Source: Chloroflexota bacterium
GTDB lineage: Bacteria > Chloroflexota > UBA11872
Assembly: GCA_026708035.1 (NCBI GenBank)
Contig: JAPOVQ010000035.1
Location: 124,001-188,000, forward strand
Length of the DNA stretch: 64,000 nt
Direction of reading: 5' to 3'
The notes under the pieces were generated by a model that made no database searches, had not been told where the DNA came from, and was given only the letters and a program-made list of their open reading frames with translations. Below are positions 1-64,000 of the stretch, piece after piece; the stretch's first letter is position 1; every line of letters starts with the position of its first letter. Position numbers and translations under genes: made by a program.

Positions 1-65
1 AATTCCTCCTGTCGCCAACCGTCCAGCGCCCGGCGTGCCCGGCGATCTCGTTTGCTTGTCGGCAT
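1..65 (-). CDS. Possible 5' end of a gene cut by the window edge
   Basis: An ATG at 65 opens a frame that runs off the left edge, giving 21 residues that are strongly basic and charged (begins MPTSKRDRRARR). It starts 6 bp after the pyrE stop on the same strand, the spacing expected for a second gene of a pyrE operon. Nothing in so short a piece identifies the product, and it could be a chance frame. Confidence 0.3.
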   Translation of the reverse strand, partial: MPTSKRDRRARRALDGWRQEE

Positions 66-71
66 GGCCCG

Positions 72-713
72 CTACACCACCTGATGCCGCGCGATGTAGT
101 CGAGGCTGCGGCGGTAGTCCGCTTCCCGGATCAACTGCTCGCTCATGTAGTAGTTGAGCATGGTGCGCAGCGAGAGGATGGGCAGCAGGTGCAAGCCGTG
201 GTGCTGGAGACGGCGAGCCGCCCCCAGATCGCGATCGATCAGCACGATGACGTCGCGGACCACGAGCCCCTGCTCGCGCATGGCGTTCGCCGTGGCGATC
301 ACCGATCCGCCGGTGGTGATCAGATCGTCGACCAGCAGCGCATGTTGCCCCGGCAGGAATCGACCTTCGAGCAACAGTCCTTCGGATGACGGCTGGGGCG
401 ACAGGTAGACGAGCGGGACGTCGGTGGCCAGGGAGTAGGCGGTCGCCAGATGCAGGCCGCCCATGGGGACGCCCGCCACAAGCTCCCATGGCTCGGCGGG
501 ATGGTGCCGGCGCGCCACCGCAAGCTCCGCCGTCTGGCGCACCAAGTCGGCGGCGGCGCGAAGCGCGGCGGGGACGGCGATGAGACGCTTCGGGTTTACA
601 TAAACCGGCGAATCGACCGTCGACCGGCCGAGCGTAAAGCTGCCAAACTCAATGCCGCCGAGCTCGTAAATCTGGCGAGCCAAGCCCAGCGTCGTGTTGT
701 CGTCGGCCGTCAC
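72..713 (-). CDS. pyrE: Orotate phosphoribosyltransferase
   Basis: The product transfers ribose-5-phosphate from PRPP to orotate to give OMP, the fifth step of de novo pyrimidine synthesis, in the cytoplasm. The PRPP-binding signature LLVDDLITTGGS with its paired Asp residues is clear, preceded by the flexible-loop region and by GVPMGGLHLA. I prefer the GTG at 713, which has GAGG five bases upstream and gives 213 residues, the usual length. A GTG at 755 would add 14 unconserved residues and has its GGAGG too close. The gene is divergent from valS. A TTTACATAA motif lies inside it at 595-603. Confidence 0.9.
   Translation of the reverse strand: MTADDNTTLGLARQIYELGGIEFGSFTLGRSTVDSPVYVNPKRLIAVPAALRAAADLVRQTAELAVARRHHPAEPWELVAGVPMGGLHLATAYSLATDVPLVYLSPQPSSEGLLLEGRFLPGQHALLVDDLITTGGSVIATANAMREQGLVVRDVIVLIDRDLGAARRLQHHGLHLLPILSLRTMLNYYMSEQLIREADYRRSLDYIARHQVV
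595..603 (+). other. TTKACATAA motif (XerD half-site-like), copy 1
   Basis: Exact TTTACATAA inside pyrE, antisense to the gene, so the coding strand reads TTATGTAAA. The reverse complement equals the XerD arm seen in Bacillus subtilis dif. See the finding on the polarised motif family. Confidence 0.5.
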
Positions 714-785
714 GCGCGCCTCGCGCAAGCTGCGACGCGCCGCGCCCGCCGCCACGGCCTCCCAGGCGGACCCTGCGTCGCCATA

Positions 786-814
786 ATTATTGGGGCCAGG
801 CCACGCGCGGTCAA
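786..814 (-). promoter_or_regulatory. Candidate sigma-70-type promoter of pyrE
   Basis: On the minus strand, TTGACC (814-809) is followed after 17 nt by AATAAT (791-786). This is a good match to -35 and -10 consensus at ideal spacing in an otherwise very GC-rich gap. Transcription would begin near 779, about 25-65 nt ahead of the possible pyrE starts. The rest of the 756-949 gap shows no gene. Confidence 0.5.
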
Positions 815-949
815 GAATCGCCGCGCCGAGGGGCCTGTCGTGGAGTCCGCCCGCCGGGCCTGGGTGAGGTTGAGCTTCGCGCCAGACGCGGCAACGACGG
901 CTGGCGCACCTACAATGCCTCGGAATTCGGTTTACGCACAGGAAAACTC

Positions 950-3631
950 GTGGCCCACGACCCCGTCCAAGCTCCCGCCATCGCGGGCATGGAGGGACCC
1001 TACGACGCCTCGCGCGTCGAGACCCACTGGTACGACCTGTGGGAGGACGCCGGCCACTTCGCCCCCGCCGAGGACCCCGCCCGCGAGCCGTTCGTTATCG
1101 CCATTCCTCCGCCAAACATCACCGGCGCCCTGCACAACGGCCACGTGATGTTCGTGGCCTACCAGGACCTTATGATTCGCTGGCACCGCATGCGGGGACG
1201 CGCCGCGCTGTGGATTCCGGGCACGGACCACGCCGCCATCGCCACGCAAGCGGTGATCGAGCGCGAGCTGCGGCGCGAAGGCACATCCCGGCACGAGATC
1301 GGCCGGACAGCGTTCGACTGCCGGTTTTGGCAGTGGCGCGACACCTACGGCTCCCGCATCACGCAGCAGCTCCGTCGCCTGGGTGCGTCCGCGGACTGGA
1401 CGCGCGAGCGATTCACGATGGACGACCAGCTCTCGCGCGCCGTGCGCGAGGCCTTCGTGCGCCTCTACGAAAAGGGCCTCGTCTACCGCGGGGAATACCT
1501 GGTGAACTGGTGCCCGGAGGATCGCTCCGCCATCAGCGACCTCGAGGTCGAGCATGAGACCGTCGAGGGGCACCTCTGGCACATCCGCTACCCGCTGACG
1601 GACGGCAATCACGTCGTCGTCGCCACTACCCGCCCGGAAACGATGCTCGGGGACACCGCTGTCGCCGTGCATCCGGACGACGAGCGCTACCGCCATCTGG
1701 TCGGTGGCACGGCGGTCGTGCCCGGCGTCGGGCGCGAAATTCCCGTCATCGCCGACCCCGAGGTCGACCGCGAATTCGGCACCGGCGCGGTGAAGATCAC
1801 CCCCGGCCACGACCCCAACGACTGGCGCATGGGCCGGCGGCACGGTCTGCCCGTCGTCAGCATTCTCAACGACGACGGCTCCCTCAACCAGGCAGCCGGA
1901 CAGTGGGCCGGCATGGACCGCTTCGAGGGGCGCCGCGCCTACGTGGCGTACCTCGAGTCCGAAGGCCTGCTCGACCGCGTCGAGTCGCATGCCTACGCCC
2001 TCGGCCGCTGCCAACGCGACGGCTCGGTGGTCGAACCGCGCGTGTCGGAACAGTGGTTCGTCAATGCGCGGCCCCTGGCCGACCGCGCCGCGCAAGCTGT
2101 CCACGACGGCACGCTGACGTTCTATCCGCAACGCGCCGCCGCCGAGTTTCTGCGCTGGATGGAGATGATCCAGCCCTGGTGCATCTCCCGCCAACTGTGG
2201 CTGGGGCACCGCATCCCGGTGTGGTACTGCGGCGACTGTGGTGAGACGCTGGTCACCCGCACCGATCCGAAGTGCTGCTCGGCATGCGGCAGTGAAGACC
2301 TCGCCCAGGACCCCGACGTCCTCGACACCTGGTTCAGCTCCGGGCTATGGCCCTTCTCGACGCTCGGCTGGCCGGACGAGACGCCCGACTTCCAGCGCTT
2401 CTATCCCACCGACGTGCTCGAAACCGGCAGCGACATCATCTTCTTCTGGGTCGCGCGCATGGTCATGCTGGGACTCGAGCTCACCGAACGGCTGCCGTTC
2501 CACACTGTCTATCTGAACGGCATGGTGCGGCATGCCGACGGGTCGAAGATCGAGAAATCGAACTATCAGCCCGGCGACGATCCCGCCGACATCATTGAAC
2601 CGTACGGCGCCGACGCTCTTCGCTTCATGATGGTGACGTCCACCGCCGAAGGCGCCGACCTGCGCATCAATCTGAAGCGCGTCGAGGCCGCGGCCCACTT
2701 TGCCAACAAGCTGTGGAACGGGGCCAAGTTCGTGATCGGCGCCATGGGGCGCACGGCGGAGTCCGACGCGCCGGCCCCGCCGACGATCGTCGATGAGTGG
2801 ATCACCGCCCAGTTCGGCGCGCTGCACGCCGACGTCGTCCGCCTGGTGGAGGGCTACCAATTTGGGGAGGCCGGCCGCCGGTTGCACGATTTCCTGTGGT
2901 CCGAATTCTTCGACTGGTACGTCGAAGCGGCCAAGATTCGCCTCTACTCCGGCATCCCCGCTGAGGCGCGTCGGGTCACCGCGACGCTGGATCACGTGCT
3001 GGACGGCAGCCTGCGACTCCTGCATCCGTTCATGCCGTCCCTAACCGAAGAGATCTGGCATCACTTCCGCGAGGCCGGCGGCGCGCCCGACGCTCCCGAG
3101 TGGCTCATCGTGACGCCCATCGACGAACCACCGCCGCCGGGCAACGCGGAGGCCGTGCGCCAGGTTCGCGACCTCATTGCCGTCGTGCAAGGAATTCGCA
3201 ACGCGCGGCACGAGTCCCAGGTGGAACCAGGCCGCATGATCGAGGCGCGCATCATCCTCAACGGCCAGGCCGCCTTCATCGAGCGCGAGCGGACCTTCGT
3301 GGAACGGCTCGCACGGGTGGAGCCGTTGTCATTCCATCCCCAGGGCACGCAGTTCGACGATCCCGCGGTGACGGTGCGCACGGCCGGAGTCGAAGTGAAT
3401 CTTCCGCTCGCGGGGATGATCGACATCGCCGTCGAGCATGAGCGCCTGGCGCGTGAGCGGGCAGAGCGCCAGGCGGATCTCGAACGCGCGGAGGCGCTCC
3501 TCGGCAACGAGGCCTTCACGCAGCGCGCGCCCGCCGCCGTGGTCGAAAAGGAACGACAAAAGGCCGATGCCGCGCGAACGGCGCTGGCCCAGATCGACGA
3601 CCGCCTGGCGGCCCTCCCGCCGCGGTCTTAG
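950..3631 (+). CDS. valS: Valyl-tRNA synthetase
   Basis: A class I synthetase of 893 residues that charges tRNA-Val and edits misacylated threonine. The HIGH motif is HNGH (residues 62-65) after PPPNITG, and the editing domain contains TTRPETMLGD. A four-Cys zinc-ribbon insertion lies near residues 427-448 (CGDC...CSAC). The KMSKS loop reads KIEKS (about 533-537) and is followed by NYQPGDDP instead of the usual LGNVIDP. The anticodon-binding domain and C-terminal coiled coil (ERLARERAERQADLERAEAL) are present. The GTG start has GGA upstream. The 3' end overlaps the convergent yhaM stop by 4 bp. Confidence 0.95.
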   Translation: MAHDPVQAPAIAGMEGPYDASRVETHWYDLWEDAGHFAPAEDPAREPFVIAIPPPNITGALHNGHVMFVAYQDLMIRWHRMRGRAALWIPGTDHAAIATQAVIERELRREGTSRHEIGRTAFDCRFWQWRDTYGSRITQQLRRLGASADWTRERFTMDDQLSRAVREAFVRLYEKGLVYRGEYLVNWCPEDRSAISDLEVEHETVEGHLWHIRYPLTDGNHVVVATTRPETMLGDTAVAVHPDDERYRHLVGGTAVVPGVGREIPVIADPEVDREFGTGAVKITPGHDPNDWRMGRRHGLPVVSILNDDGSLNQAAGQWAGMDRFEGRRAYVAYLESEGLLDRVESHAYALGRCQRDGSVVEPRVSEQWFVNARPLADRAAQAVHDGTLTFYPQRAAAEFLRWMEMIQPWCISRQLWLGHRIPVWYCGDCGETLVTRTDPKCCSACGSEDLAQDPDVLDTWFSSGLWPFSTLGWPDETPDFQRFYPTDVLETGSDIIFFWVARMVMLGLELTERLPFHTVYLNGMVRHADGSKIEKSNYQPGDDPADIIEPYGADALRFMMVTSTAEGADLRINLKRVEAAAHFANKLWNGAKFVIGAMGRTAESDAPAPPTIVDEWITAQFGALHADVVRLVEGYQFGEAGRRLHDFLWSEFFDWYVEAAKIRLYSGIPAEARRVTATLDHVLDGSLRLLHPFMPSLTEEIWHHFREAGGAPDAPEWLIVTPIDEPPPPGNAEAVRQVRDLIAVVQGIRNARHESQVEPGRMIEARIILNGQAAFIERERTFVERLARVEPLSFHPQGTQFDDPAVTVRTAGVEVNLPLAGMIDIAVEHERLARERAERQADLERAEALLGNEAFTQRAPAAVVEKERQKADAARTALAQIDDRLAALPPRS

Positions 3632-4596
3632 CGCGAGCTTCGCGCGCCGTCGTCGCCGACGGCGCGCACGTAAAGCTGACGCAGGCTCGTGGCGCCGCGC
3701 ACCGTGCCCCCGCTGACGCCCTGCGCCTTGGCCGCCTTGACGTCTTCCAGCGCCGGCCGCACCTGCGACGAGAGCTGGTCGATGAAGTGCAGCGCGATGG
3801 CCTCCGGAATCATGGGCTCGACCACCGCCGCGAACTCACGCGTGCCCTGGTGGCTGAGGACCAGATGCCGCAGGAGCATGACGGTTTCCGCATCGCACTC
3901 GACCTCGTCGATGACGGCGTCGAGCAGTTGCACGCCATGCACCATGTGGCCTTCGAGGTTGCCGGCGGGCGTATAGGAGAACTCACTGGTCACGTCCAGC
4001 TCCAGCACCTTGCCCAGGTCGTGCAGAATCACCCCGGCCACCACCAGGTCGCGGTCCAGCTCGGGGAATGTCTCGGTCACCCGCTCCGCCAGCTGCAACA
4101 TTTCGACTGTGTGCTCGGCCAGCCCGCCCACCCAGGCATGATGTCGTCCCTTGGCGGCGGGCCACGTCGTCAGCCGCTCCGCGACCGCCGGCTGCGCCAG
4201 CACCGCCTTCACCACGGCCTGCACGCCGGCGTTGTCGATCGACTCGGCGGCAGAGGCGATGGCCGCGCGCAGCGCCGCGGGATCGCGTTCGCCCTGCGGC
4301 AGCAGGGCCGTGGCGTCCCACTGCACCTCGGAGCGCTCCATGCGCGTCAGCTTCACGTTCACGCGCCCCCGAAATTCTTCCGCGCGGCCTTCGACGGTGT
4401 AGGTCTGGCCGGCGTCGACGGCAGCGGCAAGCTCCGGCGGCACGGAAAAGTAGAGCGCATCAATCGAGTCGCGGTCCTGATCCCGCAGCGTCACGCGCAA
4501 ATACGGGTCGCCGGTGCGGCTGGTGCGCACGTCGGGCGAGGCGATTACGTAGGTCCCGGACACCATCTGTCCGGGACGAATCTCGGCAATCCTCAC
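3628..4596 (-). CDS. yhaM: YhaM-type 3'-5' exoribonuclease (OB-fold plus HD domain)
   Basis: The 322-residue protein has an N-terminal OB-fold (about residues 10-95, with YLRVTLRDQD and FRGRVNVKL) followed by an HD phosphohydrolase domain with AEHTVEM, ILHDLGKV and an EGHMVHG segment as metal-binding positions. This OB-HD order is that of B. subtilis YhaM, a Mn-dependent 3'-5' exonuclease acting on RNA and single-stranded DNA. It starts with GTG at 4596 and ends in a tail-to-tail 4 bp overlap with valS. The family call is firm; its substrate in this organism is inferred. Confidence 0.85.
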   Translation of the reverse strand: MRIAEIRPGQMVSGTYVIASPDVRTSRTGDPYLRVTLRDQDRDSIDALYFSVPPELAAAVDAGQTYTVEGRAEEFRGRVNVKLTRMERSEVQWDATALLPQGERDPAALRAAIASAAESIDNAGVQAVVKAVLAQPAVAERLTTWPAAKGRHHAWVGGLAEHTVEMLQLAERVTETFPELDRDLVVAGVILHDLGKVLELDVTSEFSYTPAGNLEGHMVHGVQLLDAVIDEVECDAETVMLLRHLVLSHQGTREFAAVVEPMIPEAIALHFIDQLSSQVRPALEDVKAAKAQGVSGGTVRGATSLRQLYVRAVGDDGARSSR

Positions 4597-4710
4597 GGGC
4601 GGCTATCCAGGAGAAGGACGGCCCATCCTACCCGCGGCCGCCGAACAACAGGTCCGCGCCGCACGCCGAGACGGCGCTCGTCCGAGGGCATGGTTGACGC
4701 TGGCCGGCGG

Positions 4711-5151
4711 TTAGCGACGGCGGCGCCACCAGGCGCGCAATCGGTCGCCAAACGTCGACGCCGGCCGGTGGTCGTTGAGATCGATCACCTGCCCGCGCCA
4801 CATTTGCGGACTCGACGGCTTGGCGGGACCGGTGCCCGACCGGCGCTCGATGATGCCGCGGCCAATGGCCAGGAGAAACGTGATCCCGCCGGAAAGCGCA
4901 AACACCGCGGCCACGGGCCGCAGCGGCGTGGCATAGAGCAGCAACCCCAGGACGACCAGGCTGGCAGCCGTCACCAGCATCTCGTTGGTGGTGGCAAAGC
5001 GGCGGCGCAGCCATGCGCCGAAGGTATCCAGCCAGGGGCCGCGGGATTGGTCGTGGTCAGGCTCTGACCGGGGCGGCTCGCCGCTCGCAGGCGAGTTGAA
5101 GTCGTTCTCGTCGAGGATGTCTCGAACTTCCTCGCGCCAGTCCTTGGTCAC
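4711..5151 (-). CDS. Uncharacterised two-helix membrane protein
   Basis: A protein of about 146 residues with a charged, acidic N-terminus (DWREEVRDILDEND), then two hydrophobic segments (MLVTAASLVVLGLLLYATP and VAAVFALSGGITFLLAIG). An Arg-rich C-terminus ends in RAWWRRRR. I do not recognise a family. The arrangement suggests a small inner-membrane protein with both ends in the cytoplasm. The GTG at 5151 is chosen over an upstream in-frame start at 5172 because a TATAAT box at 5190-5185 leaves a short leader. Its gene follows no obvious operon, and 114 bp separate it from yhaM. Confidence 0.6.
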   Translation of the reverse strand: MTKDWREEVRDILDENDFNSPASGEPPRSEPDHDQSRGPWLDTFGAWLRRRFATTNEMLVTAASLVVLGLLLYATPLRPVAAVFALSGGITFLLAIGRGIIERRSGTGPAKPSSPQMWRGQVIDLNDHRPASTFGDRLRAWWRRRR

Positions 5152-5184
5152 GCGTTCTCGCCGCTGCAGCACTGCCTACCGGCA

Positions 5185-5190
5185 ATTATA
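5185..5190 (-). promoter_or_regulatory. Candidate -10 box
   Basis: A perfect TATAAT on the minus strand about 34 nt upstream of the GTG start of the small membrane protein. No convincing -35 is seen at 16-18 nt, so this rests on the -10 match and position only. Confidence 0.35.
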
Positions 5191-5259
5191 CCCGCGACCC
5201 GTTTCGACCATGCGCGTTTTCTGTATCGGAAGGTCCGGCTTCGATATGCTCCACAAATC

Positions 5260-6843
5260 GTGGCCGCCGTAGCTTTTGAGCTCGAAGTCTTTCGCCATCT
5301 CTTCGCGTCGGTTGCCGAGGAGATGGGCGTCACCGTGCAGCGCAGCGCGCACTCCCCCAACATCAAGGAGCGGCGCGACCACTCCTGCGCCGTGTTCGAC
5401 CACGAGGGCCAAATGGTGGCGCAGGCGGCCCACGTTCCGGTGCACCTGGGCGCCATGCCCATGGCGGTGCAGGCCGCCGTCGACTTCTACCACGAGCGCG
5501 CGCCCGCCGCGGGCGACGTGATCATCGTCAACGATCCCTATCTCGGGGGCACGCACCTTCCCGACATCACCACCGTGTCACCAGTGTTCGTGGGCGAGCC
5601 GCTCGAAATGTGGGGCTGGGTGGCCACCCGCGCCCACCACGCGGACGTCGGCGGGCTGACCCCCGGCTCGATGCCCATGTCTACGGAGCTCTTCCACGAG
5701 GGCATCGTCATCCCGCCCCTCAAGCTGGTAGACGCGGGGAGGGTCGACGAGCAGTTGGTCGAGCTCATCTGCCGCAACGTGCGCACGCCCGACGAGCGCC
5801 GCGGCGACCTTGCGGCCCAGCTGGCCTCGCACCAGGTCGGCGAGACGCGGCTGCAAGCATTCGCCCGGCGCTACGGTCCGGGCGAGTTGAGTCGCATGGC
5901 GCGGGAACTCATGGCGTACACCGAGCAACTCGTGGTCGCGCGACTGCGCCGCGTCCCCAACGGCGAGTACGCGTTCGAAGACTTCCTCGACGACGATGGG
6001 AGAGGCGGCCCCTCGACGCCGCTTCGGGTCACCGTCACCGTGCGCGACGGGCGCTTCATCGTCGACTTCGCGGGCACGGCGGCGGCGGTGCCCGGATCGC
6101 TCAACGCGCCGTCCGCCATCACCCACTCCGCCGCGCTCTATATCGTGCGCTGCCTGGCGGGCGCCGATGTGCCGGCCAACGACGGCGCCAGGGCCGTGCT
6201 GGACGTCCGGGTGCCGCTGGGGACGGTGCTCAATCCGCAACCGCCCCACGCCGTGGCGGCCGGCAACGTCGAAACGTCCCAGCGAATCGTGGACGTGCTG
6301 TGGGGCGCCCTGGCCCAGGCGCTGCCGGACGAAGTGCCGGCCGCCAGCCAGGGGACGATGAACAACCTGGTCATCGGGGGAACCGATCCGCGATCGGGCG
6401 GCGCCTATACCTACTACGAGACCATCGCCGGAGGCGCCGGGGCGGGTCCCACACGACCGGGGGTCAGCGGCGTCCACGTCGCCATGACCAACACGTTGAA
6501 CACGCCCATCGAGGCGCTCGAGCTCGCCTATCCGATGCGCGCGCGGCGCTATGCCCTACGTCCTGGTTCCGGCGGCGCCGGTGCGCATCGGGGCGGCAAC
6601 GGCGTCGTGCGCGAGGTCGAAATGCTGGCGCCGGCGTCGGTGACCATCGTGGCCGAACGTCGGCGAATCGGTCCCTGGGGCCTGCGCGGCGGTGGCGACG
6701 GCCGCCGCGGACGAGACCGGATCCAGCGCCGCGGTCGCTGGCGCGACGTTCCGGGCAAGGGAACCCACAACCTGGGGGCCGGCGATCTGGTCCAGGTTTC
6801 CACGCCCGGCGGCGGCGGTTGGGGCGCTAGCGCCGCCGATTGA
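5260..6843 (+). CDS. Hydantoinase B/oxoprolinase family protein (HyuB-like)
   Basis: The 527 residues match the HyuB family throughout: SVAEEMGVTVQRSAHSPNIKER near the N-terminus, VNDPYLGGTHLPDITTVSPVF, AHHADVGGLTPGSMP and the glycine-rich C-terminal part. Family members are subunits of ATP-dependent N-methylhydantoinases, 5-oxoprolinases or acetone carboxylases and normally work with a HyuA partner. No hyuA gene is adjacent here, so the partner and substrate are unknown. The GTG at 5260 is the first possible start and begins directly with the conserved region. The C-terminus overlaps the convergent thpR by 17 bp. Confidence 0.85.
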   Translation: MAAVAFELEVFRHLFASVAEEMGVTVQRSAHSPNIKERRDHSCAVFDHEGQMVAQAAHVPVHLGAMPMAVQAAVDFYHERAPAAGDVIIVNDPYLGGTHLPDITTVSPVFVGEPLEMWGWVATRAHHADVGGLTPGSMPMSTELFHEGIVIPPLKLVDAGRVDEQLVELICRNVRTPDERRGDLAAQLASHQVGETRLQAFARRYGPGELSRMARELMAYTEQLVVARLRRVPNGEYAFEDFLDDDGRGGPSTPLRVTVTVRDGRFIVDFAGTAAAVPGSLNAPSAITHSAALYIVRCLAGADVPANDGARAVLDVRVPLGTVLNPQPPHAVAAGNVETSQRIVDVLWGALAQALPDEVPAASQGTMNNLVIGGTDPRSGGAYTYYETIAGGAGAGPTRPGVSGVHVAMTNTLNTPIEALELAYPMRARRYALRPGSGGAGAHRGGNGVVREVEMLAPASVTIVAERRRIGPWGLRGGGDGRRGRDRIQRRGRWRDVPGKGTHNLGAGDLVQVSTPGGGGWGASAAD

Positions 6844-7453
6844 AGAGACGGAAGCCCCGCTCGGCCTCCACGGCCGGCGGCGCGTCGGCGTCAAAGTCGA
6901 CTTCAAGCACCTCGCGGTAGACGGCGCCGGCCGGCGACAGGTCGCTCTCGAACAGCGACACCGCCGCCACCGTATGGGCGCCCAGCGTCCCGAGGCGCGC
7001 GGCCTCGAATCGACGCGCCACGCCCATCCGCGTCGACAGCGTCGCCTGTCGACCGATGCGCGCCAGCGTGACGTGCGGGCTGAATGGCCGGGCCCCCATG
7101 CGCAGGCCGATTGCCTGCATCTCGCGCGTGACGGCTGATTGCAAGTCGCGCACGGCGTCGAGGTCGCCGCTGACTCCGACCCACGCCACGCGCGGCTCGC
7201 CGCCGGTGGGAAACGTGCCGCCGCCGCCGAACCTGAGCACGAAGGGCGAGCGCCCGCGCGTCGCGGCCTCCAGGCCCGAGCGGATGCTGTCCGTGGTGTG
7301 GGCCGGCACTTCGCCCAGAAACGCCAGCGTGAGATGCAGACTCTCGGCCGACATGCAACGCACGTCGCGCACGTCGCCGACCAACGATCGTGCGCGTCGG
7401 GCAAGCTCGACCCGCAGGTCCTGCGGATATGAGATCGCGACAAACGCTCGCAT
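6827..7453 (-). CDS. thpR: RNA 2',3'-cyclic phosphodiesterase
   Basis: A two-histidine 2H phosphoesterase of about 208 residues. The two H-x-T-L motifs are HLTL (in SLHLTLAFLGEV) and HVTL (in SPHVTLARIG), the catalytic pair of LigT/ThpR enzymes, which open 2',3'-cyclic phosphates at RNA ends. Length and the N-terminal MRAFVAI strand fit the family. I choose the ATG at 7453 because it begins exactly at that strand; an upstream start adds seven unconserved residues. It is divergent from the DXS-like gene and ends within hyuB. Confidence 0.88.
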   Translation of the reverse strand: MRAFVAISYPQDLRVELARRARSLVGDVRDVRCMSAESLHLTLAFLGEVPAHTTDSIRSGLEAATRGRSPFVLRFGGGGTFPTGGEPRVAWVGVSGDLDAVRDLQSAVTREMQAIGLRMGARPFSPHVTLARIGRQATLSTRMGVARRFEAARLGTLGAHTVAAVSLFESDLSPAGAVYREVLEVDFDADAPPAVEAERGFRLFNRRR

Positions 7454-7463
7454 AGGCTGCGAG

Positions 7464-7469
7464 TATAAT
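7464..7469 (+). promoter_or_regulatory. Candidate -10 box between thpR and the DXS-like gene
   Basis: A perfect TATAAT on the plus strand, 78 bp before the DXS-like ATG. On the minus strand the same bases give TATACT about 10 bp before the thpR ATG, so one AT-rich patch could serve both genes. No clear -35 is visible for either direction. Confidence 0.4.
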
Positions 7470-7546
7470 TTCACGCCTCGGGTGGGCCTGATCGCCGGCT
7501 ACGCCCGCTGCAACGCTCGGGGCGTTCCCACGCGCGAGGTACAACC

Positions 7547-8848
7547 ATGGCCGCGGCCGAAGGCGTCCTCATCAGCGACGGAACCGCGCCGCTGGACACC
7601 GCGCGCCGACACGAGCTGGGCGAGCAGCTCCGCGAGCGCATGCGCCGCGGCGACACCGGCGCCTCGGCATCCGCCATGGCCGCCGCCGACCTGGCCGTGG
7701 CCATCCACACCACGGTTCCCAACCCGGCGACGACGGTGTTTTGGGATGCCGGCGGCCACACTGACGCCTACCGGCACCTGCTGGGTCGCCCACCGTCGAC
7801 CGCGGCCCCGCCGGCGCCGGGGCGCGCGGTGTCCGAGGCCGTCGGCGCAGCCGTCGCGCGCCTGTTGCAACATGAGCCGACGTCAATCGTTGCGGTCATC
7901 GACGGACAGGGCCTCAGCGCCGGTCTGGCGTTCGAGGCGGTCAATCACGCCGGCCATCTGCAACTGCCGCTGGTGCTGGTGCTGGTCGACGCCCCGACCA
8001 CCCGCACCCGCAGCGTCGGCGCGGTGTCGCGTCACCTCACGCGGCTTCGCGGGCACCCCCGCTATGCCGATGCCAAGGTCCTGATCGAGCAGGCGCTCAG
8101 CCGGATGCCCGCCGGCGGCCAGGCCGTCGAGGTCGCCCGCAGACTCAAGAACTCAATGCGCGAGTTGCTCATTCCGACGGAGATCTGGGAGGAGTTGCTC
8201 GGCTTCACCTATCTGGGACCCGTGGATGGAGCCGGCGCCGACGCCCTGGCGGAATCGCTGGCGCTGGCCTTGGAGGTGCGGCGGCCGGTGCTGCTGCACG
8301 TGGCGGCCCCCGCCGGGGCGGCCGTGCGGCGTCCACGGCTCGACGCCGACCGCAACGGCGTCGCCGCCGCGCGCGCGGCCTGGCTGGGGGCGGCGGCGAC
8401 CGCCCTCGCCGACCTCGCGGAATCCGACGAGCTGTGCGTGACCGTCAGCGCGGGCGCCACGGCCCGCGGGGCGTTGCACGCCGTGGCGGAGCGCGTGCCG
8501 GAGCGGTTCCTGGATGTCGAGCTCGGTGAGGCGCACGGCATGTCGCTGGCGGCGAGCTTGGCCCGAGAAGGGCTGCGACCGGTGGTGGCGCTCGCCGCAT
8601 CGCGCACGCTGGCCACCATCGCCCCCCTGCTCGACGAAGCGACGCAAGCCCATGCGCCGCTCACGATCCTGGCCTATCCGGACGCGGCGCCCGACGCGGC
8701 GGTCGATGTGCTTTCGCGCAACGCCGTCCCGGGTCTCGACGTGGTCGTCCCCTCGCAACCGCACGACTTGAAGGACCTGCTCGCGGCGGCGCTGGTCAGC
8801 CCGCGCTGGACCCTCATTCAGTTGCCCGCGTCCGTCACGCAGGAGTAA
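7547..8848 (+). CDS. Degenerate DXS/transketolase-like protein
   Basis: The 433 residues follow 1-deoxy-D-xylulose-5-phosphate synthase collinearly: VFWDAGGHTDAYRHLLGR (DXS: VFDVGHQAYPHKLLTGR), FEAVNHAG, KNSMRELLIP, WEELLGFTYLGPVDG, and PERFLDVELGEAHGMSLAA, where the catalytic-Glu position is kept. It stops after the pyrimidine-binding domain and lacks the C-terminal domain of the usual protein of about 620 residues. The thiamine-diphosphate motif GDG...N reads DGQG...VDA, and the HSSTS loop is gone. The frame is open and starts with a good ATG, so it looks like a maintained pseudoenzyme or a protein with a new role rather than a fresh pseudogene. A true dxs must lie elsewhere, since dxr and ispG are in this window. 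Confidence 0.75.
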   Translation: MAAAEGVLISDGTAPLDTARRHELGEQLRERMRRGDTGASASAMAAADLAVAIHTTVPNPATTVFWDAGGHTDAYRHLLGRPPSTAAPPAPGRAVSEAVGAAVARLLQHEPTSIVAVIDGQGLSAGLAFEAVNHAGHLQLPLVLVLVDAPTTRTRSVGAVSRHLTRLRGHPRYADAKVLIEQALSRMPAGGQAVEVARRLKNSMRELLIPTEIWEELLGFTYLGPVDGAGADALAESLALALEVRRPVLLHVAAPAGAAVRRPRLDADRNGVAAARAAWLGAAATALADLAESDELCVTVSAGATARGALHAVAERVPERFLDVELGEAHGMSLAASLAREGLRPVVALAASRTLATIAPLLDEATQAHAPLTILAYPDAAPDAAVDVLSRNAVPGLDVVVPSQPHDLKDLLAAALVSPRWTLIQLPASVTQE

Positions 8849-8866
8849 CCGTCCGTCGGCGACGCG

Positions 8867-9742
8867 ATGCACGGCGACCCCTCACCAATCATCGACGCCC
8901 ACACCCACGTCGTGCCCCCGGAGGTTGCGGCCGATCGGGAGCGATTCCTCGAAGCCGATCTCTGGTTTCGCCGTCTCTACACCAATCCCCGGCGAACCCT
9001 CGCCACCGCCGACGACGTGGCGCTGGAGATGGCCCGCTCGGGCGTCGACACCACCGTGGCCTTTGGCTTTGCCTGGCGCGACCCGAGCCTGTGCGTGCTC
9101 AACAACGACTACATCCTGGAGCAGGCCGCGGCGCACCCCGATTCGCTGGTGCCCTATTGCGTGGTTTCGCCGTCCGACCTCGAGTTCAGCATCGTCGAGA
9201 TGGAACGCTGCCGACGGCGGGGCGCGGTCGGCGTGGGCGAGCTATTTCCGGAAGGCCAGGGCTGGAACCTGAACGACCGCGGCGCCTTGCGGGCGTTCAT
9301 CGGCGCGGTGCGCGGGCTCGAGTTGATCCTCAACTTGCACGTCAGCGAACCGGCCGGCCATGACTATCCCGGCAAGGACTCGACCACGCCCGCGGCCATC
9401 TGGCCGCTGATCGAGATGGCGGGCGGCGAGGTGCCCATCGTGCTTTCGCACTGGGGCGGCGGCGCCGCGTTCTACGAGCTGATGCCGGAGGTGCGCGACC
9501 TCACCCGGCAGATCTACTACGACTCGGCGGCCAGCCATCTGCTGTACCTGCCGGCCGTATTCGACGTGATGGCGCGGCTGGCGCCCGGCCGGATTCTCTT
9601 CGGCAGCGATTTCCCGCTGATGACGCAGCGTCGGGCGCTGCGTCACGTGCGGGCGGCGGGACTCGACGATGAGACGATGGCGGCATTGCTGGGCGGCAAC
9701 GCTCGCATGCTGGGGCTGGGCGGCGCCTCTAAATTGACATAA
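8867..9742 (+). CDS. Amidohydrolase-family (ACMSD-like) metal-dependent hydrolase
   Basis: A 291-residue TIM-barrel protein of the Amidohydrolase_2 type. Metal-binding motifs appear in order: DAHTH (residues 10-14), a Glu in VGVGELFPEG, NLHVSEP, LSHWGG and FGSDFP with the late catalytic Asp. The family includes decarboxylases and lactonases of aromatic or sugar acids; the substrate cannot be read from sequence. It lies 18 bp after the DXS-like gene and probably shares its transcript. The stop codon TAA is part of a TTGACATAA motif (9734-9742). Confidence 0.85.
   Translation: MHGDPSPIIDAHTHVVPPEVAADRERFLEADLWFRRLYTNPRRTLATADDVALEMARSGVDTTVAFGFAWRDPSLCVLNNDYILEQAAAHPDSLVPYCVVSPSDLEFSIVEMERCRRRGAVGVGELFPEGQGWNLNDRGALRAFIGAVRGLELILNLHVSEPAGHDYPGKDSTTPAAIWPLIEMAGGEVPIVLSHWGGGAAFYELMPEVRDLTRQIYYDSAASHLLYLPAVFDVMARLAPGRILFGSDFPLMTQRRALRHVRAAGLDDETMAALLGGNARMLGLGGASKLT
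9734..9742 (+). other. TTKACATAA motif (XerD half-site-like), copy 2
   Basis: Exact TTGACATAA that includes the stop codon of the amidohydrolase gene and forces the C-terminal residues K-L-T. See the finding on the polarised motif family. Confidence 0.5.
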
Positions 9743-9761
9743 CGGACACGACGCGAGTTCG

Positions 9762-10631
9762 CTAGCGCGCCAGCTCCCGTTCGATCTCGGCGGTGAGGCG
9801 CGCCAGGTGGGTCGGGTCATAGCCGACCCCTGCGGCCTGATCCACGAGCTGACGCGTTTGCTCCAGCCCGCTGCGGTGCTCGGCCGATCCAGGCTCCTCG
9901 CGCACGGCCACCTGCAGCGCGTCCCGCGCTTGGAGGTAGAGCTGACGCCCCTGCTCCTCCGGCGACTCCTCCTGGACACCGACGCCGAGCAGCCGCTTGG
10001 TCAACGTGACTGCGGAAGCTGCATCCGGCGCGTAGCCGTCGGCATTGATCTCGTCGGCATAGCGCTGCGTCACCGGCGCGCCGCCGATGATGCACTGCAC
10101 CTGGTCATCGAGACCCGCCGCCTCGACGGCTTCGATCGTGCTGCGCATGTTCGTCATCGTCGTGGTCAGCAGCGCCGACATGCCCACGATGTGCGCGCCC
10201 TGACTCAGCGCTTCCTGGACGTATTCGTCGGGGTGGGTGTCGATGCCGGTGTCGGTGACGTCGAACCCAGCGCCTTCGAGCATCATCGCCACCAGGTTCT
10301 TGCCGATGTCGTGCAGGTCGCCGCGGACCGTGCCGATCACCACTCGGCCCAGCGGCTCGATTCCCGACTCGGTCAGCAGCGGACGCAGGATGGCCATCCC
10401 CGTCTTCATCGCCCTGGCGGAAATCAGAACTTCCGGCACGTAGTACTGGTTCGTGCGGAACAGCTCGCCCACGACGTCCATCCCGGGGATCATGCCGTCG
10501 TTGATGATCGCTCCGGGTGATACCTCGGCCTCGAGGCACGCCTTGACTAGGCGGTCCACGCTCGGCGCGTCGCCCTTGATGATGCTGTCGCTTAATTCCT
10601 GGAATGCCGCGTCGATGTCGATATCCGCCAT
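9762..10631 (-). CDS. Corrinoid (B12-binding) protein of methyltransferase systems
   Basis: The protein of 289 residues has a helical B12-binding cap (residues 1-90, ending near NQYYVPEVLISARAMK) and then a Rossmann B12 domain with the base-off signature DLHDIGKN, where His replaces the lower cobalt ligand. The sequences VGMSALLTTTM and IIGGAPVTQRYADEI follow. These match MtbC/MttC-type corrinoid proteins that carry methyl groups between substrate- and acceptor-specific methyltransferases. A helical, charged extension of about 70 residues follows the B12 domain and is not usual. No methyltransferase gene is adjacent. It is divergent from rdgB across 187 bp in which I see no further gene. Confidence 0.85.
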   Translation of the reverse strand: MADIDIDAAFQELSDSIIKGDAPSVDRLVKACLEAEVSPGAIINDGMIPGMDVVGELFRTNQYYVPEVLISARAMKTGMAILRPLLTESGIEPLGRVVIGTVRGDLHDIGKNLVAMMLEGAGFDVTDTGIDTHPDEYVQEALSQGAHIVGMSALLTTTMTNMRSTIEAVEAAGLDDQVQCIIGGAPVTQRYADEINADGYAPDAASAVTLTKRLLGVGVQEESPEEQGRQLYLQARDALQVAVREEPGSAEHRSGLEQTRQLVDQAAGVGYDPTHLARLTAEIERELAR

Positions 10632-10818
10632 TGCACGTCCTGGGTCGTGGGGGGAAGTCTTGCCGGCCCTCCGCCGCGTCCTCTTCCACGTAGCGCGTAC
10701 GGACCCGGTCCAGCCGCGAGCGTACCATCACCACGAGCCGCGCGACCGCCAATCGAGTCGCGCACAGGTGAGCGGCCCCGTGCCACGATGGGCTGCCCGA
10801 CATTGGTGAAAAGGTCTC

Positions 10819-11448
10819 GTGCGCTGGCCTCAACCGTCCGCCGTGGTGCTCGCCAGCGGCAGTCCGCACAAGCTGGCCGAGTTTCGGCGGTTGTTTCTCG
10901 GCTCGCCGGTTCGGATCCTGCTCGCGGCGGAGGTGGCTTCGCCGCCGCAGGTGGAAGAGACCGGCGCCACCTTCCTGCAGAACGCGCGGCTCAAGGCCAA
11001 CGCATATGCCCAAGCCTGCCGGGCGTGGTGTCTGGCCGATGACTCGGGATTGGCGGTTGACGCGCTGGGTGGCGCGCCGGGCTTGCGGTCGGCGCGCTAC
11101 GCCGGGCCCGCGGCAAGCGATCACGCGCGCAACGCCAAGCTGCTCGCAGCGATGGCCGATGTACCCGATGCGCGGCGCACCGCGCGGTTTCGATGCGCGG
11201 TGGCGCTGGCGGCACCGGACGGATCGATCGCCTACACCGCCGTTCGCAGCTGCGAAGGCCGCATCGCGCATGCGCCGAGAGGCGACCAAGGATTCGGTTA
11301 CGACCCGCTCTTCATCGTCGGCATGGGGGATCGCACCATGGCCGAGATGACGCCCGACGAGAAAAACCGCATCAGCCATCGCGGGCAGGCGGCCCGCGCG
11401 GCGCGACGTTTCGTGGAAGGCCGCCTGGCGACGACGGCGCCCACCTGA
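10819..11448 (+). CDS. rdgB: XTP/dITP diphosphatase (RdgB/HAM1)
   Basis: Removes non-canonical purine nucleotides (XTP, dITP) from the pool. The 209 residues show the family blocks ASGSPHKLAEF near the N-terminus (usual form TGNxxK), DDSGLAVDALGGAPG, GFGYDPLF and EKNRISHRGQA. The GTG start at 10819 has AAGG about 5 nt upstream and leads directly into the first strand. A short gap of 71 bp separates it from the SDR pair downstream. Confidence 0.92.
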   Translation: MRWPQPSAVVLASGSPHKLAEFRRLFLGSPVRILLAAEVASPPQVEETGATFLQNARLKANAYAQACRAWCLADDSGLAVDALGGAPGLRSARYAGPAASDHARNAKLLAAMADVPDARRTARFRCAVALAAPDGSIAYTAVRSCEGRIAHAPRGDQGFGYDPLFIVGMGDRTMAEMTPDEKNRISHRGQAARAARRFVEGRLATTAPT

Positions 11449-11519
11449 CCGCCGCCGTTTCGCGGCGCGCGGCACCCCCTTTGCTACGCTCCGGCGCGGC
11501 AGCGATCCCCCACCGACAC

Positions 11520-12191
11520 GTGCCACCCGACGCCCGCGCCGTCCTCCTCACCGCCGCCGGATCCCTCACCTCGCAAGCGATCGGATGTCGCCTGGCGCGA
11601 GACGGAGCGTGCGTAGCGTTCGCCGACGCCGACCACTACGCGGCATGCGCGGCCGCGCAGGCCATCCGCGCCGACGGCGGAGAGGCGGTGGGGTTCGGGA
11701 TGGATGCTCGGGACTGGACGTCGACCCAATCCTCCGTGCAAGCGGCGCGAGATCGTTGGGGGCGGCTGGACCTTTTGGTGAACCTGGTCGACGACCTGCC
11801 GGCGGCGCCCTTCCTGGCGCTTTCCGAAGCCGACCTCGCCGAGTCATTCGACGCCGCCCTGGTCAGTCTCATGCACGGCGTGCGGGCGGCCACGGAGCAG
11901 ATGCGGGCGGCGGGTGCGGGATGCATCGTCAACGTGTTCCCCCTCGGCGGTGAAGACAATGTGCTCGGCAGCGCGACGGCGGGCGCGGCGGAGATGCTCA
12001 CGCGCGCCGCGGGCGTCGAGCTCGCCCTGCTCGGCATCCGCGTCGCCGGGATCGCCGCCGTGAGCGTTCGCGAGGACCCGGCGGCCGTTGCCGACGCCGT
12101 GGCGTTCGCGGCCTCATCCGACGCCAGCTATGTCACCGGGTCAACCCTGGTGATCGCGGAAAGGCACACCCAGCAGTGGATCGCCCGGTAG
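11520..12191 (+). CDS. Degenerate short-chain dehydrogenase (SDR)-fold protein
   Basis: A protein of 223 residues that aligns along its length with SDRs (GRLDLLVNLVDD, VELALLGIRVAGI, DASYVTGSTLVI) but has lost the functional motifs. The cofactor motif TGxxxGxG is TAAGSLTSQ, NNAG is NLVD, and the catalytic YxxxK region reads GSATAG with neither Tyr nor Lys. The GTG at 11520 is the in-frame start that includes the whole first strand; the frame stays open further upstream only over rdgB. It overlaps the next, intact SDR gene by 16 bp. A structural or heteromeric partner role is possible but not shown. Confidence 0.7.
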   Translation: MPPDARAVLLTAAGSLTSQAIGCRLARDGACVAFADADHYAACAAAQAIRADGGEAVGFGMDARDWTSTQSSVQAARDRWGRLDLLVNLVDDLPAAPFLALSEADLAESFDAALVSLMHGVRAATEQMRAAGAGCIVNVFPLGGEDNVLGSATAGAAEMLTRAAGVELALLGIRVAGIAAVSVREDPAAVADAVAFAASSDASYVTGSTLVIAERHTQQWIAR

Positions 12192-12904
12192 CCATCGTCA
12201 CCGGCGCCGCTCACGGCATCGGACACGCATGCGCCCTGCGCCTGGCCGACGAGGGCTTCTACGTCGCGGCCACGGACATTGACGACGCGGTGCACGCGCA
12301 CGCCGCCGAAGGCCGCATCGAAACGCATGAACTCGACGCCGCGGATATCGCCGCCGGCCGCTCGCTGGTCGACGATCTTTCCGAGCGGCTCGGCGGCGTG
12401 GATGCACTCGTAAACAACGCGGGATTCACGGAGCGCCGATCCATCGAAGAGCTGGAAACCGCTGAGTGGAGTCGCATGCTCGACGTGCACGTGCGCGGTC
12501 CGCTGTTTCTGATTCAGGCCGTCGCGCGCAATCTCATTCGTCGGGGCGCGGCCGGCGCCGTCGTAAACATGACGTCGATCCGCGCCATCGTGGCCGAGCC
12601 GGGCCAGCTGCACTACTGCGCGGCCAAGGGCGCCCTCCACGCGCTGGCGCCGGCGTTGGCCCCGGAACTCGGGCGGCACAACGTCAGGATCAACAACGTC
12701 TCGCCGGGCCTCGTTGCCACGCGCATGACGGCCAATGTGCGCGCCGACCCCGAGGCCCTGTCGCTGCGCCTGCCCCGTCTGCCGATGGCACGCTACGCGG
12801 AACCGGCCGAGGTCGCGGCCTGCGTGGCGCATCTTCTTTCGGACGACGCCCGGGCCATCTCCGGGCAAACGCTGGCGGCCGACGGCGGGTATCTGGCTGG
12901 CTAA
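12176..12904 (+). CDS. SDR family oxidoreductase
   Basis: A classical SDR of 242 residues with all key motifs: TGAAHGIG (NAD(P) binding, residues 9-16), an Asp after the second strand (ATDIDD, which suggests NAD preference), NNAG, a catalytic Ser in NMTSIRA and YCAAK, plus the C-terminal GQTLAADGGY. The substrate is unknown; sugars, alcohols or acyl carriers are all possible. The GTG start lies inside the end of the preceding degenerate SDR gene, so the two are translationally linked. Confidence 0.88.
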   Translation: MDRPVAIVTGAAHGIGHACALRLADEGFYVAATDIDDAVHAHAAEGRIETHELDAADIAAGRSLVDDLSERLGGVDALVNNAGFTERRSIEELETAEWSRMLDVHVRGPLFLIQAVARNLIRRGAAGAVVNMTSIRAIVAEPGQLHYCAAKGALHALAPALAPELGRHNVRINNVSPGLVATRMTANVRADPEALSLRLPRLPMARYAEPAEVAACVAHLLSDDARAISGQTLAADGGYLAG

Positions 12905-12946
12905 GGCGAGTTCGGACTCGGCCGCGCCGATGCTTGATACTTGAGT

Positions 12947-13771
12947 ATGCGTGTCTCCGATCGGCCGGCGTTTCGCCCCTCGCGCCGGCGCGGCCAGAAC
13001 TTCCTGGTGGACCGCGGTATTCAGCGCCGCATCGCCCAGGCGGCGCAGCTGCCGCCCGAAGCGGTGGTGCTGGAGATCGGCGCGGGCACCGGCTTGCTCA
13101 CCGAAGCGCTCCGACCGTTCGCGTCTCGCGTGATCGCGGTGGAAGTCGAACCCCAGCTGGCGGAGCCGTTGCGCGAGCGCTTCGCCGACGATGAAGCGAT
13201 CACCGTGGTCAACGCCGACGCGCTGGCGTTGGACATCGCCACCCTGGGCGTCGGCGACTACCACGTCGTCGCGAACCTGCCGTTCAGCGTCGGCACCCGG
13301 CTGCTGGTGGAGTTGCTGCAATCCACGTCGCCGCCGCAGAGCCTCACGGTGCTGCTGCAGCGCGACGTGGTCGACCGCGCCTGTGCGCCCCCCGGCAAGA
13401 TGCGGCTGCTGAGCGTGATCGTGCAGTCGCTGGCGGAGCCGCGGCGGCTCTTTGACATCCCGCCGGGCGCGTTCCGGCCTCGACCCAAGGTCACGTCCAC
13501 GCTGCTTCGCTTGCGTCCGAGACCGCTCGACGCTCGGGATCGCGTCCACGTTTCCCGCCGCATCGCCGCCGCCCGCCGGGCGTTCGGGCAGCCGCGCAAA
13601 CAGCTGGCCAATGCCCTGGGGTCGCCAACCGGAATCGCCGCGTCGCTGGAAGGACGCGGCATCGATCCGAAGCGGCGACCCGAGACGCTCACACTGGAGG
13701 AGTGGGACGCCGTGGCCGAGGCGCTTGCATACCTGCCAACGACCGCCACGACCGTTTCGCTAGCCCCGTGA
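12947..13771 (+). CDS. rsmA: 16S rRNA dimethyladenosine transferase (KsgA/RsmA)
   Basis: Dimethylates the two adjacent adenines in helix 45 of 16S rRNA using SAM. Visible motifs are RRGQNFLVD, the SAM loop LEIGAGTGLLTEAL, an acidic second strand (AVEVEP) and motif IV as NLPF (the family usually has NLPY). PPGAFRPRPKVTSTL is also seen. The ATG at 12947 is preferred over the TTG two codons earlier. The stop overlaps the pth start as GTGA, the first link in an rsmA-pth-mfd operon. Confidence 0.93.
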   Translation: MRVSDRPAFRPSRRRGQNFLVDRGIQRRIAQAAQLPPEAVVLEIGAGTGLLTEALRPFASRVIAVEVEPQLAEPLRERFADDEAITVVNADALALDIATLGVGDYHVVANLPFSVGTRLLVELLQSTSPPQSLTVLLQRDVVDRACAPPGKMRLLSVIVQSLAEPRRLFDIPPGAFRPRPKVTSTLLRLRPRPLDARDRVHVSRRIAAARRAFGQPRKQLANALGSPTGIAASLEGRGIDPKRRPETLTLEEWDAVAEALAYLPTTATTVSLAP

Positions 13772-14371
13772 GCTGGCTCCGGCGCTTTCGGCGCGACTCC
13801 ACGAAGTTTGGCCCGGCGTACTTGATCGTTGGACTGGGAAACCCGGGGCCGGAATACGCGCGCACGCGGCACAACGCGGGCTTCGACGTGTGCGATCGAC
13901 TGGCGGACCGGCGGCGGGATTGGCGCCGCACGCGCGATACGCTCACCTGGCAAGGCGAGGTTGCAGGCGTGCCCGTGACGCTTCTCAAGCCGAGGACCTA
14001 TGTCAACGCCTCCGGACCGGCCGTCGGCCGTGCGCTCGACTCGGCCGGCCTTCCCATCGACCGCCTCATCGTGGTGCAGGACGATCTCGACCTGGCGTTT
14101 GCGCGCGTGCGCCTGCGGCACGGCGGATCGTCGGGCGGGCACCGGGGTATCGACTCGATCCTGCGTTCCGTGGGCGGCGCTCAATTCCTGCGCGTGAAGA
14201 TCGGGATCGGGCGCCCGCCGCCGGAAATGGACCCGGCGGCATACGTCCTGCAACGATTCGCCGCCTCCGAGCGCGAGGCAATCGACGACGCGTTCGATCG
14301 CGCCGCAGACGCGGTGCGGGCGCTCCTGACGCGGCCGCCGGCCGACGTGATGCAAGAGGTGAACCAACAGC

Positions 14372-14397
<26 letters not shown>
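13768..14397 (+). CDS. pth: Peptidyl-tRNA hydrolase
   Basis: Releases tRNA from prematurely dropped peptidyl-tRNA. The 209 residues carry VGLGNPGPEYARTRHNAG with the catalytic His and conserved Asn, KPRTYVNASGPAV, the Asp in VVQDDLD, and HGGSSGGHRGI. The GTG at 13768 overlaps the rsmA stop by 4 bp and matches the usual protein length. A longer frame upstream would run through rsmA and is rejected. The last 26 bp overlap mfd. Confidence 0.93.
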
Positions 14398-17845
<3,448 letters not shown>

Positions 17846-17895
17846 GGTCGGCACCGCACCAGGCAATCACAGAGGCAAGGACACCCGACACGACC

Positions 17896-20607
17896 ATGGC
17901 CGCACGCAAACGCGCCGCCACCGCGGCGACCAAGACCCGCGGGGGAAAGAACCTCGTCATCGTGGAGTCGGGCGCCAAGGCCGCCACGCTGCAGCGCTTC
18001 CTGGGGTCGCAGTACAAGGTCGTGGCCTCGGTCGGGCACGTGCGCGACCTGCCGGCCAGCGCCGCCCAGGTTCCCAAGAACCTCAAGGGCAAGAGCTGGG
18101 CGACGTTGGCGGTCAACGTGGACGAGGGTTTCCGTCCCGTCTACATCGTGCCCGCCGACAGGAAGCGCGTCGTCGCCAATCTGCGGAGCGACCTAAAGAC
18201 CGCCCAGGAGCTGTTGATCGCGACCGACGAGGACCGGGAGGGGGAGGCAATCGCCTGGCACCTGGTGGAGGTCCTGAAGCCGAAACTGCCGATCCGGCGC
18301 ATGGTGTTCCATGAAATCACGCGCTCGGCCGTCGAGGAGGCGTTGGGGCAAACGCGCGACATCGATCAGCACCTGGTGCGCGCGCAGGAAGCGCGTCGCG
18401 TGCTGGACCGGCTGATCGGATATCTCGTGTCACCCGTGCTCTGGAAAAAGGTGCAGAGCGGCCTCTCCGCCGGTCGGGTGCAGACGCCGGCGCTGCGGCT
18501 CATCGTCGACCGCGAGCGCGAACGCATGGCCTTCGTGCACGCGGCGTACTGGGGCCTGACGGCCACACTGGCGCCGGCCGATCGCCCCGACGGCGAGTTT
18601 CCCGCGCGCCTTGTGCAACTCGATGGCCACGACATCGCGACCGGCGACGACTTCGACCCATCCACCGGCAGCTTGCTGGCCAACCGCCGGGTTCGCCGGA
18701 TTGACGAGGCCGACGCGCGCCGCCTGACGGCGGCGCTTGCCGACGCCGCGTTTCACGTCGTCAGCGTGGACAAGCGCCCGGTGACGCGCCGCCCGGCGCC
18801 GCCATTTATCACGTCGACGCTGCAGCAGGCCGCCTCGCGCCGATTGCGCTTCAGCGCTCGCCAAACGATGCGCGTGGCCCAGCAGCTTTACGAGGGCGGC
18901 TACATCACCTACATGCGCACGGACTCGCCCACGCTGTCCCAGCAGGCGATTGCCGCGGCGCGGGACGAGGTCGATCAGCGCGCCGGCAAGGAGTACCTGC
19001 CCGAGAAACCGCGGCGATATCGGGCGCGGGCGGCTCGCGCGCAGGAGGCCCATGAAGCCATCCGGCCCGCGGGCGAGCGCTTCCGGCACCCGGATGACCT
19101 GGGCGACGATGTGGACGCCAATGGCCGGCGCCTCTACACCCTGATCTGGCAACGCACGCTGGCCTCGCAGATGCGAGACGCCCACTTCGAGCGGACGCGC
19201 GTCCGGATCGAGGCGGCGGCAGGCGACGACGGGACCGCGGTCTTCCAAGCCAACGGACAGATCGTGGTTTTCGACGGCTTCCTGCGGATCTACGGCGGCG
19301 GCGACGGTGACGACGACCGGGTCCTTCCGGACATGTCGAGCGGCGATGTCCTGAAGGTCCATGGCCTCGAGCCCAGCGAGCACGCGACCCGACCGCCCGA
19401 CCGCTGGACCGAAGCCAGCCTGATCCGCGAGTTGGAGCGGCTGGACATCGGTCGCCCGTCCACCTACGCAACCATTCTCGAGACGATTCAAGACAAGTAC
19501 GTGGCGCGCAAGGGGTCGGCGCTGGTTCCCCGCTGGCACGCGTTCGCCGTCATCCAGCTGATGGCCGTGCACTTCCCCGAGTTGGCCGACGCCGACTTCA
19601 CCGCCCGCATGGAAGACGGGCTCGACCGGGTCGCCGCGGGCGAGCTCGACCCGCTGCCCTGGCTGTCGGCGTTCTACTTCGGCGCGGACGGCGCGTCGGC
19701 CAACGGCAAGGAGGCCATGCTGCGCGACGGCCTCCACCACCGCATCGACGCGAGTTGGGACGCCATCGACGCGCGCGCCGTCTGCACGATCCCGCTGGCG
19801 GGAACGAACGGCGCGCGGGCTTCGGTCCGCATTGGCCGCTATGGCCCGTACATCGAATCGGCGGAGGGCGGCCGACGCGCGCGGGTGCCGGAAGACCTGG
19901 AACCCGATCAGCTGACCGCCGACGCCGCCGCCGAGCTGCTGGAGCAGGCGACGCGGGGCGATCAACCGCTCGGCGCCGATCCCGATTCGGGGCTGCCCAT
20001 CTATCTCAAGCAGGGCCGCCGTGGCGCGTACTTGCAGCGTGGCGAGGGCCAGACCGGCCGTGGGGCCGGCGGTCGAAAGCGCCCGCAGACCACCAGCGTG
20101 TGGCCCACCATCGACCCCGAGTCGATCACCCTCGACCAAGCGCTGGAGCTGCTCGCCTATCCGAAGCGGCTCGGCACGCACCCCGAAACGGGCGAGGACG
20201 TGACGGCGCAGGACGGGCCCTACGGCCCCTACGTGAGATGCGGCGGCGAATCTCGCAGCCTGCCCGGGCGCGGCAACGCCCGGTACGAGAAGCTGGCCTC
20301 CGTCGAGCTGGCCGAAGCCCTTGAGTTGCTGCGCACGCCGCGCCAGACACGCCGCCGGGGTGAGCCGCCGCCGTCGCTTGCAGAGCTCGGCGCCCATCCC
20401 ACCTCGCAGGCGCCCATCACGGTCCGCGACGGTCGCTACGGCCCCTATGTCACCGACGGCACGCTCAACGCGAGCCTGCCCAAGGACCGCGAGCCCTCTT
20501 CGATCACCCTGGACGAGGCGGTGGCGCTGCTGGCGGCTCGCGCCGAGCGGGTCGCCGCCCAGGGCGGGCGCAGCCGACGGCGGTCGGGCAGGCGGCGGCG
20601 GACGTAA
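17896..20607 (+). CDS. topA: DNA topoisomerase I
   Basis: Type IA topoisomerase of 903 residues that relaxes negative supercoils. It starts with a basic tail, then the Toprim domain (NLVIVESGAKA, ATDEDREGEAIAWHL), SAGRVQTPALRL and the catalytic Tyr in YITYMRTDSP (near residue 338). The C-terminus has no Cys4 zinc fingers. It carries about four short Toprim-C repeats (RIGRYGPYI, QGRRGAYL, DGPYGPYV, RDGRYGPYV) and ends in an Arg-rich tail (RSRRRSGRRRRT). Such tails are known from actinobacterial and Chloroflexota-type enzymes. ATG 17896 follows the mfd stop by 50 bp. Confidence 0.95.
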   Translation: MAARKRAATAATKTRGGKNLVIVESGAKAATLQRFLGSQYKVVASVGHVRDLPASAAQVPKNLKGKSWATLAVNVDEGFRPVYIVPADRKRVVANLRSDLKTAQELLIATDEDREGEAIAWHLVEVLKPKLPIRRMVFHEITRSAVEEALGQTRDIDQHLVRAQEARRVLDRLIGYLVSPVLWKKVQSGLSAGRVQTPALRLIVDRERERMAFVHAAYWGLTATLAPADRPDGEFPARLVQLDGHDIATGDDFDPSTGSLLANRRVRRIDEADARRLTAALADAAFHVVSVDKRPVTRRPAPPFITSTLQQAASRRLRFSARQTMRVAQQLYEGGYITYMRTDSPTLSQQAIAAARDEVDQRAGKEYLPEKPRRYRARAARAQEAHEAIRPAGERFRHPDDLGDDVDANGRRLYTLIWQRTLASQMRDAHFERTRVRIEAAAGDDGTAVFQANGQIVVFDGFLRIYGGGDGDDDRVLPDMSSGDVLKVHGLEPSEHATRPPDRWTEASLIRELERLDIGRPSTYATILETIQDKYVARKGSALVPRWHAFAVIQLMAVHFPELADADFTARMEDGLDRVAAGELDPLPWLSAFYFGADGASANGKEAMLRDGLHHRIDASWDAIDARAVCTIPLAGTNGARASVRIGRYGPYIESAEGGRRARVPEDLEPDQLTADAAAELLEQATRGDQPLGADPDSGLPIYLKQGRRGAYLQRGEGQTGRGAGGRKRPQTTSVWPTIDPESITLDQALELLAYPKRLGTHPETGEDVTAQDGPYGPYVRCGGESRSLPGRGNARYEKLASVELAEALELLRTPRQTRRRGEPPPSLAELGAHPTSQAPITVRDGRYGPYVTDGTLNASLPKDREPSSITLDEAVALLAARAERVAAQGGRSRRRSGRRRRT

Positions 20608-20682
20608 CGTCGCCCGTGCGTCCGCGTCCGGGTCATGGGTTGCTTTGGTTTAGCCCAAGATCGTTTCCCTGCCCGCGTCTCT

Positions 20683-20731
20683 CGTCCGATCCCCTCTCCC
20701 CACCGTGGGAGAGGGTTAGGGTGAGGGGGTT
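20683..20731. repeat. Intergenic palindromic repeat (GGGAGAGGGTTAGGGTGAGGG type)
   Basis: A short palindrome (CCCTCTCCC / GGGAGAGGG) followed by TTAGGGTGAGGGGG, preceded by TCCGATC. A second copy lies at 31262-31333 with the same TCCGATCCCC lead-in but a 24 bp insertion. Elements of this form are common between genes in many high-GC bacteria. It sits after topA and may help to end its transcript. Confidence 0.7.
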
Positions 20732-20814
20732 CCGCGTCGACCGCGCGCCGCCCGGACCCAGATGACCCACTAGCCGCATCGGCCCGGCAAGTCGCCTGCG
20801 ATATGCTTGGCGCA

Positions 20815-20884
20815 CGCCCGTGACTTACGGGCGAATACGCACGCTGTCTGATCTGCTGCGCCCTGCCGCGAAAGCGGTTGGCAG
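20815..20884 (+). promoter_or_regulatory. Structured leader upstream of rpsB
   Basis: Two stem-loops can be drawn in the 5' region of rpsB. One has arms CGCCCGT/ACGGGCG and a 5-nt loop (20815-20833). The other has arms CTGCC/GGCAG around GCGAAAGC with a GNRA-type loop (20863-20884). A weak TATGCT box lies at 20802-20807. Ribosomal protein S2 leaders are autoregulatory in several bacteria; whether this one binds S2 is inference. The rest of the gap 20608-20935 holds the repeat at 20683 and no gene. Confidence 0.35.
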
Positions 20885-20935
20885 CCGAGTCGACGACGGC
20901 GGATGAGCCAAGGGCAAACGAAAGGACGATGCGGC

Positions 20936-21979
20936 ATGGCGGTTGCGACCATGCGAGACCTGTTGGAAGCCGGGGTGCACTTCGGTCACCGCACACCACG
21001 GTGGAACCCGAAGATGCGCCCGTTTATTTTTGGGGCCCGGGGCGGCATTCACATTGTCGACCTGCAGCACACCGTGCGCGGATTGATGGCCGCGCAGGCG
21101 TTTACGCGATCGGTGTCCGCCGACGGGGGCGACATCATCTTCGTCGGCACCAAGCAGCAAGCGCAGGAAGTGGTGCGCGAGGAGGCCGAGCGCTGCGGGG
21201 CCCACTTCGTGGTGCACCGCTGGCTCGGCGGCACGTTGACCAACTTCGACACCCTGCGGACGCGCGTGCAGCGCCTCCGCGAGTTGCAGGCGCGCCAGCA
21301 AGCCGGCGACTTCGAGCGCATGTCAAAGAAGGCCGCGCACGCTCACGCCATCGAGACGGCCCGGCTTGAGAAGCGGATGGGCGGCATTCGCAATCTGTCG
21401 CGGCTGCCCGCCGCGCTCTTCATCATCGATCCCAAGCGCGAGGCGATCGCCGTCAAGGAGGCCCGGCGCCTCAGCATCCCCATCATCGCCCTCACCGACA
21501 CGAACTGCGATCCCGAGGACGTCGACTACGTGATTCCGGGCAATGACGACTCGATCCGCGCCGTTCGAGCGATCACCGAGCAAATCGCCAACGCCATTCT
21601 GGGCGGACGCGAAGAGCACGAGCGGCGCGAAGCCGAGCGCGCGGTGCGAGCCGCCCGCGAAGCCGAAGCCGCCATGGCCGCCGCGGCTCGCGCCGAGCAG
21701 CAGGGCGCATCCACGGCCGACATGGAAGCCGCCATGCTCGAAGCGGCCGGGGAAGTGGCGGCGACGCCATCCGCCGAGGCGCAGGAATCCGCCGAGCCCG
21801 CGGCTCCGGCCCCGGCGAAACCGGCCGCAGCAGAGGCCGCATCGGCCCCGCGTGCCGCTCGTGGCCGGCGACGGCCCGCGGCGCGATCCGGAGCCGCCCC
21901 GCGAGGCCGGCGCAAGCCGCGCGCCGCAGCGTCACCTCCGAACCCACCCGCCCCCCCACAGGACGCCAGCGATGCCTAA
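20936..21979 (+). CDS. rpsB: 30S ribosomal protein S2 with long C-terminal extension
   Basis: The S2 core is plain: MRDLLEAGVHFGHRTPRWNP, FIFGARGGIHIVDLQ, HRWLGGTLTNFDT, KRMGGIRNLSRLPAALFIID and a C-terminal ALTDTNCDP. After about residue 225 comes an extension of some 110 residues. It begins as a charged Ala/Glu/Arg helix and ends as a Pro/Ala/Arg-rich tail. Bacterial S2 is normally about 230-260 residues, so 347 is long. The ATG at 20936 has AAAGGA at good spacing; an earlier ATG at 20903 lacks one. The stop overlaps the tsf start by 8 bp. Confidence 0.93.
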   Translation: MAVATMRDLLEAGVHFGHRTPRWNPKMRPFIFGARGGIHIVDLQHTVRGLMAAQAFTRSVSADGGDIIFVGTKQQAQEVVREEAERCGAHFVVHRWLGGTLTNFDTLRTRVQRLRELQARQQAGDFERMSKKAAHAHAIETARLEKRMGGIRNLSRLPAALFIIDPKREAIAVKEARRLSIPIIALTDTNCDPEDVDYVIPGNDDSIRAVRAITEQIANAILGGREEHERREAERAVRAAREAEAAMAAAARAEQQGASTADMEAAMLEAAGEVAATPSAEAQESAEPAAPAPAKPAAAEAASAPRAARGRRRPAARSGAAPRGRRKPRAAASPPNPPAPPQDASDA

Positions 21980-22451
21980 AGTCTCAATCGAGGATATTCG
22001 GGCACTTCGGGCCGAGACCGGCGCCGGCGTCATGGACGTCAAGCGGGCGCTCGAGGACGCCGACGGCTCAATCGAGAACGCGCGCACATTGCTTCGCGAG
22101 CGTGGCCTGGAGCTTTCCGCCAAGCGCGCCGACCGCGAAACGGGCGAGGGCATCATCGAGGCCTACGTACATCCGGGCCGTCCGCTGGGCGCAATGCTCG
22201 AGATTCGCTGCGAAACAGACTTCGTCGCCCGCACGCCCGAGTTCACGGCCCTGGCGCACGATCTCGTCATGCACATCGCGGCCATGGCGCCCGAGCGGGT
22301 CGCCGACGACGACGCGGGCGACGGGCAGGCCTTGCTCGACCAGCCGTGGTTTCGCGACACATCGCAAAAGGTGCACGAGGTCGTGCAGGAGGTCGAGGCC
22401 CGAGTCGGAGAGCGGATTCAGATCGCGCGGTTTAGTCGCTACGAGATTTAG
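21972..22451 (+). CDS. tsf: Elongation factor Ts (short form)
   Basis: Nucleotide exchange factor for EF-Tu. The N-terminal UBA-like domain (IRALRAETGAGVMDVKRALEDADG) and the core motif CETDFVAR are intact. At 159 residues the protein is much shorter than the E. coli form (about 280), lacking the second half of the core and the coiled coil, as in other short EF-Ts proteins. The true start is the ATG at 21972 within the rpsB end; the open frame extends upstream in rpsB only as a shadow. Confidence 0.93.
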   Translation: MPKVSIEDIRALRAETGAGVMDVKRALEDADGSIENARTLLRERGLELSAKRADRETGEGIIEAYVHPGRPLGAMLEIRCETDFVARTPEFTALAHDLVMHIAAMAPERVADDDAGDGQALLDQPWFRDTSQKVHEVVQEVEARVGERIQIARFSRYEI

Positions 22452-23742
<1,291 letters not shown>

Positions 23743-23746
<4 letters not shown>

Positions 23747-24501
23747 ACGCCAGCGCGGACGAAACGGGATCCGACACGGCGACGCCCGATCATGTTGCCA
23801 TCATCATGGACGGCAACGGGCGCTGGGCGCGCAGCCGTGCCCTGCCCCGAACCGAGGGCCACCGCGAGGGCGCCCTGCGGGTGCGCGGGATCGCCGAAGC
23901 CTGCATCGACATCGGCATCTCCACCCTCACGGTGTTCGCCTTCTCCACCGAGAACTGGGACCGGCCGCACGACGAAGTGGACGTGCTGATGGCCCTGATT
24001 CCCGAGCGCCTCGCCGCCGAACGCGCCACCATCTTCAACAATGACGTGCGCATTCGCGTGCTTGGCGAAATCGAGTCGCTGCCCCTGGCGGACCGCGTGG
24101 CCGTGCGAACCATCGTTCGCCAGACCGTGAAGCACCAGGCGCTCACCCTCAACATCGCGTTCAACTATGGCGGTCGCTCGGAGATTCTGCGCGCGGTGCG
24201 CAATCTCATGCGGGACGGCATTGCCCCGGAAGACGTGAGCGAGGACCTTTTCGCCTCCTACCTCTATACCAGCGACATCCCCGACCCCGACCTTGTGATT
24301 CGCACGGCCGGGGAGCAGCGCTTGAGCAACTTCCTCATCTGGCAGGCGGCGTACGCGGAGCTCTACTCCACGCCGACGCTGTGGCCCGATTTCACCCGCG
24401 ATGAGTTCGACAAGGCCCTGGCCACTTACCGGCAACGCGAGCGCAAGTTCGGGCGCGTGGCGGACCAGCCGCGCGTGGTCAGCGACCTGATCTCCGGATA
24501 G
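23743..24501 (+). CDS. uppS: Undecaprenyl diphosphate synthase, probable CTG start
   Basis: Cis-prenyltransferase making the C55 carrier of peptidoglycan precursors. Motifs are HVAIIMDGNGRWA with the catalytic Asp, FSTENW, FNYGGRSE and DLVIRTAGEQRLSNFLIWQ (the family usually has RTSGE). The first ATG, at 23806, is the Met of MDGNGRWA itself and would delete the first strand. No ATG, GTG or TTG lies upstream in frame after the frr coding region. CTG at 23743 overlaps the frr stop as CTGA and has GAGGTG eight bases upstream, so I take it as the start. Confidence 0.88.
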
Positions 24502-24507
24502 CCTTCG

Positions 24508-25293
24508 CTGCGCGCGCGCGTCCTCAGCGGGGCCGTCCTCATTCCGGCCGTGGTGGCGGTCGTCTGGTGGCACCCCTCGGCGCTGGCGGTGCTGGTCATC
24601 GTCGGGGCGGCCCTCACCGCGCGCGAGCTGGCGCACCTGCTGCTGCGCGGCCCCCGCCAACACCTGCGGGCGCTCGCTCCGGCGTTGGCGGCGTTGGTCG
24701 TGGCGCTGGCGGCAGTGCCCGAAGGCGAGCGGGTGTGGCTGGGGACGCTCACGGCCGCACTGCTTGCCGCGGGGCTGATTGCCCAATTGGCGACGACGGA
24801 CTCGCACCGCTTTGCCAACTGGGCGCTCGCGGCGGCCGCCGGCGGCTACGCCGGGGCGCTGCTGGGGCTGGCCGTGGTGCTCCGTACCCTGCCCGACGGA
24901 TTCGCCTGGACTCTGCTGGCGCTGGTGGTCACCTGGGCCTACGACTCACTGGCATACGCCGCCGGTCGCACGGTTGGGCGCCACGGCTTCATGACGCACA
25001 TCTCGCCACGCAAGACTTGGGAAGGCGTGGCCGGCGGAACTCTCGGCAGCATCGCCGCCACGGCGGCCTTCGTACCGTTCCTTCCAATCGAGGCATGGCA
25101 GGTCGTCCCCTTTGGCCTGGCCTGGGCCGCCGCCGCGCAGACTGGCGACCTCGTGGCGTCGATGGTCAAGCGGGACGCCGGCGCCAAGGACAGCGGTCAG
25201 TTGATCCCCGGCCACGGTGGTATGTTGGATCGCGTGGACGGCCTGCTGTTCGTGGTGCCGGCCGTGTTCGCCGCCGCCCACTTCATCGGCTAG
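24508..25293 (+). CDS. cdsA: Phosphatidate cytidylyltransferase, probable CTG start
   Basis: Makes CDP-diacylglycerol, the precursor of bacterial phospholipids, in the inner membrane. Several transmembrane helices precede the family signature, a Lys-Asp pair in AKDSGQLIPGHGGMLDRVDG. The conserved N-terminus of this family (LRxRVLSxxVLIP) is encoded from 24508 as LRARVLSGAVLIP, beginning at CTG just six bases after the uppS stop. The first GTG (24550) would remove it. GGA lies nine bases before the CTG. Two successive genes therefore seem to use CTG. Confidence 0.87.
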   Translation: MRARVLSGAVLIPAVVAVVWWHPSALAVLVIVGAALTARELAHLLLRGPRQHLRALAPALAALVVALAAVPEGERVWLGTLTAALLAAGLIAQLATTDSHRFANWALAAAAGGYAGALLGLAVVLRTLPDGFAWTLLALVVTWAYDSLAYAAGRTVGRHGFMTHISPRKTWEGVAGGTLGSIAATAAFVPFLPIEAWQVVPFGLAWAAAAQTGDLVASMVKRDAGAKDSGQLIPGHGGMLDRVDGLLFVVPAVFAAAHFIG

Positions 25294-25339
25294 CGATCCC
25301 GAGGCGCGGGCACCCCGCCCCACCTATCCGGAGCACGCG

Positions 25340-26500
25340 ATGACGACGGCCCGCAAGCGAATCGTGATCCTCGGCGCCACCGGATCCATCGGCACCCAGA
25401 CCCTCGACGTCGTGCGGACGCACCCCGATCACTTCGAGGTCGTCGGGCTCACCTGCAACGCAAGCGTCGACCTGCTGATCGAACAAATCAACGAGTTCAA
25501 TGTGCCGGCGGCCTGCCTGCGCGACGCCTCGCGGGCAACCGCGGAGTGGCCGGAGGCTTGCGAGCGCCTGCCCTATCCGGAGGGCCTGGAGCAGCTCGCG
25601 GCGCGCGACGACGTGGACATCGTGGTGGTGGCGACGATCGGCGGCGATGTCGGATTTCGCCCCACCGAGGCCGCCCTTCGCGCCGGCAATACCGTCGCCC
25701 TGGCGAGCAAGGAGCTGCTGGTGATGGGCGGCCGGTTGTTCCGCGATCTTGCGGACGGCACGGGCGCCCGGATTCTGCCGATTGACAGCGAGCACAGCGC
25801 CCTGTGGCAGTGCCTGGTGGGTGAGGACCCAAACTCGATTCGTCGGTTGATTCTCACGGCGTCGGGCGGACCGTTTCGCGCGACCGACGGCGCCGCGATA
25901 CGCGACGCAACCGCCGAGGAAGCGCTCAAGCACCCGAACTGGGTCATGGGGCCGAAGATCACCACCGATTCCGCCAGCTTGATGAATAAGGGATTTGAGG
26001 TCATCGAGGCCCACTGGCTGTTCGACCTGCCCTACGACCGCATCGAGGTGATCATTCATCCTGAATCCATCGTGCACTCCATGGTTGAATTCCACGACGG
26101 TTCGCTGAAGGCTCAGCTCGGGACCCCGGATATGCGCCACCCCATTCAATACGCGTTGGCCTACCCGGAGCGACTGGACGCCGCCCATTCCAGCCTGGCC
26201 TTGGACGAGCTCCAACAGCTGCGGTTCGAGACGCCGGACCTGGAGCGCTTTCCCCTGCTGCGCGCGGCCATGGACGCCGGGCGGGCGGGCGGCACGGCCC
26301 CGGCCACGCTGTGCGGGGCCGACGACGCCGCGGTCGAGATTTTCCTGCGCGGGGACCTGCGCTTCGGGGAAATGGTTGACGCCGTGCTCGACGCCATGGC
26401 GGCAACGCCCGTGCGGCCCCTGGATTCGCTCGACACGGCCCTCGACGCCCATCGCGAGGGCGTCGAGCACGTTCGCCGGAGCCTCATCGCCGCGTCGTGA
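25340..26500 (+). CDS. dxr: 1-deoxy-D-xylulose 5-phosphate reductoisomerase
   Basis: Second enzyme of the MEP isoprenoid pathway. NADPH-binding GATGSIGTQTLDVV starts about residue 12. ASKELLVMGG, PIDSEHSALWQCL, the metal and substrate residues in TTDSASLMNKGFEVIEAHWLF, and IHPESIVHSMVEF are all present in a protein of 386 residues. The ATG at 25340 is used; the open frame upstream lies in the cdsA end. The stop overlaps the rseP start (GTGA). Confidence 0.95.
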   Translation: MTTARKRIVILGATGSIGTQTLDVVRTHPDHFEVVGLTCNASVDLLIEQINEFNVPAACLRDASRATAEWPEACERLPYPEGLEQLAARDDVDIVVVATIGGDVGFRPTEAALRAGNTVALASKELLVMGGRLFRDLADGTGARILPIDSEHSALWQCLVGEDPNSIRRLILTASGGPFRATDGAAIRDATAEEALKHPNWVMGPKITTDSASLMNKGFEVIEAHWLFDLPYDRIEVIIHPESIVHSMVEFHDGSLKAQLGTPDMRHPIQYALAYPERLDAAHSSLALDELQQLRFETPDLERFPLLRAAMDAGRAGGTAPATLCGADDAAVEIFLRGDLRFGEMVDAVLDAMAATPVRPLDSLDTALDAHREGVEHVRRSLIAAS

Positions 26501-27930
26501 ATCCCATCCAGGCTCTGCTCGACTCCGGGGCGAGCATGCTGGTGGTGATCCCGATTTTCCTGGCGCTGCTGTCGCTGATCGTGTTCGTGCACGAACTGGG
26601 GCACTTCGCCTTCGCGCACCGCTTTGGCGTCGCGGTCCACACCTTCGCCATCGGCCTTCCGCCGCGTCTCTGGTCGCGACTGCGCGGCGACGACGCCATC
26701 CCGGCGGAGCCGCTGGCGCAGGACGCCGCGTCGCAAGTCGACGGCGCGGTGCGGCTAGTGGGCGCGTCCGACTCGGACGCCCCCGGGCCGCGCAACCCCA
26801 TCCTGCTGTACAGCGACATCGAGCCGCCAACGCGCGCGGAGCTGCGCGCCGCGCAGGCGACCGGTGCGGTTGGCGCCATTCTGGCCGTGCCGCCCGAGCT
26901 GACCGCGCACCTCGCGGGCGCCGATTCGCTGGCGCTGCCGGTGGTCCGCGTCGACCCCGAAACGGGAACCGCCATCGCCGCGCGGCTGCGCCAGGGTGAG
27001 CTCCAGGCCGAGTTGCGCCGGGACCGCCAGGCGGCCTTTGACGCGGCCGGCGCGTCCATTCATCTCGGCGGTACCAGGTTCGCCATCAACGCACTGCCGC
27101 TGGGCGGCTATGTGCGCCTGGCGGGCGAGTCCGACGACTTCGACGCGCCGCAGGGGTTCGCGCAACGGAAGCCCTGGCAGCGCGCGCTAATCCTCGTGGC
27201 CGGCCCGCTGATGAACTTCCTGCTCGCGCCGCTCCTCTTCATGCTCGGCTCGCTGATCGCCGACGAAGTTGGGGCGCGCATCGTGGACGTCGCCGAGGGC
27301 TCGCCGGCGCAGAGCGCCGGTCTGCTGGCCGACGACCGGATCATTTCGGTTGACGGCGCCGCCGTGGCCAGCGTGAGCGACCTGATCCGCGCCTTGGACG
27401 GCGCGGCTGGACGACCGGTCACCTTCGAGATTCGACGCAATGCGGGCACCGTCACCGTGCGCGCCGTGCCGCGTGCCCAGCCGCCTCCCGGTGAAGGCCC
27501 CCTCGGCATACGCATCGGTCAAGTGCGCGAGTCCGCCCCCATCCACATCGCGGCGGCGCGCGGCATCACGCGCACCATCGAGTCGCTCGCCCTTGTGCCG
27601 CTGGCCATTGGGGAATGGATCGCCGGCGGCCCGGTCCAGGTCGCCGGCCCTGTCGGCATCGCCGCGGTCGTCGACCAGGCGGCGAGACTCGGCCTCGAAC
27701 GGGTGCTCTTCCTGGGCGCCATCCTCTCGGCCCAAATCGGGCTCATCAACCTCTTGCCTTGGCCCGGTCTGGACGGCGGCCGGCTGGTGTTCGTGGGCTT
27801 CGAGTGGCTCACCGGCCGGCGGCTCAATCCGCGCCGCGAGGCCGCCTTTCACTTCGTGGGCATCATGCTGCTCATGGCGCTGGCGGTGGTCATCACCGTC
27901 AGCGACGTGCAACGCTTGGCGGGGTTCTAG
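26497..27930 (+). CDS. rseP: RseP-type site-2 zinc metalloprotease with inserted PA-like domain
   Basis: An intramembrane protease of 477 residues. It has the zinc motif HELGH (residues 32-36) in the first helix, INALPLGGYVRLAGES near 196, one PDZ domain (GSPAQSAGLLADDRIISVDG, about 265-345) and the second zinc site NLLPWPGLDGG near the C-terminus. Between the first helix and the LPLGGY segment, where RseP normally has 15-30 residues, there are about 130. Residues 85-168 look like a protease-associated domain: NPILLYSDI, AELRAAQATGAVGAILAV, LALPVVRVDPETG. Site-2 proteases cleave anti-sigma factors. The dxr-rseP-ispG order is common. Confidence 0.88.
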   Translation: MNPIQALLDSGASMLVVIPIFLALLSLIVFVHELGHFAFAHRFGVAVHTFAIGLPPRLWSRLRGDDAIPAEPLAQDAASQVDGAVRLVGASDSDAPGPRNPILLYSDIEPPTRAELRAAQATGAVGAILAVPPELTAHLAGADSLALPVVRVDPETGTAIAARLRQGELQAELRRDRQAAFDAAGASIHLGGTRFAINALPLGGYVRLAGESDDFDAPQGFAQRKPWQRALILVAGPLMNFLLAPLLFMLGSLIADEVGARIVDVAEGSPAQSAGLLADDRIISVDGAAVASVSDLIRALDGAAGRPVTFEIRRNAGTVTVRAVPRAQPPPGEGPLGIRIGQVRESAPIHIAAARGITRTIESLALVPLAIGEWIAGGPVQVAGPVGIAAVVDQAARLGLERVLFLGAILSAQIGLINLLPWPGLDGGRLVFVGFEWLTGRRLNPRREAAFHFVGIMLLMALAVVITVSDVQRLAGF

Positions 27931-28024
27931 CCCAGCGGATTGCTGGAGTCTGTCCCGATAACCGGCTACGCTCGGAGCGACCCAGGTTCGTGTCCGCATA
28001 TGTACAGGGCGAGGTGAAGCCACG

Positions 28025-29128
28025 GTGATTCGACGCCGAGGGTCATTCCCCATCAAGGTCCGCGACGTGGAGATCGGCGGCGGGGCGCCCATCAGCGTCC
28101 AGTCGATGACGATCACCGACACGAAGGACGTCGCCGCCACGCTCGCCCAGATCCACCAGCTCGTCGAGGCCGGCTGCGACATCGTGCGCGTGGCCGTGCC
28201 CGACAAATACGCCGCCGCGGCGCTCCCCGAAATCCGCGCGGGTACCGATGCGCCCCTTGTCGCCGACATTCATTTTGACCACCGGTTGGCGCTCATGGCC
28301 GCCGAAGCCGGCATGGACTGCCTGCGCATCAACCCCGGCAACATCGGTGGACGCGAGAAGGTCGAGGCGGTGGTTCGCGCCTGCAAGGAGCGCGAGATCC
28401 CGATTCGGATCGGGGTCAACGCCGGGTCGATTCAGGAGGCGTGGTCGAAGAAGATCGACCGGCGTCCCGAGGGCCAGGAACTCGTCGAGGCCATGGTCGA
28501 AGACGCCCTCGAGCACGTCAAGATTCTCGAAGACCTCAACTTCGACCAGATCAAGATCTCGCTCAAGTCGTTCGAGGTCGAGGTGACCATCGAGGCCTAC
28601 AAGGCCATCGCCCAGCGCACCATGTACCCCTTCCACATCGGAATCACCGAGTCTGGTCCGCCGCGCACCGGCATCATCCGCTCGGCCGTCGGGCTCGGAA
28701 GTCTGCTCTACGACGGCTACGGCGACACCATGCGCGTATCGCTGACGACCGACCCCGTGGAGGAAGTCTTCGTCGCCAACGAGATTCTCAAGGTGCTGGG
28801 GCTCAAGGAAGCCGGTCCCACGATGGTCTCGTGCCCGTCCTGCGGGCGCTGCGAGATCGACCTCTTCGGCCTCTCCGACTCGGTTGAAGAGGTGATGGGC
28901 ACGATCAAGGAGCCGCTCAAGGTCGCGGTGATGGGCTGCGTGGTCAACGGCCCCGGTGAGGCGATGGACGCGGATATCGGCATCGCCGGCGGCAAGGGCC
29001 GCGGCGTGATCTTCCGCAAGGGCGAAATCCTGCGCACCGTGGACGAGACCGACATGCTGCCCGTGCTCACCGACGAGATCCGCAAGCTGGAGGCCGAGTT
29101 CGCCGCGAATGGCGATTCGTCCGACTAA
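28025..29128 (+). CDS. ispG: 4-hydroxy-3-methylbut-2-enyl diphosphate synthase (IspG/GcpE)
   Basis: Iron-sulfur enzyme converting MEcPP to HMBPP in the MEP pathway. The TIM-barrel part has SVQSMTITDTKD, DIHFDHRLAL, LRINPGNIGG and TESGPPRTGIIRSAVGLGSLL. The [4Fe-4S] ligands are the Cys of SCPSCGRC and GCVVNGPGE. The 367 residues are a normal length for the bacterial form. GTG start after a 94 bp gap from rseP, in which no clear promoter was found. Confidence 0.94.
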   Translation: MIRRRGSFPIKVRDVEIGGGAPISVQSMTITDTKDVAATLAQIHQLVEAGCDIVRVAVPDKYAAAALPEIRAGTDAPLVADIHFDHRLALMAAEAGMDCLRINPGNIGGREKVEAVVRACKEREIPIRIGVNAGSIQEAWSKKIDRRPEGQELVEAMVEDALEHVKILEDLNFDQIKISLKSFEVEVTIEAYKAIAQRTMYPFHIGITESGPPRTGIIRSAVGLGSLLYDGYGDTMRVSLTTDPVEEVFVANEILKVLGLKEAGPTMVSCPSCGRCEIDLFGLSDSVEEVMGTIKEPLKVAVMGCVVNGPGEAMDADIGIAGGKGRGVIFRKGEILRTVDETDMLPVLTDEIRKLEAEFAANGDSSD

Positions 29129-29157
29129 AGTTTCGGTCAATTCCAAGTAGGACTCTG

Positions 29158-30198
29158 ATGACGTCGATGCTTGCCGTCCGCAAGGCCGCGCCCACCCCCG
29201 GCGTCGAGCTGGCCGAGTTGCCGCGGCCCCAACCGGCCGCCGATGAGTTCCTCATCAAAGTGCGGCGCAGCGGCATCTGCGGCTCGGACAAGCACCTCTA
29301 CCTCTGGGACGAGTGGGCGGCGGGCAACTACCCCACGCCGTTCACCCTGGGGCACGAGCTGGTCGGCGAGGTCGCGGAATTGGGAGCCCACGTGCGGGGG
29401 TTCGCGCCCGGCGACGTCGTGGCCATCGAGAGCCACATCTTCGACGGCACGTGCCGTCCCTGCCGCACCGGCAACGCCCACGTATGCGAGAACCTGCGCA
29501 TTCTCGGCATCGACGTGTCCGGTGGCTTCGCCGAATACGCCGCCGTGCCGAGCCGGCTCGCCTGGCGCGTGCCGCCGACGATTCCGCTGGAGCGGGCCGT
29601 CCTTTTCGAGCCGCTTGGCAACGCCGTGCACGCCGCCATGCGCTACGACGTTTCCGGCCAGCCGGTCGCGGTCTACGGCTGCGGCCCGATGGGACTCATG
29701 GCCATCGCGGTGGCGCACACGGCCGGGGCCTTCCCCATCGTCGCCTCCGACGTCTCGGACTATCGCCGCACGCTGGCGTTGCAGGTCGGCGCGCACCAGA
29801 CCGTCGACGCGTCAAGGCCGAGCGTCGAGCAAGACATCGTCGACGCCCTAGGGGAGCGCCCCACGGTCAGCTTGGAAATGTCGGGGCACCCCACCGCGCT
29901 GCGGCAGGCGCTGCGGGTCTCGGCCAACGCCGGCAAGATCGTGTTCCTGGGTATTCCGCCCAAGCCGATCACCATCGATCTGGCCGAGGAATTTATGTTC
30001 AAGGGCCTGGAGGCCTACGGCGTCACCGGACGCTTGATCTGGGATACCTGGTATCGCACGGAGGCCTTCCTGCAAATCCACGGCGACCTGCTCGAGCCGC
30101 TGGTCACGCACACGTTTCCGCTGCGCGACTTCGAGGACGCCATGCAACTCGTGCTCTCGGGCGACTGCGGCAAGGTGCTGCTCGACATCGACGGTTAG
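29158..30198 (+). CDS. Zinc-dependent alcohol dehydrogenase, L-threonine 3-dehydrogenase-like
   Basis: Medium-chain dehydrogenase of 346 residues. SGICGSDKHLYLWDEW and GHELVGEV hold the catalytic zinc ligands, and the WDEW segment and FEPLGNAVHAAM are typical of threonine dehydrogenase. The NAD site is AVYGCGPMGLM. The structural zinc loop reads DGTCRPCRTGNAHVC, so the first of the four usual Cys is Asp. Threonine dehydrogenase yields 2-amino-3-ketobutyrate, a source of glycine, which would feed the glycine cleavage genes here; other polyols remain possible. ATG 29158 has TAGGA at good spacing. Tail-to-tail 4 bp overlap with the EamA gene. Confidence 0.8.
   Translation: MTSMLAVRKAAPTPGVELAELPRPQPAADEFLIKVRRSGICGSDKHLYLWDEWAAGNYPTPFTLGHELVGEVAELGAHVRGFAPGDVVAIESHIFDGTCRPCRTGNAHVCENLRILGIDVSGGFAEYAAVPSRLAWRVPPTIPLERAVLFEPLGNAVHAAMRYDVSGQPVAVYGCGPMGLMAIAVAHTAGAFPIVASDVSDYRRTLALQVGAHQTVDASRPSVEQDIVDALGERPTVSLEMSGHPTALRQALRVSANAGKIVFLGIPPKPITIDLAEEFMFKGLEAYGVTGRLIWDTWYRTEAFLQIHGDLLEPLVTHTFPLRDFEDAMQLVLSGDCGKVLLDIDG
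29993..30003 (-). other. Near match to the XerD half-site motif in the opposite orientation
   Basis: TTATGTTCAAG on the plus strand matches 9 of 11 bases of the E. coli XerD arm but differs from the TTKACATAA consensus of this window by one extra base. It lies in the Tdh-like gene at codons for F-M-F-K and is the only left-side near match that points the other way. Confidence 0.2.
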
Positions 30199-31085
30199 CC
30201 GATCGTCAGCAAGGCCACGCCGCCGGCACTGACCAGCACGCCGACGATGGCGTAGCGTCCGGGCCGCTCGCGCAGGGTCACGCTGCTCAGCAAGAGCACG
30301 AAGACGGGTGCCGTGGCCGTGAGCGCGCCGCCGCGCGCCGCCCCGATGGCTTGAATGCCCGAGAGAAACATGTAGCCGCCCACCGTCAGAGCCAGCAGTC
30401 CGCTGGCCAGCGCGATCAGGCTGTCACGCCGGCCCAGGCTGACGGGCGCCCAGCGGCCGCTGGACGCCAGCGCGGCCACGTTCAACGCCAGCGCCGCCAG
30501 CGGCATCCGCACGGCATTGACGATCTCCGGCGGCAGACCCTCCAAGGCAAGCCTGAGGGCGTTCAAATCGAGCGCGAACAACAGCGACGCGAGCAGCGCG
30601 AGCACGGCGCCCACCGACGTGCGCAGACGCCACGGTCCCGGCAACGCCGCGCCGGACCGTGCGGCCGGCTCGATAGCGAGAAGCAGCCCACCGGCCACGA
30701 TGAGTACCCCACCCACGCCGTCCATCACGGTGAGCGTCTCGCCGAGCAGCGTGACGGCGATCAGGGCGGTGAACAGCGGATAGGTCGAGGCCAGGGCGTA
30801 GGCGCGAGAGACCCCAACCCGAGGCACGGCGCGCACGAGGAGCACCTCGCCGCCGCCGATTCCAACCACCACCGCCACCAGGATGGCCAGCAGGTTCACC
30901 AGGGGCATGGACACGGCCTCGCCCCAGCGGCCGGCGACCGTGACGATCAGCGCGAAGGCCACCGCCGGCGCGATGGCTCGCACGGCGGTGATGGGCAGCG
31001 CGCCATGCCGCGCGGTGAGCGGCCGCAGGGCCACAATGCTCACCGCCCACGAGAGCGCGGCGCCCAGCACCAACAGCTCCGCCAC
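30195..31085 (-). CDS. EamA/DMT-family transporter
   Basis: About 296 residues forming ten hydrophobic segments in two homologous EamA halves. The ends of the halves, LASTYPLFTALIAVTLLGETL and LTATAPVFVLLLSSVTLRERP, match each other as in drug/metabolite transporters. The substrate cannot be told. GTG 31085 has GGGAG six bases upstream and is preferred to the GTG at 31109. It converges on the Tdh-like gene with a 4 bp overlap. Confidence 0.85.
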   Translation of the reverse strand: MAELLVLGAALSWAVSIVALRPLTARHGALPITAVRAIAPAVAFALIVTVAGRWGEAVSMPLVNLLAILVAVVVGIGGGEVLLVRAVPRVGVSRAYALASTYPLFTALIAVTLLGETLTVMDGVGGVLIVAGGLLLAIEPAARSGAALPGPWRLRTSVGAVLALLASLLFALDLNALRLALEGLPPEIVNAVRMPLAALALNVAALASSGRWAPVSLGRRDSLIALASGLLALTVGGYMFLSGIQAIGAARGGALTATAPVFVLLLSSVTLRERPGRYAIVGVLVSAGGVALLTIG

Positions 31086-31261
31086 AAACCTCTCCCGGCG
31101 GCAGGCCACATCGCAGATTCCGGCGACGCCAAGCGCAGCCTACGCCGCCAGCGGCCCAAAGGCGCGGCGCTCCGAGCGAAGTCCACTTCGCAATCCCTCC
31201 ATCATCCCCGCGAAGGGAGATCCTTGCGAAGTCCCTCCCGCCGGTGGCGAGTGGAGCGCAG

Positions 31262-31333
31262 GTCCGATCCCCCTCCCTTGATGGGAGAGGGTTAGAGCCT
31301 GCCCCGTACTTGATACGGGGGTGAGGGTGATCC
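31262..31333. repeat. Intergenic repeat of the 20683 type with a nested palindromic insertion
   Basis: The host element (TCCGATCCCCCTCCC, then GGGAGAGGG and TTAG...GGTGAGGG) is split between TTAG and GGTGAGGG by 24 bp (31296-31319) containing the hairpin CCCCGTACTTGATACGGGG. The same 27 bp string recurs at 48323-48349 inside a different repeat. The upstream part of the gap (31110-31260) holds further small inverted repeats (GCGAAGT/ACTTCGC at about 31178) and no gene. The mutS start follows at 31462. Confidence 0.75.
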
Positions 31334-31461
31334 GACGCTTGGGCGTGGGATGTCGGGGCCTATGCAGAGGTCTCCGGGCGCGGGTAGTACCATCGCCCTA
31401 CAGTTCGGCTTTTGTACGGCCCGAATTGGCGCGTTCGCAGGGGAGGCTGGGGCGTGGCGGC

Positions 31462-33972
31462 GTGAGCACGACGACGCTGACACCGCTGCGGCGCCAATAT
31501 CTTGACATAAAACGCCAGCACCCCGAAGCTCTCCTATTCTTTCGCCTCGGCGATTTCTACGAGCTGTTCGACCGCGACGCCGAGGTCGCCGCTGAAGAGC
31601 TGCAAATCGTGCTCACCTCGCGCGAGTTCGGGCGCAGCGGCCGCTCACCCATGTGCGGCGTGCCCCACCACGCCGTGGCGGGCTACATCGCCAAACTCGT
31701 CGAGGCGGGGCATCGCGTCGCGGTGTGCGACCAGGTAACCGCCGCCGGCAACGGCCTTGTGGACCGCGCGGTCACCCGGGTGATCACGCCGGGCACGGTG
31801 GTCGACGAGGACATGTTGCGGCCCCAGACAAACAACTACCTGGCGGCCGTGGTTCCCTCGGAGAGCCAGGTGGGCTTCGCCTACGCCGACGTCACGACCG
31901 GGGAGTTCGCCGCCACCGAGCTGCACGCCGGTCAACTCGGTCCCGAGCTCAGCCGGGTCGCGCCGCGCGAGACGCTGGCCTTCGGCGACATCGACCTGTC
32001 GGGCGCCGTGACCGGCGCGGACTGGATGGCCGATCCGGGCACGGCCGGGGAGACGCTGCGGCGCCATCTGGCGGTCCACGACCTTGACGGATTGGGACTC
32101 GCCGACCGTCCCCAGGCGTCGCGCGCCGCGGGGGCGCTGCTGGCCTACGTCAGCGAAACGGACGCAAACGCGCTGCACGTGCTGACCGGCCTGCACGTCT
32201 ACGGCGTGTCGACCTACATGGAGCTCGATCCCGCCACCCGCGCGAACCTGGAGCTCGAATCCGGGGGGCGCGCCTCACGCCGCGACCACAGCCTGCTGGG
32301 CGTGCTCGACCGAACCCGAACCCCGATGGGAGCCCGGCGATTGCGGCGGCACGTCGCCCGTCCGTCGCTCGAACGCGACGTGATCGAGCGGCGCCTGGAC
32401 CTCGTCGAGGCGCTTGTCGCAGACGCCGACCGCCGGGCCGAGCTGCGCGACACCCTGAGGTCCGTCGGCGACCTGGAGCGGCTGGCCAATCGCGTGCTGC
32501 GGCGCACGGCGAGCGTCAACGACGTCCGCCGCGTCGCCACCGCGCTCGACGGGCTGGCCTCGGTTCGCCACACGCTCGACGGGGCAGGCGGGGCGCTCGA
32601 ACACCTGCACGACCGCATCGACACCTGCGACGAGGCCCAGGCGCTGATTGCCCGAGCCATCGACGACGGCGAGCGCACCATTCGCGCCGGATACAGCGAC
32701 GAGCTTGACCGGCTGGTCGCTGGCGCCGGGTCGGCCAAGGCCTGGATCGCCGCGCTGGAAACGCAAGAGCGCGAACGCCTGGGGATCAGGTCGCTCAAAG
32801 TCCGCTTCAACCGCGTGTTCGGCTACTACATCGAGCTCGGCCGCGCCTACGCTGACCAGGTGCCAGATCACTACGAGCGCCGCCAGACCCTGGCCAACGC
32901 CGAGCGCTACGTCATCCCGGAGCTCAAGGAGCGCGAGGCGGAGGTCCTCAACGCCCAGGAGCAGATCGAAGCCCTCGAAGCCCTTCTGTTCGAGGAGGTG
33001 GTGGAGCGCCTCGCGGGATGGGCGCCCGCCATGCTCGAGTCGTCGGCGGCCATCGCCGCTCTCGACGTCGCCGCGTCGCTGGCCGAGGTGGCCGTGCTCC
33101 AGGGCTACACGCGACCAACGCTCACCGACGAAGGCCGCATCGAAATCGAGGCCGGTCGCCACCCGGTCGTCGAGGCCAGCCAGACCGAGCCGTTCGTGCC
33201 CAACGACACCCGGCTCGATCCCGACGATCGGCAAATCCTGGTGCTCACCGGACCCAACATGGCCGGCAAGTCCACCTATCTGCGCCAGACGGCGCTGATC
33301 GTGCTGCTGGCGCAGGTCGGGAGCTTCGTGCCGGCCGCGCGCGCCGAGATCAGCCTGGTGGACCGCATTTTCACGCGCGCCGGCGCACGCGACGACCTCG
33401 CGGCGGGCGCCAGCACCTTCATGGTGGAGATGCTGGAGCTGGCCGCCATCCTGGCCCAGGCCACGCCCCGCAGCCTGCTCATTCTGGACGAAATCGGCCG
33501 CGGCACGAGCACCTACGACGGAATCTCAGTTGCCCAGGCGGTCGTCGAGCACCTGCACCATCACCCGCGCCTGCGCGCCAAGACGATCTTCGCCACGCAC
33601 TACCACGAGCTGACCTCGGTGGCCGGCATGCTGCCCCGCGTGCACAACGCCAACGTCGCCGTCGCCGAGCAGGGTGAAAGGGTCGTGTTCCTGCGCCGCA
33701 TCGTGGACGGTCCGGCGGACCGCAGCTACGGCGTGCAGGTGGCCCAGCTGGCGGGACTGCCGCCGGCCGTGATCCGGCGCGCGCGCGAGATCCTGGTCGA
33801 GCTCGAGCGGCTAGCGGCCGGCGCCAAAGGCGTGCCGAACGTCCAACTCACGCTGCTGACGCCCGACGAGCATCCTGTCGTCAAGCGCTTGCGCCATCTG
33901 GATCCCGAGCAGCTGAGTCCCCTGGACGCGCTGAGCCTGGTCTACGAGCTGCGCAACGAAGCCGACGCGTGA
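31462..33972 (+). CDS. mutS: DNA mismatch repair protein MutS
   Basis: Mismatch-recognition ATPase of 836 residues. The N-terminal domain has FFRLGDFYELF with the mismatch-wedging Phe and Glu. The connector, lever and clamp regions follow, with VRFNRVFGYYIE. The ATPase has Walker A TGPNMAGKS (about residue 597), Walker B LILDEIGRGTSTYDG (about 676) and FATHYHELT. The GTG at 31462 is chosen because the family begins with this TPLRRQYLDIK block; frame extending upstream covers the repeat. It forms a 4 bp overlap with mutL. Confidence 0.95.
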   Translation: MSTTTLTPLRRQYLDIKRQHPEALLFFRLGDFYELFDRDAEVAAEELQIVLTSREFGRSGRSPMCGVPHHAVAGYIAKLVEAGHRVAVCDQVTAAGNGLVDRAVTRVITPGTVVDEDMLRPQTNNYLAAVVPSESQVGFAYADVTTGEFAATELHAGQLGPELSRVAPRETLAFGDIDLSGAVTGADWMADPGTAGETLRRHLAVHDLDGLGLADRPQASRAAGALLAYVSETDANALHVLTGLHVYGVSTYMELDPATRANLELESGGRASRRDHSLLGVLDRTRTPMGARRLRRHVARPSLERDVIERRLDLVEALVADADRRAELRDTLRSVGDLERLANRVLRRTASVNDVRRVATALDGLASVRHTLDGAGGALEHLHDRIDTCDEAQALIARAIDDGERTIRAGYSDELDRLVAGAGSAKAWIAALETQERERLGIRSLKVRFNRVFGYYIELGRAYADQVPDHYERRQTLANAERYVIPELKEREAEVLNAQEQIEALEALLFEEVVERLAGWAPAMLESSAAIAALDVAASLAEVAVLQGYTRPTLTDEGRIEIEAGRHPVVEASQTEPFVPNDTRLDPDDRQILVLTGPNMAGKSTYLRQTALIVLLAQVGSFVPAARAEISLVDRIFTRAGARDDLAAGASTFMVEMLELAAILAQATPRSLLILDEIGRGTSTYDGISVAQAVVEHLHHHPRLRAKTIFATHYHELTSVAGMLPRVHNANVAVAEQGERVVFLRRIVDGPADRSYGVQVAQLAGLPPAVIRRAREILVELERLAAGAKGVPNVQLTLLTPDEHPVVKRLRHLDPEQLSPLDALSLVYELRNEADA
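31502..31510 (+). other. TTKACATAA motif (XerD half-site-like), copy 3
   Basis: Exact TTGACATAA in the mutS N-terminus, encoding L-D-I-K and using ATA, a rare isoleucine codon in such a GC-rich genome. See the finding on the polarised motif family. Confidence 0.5.
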
Positions 33973-35684
33973 GCATCCGCCGCCTCCCGCCCGACATCGC
34001 CAGCAAGATCGCCGCCGGCGAGGTGATCGAGCGTCCCGCCTCGGTGGTGAAGGAGCTGATCGAGAACGCCATCGACGCCGGTGCCGGTCGGGTGACCGTG
34101 GAGGTGCACGAGGGCGGTCTGAGCTTCATTCAAGTCACCGACGACGGTCATGGCATCGCGTCGGACCAGCTGGAGCTTGCCGTGGAACGCCACAGCACCA
34201 GCAAGCTGCGCACCGTGGACGACCTGTCGCGCATCCGCACGCTGGGGTTCCGCGGCGAAGCGCTCGCCAGCATCGCCGCCGTCGCCGAGCTAACCATAGC
34301 GTCGGTGACCGGCGCGGGGTCTCCCGGGCATCGGGTGACGGCGTGCGATGACGCCATCATCGAGTCGACGCCCCACGGCGGGCCGGTCGGAACGCAAGTC
34401 ACGGTGCGCGCGCTGTTCCGGTCGATTCCGGCGCGACGCCAGTTTCTAAGGGCCGAGCGCACGGAGCTCGGCCACGTCATGGACGCCGTGACGCACGCCG
34501 CCATCGGGCACCCATCAGTCGCGTTTCGCCTGCTCGACGGCGAACGCGAGCGACTGCGCACGCCCGGAACAGGCGATCTGCGGGCCACGCTCGTTGCCAT
34601 CCACGGCCAATCCGTCGTCAAGGAACTGATCGAGCTGCCGCCCGGCGAGACGCTCGGCATCGACGGATTCGTCTCGCAGCCGCACGTCCAGCGGAGCACG
34701 CGCCGTGACATCTCGCTCTTCGTGAACGGCCGCTGGGTCGGCGACCGGCTGCTGGCCGGCGCCATCAGCGACGCCTACCAGGGCCTGCTGCCGAGCCGGC
34801 GCTACCCGGTCGTGGTTCTCCGGCTGGAGATCCCACCCGAGGACGTGGACGTCAACGTGCATCCGGCCAAGGCCGAGGTGCGATTCCGACGCGGCGGCGA
34901 AGTCTTCAGCCGCGTATCGGCCACCGTGCGCCGCGCCCTGACGGCCGGCGGCGCGGTGACGCCCGCGCGAGTGGACGAGCCCATCCTGGACCAGTTCTAT
35001 CTGCCGACCGGCGCCATGCCCTGGGACGGGAATCCGCCACCGGCCCCGCGCAACCTGCCCGGCGAGCCGCCGGGGGAGCCGCAGCCGGAGGCGGACGCCA
35101 ATGGCGGCGGACAGCTTCGCTCGCCCGTGCCCCGCGCGCTGGGACAGATCGATCACACCTACATCGTGGCCGTCGGTCCCGCCGGTGTGTACCTGATCGA
35201 CCAGCACGCCGCCCACGAGCGCATCCTCTACCACCAGTTGGGCCAGACTGGCGCCAATTCCAGCCAAGCCTTGCTCGACCCGGCGCCGGTCACGCTCTCG
35301 GCTCCGGCCTCCGAGTGGGTCGGCGATCACCTGGCGGATCTCGCGGCGTTGGGCGTCGACGTGGAGCCGTTCGGCACGAATGCCTGGCTGGTGCGCCGAG
35401 TGCCCGCGACCGGACGGGCCATCGACGCGGCGGCCTACTTGTCTGCCGTGGTCGACGAAGCGCGCGAGGCGCCCACCGGCCGGCGCGTGGTCACCGAGCA
35501 GCTGCGCTGGTCCGCCGCGTGCCACGCGGCGGTGAAAGCCGGCGACCAGCTCGCCATCGACGAGATGCAGGCGGTCGTCGAAGGACTGGAGCGCTGCGAT
35601 CTGGGCCTCACCTGCCCGCACGGCCGCCCCACCATGATCCTGCTCACGCGCGACCTGCTCGATCGGCAGTTCGGCCGCGGCTAG
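33969..35684 (+). CDS. mutL: DNA mismatch repair protein MutL
   Basis: GHKL ATPase partner of MutS, 571 residues. ATP-binding motifs are ELIENAIDAGA, DDGHGI and TLGFRGEALASI near the N-terminus. The C-terminal dimerisation domain carries DQHAAHE, SAACHAAVK and CPHGRPT, elements of the metal-binding endonuclease type, but the second Glu of the DQHA(X)2E(X)4E motif is His (YHQL). A Pro-rich linker (about residues 340-385) joins the halves. GTG start overlapping the mutS stop. Confidence 0.94.
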   Translation: MSIRRLPPDIASKIAAGEVIERPASVVKELIENAIDAGAGRVTVEVHEGGLSFIQVTDDGHGIASDQLELAVERHSTSKLRTVDDLSRIRTLGFRGEALASIAAVAELTIASVTGAGSPGHRVTACDDAIIESTPHGGPVGTQVTVRALFRSIPARRQFLRAERTELGHVMDAVTHAAIGHPSVAFRLLDGERERLRTPGTGDLRATLVAIHGQSVVKELIELPPGETLGIDGFVSQPHVQRSTRRDISLFVNGRWVGDRLLAGAISDAYQGLLPSRRYPVVVLRLEIPPEDVDVNVHPAKAEVRFRRGGEVFSRVSATVRRALTAGGAVTPARVDEPILDQFYLPTGAMPWDGNPPPAPRNLPGEPPGEPQPEADANGGGQLRSPVPRALGQIDHTYIVAVGPAGVYLIDQHAAHERILYHQLGQTGANSSQALLDPAPVTLSAPASEWVGDHLADLAALGVDVEPFGTNAWLVRRVPATGRAIDAAAYLSAVVDEAREAPTGRRVVTEQLRWSAACHAAVKAGDQLAIDEMQAVVEGLERCDLGLTCPHGRPTMILLTRDLLDRQFGRG

Positions 35685-35692
35685 CGCAGGCC

Positions 35693-35773
35693 GCGGGCGG
35701 GTCTGAGACCCGCCCCTACCGAGCAAAGTGTGGGCGCGAGAATCCCGTAGGGGCGGGTTTCAAACCCGCCCGC
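35693..35773. repeat. Pair of inverted palindromic repeats (BIME-like)
   Basis: Two 21 bp palindromes face each other. One has arms GGGCGGGTCT and AGACCCGCCC and is followed by CTAC (35695-35719). The other is preceded by GTAG and has arms GGGCGGGTTT and AAACCCGCCC (35747-35771). They lie after mutL and could form stem-loops that end its transcript. The rest of the gap to 35875 shows nothing clear. Confidence 0.75.
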
Positions 35774-35875
35774 ACGTGCCGCCGGCAAGTGTGGCCGCGT
35801 GTCGCACAAGCCGAGACGCCCAGCGTCGCGTAGCATCACCGACGGATTCGAAGACTTTCACCCTGGGGGGTCCAC

Positions 35876-36661
35876 ATGCGGCTAGCCGACAAGGTGGCAA
35901 TCGTGACCGGCGGCGCCAAGGGGATCGGACGAGGCATCGCGACGGCGTTCGCCGCCGAGGGGTGCCGCGTGATCATTGCTGACATCGACGCGGTGACCGC
36001 CGCCGAAACCGTGGACGAGATCCAGTCCGCCGGCGGGCAGGCGGAGTTCCAGTCCACCGACGTGCGCCTGCCCGCGGACATCGAGCAGACCATCAAGCGC
36101 ACAGTCGACGCCCACGGCCGGCTGGACGTAATGGTCAACAACGCCGGCTGGCACCCGCCGGCCACAACCATCGACGAGACTTCGCTGGAGCTCTTCGAAT
36201 CTCAGCTCACGCTCAATCTCACGAGCACCTATCTCGGCAGCAAATTCGCCGTGCCGCATTTGCGCCGGACCAAGGGCAACATCATCAACACGGCCTCCCT
36301 GGTGGGCGTCGTGGGGCAGACGCTGGCCGCGGCCTACGCGGCCTCCAAGGGCGGCCAAGTCGGCTTCACCAAGGCCCTGGCGGTCGAACTCGCGCCGCAG
36401 GGCGTGCGGGTGAACTGCATCTGCCCCGCGGGCGTCGACACGCCGCTGCTGTGGGAGTGGGCCAACACCCTCGACGACCCGGCGGCGGCCGCGCGGTCGG
36501 TAGACGCGCTGCACCCGCTGGGCCGCATGGCGCAGGCGGCGGAGATCGGCCGTGCCGCGCTCTTTCTCGCGAGCGAGGACGCGTCGTTCGTCACCGGCCA
36601 CGCGCTGGTCGTGGACGGCGGCGCCACACTGGACTATTCGCCGGCCCAGTACTCGGCCTGA
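35876..36661 (+). CDS. SDR family oxidoreductase
   Basis: Intact classical SDR of 261 residues: TGGAKGIG, Asp in IADID (NAD preference), VNNAG, Ser in NTASLVG, YAASK and the C-terminal VTGHALVVDGGATL. It resembles glucose 1-dehydrogenase/3-oxoacyl reductase-type SDRs, but the substrate is unknown. ATG start with GGGGGG eight bases upstream. It is convergent with the sulfatase-like gene 31 bp downstream. Confidence 0.87.
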   Translation: MRLADKVAIVTGGAKGIGRGIATAFAAEGCRVIIADIDAVTAAETVDEIQSAGGQAEFQSTDVRLPADIEQTIKRTVDAHGRLDVMVNNAGWHPPATTIDETSLELFESQLTLNLTSTYLGSKFAVPHLRRTKGNIINTASLVGVVGQTLAAAYAASKGGQVGFTKALAVELAPQGVRVNCICPAGVDTPLLWEWANTLDDPAAAARSVDALHPLGRMAQAAEIGRAALFLASEDASFVTGHALVVDGGATLDYSPAQYSA

Positions 36662-36692
36662 TGGGTCCGGTCGCGGCGCCAACGTCTCCCGC

Positions 36693-38120
36693 CTAGAACC
36701 GCTCCGTCCGAACGCCCAGCTGCGTCCGGGAGAGATAAGGCGTGCATCCCGGCTGCCCTTGAAACTCGGCGAAGTGGGCCGGAATCTCACCGCCGGCGTC
36801 CTCGATCGCCAATCCGAGCAGTCGCTCCACGACGTCGGGATGCTGACTCGCCAGGTTGTTCGTGAGGTCCGGATCGTCCTGCACCCGGTACAGCAGCGGC
36901 TCCTCGCCCCAAATCGTGGCGTTGCACCACCAGGTGTCGTCGATCACCGTGACCAGCGGACCCCACGCCACCGTCGCGTGGCTGCGAGCGGACGACCCCT
37001 CACCCGTCAGCAGCGTCCCCAGGTCCGCCCCGTCGACATCGGGCGCCAGACCTCCAGCAGCCAGAATCGTCGCCGCCACGTCGGTGTTCATCACCAGGTC
37101 GTCGCAGGTCGTGTCACGCCCGGCGCCGTCCGGCGACCGGATCAGCAGCGCCAGGTCGGCCACCGCGCGGGTCAGGGGATGCCCCTGCTTGCTCACCAGG
37201 CCCTTGTCGCCGGGATCGAATCCCAGGTTGTGTCCGTGATCTGAGACGACGATCACCAGCGTGTCGTCCAAGCGGCCGCTGAACTTCAGTGCCTCGAAGA
37301 AATGGCCGAACCAGCGGTCGCACAGCGTCACCTCGCCGGCGTAGTTCGCCTGGCAGCGCTCCAGCTCGCGCGCCGTATACATCCCCTCGTGCGGCGCATA
37401 GAGCGACTGGATGATGTCCGCCGTGTCGTCCTCGACATCGTCGTACATGCGCCGGTAGTTCTCCGGCGGCTCCCACGGCTCGTGCGGATCGAACGAGTCC
37501 ACCACCAGGAAGAACCGCTCCGCGTCCTGGTTTTCATAGATCCAGCGGCTCGCGCTGCGAAAGAGTCGCGCCGGGTAGTAGTCGGCCTCGTCCTGGCGGA
37601 ATTGGTTGTTCAGCAGGTACTGCCGGAAGAACTCGGTGCGCTGGTGCACCGGCGGGAACCGCTCGGGGACGTGATGCCGGATGGCGCCGGGCGGCAGCGC
37701 CGGTCCCGAGCGAAATCGGTCGGTCTCCTGGCCGCGAATCCAGTCCCACTCGTCGAACCCGCGGTGGAAGTTCTTGGACGGCTTGAACTGGTGATAGCAA
37801 TCCGTCAGCAGCGCCGTGCGGTATCCCACCTCCCGCAGCCGCTCCGCCACCGTGTCCTGCTCCTCGGGAATCGGCCCCCATCCCGGCGCGCCAATAAAGT
37901 CGCCCTTCAAGGTGCGGTGACCATGAAACGGATAGGTTCGCAAGCCCGTGTGCACGGCGCGTCGGAACGGCAGCGTCGGCAGCGACTCTGGATAGGCCCG
38001 CGTGAACCGCACCGACTCGCGCGCGAGGGCATCCAGGTGCGGGGTCGAGATCCACTCGTTGCCATAGGCCCCGAGATGGTCCTTCCGCAGCGTGTCGAAG
38101 ATCACCAGCACGATGTTCAT
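36693..38120 (-). CDS. Sulfatase/alkaline phosphatase-superfamily hydrolase with Thr nucleophile position
   Basis: The protein of 475 residues follows the sulfatase fold: an N-terminal metal site IFDTLRKDHLGAYGN, TPHLDALARESVRFTRAY, a middle segment with DSFDPHEPWEPP, and the late metal site VVSDHGHNLGFD. At the formylglycine position, where sulfatases have C/S-x-P-x-R, the sequence is TLPFR. The Cys or Ser is Thr, as in phosphatase-like members of the superfamily. No signal peptide is seen, so it is probably cytoplasmic. It may be a phosphodiesterase or phosphonate/phosphate ester hydrolase rather than a sulfatase. ATG start; 96 bp from folD, transcribed in the same direction. Confidence 0.8.
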   Translation of the reverse strand: MNIVLVIFDTLRKDHLGAYGNEWISTPHLDALARESVRFTRAYPESLPTLPFRRAVHTGLRTYPFHGHRTLKGDFIGAPGWGPIPEEQDTVAERLREVGYRTALLTDCYHQFKPSKNFHRGFDEWDWIRGQETDRFRSGPALPPGAIRHHVPERFPPVHQRTEFFRQYLLNNQFRQDEADYYPARLFRSASRWIYENQDAERFFLVVDSFDPHEPWEPPENYRRMYDDVEDDTADIIQSLYAPHEGMYTARELERCQANYAGEVTLCDRWFGHFFEALKFSGRLDDTLVIVVSDHGHNLGFDPGDKGLVSKQGHPLTRAVADLALLIRSPDGAGRDTTCDDLVMNTDVAATILAAGGLAPDVDGADLGTLLTGEGSSARSHATVAWGPLVTVIDDTWWCNATIWGEEPLLYRVQDDPDLTNNLASQHPDVVERLLGLAIEDAGGEIPAHFAEFQGQPGCTPYLSRTQLGVRTERF

Positions 38121-38216
38121 AAGTGACGAGGCCCTTGCCGCCGTGAGCCAGGCGAGCGGGAAGCTGACCGGCGGATCGTAGCCCAGCGGCGCACGAGGTC
38201 GCCGGCCGATGTTTGG

Positions 38217-39053
38217 CTACTCGCCCTGCGCCTCCCGGGTGAGTGTGAGCAGATTCTCCAGCAGGCAATAGACCGTCAGCGGCCCCACGCCCCCGGGCAC
38301 CGGCGAATAGGCCGAGGCGACTTCGGCCACACCGTTCGCATCCACGTCGCCTTTCAGACCTTCGGACGTGTAGGTGGCGCCCACGTCGATGACCACCGCG
38401 CCCGGCTTCACGTGCTCGCGGGTAATCAGGCCGGGATGCCCCACGCACGTGACCAGCACGTCGGCCTGCGAGGTTACCGCCGCCAGATCGCGAGTCCGCG
38501 AGTGGCAAAGGGTCACGGTCGCGTCGCGCGCCAGCATCAGCAACGCCACCGGCTTGCCCACGCCGCGGCTGCGGCCCACGACCGCCACCGGACGCCCGGC
38601 CAGCGGGATTTCGTAGTACTCCAGCAGGCGCAGAACCGCCGTCGCCACGCCCGGCGCCAGCTCGGATGCGCCTGCCAGCACCGCGCCGATGGCGGCGCGA
38701 GTAATCCGGTCCACATCCTTCGAGGGCGGAACCGCGGCGACAATGGACGCAGTGTCCACCGACGACGGAAGTGGCAGCGCCAGGATTATTCCCTGGATCT
38801 GCTCGTCCGCCCCGAGCCGCTCCACGAGCCCGACGGCCTCGGCGGTCGTCGACGCTTCGTCGAGCAATTGTTCGGCGACTGGCACGCCAACGCGGCGAGC
38901 GCCGCGCGAAACCTGCCGGGCGTAGGCGGCCCCGGCGGGATGGGTCGCGCACCGAACGAAGGTTAGGGCGGGCAGCTTGGCGAACTGCGTGAGTTCCGCG
39001 GCAAGCGACGCCCGCAGCGCCCGAGCCGGCTCCCGGCCCGTCAGCGCCGTCAC
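38217..39053 (-). CDS. folD: Methylenetetrahydrofolate dehydrogenase/cyclohydrolase
   Basis: Interconverts methylene-, methenyl- and formyl-tetrahydrofolate. Family blocks are GIILALPLPSSVD, PSKDVDRI, AVVGRSRGVGKPVALLML (NADP binding), VIDVGATYT and DVDANGVAEVASAYSPVPGGVGPLT. The active-site region with the catalytic Lys normally in YxxxK reads AYARQVS, an unusual replacement. GTG 39053 overlaps the fchA stop (GTGA) and has GGAG eight bases upstream, giving 278 residues. A longer upstream frame lies in fchA. Confidence 0.88.
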   Translation of the reverse strand: MTALTGREPARALRASLAAELTQFAKLPALTFVRCATHPAGAAYARQVSRGARRVGVPVAEQLLDEASTTAEAVGLVERLGADEQIQGIILALPLPSSVDTASIVAAVPPSKDVDRITRAAIGAVLAGASELAPGVATAVLRLLEYYEIPLAGRPVAVVGRSRGVGKPVALLMLARDATVTLCHSRTRDLAAVTSQADVLVTCVGHPGLITREHVKPGAVVIDVGATYTSEGLKGDVDANGVAEVASAYSPVPGGVGPLTVYCLLENLLTLTREAQGE

Positions 39054-39676
39054 GATCGCAACTCCGCCAGGACGCCGTCCGCGGCAGCGTCGGCACGCGC
39101 CAGTGCGTCGCGAAAACGCTCGCAACTGCGCTCCAGCGCAGCGCGCGCGGCGTCGTCGGCGACCGAGCCGATATTGGCGGCGATGTTCATCTCGCAGATG
39201 CGCATGGCGCCGCGCGCCAGCGCCGCGCCGGCGGCGGCATCGCAGCGCACGTTCGGATTGGCCTCGGAAATGGCGGCGCCGGAAAGCTCGATCACCTCGA
39301 GCGCCAGCTCGCCCACCTCCGCGGGGACGCGGCTTGCCGCCAATGCCGCGGTGCCTATCGCTTCGGCCCGCGCGGCCTTGGCGGCGCGTGGCAGTCGATA
39401 GGACTCCAGCAACCCGGCGTAGGCGTCGGCATCCGCCTCGATGAGCGCCAGCGCCTCACCGCGAATCGCGTCCGTCCGGGCCACGATGCGTTTCATTTCG
39501 GCATGCACGGATTTGAAGCGTTTCCTGGCCAGCGTGAGCCGGGCGCTCATGCCCACCAGCGCCGCTCCCAGCGCCACGGCCGCCGCCGCCGCGCTGCCGC
39601 CGCCGGGCGTGGGTGAATCGGACGCCAGCGCCGCCGCGAAGCCCTCGATCGTTGCGTGAGCGGCGCCTTCCGCCAC
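39050..39676 (-). CDS. fchA: Methenyltetrahydrofolate cyclohydrolase/formiminotransferase-cyclodeaminase family protein
   Basis: An all-helical protein of 208 residues with the family's glycine-rich PTPGGGSAAAAAVALGAALVGM, SLAR-like helices and the end EANPNVRCDAAAGAALARGAM. The free-standing form acts as cyclohydrolase on methenyl-THF (FchA) or as formimino-THF cyclodeaminase. Position between metF and folD favours the first. The GTG at 39676 begins at the conserved AEGAAHATIEGF; an earlier start runs into metF. Confidence 0.83.
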   Translation of the reverse strand: MAEGAAHATIEGFAAALASDSPTPGGGSAAAAAVALGAALVGMSARLTLARKRFKSVHAEMKRIVARTDAIRGEALALIEADADAYAGLLESYRLPRAAKAARAEAIGTAALAASRVPAEVGELALEVIELSGAAISEANPNVRCDAAAGAALARGAMRICEMNIAANIGSVADDAARAALERSCERFRDALARADAAADGVLAELRS

Positions 39677-39677
39677 G

Positions 39678-40685
39678 CTAGGCCGCGGTGGCGGCCGTGC
39701 CCACGGCAGCAGCGGGCGCAAGTGCGGGAACCGGTGTCGGCCGGGGCAACTCGAGACCTGCGGCCTCCACGATGCGCGGCACGGCCTTCTCCCAGTCGAT
39801 CGCCATCACGTGCACCCCGTGCACGCCCTCGATCTCGCGCACTTGCTCGATGATTTCCAGGCAGATGCGAATGCCCTCGGCGCGCGGCTTGCGCGCGCCG
39901 CGCATGCGCTGCATCACGGCGTCGGGAACTTCCATCCCCGCGACCTTGAACTTCATGAACTCGGCCATCCGAGCCGACTTTAGCGGACCCACGCCCGCCA
40001 GTATGTGAATTCGTTCATGAATGCCCTCATCGCGTATGCGCGACATCCACTCGGCGAAGCGCTCCACGTTGAAGATCATCTGCGTCAGCGCGAACTCCTG
40101 GCCCGCGGCGGCCTTCTTGACCATGCGCAGCGGGCGGAAGCCATAGGGCGGCGCAAAGGGATTGGCCGCACCGCCAATGAAGAGCCGGAAGTCGCCCTTG
40201 ATCGGGTCGCCCGCAGCATTGCGATTCTCGTCTCGGAGCTGCTTCAACAAGCGCACGAGCTGCACGCCCTGCAGGTCAAAGACCGGCTTGGCCATGGGAT
40301 GGTCGCCCAGGACGAGCGAGTCCCCGCTGATTGACATAAAATTCCGAATGCCAAACGCCTGCGCCGCAATGACGTCCGATTGGATGCCCAGCCGATTCCG
40401 GTCGCGGCATGAGAGCTGCATGATCGGTTCCACGCCGCCCTCGCGGCAGAGCAGCGCCGCGCCCCAGTGCGACATCTTGAGCGCCGCGCCCTGGTTGTCC
40501 GTGCAGCTGGCGGCGTCCACGAAGCCGCGCAGGATCTTCGCCTTCGCCCGCACGTCGGCCGCATCCGGGCCCTTGGGCGGCCCGAGTTCACAGGTGACGG
40601 CAAAGTGGCCGGCGTCGAGCACGGCCTGCAAATGGCTGTATGGCGGCCCCGACGCGGGGCCGTCGACGGGAGGCGAATCAGACAC
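39678..40685 (-). CDS. metF: Methylenetetrahydrofolate reductase
   Basis: Reduces methylene-THF to methyl-THF. The FAD-dependent TIM barrel shows FAVTCELGPPKGPD, NQGAALKMS, PIMQLSCRDRNRLGIQSD, ISGDS and FIGGAANPFAPP. TQMIFNVERFAEWMSR and ILAGVGPLKSARMAEFM follow. 335 residues with an Ala/Pro-rich tail. GTG start; first gene of the metF-fchA-folD operon, which would supply methyl-THF to methionine synthesis or to a corrinoid protein such as the one at 9762. A TTGACATAA motif lies inside. Confidence 0.9.
   Translation of the reverse strand: MSDSPPVDGPASGPPYSHLQAVLDAGHFAVTCELGPPKGPDAADVRAKAKILRGFVDAASCTDNQGAALKMSHWGAALLCREGGVEPIMQLSCRDRNRLGIQSDVIAAQAFGIRNFMSISGDSLVLGDHPMAKPVFDLQGVQLVRLLKQLRDENRNAAGDPIKGDFRLFIGGAANPFAPPYGFRPLRMVKKAAAGQEFALTQMIFNVERFAEWMSRIRDEGIHERIHILAGVGPLKSARMAEFMKFKVAGMEVPDAVMQRMRGARKPRAEGIRICLEIIEQVREIEGVHGVHVMAIDWEKAVPRIVEAAGLELPRPTPVPALAPAAAVGTAATAA
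40331..40339 (+). other. TTKACATAA motif (XerD half-site-like), copy 4
   Basis: Exact TTGACATAA antisense within metF; the coding strand reads TTATGTCAA in N-F-M-S-I. See the finding on the polarised motif family. Confidence 0.5.
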
Positions 40686-40766
40686 CGAAAGCGGTTATCC
40701 CAGCAGCCGGCAGATGTGCGTCATGCATGGTAACGCGGGCCGCCGCCCTCTCGGTCCGGCCACGCG

Positions 40767-41675
40767 GTGAGCCCAATGCTCGTGGTGTTGACGGGATCGA
40801 CGGCGTCGGGCAAGACGTCCGCGGCGCTCACGCTGGCCGACGACTTCCCGATCGAGGTCATTTCGGCCGACTCGCGCCAGGTCTATCGCGGCATGGACAT
40901 TGGCACGGCCAAGCCCAGCGCCGCTGAGCGAGCCCGAGTGCCGCACCATTTGGTTGACATAATTGACCCATCGGAAACCTACAGCGCCCACCGCTTCGTC
41001 CAAGACGCCCGCCGCGCGCTCGACGACATTCGCGGCCGCGGGCGAGTGCCCGTGGTGGTCGGCGGGACAGGGTTTTACATCAAGGCCCTGCTCGAGGCGT
41101 CGCTGCTCGCCGCAGTGCCGCCGAACACCGAACTTCGAGACGAACTCGACGCGCTGCAGGCACGCGAAGGCGTGGCCGGCCTGGCGGCGCGGCTGGAGCG
41201 CTTGGACCCCACACGGGCCGCCACCGTCGACCGCGCCAACCCGCGCCGACTGATTCGTGCCATCGAAGTCGCCGAGCGCCGCCAGCCTGTGGGCAAAGCC
41301 CCGGCGCCGCCGCCCAGCGTGATCTTCGGCATTGAACTCCCGGCGGATGTCCTGTCGGCCTTCATCGAGCGTCGCGTGCAGGCCATGTACGCCGGCGGGC
41401 TGGTCGAAGAGACGCGCACCCTACTGGAGCGCGGCGTATCGGCGGACGCCCCCGCGCTCACGGGCGTGGGGTACGGCGAAGCGGCCGCCGTGCTCGCCGG
41501 AGGCCTCACGCTCGACGACGCCAAGCAGCGCACAATGACCCGCACGCGCCAATACGCGCGTCGCCAACGCACCTGGTTTCGGCACCAGCTTCCCGTACAC
41601 TGGCGTACTCCAGAAACAATCGTGGAGGCGCTCGCCGCGCAGCTGCGCGGATTGGATAAGGCGAGACGGTCCTGA
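40767..41675 (+). CDS. miaA: tRNA dimethylallyltransferase
   Basis: Adds the isopentenyl group to A37 of tRNAs reading UNN codons, using DMAPP from the MEP pathway. P-loop GSTASGKT, the Asp/Ser in SADSRQVYRGMDIGTAKP, HHLVDIIDPSE, VVGGTGFYIKAL and the C-terminal RTRQYARRQRTWFR are present in 302 residues. The GTG at 40767 precedes an ATG three codons on; either may be used. dapF follows after one base. Confidence 0.93.
   Translation: MSPMLVVLTGSTASGKTSAALTLADDFPIEVISADSRQVYRGMDIGTAKPSAAERARVPHHLVDIIDPSETYSAHRFVQDARRALDDIRGRGRVPVVVGGTGFYIKALLEASLLAAVPPNTELRDELDALQAREGVAGLAARLERLDPTRAATVDRANPRRLIRAIEVAERRQPVGKAPAPPPSVIFGIELPADVLSAFIERRVQAMYAGGLVEETRTLLERGVSADAPALTGVGYGEAAAVLAGGLTLDDAKQRTMTRTRQYARRQRTWFRHQLPVHWRTPETIVEALAAQLRGLDKARRS
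40954..40962 (+). other. TTKACATAA motif (XerD half-site-like), copy 5
   Basis: Exact TTGACATAA in miaA, encoding V-D-I-I with the rare ATA codon. See the finding on the polarised motif family. Confidence 0.5.
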
Positions 41676-41676
41676 C

Positions 41677-42516
41677 ATGAGCCTGGCATTCACCAAGATG
41701 CACGGAGCCGGCAACGACTTCGTGCTGCTCGATGGCCGCGCGGCGTTATCCGTCGACCTGGGTCCGCTGGCCGCCGAGCTTGCCGACCGGCGCTTCGGCG
41801 TGGGCTGCGACCAGGTGCTCGTGGTTCGCGACGGCCGGGAGGCCCGCTTCGCCATGGAGATCTGGAACGCGGACGGCTCGCGCGCCGAAATGTGCGGCAA
41901 CGGCATCCGCTGCTTTGCCAAATGGCTCTACGAACGCGGCGAGTTGGGCAACCAGCGCGAGGTCATCGAGACGCTGGGCGGCCCCCGCTGGGTCGAGGTC
42001 GCGGAAGCAAACGGCGGCCTCCGCGTTACCACCGGCATGGGCGTCCCGTCGTTCGACCCAACGTCCTTACCAATGGTTCCCGGCGATTCCACGCCCAACA
42101 GGACGACGCTGCGCGTCAACGGACACGCAATCGAGATCACGGGCGTCTCGGTGGGTAACCCGCACGCCGTGGCCTTCATCGACGACGTGGACGCGTTTCC
42201 GCTGGCCACAGTTGGACCGCTGGTCGAGCACCACCCGACGTTTCCCGAGCGCACGAACTTCGAGATCGTCGACGTGACGGCCCCAGGTGAGCTGCGGGTC
42301 CGGGTCTGGGAGCGCGGCGCGGGCCTCACGCTCGCCTGCGGCACCGGCGCCGCCGCCACGGCGGCCGCGGCCATCGCCGCCGGTCGCGTGGCGCCCGGCA
42401 ACGTCGCCCTGGATATGCCCGGCGGACGGCTGCACGTGACCTGGGACGGCGACGGAAACGAGGTAACCATGCAGGGACCCGCGGCGACGGTGTTCACCGG
42501 CCAGTGGTCCGCATAA
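41677..42516 (+). CDS. dapF: Diaminopimelate epimerase
   Basis: Converts LL- to meso-diaminopimelate for peptidoglycan and lysine. Both catalytic Cys blocks are present: AEMCGNGIRCFAKW and LACGTGAAATAAAA, with the opening TKMHGAGNDFVLLDG. Length 279 is normal. It lies between miaA and dapL; having dapF and dapL together gives the last steps of the aminotransferase branch of lysine synthesis. Confidence 0.95.
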   Translation: MSLAFTKMHGAGNDFVLLDGRAALSVDLGPLAAELADRRFGVGCDQVLVVRDGREARFAMEIWNADGSRAEMCGNGIRCFAKWLYERGELGNQREVIETLGGPRWVEVAEANGGLRVTTGMGVPSFDPTSLPMVPGDSTPNRTTLRVNGHAIEITGVSVGNPHAVAFIDDVDAFPLATVGPLVEHHPTFPERTNFEIVDVTAPGELRVRVWERGAGLTLACGTGAAATAAAAIAAGRVAPGNVALDMPGGRLHVTWDGDGNEVTMQGPAATVFTGQWSA

Positions 42517-42550
42517 TGGCGCTGCCTCCCATGCCAGTGGGCGCCGCCTA

Positions 42551-43726
42551 GTGTCCGCATCACCCATCCAATTCGCCGACCGCATCTCGGCCCTGCCGCC
42601 CTATCTCTTCGCGGAGCTCGACAAGCTGCGCGACGCCAAGCGCGCCGAGGGCGTGGACGTCATCAGCCTCGGCATCGGCGACCCCGACCTGCCGACGCCG
42701 TCGCCGATCGTGGCGGAGCTCGAGCGGGCGGTGCGCGACCCCGCCAATCACCGCTATCCCGAGTACTACGGCCTGGACGAGCTCCGCGCCGCCATCGCGG
42801 ATTGGTACGCCCGACGCTTCGACGTCACCCTCGACCCGGCCACCGAGGTCGTGCCGCTCATCGGGTCCAAGGAAGGCATCGCGCATCTGCCGCTCGCGCT
42901 GATCAACCCCGGCGACACCGTGCTCATGACCGATCCGGGCTATCCGGTCTACGCCATCGGCACGATGCTGGCCGGGGGACGCTCGCACATGGTCCCGCTC
43001 ACCGCCGAGAACGCCTGGCTGCCCGATCTCGAGGCCATTCCGGTGGAGGCGCTGGAGGCGGCCAAGCTGATGTGGCTCTGCTATCCCAGCAATCCCACGG
43101 CGGCCATCGCGCCGTTCGAATTCTTCGAGCAGGCCGTGGCCTTCGCCCGCCGCCACAATCTGGTGCTTGCCCAGGACGCAGCCTACTCCGAGGTGACCTA
43201 CGACGGCACGCGCTGCCGCAGCATCCTCGAAGTGCCCGGCGCGAGCGACGTGGCCGTCGAGTTCCACTCGCTCTCCAAGACCTACAACATGACCGGCTGG
43301 CGCATCGGCTGGATGGTCGGCAATGCCGAGGTGGTCGAGGCGCTCGGGCGGGTCAAGACCAACGTGGATTCGGGCATCTTTCAGGCCGTGCAGCTCGCGG
43401 GGATCGCCGCGTTGGACGTCTCGCAGCGTTGGATCGACAGCCGCAACGCCCACCTGCAACGGCGGCGGGACCTCGTGCTCGACGCGCTTCGTGCCTCGGG
43501 GCTGCAGCCGGAGACGCCCAAGGCCAGCCTCTATCTTTGGTCGCCGGTGCCCGAGGGCATGACGTCGGTTGACTTCGCGCACCAGCTCATCGAATCCGCC
43601 GGAGTCATCGTCACGCCGGGCGTGGGCTTCGGCGCCGGCGGCGAGGGCTATTTCCGCATCTCCCTCACCACGCCCGACGACCGCCTGCAGGAGGCTCTGG
43701 ATCGAATCGCCGCGCTCACCTTCTGA
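42551..43726 (+). CDS. dapL: LL-diaminopimelate aminotransferase
   Basis: PLP class I/II aminotransferase of 391 residues. ISLGIGDPDLPTP, RYPEYYGLDELRAAIADWY, GSKEGIAHLPLALINPGD, CYPSNPTAAIAP and the PLP-Lys block SLSKTYNMTGWRIGW fit the DapL group. DapL converts tetrahydrodipicolinate directly to LL-DAP. Its position next to dapF supports this over a general aspartate-type aminotransferase. GTG start at 42551. Confidence 0.88.
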   Translation: MSASPIQFADRISALPPYLFAELDKLRDAKRAEGVDVISLGIGDPDLPTPSPIVAELERAVRDPANHRYPEYYGLDELRAAIADWYARRFDVTLDPATEVVPLIGSKEGIAHLPLALINPGDTVLMTDPGYPVYAIGTMLAGGRSHMVPLTAENAWLPDLEAIPVEALEAAKLMWLCYPSNPTAAIAPFEFFEQAVAFARRHNLVLAQDAAYSEVTYDGTRCRSILEVPGASDVAVEFHSLSKTYNMTGWRIGWMVGNAEVVEALGRVKTNVDSGIFQAVQLAGIAALDVSQRWIDSRNAHLQRRRDLVLDALRASGLQPETPKASLYLWSPVPEGMTSVDFAHQLIESAGVIVTPGVGFGAGGEGYFRISLTTPDDRLQEALDRIAALTF

Positions 43727-43763
43727 GAGCGGTCCGCTCCAGGCTCGCGAGCGGGCCTTTCTT

Positions 43764-44993
43764 GTGGGCATCGACGGCCTCGCGTCGCTGGGCGATTGGC
43801 CAGCCGAGACCTCGCTGGATGAGCTGGCCCGATTGGTCGATACAGCCGGCGCATCGGTTGCCGGACGCCGCTGCGTCAGGATTCGCGAGCCCAGTCCCGC
43901 CACGCTGATCGGTCAAGGTCAGTTGCAGGAGTCCATCCAGGCCAGCCGCGCCGCCGCGGCGAACGTGCTGGTGATCGACGCCGAGCTGCTCCCGCGCCAG
44001 CAGCGCAACATCGAGCGCGCCTTTGAGGGCAAAGTGCTCGACCGCACCGGCGTGATCCTGGACATCTTCGCCGCCCGCGCGCAGACCGCCGAAGGCCGCC
44101 TGCAGGTGGAACGCGCCCAGCTCGAATACCTGCTGCCGCGCCTATCGGAGTTGTGGGTCCAATTCTCCCGCCAGCGGGGCGGCATCGGCCCCTTCCGCGG
44201 TCCGGGCGAGACGCAAATCGAAACCGACCGGCGGCTCTATCGCGACCACATCCGCGACATCGACGCCCGGCTGAAGCGCGTGCGCGAGCAGCGCGGCAGC
44301 CGCCGGCGCCGGCGTCGCGACGCCGGCCTCAACGTCGCCGCGCTGGTGGGCTACACCAACGCCGGCAAGAGCTCGCTGCTCAATGCGCTCACCGACGCCG
44401 CGGTGCTGACCGAAAACCGGCTCTTCGCCACGCTCGATCCGACCACCCGGCGGCTGCAGCTTCCCCAAGGCGGGGAGCTCTTGCTCACGGATACGGTTGG
44501 GTTCATTCAGCGCCTGCCGCCTCGGCTCGTGGACGCCTTTCGCGCCACGCTCGAAGAGGTGCTCGAAGCGCAGTTCCTGGTGCATGTCGTGGACGCGGCG
44601 GCGCCCGACATGCTGCGGCAAGTGCAGGTGGTGGAAGACACGCTCAGCGAGATCGGCGTGAACGCCCGGCCCGTCATCACGGCTCTCAACAAGAGCGATC
44701 TGGCCCCGGACGTGGATGTCGCCGACTTTCCCAACGCGGTGCGCGTCTCCGCGCTCACCGGGCAGGGACTGGAAGAGCTTCGGGATCGGCTCGGAGAGGC
44801 GGCGCGCGCGTCGAGCGTGAACCTCACCGTGCGGATCCCCTACGCCGACAGCGAGCTGGTGAGCCTGTTTCATCGTCGCGGCGCGGTCGTGCGCGAGGCG
44901 CATGAACCGGACGGGACCCGGATCGAAGGCACGCTGCCGGCGGCCTTGGCCGGTCGCTATGACCACTACCGCGTCGAGGCCGAGGCCCCATGA
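43764..44993 (+). CDS. hflX: Ribosome-associated GTPase HflX
   Basis: GTPase that splits stalled ribosomes under stress. Signature GGIGPFRGPGETQIETDRR, then the G domain with GYTNAGKSSLLNAL, ATLDPTTRRL, DTVGFIQRLPP and NKSD. 409 residues from the GTG at 43764. The family strand just before (ERAFLVGID) is encoded upstream without an ATG, GTG or TTG, so the true start may be a rarer codon between 43727 and 43764. The stop overlaps the next gene (ATGA). Confidence 0.9.
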   Translation: MGIDGLASLGDWPAETSLDELARLVDTAGASVAGRRCVRIREPSPATLIGQGQLQESIQASRAAAANVLVIDAELLPRQQRNIERAFEGKVLDRTGVILDIFAARAQTAEGRLQVERAQLEYLLPRLSELWVQFSRQRGGIGPFRGPGETQIETDRRLYRDHIRDIDARLKRVREQRGSRRRRRRDAGLNVAALVGYTNAGKSSLLNALTDAAVLTENRLFATLDPTTRRLQLPQGGELLLTDTVGFIQRLPPRLVDAFRATLEEVLEAQFLVHVVDAAAPDMLRQVQVVEDTLSEIGVNARPVITALNKSDLAPDVDVADFPNAVRVSALTGQGLEELRDRLGEAARASSVNLTVRIPYADSELVSLFHRRGAVVREAHEPDGTRIEGTLPAALAGRYDHYRVEAEAP

Positions 44994-46324
44994 CCGCACG
45001 TGGCCGAATCCACATCGGCGTCGCGAGCGGTGACATCACGCCAAGGGTGGGCGTTGACCTGTCGGGGTTCAGTCCGCGCATGGGGTCTGCCCTCGGCGCA
45101 AAGGACCCACTTGAGCTGCATGTCCTGGCAGCTACCAGTGGGGGCTCGACCGTGATGCTGGCGGCGTTCGACCTGGTCGGGCTCACGCCGGCATGGATTC
45201 AGCGGACTCGCGAGCGCGTCGGCGCGGCAACGGGGATATCGGTCGACCACCAGATGTACGCCTGCACCCACGGGCACGGGGGACCGGAAACCGGCGTGCT
45301 GCCGCCCATGGGCGACACGGACGACGACTTTCTCGAGGATCTGTCGGCGACTACCGTTGCCGTCGCCGGGGCAGCCCTGGAGCGGCAAACGCGCGCGGAG
45401 ATCGTTGTTGGTTTTGGAACCTGGCTTGCCGGGGTCAACCGACGCTCGCGGCAGGTGGCCCCGGACGGACCCGGTGACGGATGGCCGCACGAAATCGACC
45501 CAACGCTCATTGCGGCGCAGGCGCGCGATGGCGGCGGCCAGCCCGTCGTCACGTTGGTGAACTATGGCTGCCACCCCACGAGCAGCCGCGAGCGCATCTT
45601 CTCCGCGGACTACCCCGGCCACCTGCGGCGTCGCGTGCAGCTGATCACCGGCGCGCCGTGCATCTTCATCAATGGGGCCGGCGCCAATGCGAATCTGCGC
45701 TTCACGGATCCCCGAGCGCGCGGCTACGGCGAGTCCCGCAGCCACGGCCACGCCCTCGCCCTGACGGCGGTCCGGGCCCTCCAGACAGCGCGCCCATCGG
45801 CCTCGGCCTCGGTCGCCGCAGCAACGCAAGGGGCGCTGCTTGCACACGCCGAGTTGCCGAGCCCCGAAGCAGCCCGCGCAATGCGTGCGGCAGGTGAAGC
45901 GCGCGTCGCAGCCGCCGACAGCGACGTGATGCGTCGTCACTACCAGGCCTACGAAGTCGAGCACGCCGAGCGCGTGCTCGCAGCCCACGACGACCCGGCG
46001 TGGACCGGCCGGCAGGAGGTCGAGCTTCAGGCGCTGCGAGTCGGCGACCTGGCCGTCGTCGCCACGCCGGTGGAGCTGTTTGCCGCGGATGGGCAGGCCA
46101 TCCGGTCCGGGTCACCGGCGCCGGCAACCATCGTGGCCGGATGGAGCAACGGCAACTGGGGCTACCTGCCCACCCGCCGCGTGGCCGCGCACGGCGGCTA
46201 TGAGGCCGAAACCGCCCATCCCTGGTACCAGCAGCCGGCGGCCTGGACGCCGGAGAGCGGCGACGCGCTGCGCGCCGCCGCGCTAGCGTCTCTCGCGAAG
46301 CTATTTGGGGAAGATTCGAACTAG
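44990..46324 (+). CDS. Neutral/alkaline ceramidase-like N-terminal domain protein
   Basis: The protein of 444 residues resembles the N-terminal domain of neutral ceramidases: GVASGDITPRVGVDLSGF, MYACTHGHGGPETG (zinc His), FVNYGCHPTSSRE-like LVNYGCHPTS, and INGAGANANLRF. Many bacterial genomes encode such stand-alone domains without a known lipid substrate. No signal peptide is visible, which argues against a secreted ceramidase. ATG overlapping hflX, so it is probably cotranscribed with it. Confidence 0.78.
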   Translation: MTARGRIHIGVASGDITPRVGVDLSGFSPRMGSALGAKDPLELHVLAATSGGSTVMLAAFDLVGLTPAWIQRTRERVGAATGISVDHQMYACTHGHGGPETGVLPPMGDTDDDFLEDLSATTVAVAGAALERQTRAEIVVGFGTWLAGVNRRSRQVAPDGPGDGWPHEIDPTLIAAQARDGGGQPVVTLVNYGCHPTSSRERIFSADYPGHLRRRVQLITGAPCIFINGAGANANLRFTDPRARGYGESRSHGHALALTAVRALQTARPSASASVAAATQGALLAHAELPSPEAARAMRAAGEARVAAADSDVMRRHYQAYEVEHAERVLAAHDDPAWTGRQEVELQALRVGDLAVVATPVELFAADGQAIRSGSPAPATIVAGWSNGNWGYLPTRRVAAHGGYEAETAHPWYQQPAAWTPESGDALRAAALASLAKLFGEDSN

Positions 46325-46335
46325 TCCCTGAGCCA

Positions 46336-46391
46336 CGCCCCAATCCGTTCGCCCTGAGCTTGTCGAAGGGGCTGCTTAACGGATTGGGGCG
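46336..46391. repeat. Nested palindrome: common REP-like core inside a 14 bp inverted repeat
   Basis: Outer arms CGCCCCAATCCGTT (46336-46349) and AACGGATTGGGGCG (46378-46391) are perfect. The 28 nt between them hold CGCCCTGAGCTTGTCGAAGG, a short repeat found between genes of many bacteria. The element lies between two convergent genes and can act as a two-way terminator. Confidence 0.75.
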
Positions 46392-46428
46392 GATGCACGC
46401 CGTCTGCCCCTCATCGATCGGACGCTTA

Positions 46429-47457
46429 CTAACGCGCCAGCTCCTCGGGCGACCGGCGTCGGCGCCGCGCGCGTGCGGACGCCTCGTCCGCCGGCACGCT
46501 GAACCGATCGAAGACCTCGCGCAGATGCGCCGTTTCGTAGTGGGCGTAAATCCGCTTGGTCGTATCCGGCGAGGCGTGTCCCAGGATGTCCTGCACGTGC
46601 GAGAGATTCGCGCCGCGATTGAGCAGCGAAGTGGCCTTGAGGTGACGGAAGCCGTGGGTGGTGGCCGTCACTCCGACCGCCGCCCCGTAGCGCTTCACAA
46701 TCTTCCAGACCGACTGCGGCGATAGGCGGAGGCGTTCGCCTCCCCGGCCCGGGTCGCGCGGCGCGCCGTGGTGGCGGATGAAGAGCGGCACGTAGGCATC
46801 GCGCCGCAGCCCCAGGTAGGCCCGCATCGCCTCCCGCGCGTCGTCATCGAAAAAGACCACCCGCTCGCGCCGCCCTTTGCCGGTGATCAAGGCCTGCTCG
46901 GCGTGGCCGTCGTCGACGTCCCGGCGATCGAGCCGCGCCACCTCCGCGCGCCGCATTCCCGTGCCGTAGAGCACTTGCACCAGGGCGCGGTCGCGGGCGA
47001 AGCGCAGGCGCGTCTCCTCGCCGGCATCGGCGGGAATGAGTTTCGGGAGCTCGTTCTTGACATAATCAACGACAAGCGCCAGCGCGTCGTCGACCCGCGG
47101 CGTGCGATAGCGCGGCGCGGACCGCACGCCGTGGAGGCGCTCCACGGCACGCTCGATCGAGACGGTGGTCAGCGATCCCTCGCGCAAGCAATGCCGCAGG
47201 AATGCGCGCGCGGCGGCCACATAGGTCTGGATGGTCGCCTCACGCTCGGGCCCAAGCTCGTCGGCCAGCGCCAGATAGAAGCCCTCCAGCGAGCCGTCGT
47301 CCAGCCGGTCGAGCGTGATCTCCGCGGCTCCGGCATCCTGGCGCGCCCACGCCACAAAGCGACGCAAACCGGTGGCATAGGTGCTTCGCGTCCGCGGGGA
47401 TTTGGCCCGCAGACTGTCCAGGAAGCGCTCGGAAGCAGCTTGCAGCGTTCGATCCAT
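46429..47457 (-). CDS. Xer-like tyrosine recombinase
   Basis: Site-specific recombinase of 342 residues. The N-terminal SAM-like core-binding domain (ERFLDSLRAKSPRTRSTYATGLRRF) is followed by the catalytic domain. That domain has Arg in YGTGMRRAEV, Lys in ITGKGRRERV, HGFRH, LGHASPDTTKRIYAHY with the Tyr nucleophile, and a C-terminal LREVFDRF as in XerC/XerD. An Arg-rich tail follows. Such proteins resolve chromosome dimers at dif or integrate mobile elements; no mobile cargo is seen. The ATG at 47457 is used. A TTTACATAA motif lies 10 bp upstream of the start and a TTGACATAA motif lies inside. Confidence 0.85.
   Translation of the reverse strand: MDRTLQAASERFLDSLRAKSPRTRSTYATGLRRFVAWARQDAGAAEITLDRLDDGSLEGFYLALADELGPEREATIQTYVAAARAFLRHCLREGSLTTVSIERAVERLHGVRSAPRYRTPRVDDALALVVDYVKNELPKLIPADAGEETRLRFARDRALVQVLYGTGMRRAEVARLDRRDVDDGHAEQALITGKGRRERVVFFDDDAREAMRAYLGLRRDAYVPLFIRHHGAPRDPGRGGERLRLSPQSVWKIVKRYGAAVGVTATTHGFRHLKATSLLNRGANLSHVQDILGHASPDTTKRIYAHYETAHLREVFDRFSVPADEASARARRRRRSPEELAR
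47057..47065 (+). other. TTKACATAA motif (XerD half-site-like), copy 6
   Basis: Exact TTGACATAA antisense within the recombinase gene, at codons for D-Y-V-K. See the finding on the polarised motif family. Confidence 0.5.
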
Positions 47458-47466
47458 GGCGTTGAC

Positions 47467-47475
47467 TTTACATAA
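47467..47475 (+). other. TTKACATAA motif (XerD half-site-like), copy 7
   Basis: TTTACATAA in the intergenic region 10 bp before the recombinase ATG, so it could also allow self-regulation. It is the last plus-strand copy before the orientation switches. See the finding on the polarised motif family. Confidence 0.5.
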
Positions 47476-47529
47476 CAAAATCACCGGTGTCAAGCCGCCG
47501 TTACTGCCGCCGGGGAGTCACTCTGAGTC

Positions 47530-47622
47530 CGTCATTCCGGCGAAGGCCGGAATCCAGTTCAGTTGCTCCGGTGCGGCCGAGGAATGCCGGATTCTGGACC
47601 CCGGCATCCGCCGGGGTGACGA
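47530..47622. repeat. Two inverted REP-like units
   Basis: Unit one has the palindrome ATTCCGG/CCGGAAT within GTCATTCC...GGAATCCAG (47531-47556). Unit two, in reverse order, has CCCCGG/CCGGGG within CTGGACC...GGTGACGA (47594-47622). They lie between the 5' side of the recombinase gene and the 3' end of the HD gene. A related unit is at 48309. Confidence 0.7.
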
Positions 47623-47638
47623 CCTAACGTCCCCGCGA

Positions 47639-48223
47639 TCAGGCGTCCTCCAGCAATCCTCCGGCCTCCGCCGCCCGCCAAAAGGCGTAGTCGGCGTGGT
47701 GGACGATGGTGTTCTCCAGACTGCGTTCGACGAGCTCGCCCTCGCCGGAGTGGGCGCCCGCCATGTGCGCCACCTCTTCCGGAAGCCCCACCGTCAGGCA
47801 GATGTGGACGCCGTAGGCCGGATGGCGGATCGACGGGCGGCCGGCTCTCCTGGGCGACGACTGCCAACGCGCCTGGTTCTCAGGGTCGAATTCCCAAGGC
47901 TTGCCCACGTCATGACACAGCGCGCCGGCGATGAGCAGATCGCGGTCGACGTGGAGTTCGGGAAACTGCCGCTGCAGCTCGTCTCCCAAGACGATGGCCA
48001 GCTGGGTCACCCCGCGAATGTGGTCGGCCTGGGTGCCATTGATGAGCGTCGGCATTCCCGGGTTGCCGGACGCCGGAATATCGGCGATGGCGTCGAAGCT
48101 GCTGCGGTTCAGCGCCACGGCCCACGCCTCCACGACCTTCTCACGCAATTCCGGGTCGACGATCTCGGCGATCTGCGGCAGCTCGTGTCTCACGTGCTCG
48201 CGCTGCTCATTGGTAGTCGACAT
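47639..48223 (-). CDS. HD-domain phosphohydrolase
   Basis: A protein of about 194 residues with a metal-binding HD core: DHIRGVTQLAIVLGD supplies the first His, CHDVGKPW the HD pair, and HPAYGVHICL, GAHSGEG and TIVHHADY later ligands. The group is often annotated as metal-dependent HD hydrolase acting on phosphates; the substrate is unknown. The ATG at 48223 (MSTTNEQREH) is preferred over a start seven codons upstream. Confidence 0.75.
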   Translation of the reverse strand: MSTTNEQREHVRHELPQIAEIVDPELREKVVEAWAVALNRSSFDAIADIPASGNPGMPTLINGTQADHIRGVTQLAIVLGDELQRQFPELHVDRDLLIAGALCHDVGKPWEFDPENQARWQSSPRRAGRPSIRHPAYGVHICLTVGLPEEVAHMAGAHSGEGELVERSLENTIVHHADYAFWRAAEAGGLLEDA

Positions 48224-48308
48224 GACGCACCCTCGCGGCGGCAATCGATGCAGTGTGCCCCAGCTCGAAAGTGCCCGGCGACTCCCTGGCAGCAGGCCGC
48301 ATTCGTTC

Positions 48309-48358
48309 CGTCATTCCCGCGAAGAGCCTGCCCCGTACTTGATACGGGGTGGGAATCC
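48309..48358. repeat. REP-like unit with nested 24-27 bp palindromic insertion
   Basis: The host has the arms GTCATTCCCGCGAA and GGGAATCCA, like the unit at 47531. Its loop is filled by AGAGCCTG plus the hairpin CCCCGTACTTGATACGGGG (48323-48349). That is the same 27 bp as in the unrelated repeat at 31294-31320. No gene is seen in 48245-48625, which also holds the palindrome at 48448. Confidence 0.75.
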
Positions 48359-48447
48359 ACCCTCTCAGTTCACCCGCGCGCGCGCCAGGTACGCAGCCGG
48401 GCCGTCGTGTCACGGCCCCGTAGCCGCACCGGGCCGCAGGCTATAGA

Positions 48448-48477
48448 TAGTAGAACTAATGCGTATTAGTTCTACTA
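48448..48477. promoter_or_regulatory. Perfect AT-rich palindrome, operator or recombination-site-like
   Basis: Arms TAGTAGAACTAAT and ATTAGTTCTACTA (13 bp each, perfect) flank GCGT. The direct repeat ACTAATGCG also occurs at 48456 and 48474. Read as 11+6+11 (48449-48476) it has the layout of a dif site with inner TAA and TTA, but its arms do not contain TTATGTMAA. It could be an operator for the divergent HD and DUF4190-like genes. Its base content differs sharply from the surroundings. Confidence 0.45.
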
Positions 48478-48658
48478 ATGCGAAAACCGCCCTGGTGCGA
48501 GAGAGGTGGGGCGATGAGCTAATTGCACGCCGCCTCTCCATGTGTAGAGTCCATGCATATTTTCGGCGTCCTAAACTAGCTGCCGAATGCCCCGTTGTGT
48601 AGTGTTGCCCACTACTGTGGCCTGATTGGGGACCAATAGGTCCACGAAATGCGGATTC

Positions 48659-48922
48659 ATGGCAGTTGCTGGAATGGTCTTAGGAATTCTGAGCGCCCTA
48701 ATTGCTTGGATTCCTTATTTGGGAACTTATGGGGCGCTTCTGGGGGTGCTCATCGGAATTCCGCTCTCGTGCTTCGGGCTCTTGAAGAGCGAGAAAACCG
48801 AGCGTGGTCGGGGAATGGCAATTGCCGGACTCGTACTAGGCCTATTCGCCGTGGTGCTGATTGCCATATCAGCGCCGCTATGGGCTGCCGGCGGAGTAAT
48901 GACATTTGGAATCGAACGGTAG
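48659..48922 (+). CDS. Small DUF4190-like membrane protein
   Basis: An 87-residue protein with two hydrophobic hairpins, MAVAGMVLGILSALIAWIPY and GLVLGLFAVVLIAISAPLW, joined by GLLKSEKTERGRGMAIA. The LVLGI repeat and the basic loop are typical of DUF4190 proteins, whose function is unknown. A TTG at 48626 would add 11 residues; neither start has a good Shine-Dalgarno. The gene is only about half G+C, far below its neighbours, which suggests recent acquisition. Confidence 0.6.
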   Translation: MAVAGMVLGILSALIAWIPYLGTYGALLGVLIGIPLSCFGLLKSEKTERGRGMAIAGLVLGLFAVVLIAISAPLWAAGGVMTFGIER

Positions 48923-48924
48923 CC

Positions 48925-50181
48925 TCACGCACCAGAGGCGCCGACCAGGCAGCTGGCGGCCTCAATCGCCCGAAAGCGATTGTCAAAATCCACGCTGCCG
49001 TCGTCCTCGCTCGTGGTCAGCGTCACGCCGCGCTCGAAGACGGGCTGGTTGCCGGCCATGAAATCGGGCTCGTAGACGTCCCGGTCCACGTATTCGGCGG
49101 TGCGCCCGTCCGCCCAGCGGACCGAATAGATCGTGCGCGGCAACTCTATGGGCGTCGCATCCGGTCGCCGCAGGCGGTGGATGAGATCCTCATCAACCGT
49201 GACGCCGAGTCCCGGCCCATCGGGCACCGGCACGTAGCCATGCTCCACCGGCAACGGCTCGGTGAGCAGGTCGTAGGCGTAGGTGTTGAGGCAGCTGATG
49301 GCCGGCCAGCGCGCGGCCGGCAGCACCGCGCCCAGGTGCATGGCGAAGGCCGTCGTGATGCCCGTGCCCACCAGCTGCAGCCACAGCGGCATGTTGGCGG
49401 CGGCGGCCTGCGCCCCCTGGTGCAGGCAGGTCGCGGCGCCGCCACTCACGACGAAGCCGTCGCACACGCCCTCCTTCACAGCCGTCAAGAACGGCGGGGA
49501 ATCGAAGTGCATCGCGATCGGTCGCGGCACGGACGCTCGCAGGGCGCGGTTCCCGCCGATGTCGGTCTGCGGAATCGGCGTTTCAAAGATCGCGACCTTG
49601 GGATAGCCGGCCAGCGTCGTAAGCACCGAAGTTGCGTGTCCGGCATCGACCAGCAGCGCGTTGAAGTCCAGGTCCAGCTTGGCGTGCGTGGGCGTGGCGG
49701 CGCTGACGGCCTCCACCTGCTCGATGATGTCGAACCACGGACGCGCTTTGAGCTTGAACGCGGTGTAGCCCGCCTCGATGCCGGCGCGAGCCTCCGCCGC
49801 CCAGTCGTGCGGCGGCATGTCGTAGCACCACCAGGCCAGGGGGCAACGCGCGCGCACGGCGGAGCCCAGGAGCCGGTGCACGGGCACTCCGAGCGACTGC
49901 CCAACCAGGTCGAACAGTGCCTGCTGCAGGCCGGCGCCGAGCGAGTCGTCCCAGAGCAGATCGGCTGGATTCGCACCCAGGGCGCGCTCCACGCCCGCGT
50001 CGGTCACCACGCCCCACGTGTAGTGCGGCAGGGTCTCGCCCCACCCCACGAGGCCGGTGTCGGTGGTAACTTTGCATACCTCGGACAGGGCCCAATCGGC
50101 CAGCCCGCGCCGCATGTGGCGTCCCGCCGTGGGCGTGTGACCAGCGTCGACGACAATTCGCTCGATGCGCGTAATCCGCAT
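48925..50181 (-). CDS. Mandelate racemase/muconate lactonizing enzyme-family protein
   Basis: Enolase-superfamily protein of 418 residues. The N-terminal capping domain (MRITRIERIVVDA, GLVGWGETLPHYTWG) is followed by the barrel with the Lys pair in YTAFKLKARPW, the metal Asp in KLDLDFN, Glu in IFETPIPQTD and Asp/His positions further on (AMHFDSPPF). Members dehydrate sugar acids or racemise substrates. The exact reaction is not evident. The ATG at 50181 begins the conserved N-terminus; the upstream frame overlaps the M23 gene and is rejected. Divergent from the M23 gene. Confidence 0.82.
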   Translation of the reverse strand: MRITRIERIVVDAGHTPTAGRHMRRGLADWALSEVCKVTTDTGLVGWGETLPHYTWGVVTDAGVERALGANPADLLWDDSLGAGLQQALFDLVGQSLGVPVHRLLGSAVRARCPLAWWCYDMPPHDWAAEARAGIEAGYTAFKLKARPWFDIIEQVEAVSAATPTHAKLDLDFNALLVDAGHATSVLTTLAGYPKVAIFETPIPQTDIGGNRALRASVPRPIAMHFDSPPFLTAVKEGVCDGFVVSGGAATCLHQGAQAAAANMPLWLQLVGTGITTAFAMHLGAVLPAARWPAISCLNTYAYDLLTEPLPVEHGYVPVPDGPGLGVTVDEDLIHRLRRPDATPIELPRTIYSVRWADGRTAEYVDRDVYEPDFMAGNQPVFERGVTLTTSEDDGSVDFDNRFRAIEAASCLVGASGA

Positions 50182-50282
50182 TCCGGCACCTGATGGCTGT
50201 GGCGCGCCACAGTCTCGCACGCTTGTTCGGCGGGCCGCCGACAGCGGCGACGCTGGCCCCAGCGGGGAGAGTTCACGCCCAA

Positions 50283-50993
50283 ATGCCTCATCCCTCGTCG
50301 CTGCTCGGACGCCGGCGGCTCTTGGCCTATGTCGCCGGACTTGGGCTGGCAACCGTCGTGCCCGTGACCGCGCGCCCGGCGCCCGCCGTGGAAGCCCTTT
50401 CGCTCCCAATCGCCGGGGAGTCGTCACCCCGAACCTGGTGGCTCGACCAGTGGTACGGCAACACCACGTTTGCCTACCGCATGCGCCGCAGCATCTACAA
50501 CGAGGGTCAGGGGCTGCATTTCGGAGTCGACTTCGGCATGGCATGCGGCACGGAAGTCATCGCCGCGGCCGATGGCGTCGTGCGCGAGATCGGCGGCGTG
50601 CGCCGCGCCTGGCCGCTGCACGTATCCGTCGATCATCCCGGGCTCGGCATAACAACCATCTACGGACATCTGTCACGAAGCCTCGTGTCGCACATTGGCG
50701 AGAGAGTTCGCCGCGGACAGGTGATCGGCGAAAGCGGCGACTCGGTGACATATGCCTGCAGCGGTTCGCCGCACCTGCACTTCGAGATCAGATACGACGC
50801 CATGCGCGCCAGCACCAACCCCTTGCCGTGGGTCGCCGCCGATTGGCCCGCGATCTACGCGCCTCGAGGGGGGCTCCCGTTCCAGATCGATCTCCAAAAT
50901 CCTGCGCGCTGGCAATCGATCTACGACCAACCGGACGTGCGCTTCGGCGGGCCCTATCTCAACGAGTTCGAGCTACCGTGGCCACCGGCATAG
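50283..50993 (+). CDS. M23-family (LytM-like) peptidase with export signal
   Basis: The catalytic zinc residues of M23 endopeptidases are visible: GLHFGVDFG (first His and Asp) and SPHLHFEIR (HxH), with TIYGHLS between. The N-terminus from ATG 50283 has the twin-Arg-like LGRRRLLAYVAGLGLATV followed by Ala/Pro, so export by Tat or Sec is likely. It may cut peptidoglycan cross-links or be a non-peptidase binding domain. An in-frame ATG at 50193 would add 30 residues before the signal. It overlaps the next gene by 16 bp. Confidence 0.78.
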   Translation: MPHPSSLLGRRRLLAYVAGLGLATVVPVTARPAPAVEALSLPIAGESSPRTWWLDQWYGNTTFAYRMRRSIYNEGQGLHFGVDFGMACGTEVIAAADGVVREIGGVRRAWPLHVSVDHPGLGITTIYGHLSRSLVSHIGERVRRGQVIGESGDSVTYACSGSPHLHFEIRYDAMRASTNPLPWVAADWPAIYAPRGGLPFQIDLQNPARWQSIYDQPDVRFGGPYLNEFELPWPPA

Positions 50994-51943
50994 ACCCGGC
51001 GACCGTGCGGGTGCAGGCGGCGGTTTTGCGGCCGGTGCACCCCGGCTGGTTCTGGTCGCCTGGTGGGGACGAGGTCTGGATGCTCGACGTCGACGACGCG
51101 GGGCAGCCCTATACGCGAGCGGTGAACGTCCAAACAGGTGATGAGCGGGTCGTCTCGCACCTGTGGGGGACGTTTTCGAGGACAGGGCGCTACATCCTGA
51201 CCGCCGGTCAACAGCACGAGACTGCGCGCGTGCACGACCGCAACACGTTGGCTACATGGGAAGTGCCACGGATCGGCAGTCATCCGCTCTCGAATCCGGC
51301 GGAGACGCACCTGGCCGGCAGCCTATGGAACTCAGGCGCCATCGCGCCCTTCATGTATCCGGCGGACGTGGTTCGCACGCGGATGGATGGCGGGGATCGC
51401 CGGGTCGTGGCCCAAGTCTTGGGCGGCGTCGCCGGCTGGCGGGCCGACGGCATGCTGCTGGTGATCGGCAGCGACAGCCTGGAGGCAGAGACCACCCTCC
51501 GCGTCATAGGACCGGAGGACCAGCTGCACGAGCAATGGCCGCTCGGTCGCCAGGTGCTCGCCGCGAATGTCTCTCCCTCCGGACGGTACATGACGTTCGC
51601 GGTCGTCCTCGACGAGCGCGGCCGCAACGGACAGTTCGTCATCGACCTGTTCAGCGGCCGCAGATGGACCCTGCCGTCGCGTATGAGCCTGCGCTGGCTG
51701 CCGGATGAGAGCGGCCTCTTGGCCGTATCCCTCCGACGAGCGCCGGGCCGCCCGTTTCGCCTTTGGCGACTGGCGGTCCCCGGGTTCTATGTGGAGGGCG
51801 CGCTCACGGATCCGGATCGACACGACATCGACATGGAGGTGCTGGACTGGCGGATCAGCCCCAACGGCGCCGCCCTGGCCTTCCGCGCGGCGCGTGAGGC
51901 GCACCTGCACGTCGTCACGTGGGAGCGCGCCCGGGCCAACTGA
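50978..51943 (+). CDS. TolB/WD40-like beta-propeller protein
   Basis: About 321 residues with repeated four-strand patterns: WFWSPGGDEVWMLDVD, GTFSRTGRYILTAG, ANVSPSGRYMTFAVV, RWLPDESGLLAVSL and WRISPNGAALAFRA. These resemble blades of a TolB-type propeller. No signal peptide or catalytic motif is evident. GTG 50978 lies within the end of the M23 gene, so the two are translated together. The function is unknown. Confidence 0.65.
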   Translation: MATGIDPATVRVQAAVLRPVHPGWFWSPGGDEVWMLDVDDAGQPYTRAVNVQTGDERVVSHLWGTFSRTGRYILTAGQQHETARVHDRNTLATWEVPRIGSHPLSNPAETHLAGSLWNSGAIAPFMYPADVVRTRMDGGDRRVVAQVLGGVAGWRADGMLLVIGSDSLEAETTLRVIGPEDQLHEQWPLGRQVLAANVSPSGRYMTFAVVLDERGRNGQFVIDLFSGRRWTLPSRMSLRWLPDESGLLAVSLRRAPGRPFRLWRLAVPGFYVEGALTDPDRHDIDMEVLDWRISPNGAALAFRAAREAHLHVVTWERARAN

Positions 51944-51953
51944 GCCTTGGGTT

Positions 51954-53405
51954 CTAGCCGGCCGGGGTCCAGTTCACGTCCGGCGAGCGGTTGGCCGTCA
52001 CTTCGTCCAGCCGGCGAACGGGCGCCGTCGTAGGCGCGGCGTGCAGCAAATCCGGAGCCGTCTTGGCCTCGTGGGCCACGCTGATCAGGGCCTCCGCGAA
52101 CTGGTCCAGCGACTCGATCGATTCGGTTTCCGTCGGCTCGATCATCAACGCCTCGTCGACGATCAGCGGAAAGTACACCGTGGGCGGATGGACGCCGTAG
52201 TCGATGAGCCGCTTGGCGATGTCCGTGGTGCGGACGCCCAGCCCTCGCTGCCTCGTGCCCGACAGCACCACCTCGTGCATGCAGATCCGGTCGTAGGGGA
52301 TGTCGAAGTGCGGCGCCAGTCGCGCCCGCAGATAGTTGGCGTGCAGCACCGCGTCATCCGCGACCTCACGCATTCCCTCGCGTCCCAGGCTGCGAATGTA
52401 GGTGTAACCGCGGATCAGGTTGCCGACGTTGCCGACGTGCGAATGCACCCGGCCGATGCTGTCGGGACCCGCCGGCTCCAGGGCATAGCCCGCATCCGTC
52501 TGGACGATACGCGGGCCCGGCAGAAATGGCGTCAGGTGCGGCTGCACGCCGAGCGCCCCCGCCCCGGGCCCGCCGCCGCCGTGGGGCGTGGTGAAAGTTT
52601 TATGTAAATTCAAGTGCATCACGTCGATGCCCAGATCGCCGGGCCGCACCCGGCCCAGCATCGCGTTCATGTTGGCGCCGTCCCCATACACCTGCCCGCC
52701 GGCCGCATGGACGCGCCGCGTGACCTCCAGGATTCGCTGCTCGAACAGGCCAAGCGTGGTCGGCAGCGTGAGCATCAGGGCCGCCACATCGTCATTGAGC
52801 TTGGCGTCAAGCTCGTCCAGGTCGATGTTGCCGTCCGGCGCCGTGCCCAGGGGCTCCACGCGCATCCCGGTCATCGTGGCCGTGGCGGGGTTCGTGCCAT
52901 GCGCCGAGTCGGGCACCAGCACCGTCGTCCGACGCTCACCGCGACTGCGCAGCCAGGCCTGGATGCAGAACAAGCCGACCATCTCGCCCTGCGAACCCGC
53001 CGCGGGCTGCGTGGTGACCGTGGCGAAGCCCGCAATCTCACCCAGCAGGGCTTCCAGATCATGAATGAGCGCAAGCAGCCCCTGCACCGACGCCTCGGGC
53101 TGGTAGGGATGCGGCTCGAGCAGTCCTGGCAGACGCGCCGTCACCTCGTTGATCTTGGGGTTGTATTTCATCGTGCAGGAGCCCAGCGGATAGATCGCCG
53201 TGTCGATGCTGTGATTGCGCTGCGAGAGGCGCACGAAGTGACGCATGACGTCGATTTCCGAGACCTCCGGCAGATCCAGCGTCTCGCGGATTTGACTCTC
53301 GGGCAGCACCGCCGCCGGATCGACGGCGTCGAACTGCGGCAGCGGCGGTCGCACGCCGGGCCGGCCGGGACTGGCCAGCTCGAAGATCAACGGCTCGCTA
53401 GCCAC
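51954..53405 (-). CDS. gcvPB: Glycine dehydrogenase (decarboxylating) subunit 2
   Basis: PLP-carrying half of the P-protein, 483 residues. It has SQRNHSIDTAIYPLGSCTMKYNP (read in parts), TQPAAGSQGEM, DSAHGTNPATA, and the PLP-Lys in NLHKTFTTPHGGGGPG. The C-terminal domain has YPLGR-type VYFPLIVDEALMIEPTE. It works with gcvPA and lipoylated GcvH. The GTG at 53405 overlaps the gcvPA stop by 8 bp; the upstream open frame is a shadow. A TTATGTAAA motif covers the codons for H-K at the PLP lysine and forces a rare TTA codon. Confidence 0.93.
   Translation of the reverse strand: MASEPLIFELASPGRPGVRPPLPQFDAVDPAAVLPESQIRETLDLPEVSEIDVMRHFVRLSQRNHSIDTAIYPLGSCTMKYNPKINEVTARLPGLLEPHPYQPEASVQGLLALIHDLEALLGEIAGFATVTTQPAAGSQGEMVGLFCIQAWLRSRGERRTTVLVPDSAHGTNPATATMTGMRVEPLGTAPDGNIDLDELDAKLNDDVAALMLTLPTTLGLFEQRILEVTRRVHAAGGQVYGDGANMNAMLGRVRPGDLGIDVMHLNLHKTFTTPHGGGGPGAGALGVQPHLTPFLPGPRIVQTDAGYALEPAGPDSIGRVHSHVGNVGNLIRGYTYIRSLGREGMREVADDAVLHANYLRARLAPHFDIPYDRICMHEVVLSGTRQRGLGVRTTDIAKRLIDYGVHPPTVYFPLIVDEALMIEPTETESIESLDQFAEALISVAHEAKTAPDLLHAAPTTAPVRRLDEVTANRSPDVNWTPAG
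52600..52608 (-). other. TTKACATAA motif (XerD half-site-like), copy 8
   Basis: TTTACATAA on the minus strand inside gcvPB, encoding N-L-H-K with rare TTA for Leu. It is the first copy in the reverse orientation. See the finding on the polarised motif family. Confidence 0.5.
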
Positions 53406-54756
53406 GATGCACCGCCTGCCAGGCATTCGAAAGCGCCTCGAGGTCGGCGCTTGTCGTGAGGTCCGTCGCGCACACCAGCAAGGCGTCATCGAGCACGGGA
53501 TCGATCCGGCCCAGCGGATAGCCGCCGAAGACCCCCTGGTCCGCCAGCGCCTTGACGGTCTCCTCGCCGCCGCGTGGCGTATGCACGATGAACTCGTGAA
53601 AGTAGGGCGCTGCGCTCGAGATGGTGGCCCCAACGTTCCTGAGAGCATCCGCGCACCGATGCGCCGCGCTCAGGCTTCGCGTCGCGAGGGCGCGCACGCC
53701 CGCCGGCCCCAGGGCGCTGATCGAAATCGCCGCCCCAAGCGCTACCAGGGCCTGGTTGGTCGTGATATTCGAGGTCGCGCGTTCGCGCCGGATGTGCTGC
53801 TCGCGGGTCTGCAGGGTCAGCACGAATCCCTGCTGCCCGTCGAGGTCGGTCGTCCGTCCCGCAATACGCCCAGGCAGGCGGCGAATGAACGCCTGCCGCG
53901 TGGCAAGCATCCCCGCGCCCGGCCCGCCGTATGCGGGCGGGCCGACCAACGATCGCAGCTCGCCCGCCACGATATCGGCCCCCAGTTCGCCCGGAGGCGT
54001 GAGCAATCCAAGCGAAATCGGGTCCGTGACGACGTAGACGATCTTCGCCCCGTGACGTTTGGCGGCCTCCACCACCGGCGCCGGATCCACCACCCATCCG
54101 AAGAAATCGGGGCGCTGCAGCACCACGCAGGCGGTCGTATCGTCGATGGCCGCCGCCACCGCCTCGATGTCCGGCGCCACGTCATTGCCGGTCCGCATCC
54201 AAGCGTCGACGGTGCGCAGCTTCACGCCGACCGCTTGGGTGTAGGTGGCCGCGACCTCCCGGTAGGCCGGATGCACCGTGCCGGCCATGACGACGCCGGA
54301 GCGGCGGGTGATGGCCCGGCACATGAGCACCGCCTCGGCCACCGCGGTGGCGCCGTCGTAGAGCGAGGCGTTGGCCACCTCCATGCCCGTGAGCCGGCAG
54401 ACGAGACTCTGAAACTCGTACATCGACTGCAGCGTGCCCTGCGTCATCTCGGCTTGATACGGCGTATAACCCGTGTACCACTCGGAGCGCAGCAGCAGTT
54501 GATCCACGAGCGCCGGCACGTAATGGCGGTAGAACCCGGCCCCTAGGAAACTGGGAACGCCCTCGGGGACCCGGTTCTGCTCGGCCAGCCCGCGCACCTC
54601 GCGCAACACGTCGACCTCGGGCAGGGCCTCGGGCAAATCGAGCCTGGGATCGCGGTAGGCGTCAGGGATATCGACGAACAGGTCATCAATCGAATCAACG
54701 CCGATGGTCCGCAGCATGCGCGCGCGATCGGCGTCGGTGCTAGGCGAGTAGCTCAT
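53398..54756 (-). CDS. gcvPA: Glycine dehydrogenase (decarboxylating) subunit 1
   Basis: Non-PLP half of the split P-protein, 452 residues. SFLGAGFYRHYVPALVDQLL, TGYTPYQAEMTQGTLQSMYEFQS, YGGPGAGMLATR and GRTTDLDGQQGFVLTLQTREQHIRRERATSNI are characteristic. The ATG at 54756 (MSYSPSTDADRARML) overlaps the gcvH end. gcvH-gcvPA-gcvPB is one operon; the aminomethyltransferase gcvT is not in the window. Confidence 0.93.
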   Translation of the reverse strand: MSYSPSTDADRARMLRTIGVDSIDDLFVDIPDAYRDPRLDLPEALPEVDVLREVRGLAEQNRVPEGVPSFLGAGFYRHYVPALVDQLLLRSEWYTGYTPYQAEMTQGTLQSMYEFQSLVCRLTGMEVANASLYDGATAVAEAVLMCRAITRRSGVVMAGTVHPAYREVAATYTQAVGVKLRTVDAWMRTGNDVAPDIEAVAAAIDDTTACVVLQRPDFFGWVVDPAPVVEAAKRHGAKIVYVVTDPISLGLLTPPGELGADIVAGELRSLVGPPAYGGPGAGMLATRQAFIRRLPGRIAGRTTDLDGQQGFVLTLQTREQHIRRERATSNITTNQALVALGAAISISALGPAGVRALATRSLSAAHRCADALRNVGATISSAAPYFHEFIVHTPRGGEETVKALADQGVFGGYPLGRIDPVLDDALLVCATDLTTSADLEALSNAWQAVHRG

Positions 54757-55132
54757 CCACGAATGCGTCGTAGGCCTCGGCGTCCAGCAAATCCTCGATG
54801 GCCGTGTTGGCGTCATCCGGACGCACGCGGATCAGCCAGCCCTCGTGAAAGGGCGAGCTGTTGACCAGCTCCGGCGCGCCGTCGAGCGCTGTATTGACCG
54901 CGATTACTTCCCCGGCCACCGGCGCGTAGAGCGGCGACACGGCTTTCACGGACTCAACGGTGCCGAATTCGTCCATCACCTCGACGTGGAGGCCTTCGGC
55001 GGGAAGCTCCACATACACCACGTCGCCCAGTTCGTCGGCGGCATAGCGCGTGATGCCCACGACGACGTCATCGCCGTCAAATCGAGCCCATTCGTGCTCG
55101 CGCGAATAGCGCGCGTCGGTTGGGCTGGTCAT
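54740..55132 (-). CDS. gcvH: Glycine cleavage system H protein
   Basis: Lipoyl carrier shuttling the aminomethyl group between P and T proteins, 130 residues. Opening ARYSREHEWARF, GITRYAADELGDVVYVELP and the lipoylation Lys in FGTVESVKAVSPLYAPVAGEV are present. The ATG at 55132 fits the family start. First gene of the gcv operon, divergent from mazG; the 119 bp gap carries a 16 bp palindrome but no glycine riboswitch that I can recognise. Confidence 0.94.
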   Translation of the reverse strand: MTSPTDARYSREHEWARFDGDDVVVGITRYAADELGDVVYVELPAEGLHVEVMDEFGTVESVKAVSPLYAPVAGEVIAVNTALDGAPELVNSSPFHEGWLIRVRPDDANTAIEDLLDAEAYDAFVDELLA

Positions 55133-55165
55133 GAAATCCCGTCTACCTGGTGTGGCGCGCGTGGT

Positions 55166-55181
55166 CCCGCAACGTTGCGGG
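55166..55181. promoter_or_regulatory. Perfect palindrome between gcvH and mazG, candidate operator
   Basis: CCCGCAACGTTGCGGG is fully self-complementary and lies 34 bp upstream of the gcvH ATG. The CAACGTTG centre recalls LacI-family operators, but no regulator gene is adjacent. TATTCT on the minus strand just upstream (about 55217-55212) may be the gcv -10 box. Binding is inference. Confidence 0.4.
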
Positions 55182-55251
55182 GCGTGCCGCGATGCTCGGC
55201 TAGACCGACGCCTAGAATAGCCCAGCCTTCCTACCTGTGTTTGTGAATCTG

Positions 55252-56526
55252 ATGACAGTGGTCCGGTCGTGCACGGTCGTCTTTGTGGGCGTCGGCAATC
55301 CCGCCGCGCTGGCGCCACGCGCTCGTCGGGCGATTCGCGGCGCCGACACGCTCGTCAGCTGGGTCGAGCCGCCGGACGGACTTGTGGATCGGCCCGTGGT
55401 GCGGCTGGCCACGCCGTCGCGCCGATCGTGGAAAGCACGGCTGCTTGGCCTGGGGACGGGCGACCTGACCTACCTGGCCCCTGGCTATGGAGCCGATGAC
55501 GACCCGGGAGCGGCCATCGTTTCGGAGGTCCTGGCGGATACCGGTTGCGAGGTTGACGTGTTGGGTCTGGACGGACCTCAGGCGCCCGGACCGGCGTTGA
55601 TCGGACCGGCGGCCCAAGCGTGGCTGCCCGACCCGGCGCTGGCGGCGGTGGTGCGGGGCATACGCGATGCGGCCGAGCTCGAACGCTGGCGCCAAACGAT
55701 CGCGCGGGAGTTCGGCCATGCTGCCCAACTGCGCCTCCGCCCGTGGAGTTCAACCACCTGGCAGGACCTCGACGATCGACCGGCGGAGTTCCCCCTGACG
55801 CTGCGCGCGGAGCCTACCGAAGCCTCGCGCGAGCGATCGGTCACTCGTCTCCGCGAGGTCTTCGAAACGCTGCGGGGACCCGAAGGCTGTCCCTGGGACC
55901 GGGCCCAAACCCACGCCTCGCTGCGCAAGTATGTCCTGGAGGAGGCCGCGGAAGTCGTCGACGCCATTGACGACGGCGAGCCGAGCGACCTCGCGGGCGA
56001 GCTCGGCGACCTCCTGGCCAACATCGTGTTGCACGCCGAAATCGCGCGCCAGGCCGAGAACTTCGCCTGGCCGGACGTCGTCCAAGGAGTCACCGCCAAG
56101 ATGGTGCGCCGCCATCCGCACGTCTTTGGCGAGCAGACCGCCCACGAGATATCCGAGGTCGCCGCCATCTGGCAGCACGCGAAACGCGCCGAAGCCGCGC
56201 GAGACGGCCAGGCGATCCGGGACGGCGCGCTGCCCGCCCTGGCGCAGGCGGCCAAGCTCTCCGCAATCCTGGATGGCCGTGCGGCGACGGACGGTCTGCC
56301 GCCGGGCGCCACGGCTGCGATTCGCTGGTATCGAAATTCAGAAATCGCCGCCGACGATGCCCGCGCCGGCGACGCGCTGTTGGGTCTGGCGCTCGACGCC
56401 AAGAGCGTGGGGATCGACCCCGAGCTGGCGCTCCGCGACGCGCTGCGGCGGACTCGCTCCCGGCTCGCGGCGATCAAGTCGACCCAGGCCGACGGTTCGT
56501 CGGCTGAGAATATTTATGTCAAATAG
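55252..56526 (+). CDS. mazG: MazG nucleoside triphosphate pyrophosphohydrolase with eroded methylase-like N-terminus
   Basis: The catalytic MazG domain (about residues 195-300) has LRGPEGCPWDRAQTHASL, the metal motif LEEAAEVVDAI and ELGDLL. A second, weaker MazG-like repeat follows (GDALLGLALDAKSVGIDPELALR) with its acidic residues partly lost. The first 180 residues look like a reduced tetrapyrrole-methylase domain as in YabN fusions (VVFVGVGNP, ARRAIRGADTLV) without the methylase motifs. It hydrolyses NTPs to NMPs, for example aberrant nucleotides. ATG 55252 is chosen over the GTG at 55237. Confidence 0.82.
   Translation: MTVVRSCTVVFVGVGNPAALAPRARRAIRGADTLVSWVEPPDGLVDRPVVRLATPSRRSWKARLLGLGTGDLTYLAPGYGADDDPGAAIVSEVLADTGCEVDVLGLDGPQAPGPALIGPAAQAWLPDPALAAVVRGIRDAAELERWRQTIAREFGHAAQLRLRPWSSTTWQDLDDRPAEFPLTLRAEPTEASRERSVTRLREVFETLRGPEGCPWDRAQTHASLRKYVLEEAAEVVDAIDDGEPSDLAGELGDLLANIVLHAEIARQAENFAWPDVVQGVTAKMVRRHPHVFGEQTAHEISEVAAIWQHAKRAEAARDGQAIRDGALPALAQAAKLSAILDGRAATDGLPPGATAAIRWYRNSEIAADDARAGDALLGLALDAKSVGIDPELALRDALRRTRSRLAAIKSTQADGSSAENIYVK
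56514..56522 (-). other. TTKACATAA motif (XerD half-site-like), copy 9
   Basis: Reads TTATGTCAA on the plus strand at the end of mazG (I-Y-V-K-stop), followed by AT. The 11 bases TTATGTCAAAT differ from the E. coli XerD arm at one position. See the finding on the polarised motif family. Confidence 0.55.
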
Positions 56527-56619
56527 ACCTCCGCGCATGCGACTGTCGGGGTCACCACGGCCAGCGGGCGTCATCCCTGCCACCATTGGCGGCATGTACT
56601 CCGTGGCATTCGGGGCCTG

Positions 56620-57384
56620 ATGCAGCGCCTCGTCGCCCTGATCAGCGACTTTGGGACCACCGATTCCTACGCCGGCCAGATGGAGGCCGCCGTGCTGGCC
56701 CAAGCCCCGGACGCTCGTGTGGTCTCAATCACGCACGGAATCCCCCCACAAGACATTGCACTTGGCGCGGTCGTCGTTGCGGCCTCGTTGGAGCGCCTGC
56801 CACTTGGCGCGATCCTCGTGGCGGTCGTCGATCCCGGTGTGGGCGGCCGGCGCCGCGGCCTCATCGTGCGCGCGGCGTCGCGGTGGCTGGTGGGACCCGA
56901 CAACGGCCTCCTGATGGGCCCGCCTGCCATCGAAGGCGTCTGGCATCTCGACCGACCCGACTACTGGAACCCCGATCCTCACCCCACGTTTCATGGTCGG
57001 GATGTGTTCGCCCCCGTCGCGGGGCACCTTGCGCGCTACGTGCGACCGGACGCGATGGCATCGCCCATCGGTGACGCCCTTCCCGCACCCGAGACCGTGG
57101 CGCAGGCGCGGGACGGCATGGCGGAGGGGCGGATCGTCCAGGTCGATCACTTTGGCAATCTGATCACCAACATCCCGAGCGCAGCCGTAGAGGCAATCGC
57201 GCACGGCGTTGTGGAACTCTGCGGTATGCGCATCGACGGCGTGCAGCCGACCTACGGATCGGGATCGGATCCTGTCGCCGTGGTGAGCAGCCTTGGGCTG
57301 TTGGAAATCGCGGTTCCCGGCAGCAGCGCCCAATCGACCCTGGGGGCGAAACGCGGCGACCCCGTTCGGCTGCGGCCGGCGTGA
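56620..57384 (+). CDS. S-adenosyl-L-methionine hydrolase (DUF62/adenosyl-chloride synthase family)
   Basis: The protein of 254 residues shows the SAM hydroxide adenosyltransferase motifs: ISDFGTTDSYAGQM, VVDPGVGGRRR, LVGPDNGLLMGP, TFHGRDVFAPVA and VDHFGNLITNI. Family members split SAM to adenosine and methionine with water; a few use halide. The Arg-Asp-His set typical of the water-using type seems present. ATG start after a 93 bp gap from mazG that shows no clear signal. Confidence 0.85.
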   Translation: MQRLVALISDFGTTDSYAGQMEAAVLAQAPDARVVSITHGIPPQDIALGAVVVAASLERLPLGAILVAVVDPGVGGRRRGLIVRAASRWLVGPDNGLLMGPPAIEGVWHLDRPDYWNPDPHPTFHGRDVFAPVAGHLARYVRPDAMASPIGDALPAPETVAQARDGMAEGRIVQVDHFGNLITNIPSAAVEAIAHGVVELCGMRIDGVQPTYGSGSDPVAVVSSLGLLEIAVPGSSAQSTLGAKRGDPVRLRPA

Positions 57385-57411
57385 TGCCGCGATTCGTGCA
57401 TGCGCGACACA

Positions 57412-57420
57412 TTATGTCAA
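57412..57420 (-). other. TTKACATAA motif (XerD half-site-like), copy 10
   Basis: TTATGTCAA on the plus strand in the short gap between the SAM hydrolase gene and the M50 protease gene, 23 bp before the GTG start. See the finding on the polarised motif family. Confidence 0.5.
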
Positions 57421-57442
57421 GTTTAGGCTCCGGGACTGCGCC

Positions 57443-58093
57443 GTGCTGCTGAGATACGCCTCCGATCCCGAGTTCCTCATCATGGTGATCGTCGCGTTCG
57501 TCGTGGCGATCACTATTCACGAGGCCGCGCACGCGCTGGCCGCCACGTGGCTTGGCGACGACTTGCCGCGGCTCCAGGGGCGCTTGACGCTGAATCCCAT
57601 GCGTCACCTCGATCCCCTGGGCACGCTCATGATCGCCTTCGCCTCATTCGGCTGGGGTCGGCCGGTGCTGGTCAATCCCTACCGGCTCCGCTTCGGCCTC
57701 AACCGCGGGATGGCGCTGGTCGCGCTCGCCGGCCCGGTGTCGAACGTAGCGCTTGCGTTGGCGCTGACCCCGGTCACGCGCCAGCTTCTCGACTCATTGC
57801 CGAACCTGATTGGATCTACGCCCGATGTCCTGGCGGCAAAGGCATTGCTGGTGGCGGTGGAAATCAACATCGTGCTTGCCGTCTTCAATCTGCTGCCGAT
57901 CCCGCCGCTGGATGGATTCAGCGTGCTCGTCGGCGTCGCTCCGCAGCCGCTCGCCGACCGGCTGAACGAGCTGCGGCGATATGGTCCCTACCTGCTCATC
58001 GGCATCTTCATGCTCATTTGGCTGATTCCCCAGGGAACGATCATCATCACCGGCCCGGCCCAATGGATCTTCGAGTTTCTCCTTGGCGCTTAG
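57443..58093 (+). CDS. Site-2 protease family (M50) membrane protein
   Basis: A membrane protein of about 216 residues with the zinc motif HEAAH in the first helix, then LNPMRHLDPLGTLMI, a further helix with LVALAGPVSNVALALAL, and NLLPIPPLDGFSVL with the Asp ligand. This compact form without PDZ matches the YwhC/Rv-type group of M50 proteases, whose substrates are mostly unknown. The GTG at 57443 fits the start of the first helix. It overlaps the HD gene by 11 bp and heads the M50-HD-scpA-scpB operon. Confidence 0.85.
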   Translation: MLLRYASDPEFLIMVIVAFVVAITIHEAAHALAATWLGDDLPRLQGRLTLNPMRHLDPLGTLMIAFASFGWGRPVLVNPYRLRFGLNRGMALVALAGPVSNVALALALTPVTRQLLDSLPNLIGSTPDVLAAKALLVAVEINIVLAVFNLLPIPPLDGFSVLVGVAPQPLADRLNELRRYGPYLLIGIFMLIWLIPQGTIIITGPAQWIFEFLLGA

Positions 58094-58571
58094 CTACCGC
58101 GCAAAACAGTTCGCCCGGACCTTCGGCCGCGGGGTTCCGCGCCGGCAACTGGCTGCGGCCCTCCAGCAACTGACGCCGAACGAGCGACGGCTCGTGGGGC
58201 GGCTGCGGCCGGTCGATCAGCGGCACTCGCTGGCGGTATATGCGGCCGCCCGGGCCGCCGCGCCCGACGACCGCGTGCTCTGGGTGGCGGCGCTGCTGCA
58301 TGATGTGGGCAAGGGCCGACCGGGCCGCATCGATCGGGTGATGCTGACGCTGCTGGAAACGTCCGCGCCGTGGCTGCTGATCCGCTGGCGACGGCATCCG
58401 CCGAGCAGCCGTCGCGGCCGGGTGTCGGGCCTGGTGGCGCATACCGAGGCCAGCGCGCAACTGGCGGAGCTTGCCGGCTCAGCGCCCGAGGTCGTGCAAA
58501 CCATCCGCGCCTACGGCCACCGCGACCACGCCCGTGGGCGGCTGCTGGCGGAGTTGGACTCGAAGCGATGA
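58083..58571 (+). CDS. HD-domain protein
   Basis: A small protein of 162 residues with QRHSLAVYAAA, LLHDVGKG (the HD pair) and VAHTEASAQLAELAG. The pattern is that of a minimal HDIG phosphohydrolase. Substrate unknown. The TTG start lies in the end of the M50 gene and its stop overlaps the scpA ATG (ATGA), so it belongs to the same transcript. Confidence 0.78.
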   Translation: MALSYRAKQFARTFGRGVPRRQLAAALQQLTPNERRLVGRLRPVDQRHSLAVYAAARAAAPDDRVLWVAALLHDVGKGRPGRIDRVMLTLLETSAPWLLIRWRRHPPSSRRGRVSGLVAHTEASAQLAELAGSAPEVVQTIRAYGHRDHARGRLLAELDSKR

Positions 58572-59341
58572 AGGTTCCCTGGCGCGCGGTCGGTCAACAT
58601 TCGGCGCTTACCGGCTTCGAGGTCCGGGTCGACGGATTCGACGGACCGCTCGACCTGCTGCTTGATCTCATCGAGCGTCAGGGATTGGACATCACGGGCG
58701 TCTCCGTGCTCGCAGTCACCGACCAATTCCTCGCCTACGCGCAGGACATCGAGGCGCAATACGCCGACGCCGCCTCGGAATTCCTCCTCGTCGGCTCCCA
58801 GTTGCTGCTGCTCAAGTCGCGCGCGCTCCTGCCGGCCCAACCCGACGACCCGGAGGAAGAGACGGCCGAGGATCTGGCCGCCCGGTTGCGGGTGTACGCC
58901 GCGTTCAGAGCCGTTGCCGCCGATCTGGGCGAACGTTGGGAATCGGGCGCCACCTCCTTCATTCGGGTAGCCACACCCCTTGTTGCTCAGCCGCCGCTCG
59001 AGTCCGGCGGCGGCGATTTGGACGTGCTCATGGCCGCCATGCGGTCGCTCGTGGCCGGCGCCGAGGAGGCCAACGCCGGGCCGCCGGTGCCGCACCGGCG
59101 CGTCACCGTGGAAGAACGCGTGCGCGCCGTGCGCGAGCGGATGGCCCGCGACGGTGAGCTGTCGTTCTCGGCGCTCGCCGCCGAGTGCAACGGACGCGAC
59201 GAGCTTGTCGCGACGTTCATGGCGCTGCTCCACCTGGTGATCGAGCGCAGCGTGCAGGTCGTGCAGGCGCGGCCGTTTGGCGAAATCACGTTGCGTTGGT
59301 CGGCCGCGACGGCCAACGGCGACGGGCAAACGACCCGATGA
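58568..59341 (+). CDS. scpA: Segregation and condensation protein A
   Basis: Kleisin subunit of the SMC condensin complex. The N-terminal block FEVRVDGFDGPLDLLLDLIERQGLDI and the LLLLKSRALLP helix are diagnostic. The C-terminal winged-helix end has LVATFMALLHLVIERSVQVVQ and FGEITL. 257 residues. ATG overlaps the HD gene stop, and its stop overlaps scpB. No smc gene is in the window. Confidence 0.93.
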   Translation: MKVPWRAVGQHSALTGFEVRVDGFDGPLDLLLDLIERQGLDITGVSVLAVTDQFLAYAQDIEAQYADAASEFLLVGSQLLLLKSRALLPAQPDDPEEETAEDLAARLRVYAAFRAVAADLGERWESGATSFIRVATPLVAQPPLESGGGDLDVLMAAMRSLVAGAEEANAGPPVPHRRVTVEERVRAVRERMARDGELSFSALAAECNGRDELVATFMALLHLVIERSVQVVQARPFGEITLRWSAATANGDGQTTR

Positions 59342-59949
59342 CCACGCCCGATCGCGAGTCGCCGGCCGCTGGCGGCCCCGATCTCGCCGACGAGCTGGTC
59401 GACGATCTGGGCCTGAGCGTCGTGATCGAGGCGCTGCTGTTCGTGGCCGACCGCCCGTTGACCGTCGACGAGATCGCCGAGATCACCGGCGCCCCGGCCG
59501 CCGACGTGTCCGACTCGATGTCGCGGCTGCAGGACGTCTACGCCGACCGCGGCATCGTGCTGCTGCAGCATGCCGACGGCTATCGGTTGGTCTCGTCGCC
59601 GCGGGCGGCGACGTTTTGTCGGCGCTTGCTTGGCCTCGAAACGCGAGCGCGCCTCTCGCGGGCCGCGCTCGAAACCCTGGGAATCATCGCCTATCGACAG
59701 CCCGTGACCCGGTCGGAAATTGAAAGCATCCGCGGGGTGGACGCCGACAGCGCCCTGGCCACCTTGCTCACCCGCGGGCTGGTCGAGGAAGTCGGGCGGC
59801 TCGATACGCCCGGACGCCCGGTCCAATTCGGGACGTCCGATCTGTTTCTGGCCTACTTCGGCATTCCGTCGCTCAGCGCGCTACCGGAGCTCGATCTTCC
59901 CGACCCTGAGCACGGTGAGGCCCCGCCGACTCAAACCGCGGACGACTGA
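59338..59949 (+). CDS. scpB: Segregation and condensation protein B
   Basis: Winged-helix partner of ScpA, 203 residues. VVIEALLFVADRPLTVDEIAEITG, the strand GIVLLQHADGYRLVSS, and LSRAALETLGIIAYRQPVTRSEIESIRGV match the family closely. The acidic, Pro-rich C-terminus is variable as usual. ATG 59338 overlaps the scpA stop by 4 bp. Convergent with rpsI 7 bp downstream. Confidence 0.94.
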   Translation: MTTPDRESPAAGGPDLADELVDDLGLSVVIEALLFVADRPLTVDEIAEITGAPAADVSDSMSRLQDVYADRGIVLLQHADGYRLVSSPRAATFCRRLLGLETRARLSRAALETLGIIAYRQPVTRSEIESIRGVDADSALATLLTRGLVEEVGRLDTPGRPVQFGTSDLFLAYFGIPSLSALPELDLPDPEHGEAPPTQTADD

Positions 59950-59956
59950 GCGAAAA

Positions 59957-60349
59957 CTAGCGCTTCGTAAACTGCTTGGCCTTGCGCGCGCCGACCAGTC
60001 CTGGCTTCTTGCGCTCCTTCACGCGGGCGTCGCGCGTGAGCATGCCGGCGCGCTTCAGCGGCGGACGAAACTCGCGGTCCATTTCGCAGAGCGCTCGCGC
60101 CAAGCCCAAGCGGATCGCGCCCGCCTGGCCGCGCTGACCGCCACCCTTCACCAGCGCCGAGATGCCAACGTTGGCCTCTTCAAGCACGCGCAGGGGTTCC
60201 AGGGCGTGGTACCGGTCAAACGCCAGCGGCAGGAATTGCTCGATGGGTTTGCCGTTCACGATGAACGGACCGCCGCCCGGAAAGACCCGCACTTGGGCAA
60301 TGGCTGACTTTCGCCGGCCCAGACCGTAGTAGTAGTTCCCTTCAAGCAT
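59957..60349 (-). CDS. rpsI: 30S ribosomal protein S9
   Basis: 130 residues with YYGLGRRKSAIAQVRVFPG, VKGGGQRGQAGAIRLGLARAL and the basic end RDARVKERKKPGLVGARKAKQFTKR (in parts), whose C-terminal KR reaches the P-site tRNA. Last gene of the ribosomal operon, 4 bp after rplM. Confidence 0.96.
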   Translation of the reverse strand: MLEGNYYYGLGRRKSAIAQVRVFPGGGPFIVNGKPIEQFLPLAFDRYHALEPLRVLEEANVGISALVKGGGQRGQAGAIRLGLARALCEMDREFRPPLKRAGMLTRDARVKERKKPGLVGARKAKQFTKR

Positions 60350-60353
60350 GGTG

Positions 60354-60767
60354 TCAGGTTACCGCCTTCGGCCGTTGGCCGGTATGGGGATGCTCTGCGC
60401 CCGCATACACCCGCAGGCGGCGAAAGCAGGCCCGCCCCAGGGAGTTCTTGGGCAGCATGCCGCGGACTGCAAGCTCGATCACCCGCTCCGGGCGCTGCTC
60501 CAGCATGCGGTCGAGACGCGTCTGCCGCAGCCCACCCGGATAGCCGGAATGGCGGTAGTAGTACTTCTGCGTCGGCTTGTTGCCCGTCACGCGCACCTGC
60601 GACGCGTTGATGACGATCACGCCGTCGCCGCAATCGAGATTGGGCGCAAATTCCGGCTTGTGCTTGCCCCGCAACAGCTGGGCGATCTCGGTTGCCAGCC
60701 GGCCGAGCACACGTTCGTTCGCGTCGACCACCCGCCAGTCGCGGGCGCCGCTCGCCTTGGCGCTCAT
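60354..60767 (-). CDS. rplM: 50S ribosomal protein L13
   Basis: 137 residues: [49 protein letters not shown] and [12 protein letters not shown] are the family blocks. The ATG at 60767 overlaps the truA stop (ATGA). The order rplQ-truA-rplM-rpsI is common in many bacteria. Confidence 0.96.
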
Positions 60768-61555
60768 GCCGACACCTCCAGGGCCACCGCCGACCGGTGG
60801 GCGCGGTTGGTTGCCGCCGGATACTGCACGCCGACGAGCGTCAAGCCGTGCGCGGGCGCCGTCGCCCCCACGGATGCGCGGTCGCCCGAGTGGAGCAGGC
60901 GTCGCACGTCGGCGGCCGTCAAGTCCCCGCGGCCGACTCGCACCAGGGCAGCCACCATGCGCCGCACCATGCGGTGGAGAAACGCGTTGCCCGACAAGCG
61001 CACGGCGATCATAGGGCCCTCGCGCCACACGGCGATGTTCGTGATGTCCCGCCGGGTGCGCGTCTCAGGTCCAATGGTGAACGCGCGAAAGTCATGGGCG
61101 CCAACGAATTCGCCTGCGGCTTCCTCCATCAGCGCAACGTCCAGCGGTTCGCGAACGTGCCACGCGCGGCCCCGGTCCAAGACCGGACGCTGCGGCGTCT
61201 GGGCGATGCGGTACTCGTAGGTGCGCTCGACCGCGTCCCGCCGCGCGTGGAAGCTGTCGGCCACGGTCGAGAGGCTTAGGGCGACGAGATCCTCGGGCAA
61301 CCGGGCATTCCAGGCTCGCCAGAGCGTCGCGTCATCCAATCGCGTCGCCACGCGCGCGCTCACCACCTGACCCGTCGCATGCGTACCGGCATCCGTCCGG
61401 CCCGCGCCGGTGACGTGGATCTGGTGGCCCACGACCGTTGCCAGTGCGGCCTCCAACTCCTGCTGCACGGTGCGCGCGGCGGCTTGGCGCTGGAATCCGG
61501 CAAATCCGACGCCGTCGTACTCGATCGTGGCGCGTACCGTGCGCGATTGGGTCAC
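60764..61555 (-). CDS. truA: tRNA pseudouridine(38-40) synthase
   Basis: Isomerises uridines 38-40 in the anticodon arm. The catalytic Asp lies in [45 protein letters not shown] and [13 protein letters not shown] are also seen. 263 residues from the GTG at 61555, which overlaps the rplQ stop (GTGA). The open frame upstream in rplQ is a shadow. Confidence 0.95.
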
Positions 61556-61902
61556 AGCAACTCCAAGCGCGCCAAGGGGGCGCCATCGCCCAGCCGGCGG
61601 CCCAGTCGATACATCTTGGTGAAACCGCTGGTGCGATCGGGAAACCGCTCCGGCACGGTGTCGAACAGGTCTTTCACGACTTCGCGGTCGGGCAGCCACG
61701 CCAGCGCCTGGCGTCGGGCGTGAAGATCGCCGCGCTTCGCCAGCGTCACCAGGTGATCCACCTCGGGTCGGATGGCCTTGGCCCGCGCCTCGGTAGTTTG
61801 GACGTGGCCGTGCAGCAGCAACGATCGCACCAGGCCACGCACCAGCGACTTGCGGCGCGCCGGGTTGCAGCCGAGGTGCCGTCCCTTGCGGCGGTGGCGC
61901 AT
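61552..61902 (-). CDS. rplQ: 50S ribosomal protein L17
   Basis: 116 residues opening MRHRRKGRHLGCNPARRKSL, with RSLLLHGHVQTTEARAKAIRP and a C-terminal tail SGFTKMYRLGRRLGDGA. Starts 2 bp after rpoA, as in the alpha operon. Confidence 0.96.
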   Translation of the reverse strand: MRHRRKGRHLGCNPARRKSLVRGLVRSLLLHGHVQTTEARAKAIRPEVDHLVTLAKRGDLHARRQALAWLPDREVVKDLFDTVPERFPDRTSGFTKMYRLGRRLGDGAPLARLELL

Positions 61903-61904
61903 GG

Positions 61905-62873
61905 CTAGCTCGTCTCCTCCGCCCCATTGCCGTCGGCAAGCGTGAGCCCGCGTTGGGCCAGCCCGGCGCGGATCTCGTCAATGAGACGAACGCCCATGCC
62001 GCGCAGCGCGAAGAGGTCGTCCTCGGTCATCGCCGCGATCTCCTCGATCGTCTCCACCCCGTGCCGCTTCAGGCAGTTCACCGCCCGATTTGAGAGCTTG
62101 AGGTCTTCCAGCGGCTCGCCCGGCGCAACGCCCTGATCGGCCAGCAAATCGATCGCCGGCCCGGCCGCGACTTCGTCGCCGCCGATCATGCCGAACGAAG
62201 TAACGAGCTGCTGGGCGGCGGCGCGCAGCGCGTCGTGCGGTCCCGTCGATCCATCGGTCCACACCTGCAGCACCAGCCGGTCGTGCTCGGTGTCCTGCCC
62301 GACTTGGGCGTGCTCCACGTGATATTCGACCTTGGTCACCGGCGTGAACACGCGGTCGAGCGGGATCACGCCGATGGGCAACGACTTGGCGCCCTCCGAC
62401 GGCACGTAGCCCACGCCCTGCTCGACGGTGAACTCGCAGCGCAGCAGACCTTCGCCAGGCAGTTCGCACAGGTAGTGGTCGGGATTGACGATCTCCACCC
62501 CGCTCGGCAGCTCGATGTGGCCGGCGGTGATGACGCCGGGCCCGGTTTGCTCCAGCATGCACAGCGAAGGCTCGCGGTTGAACGACCGCAGCCGCACGCG
62601 CTTGACGTTGAGCAGAAACTCGACGATGTCCTCGCGCATGAACTCAAGCGTGCTGAACTCGTGCAAGGCACCATCGATTCGCGCCGTGGCGATGGCCGCG
62701 CCGGGCAGCGACGACAGCAAGGCGCGTCGGAGCGGCGTGCCGAGGGTGTGGGCGAACCCGGGCCGCAACGGCTCGATGTGAAACAAGCCGTAGTCGTCGC
62801 CGAGTTCCTTCGACTCGACGGCGATCGGATCAGACTCGACCGGACTGGCGGCTTCCAACGATTCTAGTAACAC
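61905..62873 (-). CDS. rpoA: DNA-directed RNA polymerase subunit alpha
   Basis: 322 residues. N-terminal dimerisation domain with FHIEPLRPGFAHTLGTPLRRALLSSLPG, then VEYHVEHAQVGQDTEHDRLVLQVWTDGS. The C-terminal domain has LKLSNRAVNCLKRHGVETIEEI, the helix-hairpin-helix unit that contacts UP elements and activators. GTG start with AGAGGAC five bases upstream. Confidence 0.96.
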   Translation of the reverse strand: MLLESLEAASPVESDPIAVESKELGDDYGLFHIEPLRPGFAHTLGTPLRRALLSSLPGAAIATARIDGALHEFSTLEFMREDIVEFLLNVKRVRLRSFNREPSLCMLEQTGPGVITAGHIELPSGVEIVNPDHYLCELPGEGLLRCEFTVEQGVGYVPSEGAKSLPIGVIPLDRVFTPVTKVEYHVEHAQVGQDTEHDRLVLQVWTDGSTGPHDALRAAAQQLVTSFGMIGGDEVAAGPAIDLLADQGVAPGEPLEDLKLSNRAVNCLKRHGVETIEEIAAMTEDDLFALRGMGVRLIDEIRAGLAQRGLTLADGNGAEETS

Positions 62874-62930
62874 AGGCGTCCTCTCGGGTGCGGCTGCTGC
62901 AGGTCGCGCATGCGCCTCCGCACGAAGTCC

Positions 62931-63563
62931 CTAGCGGGAATAGAACTCAACGATGAGCTGCTCGTTCACAGTGGCGTCAATGTGGTCGCGTTCAGGCAGC
63001 GCCGTCACCACGCCGCTGAATTCATCTGGAGTCACGTGCACCCAAGCCGGACGCCCCATGGCGTCGGCCCGGGTCAGCGCGCCGGCGATCGCCTCGATCC
63101 GGCGGCTCTTCTCGCGCACCTGCACGTTGTCGCCAACCTTCAGAGTGGCCGACGGAATGGTGTGCTTGCGGCCATTCAGCACGATGTGGCCGTGGGTGAT
63201 CAGCTGGCGGGCCTGCGCCCGGCTGAGCGCGAATCCCATCCGATACACCACGTTGTCCACGCGCAGCTCCAACTCCTGCAGCAGGCGCTCGCCGCGCGAT
63301 CCGGCGCCGCGGCCCGCGCGCTTGAAGTAGCGGCGGAACTGTCGCTCCAGCACCCCGTAGAGGCGACGGGCCTTCTGTTTCTCACGCAATTGCACGGCAA
63401 ACTCGGTGGCCCGACGACGCGAGAGTCCGCGCGCGCCGGGACCGCCACGATCGCCGCGTCGCTCGATCGCGCATTTCGGCGTGTGGCATCGATCGCCCTT
63501 CAGGAAGAGCTTTTCGCCCTCGCGGCGGCAGAGCCGACAGACGGGACCGGTGTAGCGTGCCAT
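62931..63563 (-). CDS. rpsD: 30S ribosomal protein S4 (zinc-binding form)
   Basis: 210 residues. The N-terminus has four Cys (CRLCRR...CHTPKC), the zinc-binding C+ form of S4. The S4 RNA-binding domain follows (ELRVDNVVYRMGFALSRAQARQLITHGHI, in parts). S4 nucleates 30S assembly and often regulates the alpha operon. 57 bp separate it from rpoA. Confidence 0.96.
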   Translation of the reverse strand: MARYTGPVCRLCRREGEKLFLKGDRCHTPKCAIERRGDRGGPGARGLSRRRATEFAVQLREKQKARRLYGVLERQFRRYFKRAGRGAGSRGERLLQELELRVDNVVYRMGFALSRAQARQLITHGHIVLNGRKHTIPSATLKVGDNVQVREKSRRIEAIAGALTRADAMGRPAWVHVTPDEFSGVVTALPERDHIDATVNEQLIVEFYSR

Positions 63564-63587
63564 GGGCGATTGTTCCTCGAATACGGC

Positions 63588-63977
63588 CTAGACGCGTCGG
63601 CGCTTCGGTGGGCGCGGACCGTTGTGGGGGATCGGCGTCACGTCGGAAATGCTCGTGATGTTGAGGCCGGACCCTTGCAGCGCGCGGATCGCCGCGTCGC
63701 GCCCGGAGCCCGGACCGCGAACGTAGACATCCAGGTCGCGCATGCCCATGTCCATGGCCTGCCGCGCCGCTTGATCGGCCGCCTGCTGCGCCGCGAAGGG
63801 CGTGCTCTTGCGCGACCCCCGGATGCCGACCGTTCCCCCGCTCACGCTGGTCAGCGTCTCGCCCTGGAGGTCCGTGATCGTGATGATCGTGTTGTTGAAA
63901 GTCGCGTGCACGTGGGCGGCCCCCTTGGGCACCGGCGTGCGGTCCCGGCGACGTGCGCGACTGGATCGTTCGGCCAT
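63588..63977 (-). CDS. rpsK: 30S ribosomal protein S11
   Basis: 129 residues with [56 protein letters not shown] and the end [13 protein letters not shown]-type [18 protein letters not shown] start; 24 bp upstream of rpsD in the alpha operon. Confidence 0.96.
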
Positions 63978-63978
63978 G

Positions 63979-64000
63979 CTAACCCCGCTTGATCACGCGC
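63979..64000 (-). CDS. rpsM: 3' end of the gene upstream of rpsK, probably rpsM
   Basis: A frame entering from the right edge ends with R-V-I-K-R-G and TAG at 63981-63979, one base before the rpsK ATG. The usual order rpsM-rpsK-rpsD-rpoA makes S13 the likely product, but six residues cannot prove it. Confidence 0.4.

Follow-up and report, generated by a model that had tools for sequence, protein, structure and literature searches.

A predicted dehydrogenase-only FolD beside a stand-alone FchA in a compact one-carbon operon of a Chloroflexota bacterium

Why does a bacterium keep a stand-alone methenyltetrahydrofolate (methenyl-THF) cyclohydrolase, FchA, directly beside FolD? The question is raised by a 64,000-nucleotide stretch of a Chloroflexota genome (hereafter the window), in which metF, fchA, and folD form one tight unit on the minus strand at 38217-40685. 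A first-pass annotation had suggested that loss of the catalytic lysine of FolD may explain the retention of FchA. We consider it very probable that this FolD acts only as a 5,10-methylene-THF dehydrogenase and that FchA is the cyclohydrolase in a compact C1 interconversion operon.

Pfam matches and the minus-strand sequence bore out the proposed gene set, with fchA in the middle:

39678..40685, minus strand: metF, methylenetetrahydrofolate reductase, 335 aa (GTG 40685 to TAG 39678; PF02219, E 2.4e-35)
39050..39676, minus strand: fchA, methenyltetrahydrofolate cyclohydrolase by predicted function, 208 aa (GTG 39676 to TGA 39050; PF04961, E 9.8e-44)
39050..39053, minus strand: GTGA, the 4-nt overlap of the folD start and the fchA stop, read from the sequence
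38217..39053, minus strand: folD, predicted dehydrogenase only, 278 aa (GTG 39053 to TAG 38217; PF00763 and PF02882)

A single nucleotide separates metF from fchA, and the three genes are probably co-transcribed. The Pfam family assignments of MetF, FchA, and FolD are secure. Both FolD domains score over their cut-offs (PF00763, 70.9 bits, E 1.8e-19; PF02882, 178.7 bits, E 8.1e-53), which places the protein in the FolD family, and the stand-alone FchA reaches 149.7 bits against the PF04961 cut-off of 24.5. FchA falls under the cut-off of the NCBIfam equivalog NF045657 (133.6 bits against 275; E 6.4e-39), and its FchA-like function is predicted from its nearest PDB entry, the methenyl-THF cyclohydrolase 7vg4 (E 1.9e-24), and from its context. 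Among NCBIfam models, MetF comes closest to PRK08645, in its MTHFR half. The FolD frame as originally listed began at TTG 39125; we rejected this start as too early because its residues 1-22 have pLDDT below 50 and because GTG 39053 gives a 4-nt overlap with the fchA stop; counted from that GTG, the Pfam domain starts at residue 4. One FolD was found in the window genome, with FchA beside it, as expected of a monofunctional pair.

The metF-fchA-folD order was present in 12 of 12 same-family FchA loci examined. In two further families of the class (f2 and f4) fchA adjoins folD with no metF beside them in the loci that we read, and in two others (f3 and f5) fchA and folD lie on separate contigs. 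Between the two genera of the window's family, MetF is 81-84% identical, FchA about 44-53%, and FolD 49-51%; FolD and FchA appear to evolve much faster than MetF in this family.

The annotation had also pointed to ARQVS in FolD where the catalytic YxxxK is expected. Alignment with T. thermophilus FolD (PDB 6v6y) and with E. coli FolD, which served as the position ruler, showed this to be real: the motif reads Y-A-R-Q-V, with the tyrosine retained and valine at the lysine position. The codons concerned are as follows, with FolD numbered from its GTG start and the reference residues in E. coli numbering:

38922..38924, minus strand: Tyr44, codon TAC, equivalent to Tyr50 and retained (alignment and sequence)
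38910..38912, minus strand: Val48, codon GTT, replacing catalytic Lys54 (alignment and sequence)
38778..38780, minus strand: Ala92, codon GCG, replacing Gln98 (alignment and sequence)

Asp121 is retained as well, such that the substrate-orienting Tyr50 and Asp121 are present and the other two residues expected of a bifunctional FolD, Lys54 and Gln98, are not. No lysine is preserved near Val48 in the sequence: all five lysines of the protein (26, 112, 167, 216, and 234) lie away from it, K112 being the ordinary KDVD lysine. The predicted FolD model (mean pLDDT 90.1) gave query-normalised TM-scores of 0.82-0.89 to solved FolD/MTHFD chains among the 50 chains listed, showing that the FolD fold is intact. 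All 25 NCBIfam matches listed for this protein are described as bifunctional FolD, and none is over cut-off.

Among 41 genomes, comprising the window's own and 40 relatives, the FolD query matched in 38 and PF04961 in 35. Thirty FolDs delivered as loci, that of the window included, were aligned; Lys54 was absent from all 30 and Gln98 from 26, Tyr50 was kept in all 30, and Asp121 was kept in 28, with Glu in two. One relative (G040; 77% complete and outside the phylum sample) has FolD and no FchA match.

We extended the comparison to a phylum sample of 201 Chloroflexota genomes at least 85% complete, of which 191 matched PF00763 and 150 matched PF04961. Position 54 was typed in 190 genomes, G206 being left out for having no alignment over the motif; 26 loci were reached via FchA, and 15 further FolD genomes were reached via FolD itself for the final table. 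Stand-alone FchA was told apart from fused FTCD by hand, with the dividing line at a 480-aa open frame. Among the 126 genomes with non-Lys FolD, 120 carry stand-alone FchA, one (G127) carries fused FTCD only, and five have no PF04961 match, versus 8, 16, and 40, respectively, of the 64 genomes with at least one Lys-bearing copy (Fisher p 2.8e-32 over genomes, a statistic that ignores descent). By family majority, stand-alone FchA is present in 36 of 37 non-Lys versus 2 of 24 Lys families (p 2.7e-13, again ignoring descent). Gene order strengthens this correlation: among genomes with a listed place for both genes, FchA and FolD are neighbors in 83 of 96 with non-Lys FolD and in 0 of 6 with Lys FolD. 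Collectively, these data indicate that across the sampled phylum FolD without Lys54 usually goes with a stand-alone FchA, and the proposal that lysine loss may explain FchA retention proved well founded, there being no nearby lysine and the loss going with FchA phylum-wide.

Exceptions occur on both sides. The five non-Lys genomes without PF04961 are G115 and G261 (both 87% complete) and G202, G209, and G216, which belong to one family (f43; 90-93% complete). The FolD-like proteins of f43 carry F, L, V, and E at positions 50, 54, 98, and 121, such that all four key positions are changed in genomes where no FchA was found; they possibly have another function. The Lys genomes with a stand-alone FchA-like gene are four of family f17, three of family f20, and G245; the f17 and f20 matches are weak for the family (E 1.4e-20 to 4.2e-37), and that of G245 has an E-value of 1.5e-63.

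As a control across bacteria, we searched the genomes of 50 of 80 diverse named FolD loci and dropped one locus (L085) with no readable domain. FchA was present in 3 of 3 non-Lys genomes, namely Parvimonas, Caloramator, and one Chloroflexota MAG that matches the same-class relative G029 with 100% identity over 3846 bp and is G029 again. Through this class member, the identity also assigns the window to Chloroflexota. Stand-alone FchA was found in 4 of 46 Lys genomes, two of the four with Gln98 changed to Glu. The Caloramator and Parvimonas FolDs have alanine at the catalytic lysine position, and on the FolD tree these two Clostridia proteins fall within the non-Lys Chloroflexota FolDs.

The genomes surveyed are far from independent, because the Lys/non-Lys label changes only about three times on the FolD tree (three changes, or 5 by FastTree; built from the N-terminal domain after blanking columns 50, 54, and 98 and dropping duplicate G184 copies). 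An independent-pairs test found 2-3 pairs only and had no power. Lys-less FolD is thus mainly one old lineage, and the correlation between FchA and Lys54 is strong but shaped by descent and rests on few events. So few changes would suit a reading in which the lysine loss and FchA are unrelated, both merely old traits of one lineage, which we consider distinctly unlikely. Mere co-inheritance sits poorly with the adjacency of FchA to FolD in most of the non-Lys genomes versus none of the Lys genomes that had both places listed. It also sits poorly with two small genomes (G135 and G184) that carry one or two Lys-less paralogues and no FchA and yet keep a Lys-bearing FolD, as a division of labor between the two enzymes would lead one to expect; G184 was ruled out as an exception, its third FolD copy carrying the lysine. 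Lastly, five genomes of genus g2 that lack FchA have either no FolD match (G010, G015, and G016) or only a weak C-terminal one (G012 and G017), suggesting that FolD and FchA come and go together.

We then weighed whether FolD could still be bifunctional, with another residue or the backbone standing in for Lys54 and FchA acting as a high-flux helper. Of the 130 non-Lys FolDs counted, 85 still have Gln98, and many relatives thus retain part of the site; however, Lys54 is replaced by an aliphatic residue (I, L, or V) in 129 and by Gln in one, and the window FolD has neither a spare lysine near in sequence nor Gln98. The lysine has been described as a general acid/base of the cyclohydrolase reaction, positioned by the glutamine (PMC3338484), and as also supporting the dehydrogenase reaction (PMC3368264), so the dehydrogenase activity of the window FolD could be weak. 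In E. coli FolD, K54N was reported to leave cyclohydrolase activity undetectable and dehydrogenase activity at about 19%; for Q98H, dehydrogenase activity was about 8% and cyclohydrolase activity was estimated at 1% (PMC5688156). A bifunctional FolD in the window is therefore very unlikely, and the loss of Lys54, the phylum pattern, and the K54N phenotype together lead us to predict an enzyme with dehydrogenase activity only. E. coli mutants without cyclohydrolase are described as viable, probably via a spontaneous step (PMC5688156), and FchA thus need not be essential.

From sequence, then, we infer that cyclohydrolase activity is lacking in FolD and present in FchA. FolD would have lost the 5,10-methenyl-THF cyclohydrolase step with Lys54 (here also with Gln98), and FchA would supply that step. 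With Fhs and MetF, and with a MetV-like protein encoded elsewhere, the operon would link formate and formyl-, methenyl-, methylene-, and methyl-THF. Its net use is more likely to be the transfer or oxidation of C1 groups from GcvT-type demethylases and glycine cleavage than acetogenesis, and it could run to formate via Fhs.

The annotation had set this operon in a wider one-carbon context, listing glycine cleavage P and H proteins, a threonine dehydrogenase-like enzyme, and a corrinoid carrier in the window. Profile searches recovered all of them, the threonine dehydrogenase-like and corrinoid proteins scoring below cut-off:

51954..53648, minus strand: gcvPB frame, start overcalled (NF003346, 684 bits, over cut-off)
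53398..54816, minus strand: gcvPA (NF001696, 552.6 bits, over cut-off)
54740..55318, minus strand: gcvH frame, domain from residue 63-65 (TIGR00527, 161.5 bits, over cut-off)
29158..30198, plus strand: L-threonine 3-dehydrogenase-like protein (NF003808, 377.9 bits, cut-off 380)
9762..10631, minus strand: MtgC/MtbC-like corrinoid protein, 289 aa (PF02310 and PF02607; NF047996, 190.6 bits, below the cut-off of 370)

Among the further genes that the annotation named, fhs and gcvT have counterparts in the window genome, so other C1 genes are present: a genome search found one Fhs, one MetV-like protein (PF12225) on another contig, and the GcvT domain (GCV_T, PF01571) at five places. The carriers of this domain are an FAD-oxidoreductase/GcvT protein, whose domain make-up we take to be of the dimethylglycine or sarcosine dehydrogenase type, a sarcosine-oxidase-alpha-like protein, a DMSP-demethylase-like protein (325.5 bits, cut-off 410), a frame fusing SHMT and GcvT, and one weak match. 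For acsABCDE, the acetyl-CoA synthase family PF03598 gave no match in the window genome (96% complete), and for the corrinoid methyltransferases the MttB-type family PF06253 likewise gave none. The wider pathway claim thus stood as to its components (Fhs, MetV-like, GcvT-type, and GcvP/H proteins) and was not supported as to a Wood-Ljungdahl-like direction, PF03598 giving no match. From the gene list, conversion of threonine or glycine carbon to methyl groups is possible; the proteins with a GcvT domain speak rather for demethylation and the oxidation of C1 groups. C1 interconversion or methyl oxidation fits better than acetogenesis. That the three genes form the methyl arm of acetogenesis or of CO2 fixation is extremely improbable and was rejected: fhs, fchA, folD, metF, and metV are described as Wood-Ljungdahl genes (PMC3584212, PMC10103890) and the window genome encodes Fhs, FchA, FolD, MetF, and a MetV-like protein, but the acetyl-CoA synthase family gave no match, and the genome holds proteins resembling sarcosine oxidase alpha and DMSP demethylase as well as the FAD-oxidoreductase/GcvT protein.

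MttB was also rejected as the partner of the corrinoid carrier, PF06253 giving no match in the genome. No methyltransferase was recognised beside the carrier, the region at 10.8-17.8 kb holding Ham1, SDRs, RrnaAD, Pth, and Mfd. Elsewhere, 5260-6843 (plus strand) encodes a hydantoinase B/oxoprolinase and 7547-8848 (plus strand) a 433-aa protein with a DXP-synthase N-terminal domain. The SHMT-GcvT protein is a 1056-aa ATG frame on another contig (C15 of the window genome, G000; L349:3232-6402, minus strand) in which about 225 aa with no Pfam assignment separate PF00464 from PF01571. Because third-position GC stays at 0.81-0.93 throughout, it looks like a true fusion; our literature search found no report of an SHMT-GcvT fusion in Chloroflexi.

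Annotation models name such Lys-less proteins bifunctional FolD. In Chloroflexota, Lys54 alone predicts a stand-alone FchA well, which offers a simple rule by which folate pathway models can be corrected, and the Lys-less FolDs provide a natural enzyme set for asking why the two activities stay joined or split. Carolacton was reported not to bind K54N FolD (PMC5688156), and because its binding needs Lys54, Lys54-less FolDs would be naturally insensitive to it. A broader conjecture, which we judge unlikely, is that they constitute an old, widespread class that travels with FchA as a unit and is insensitive to natural products directed at FolD, carolacton among them, with inhibitor escape or high oxidative C1 flux as the selective reason. 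Our literature search returned no title or abstract opening on Lys54 loss or an either-or rule for FolD and FchA; most subscription journals lie outside its scope, and it says little on priority.

Compared with the bifunctional FolDs of E. coli (1B0A) and T. thermophilus (6V6Y), the window FolD shares the fold, Tyr50, Asp121, the Rossmann domain, and the GGVGP motif but carries Val at the Lys54 position and Ala at the Gln98 position. Clostridium perfringens (Aluri et al. 2016) reportedly has a FolD with dehydrogenase activity only together with FchA and Fhs, FchA performing the cyclohydrolase step; this is the same split as predicted for the window operon, in a different phylum. Yeast Mtd1 is a monofunctional NAD-dependent dehydrogenase of the FolD family without cyclohydrolase activity, and although eukaryotic it resembles the window FolD as a predicted dehydrogenase without cyclohydrolase. 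Methylobacterium extorquens (mtdA/fch) and acetogens (fhs-fchA-folD) are also described as encoding the dehydrogenase and the cyclohydrolase in separate genes that lie close together (PMC9618320, PMC3584212). The window shares this separate, neighboring arrangement with both sets, although acetogens carry CODH/ACS and acetyl-CoA synthase was not found in the window genome. MtdA belongs to a different dehydrogenase family from FolD. Together, these comparisons indicate that a separate FolD dehydrogenase and FchA are a known arrangement, of which the window represents a new, phylum-wide instance with a clear residue signature rather than a categorically new system.
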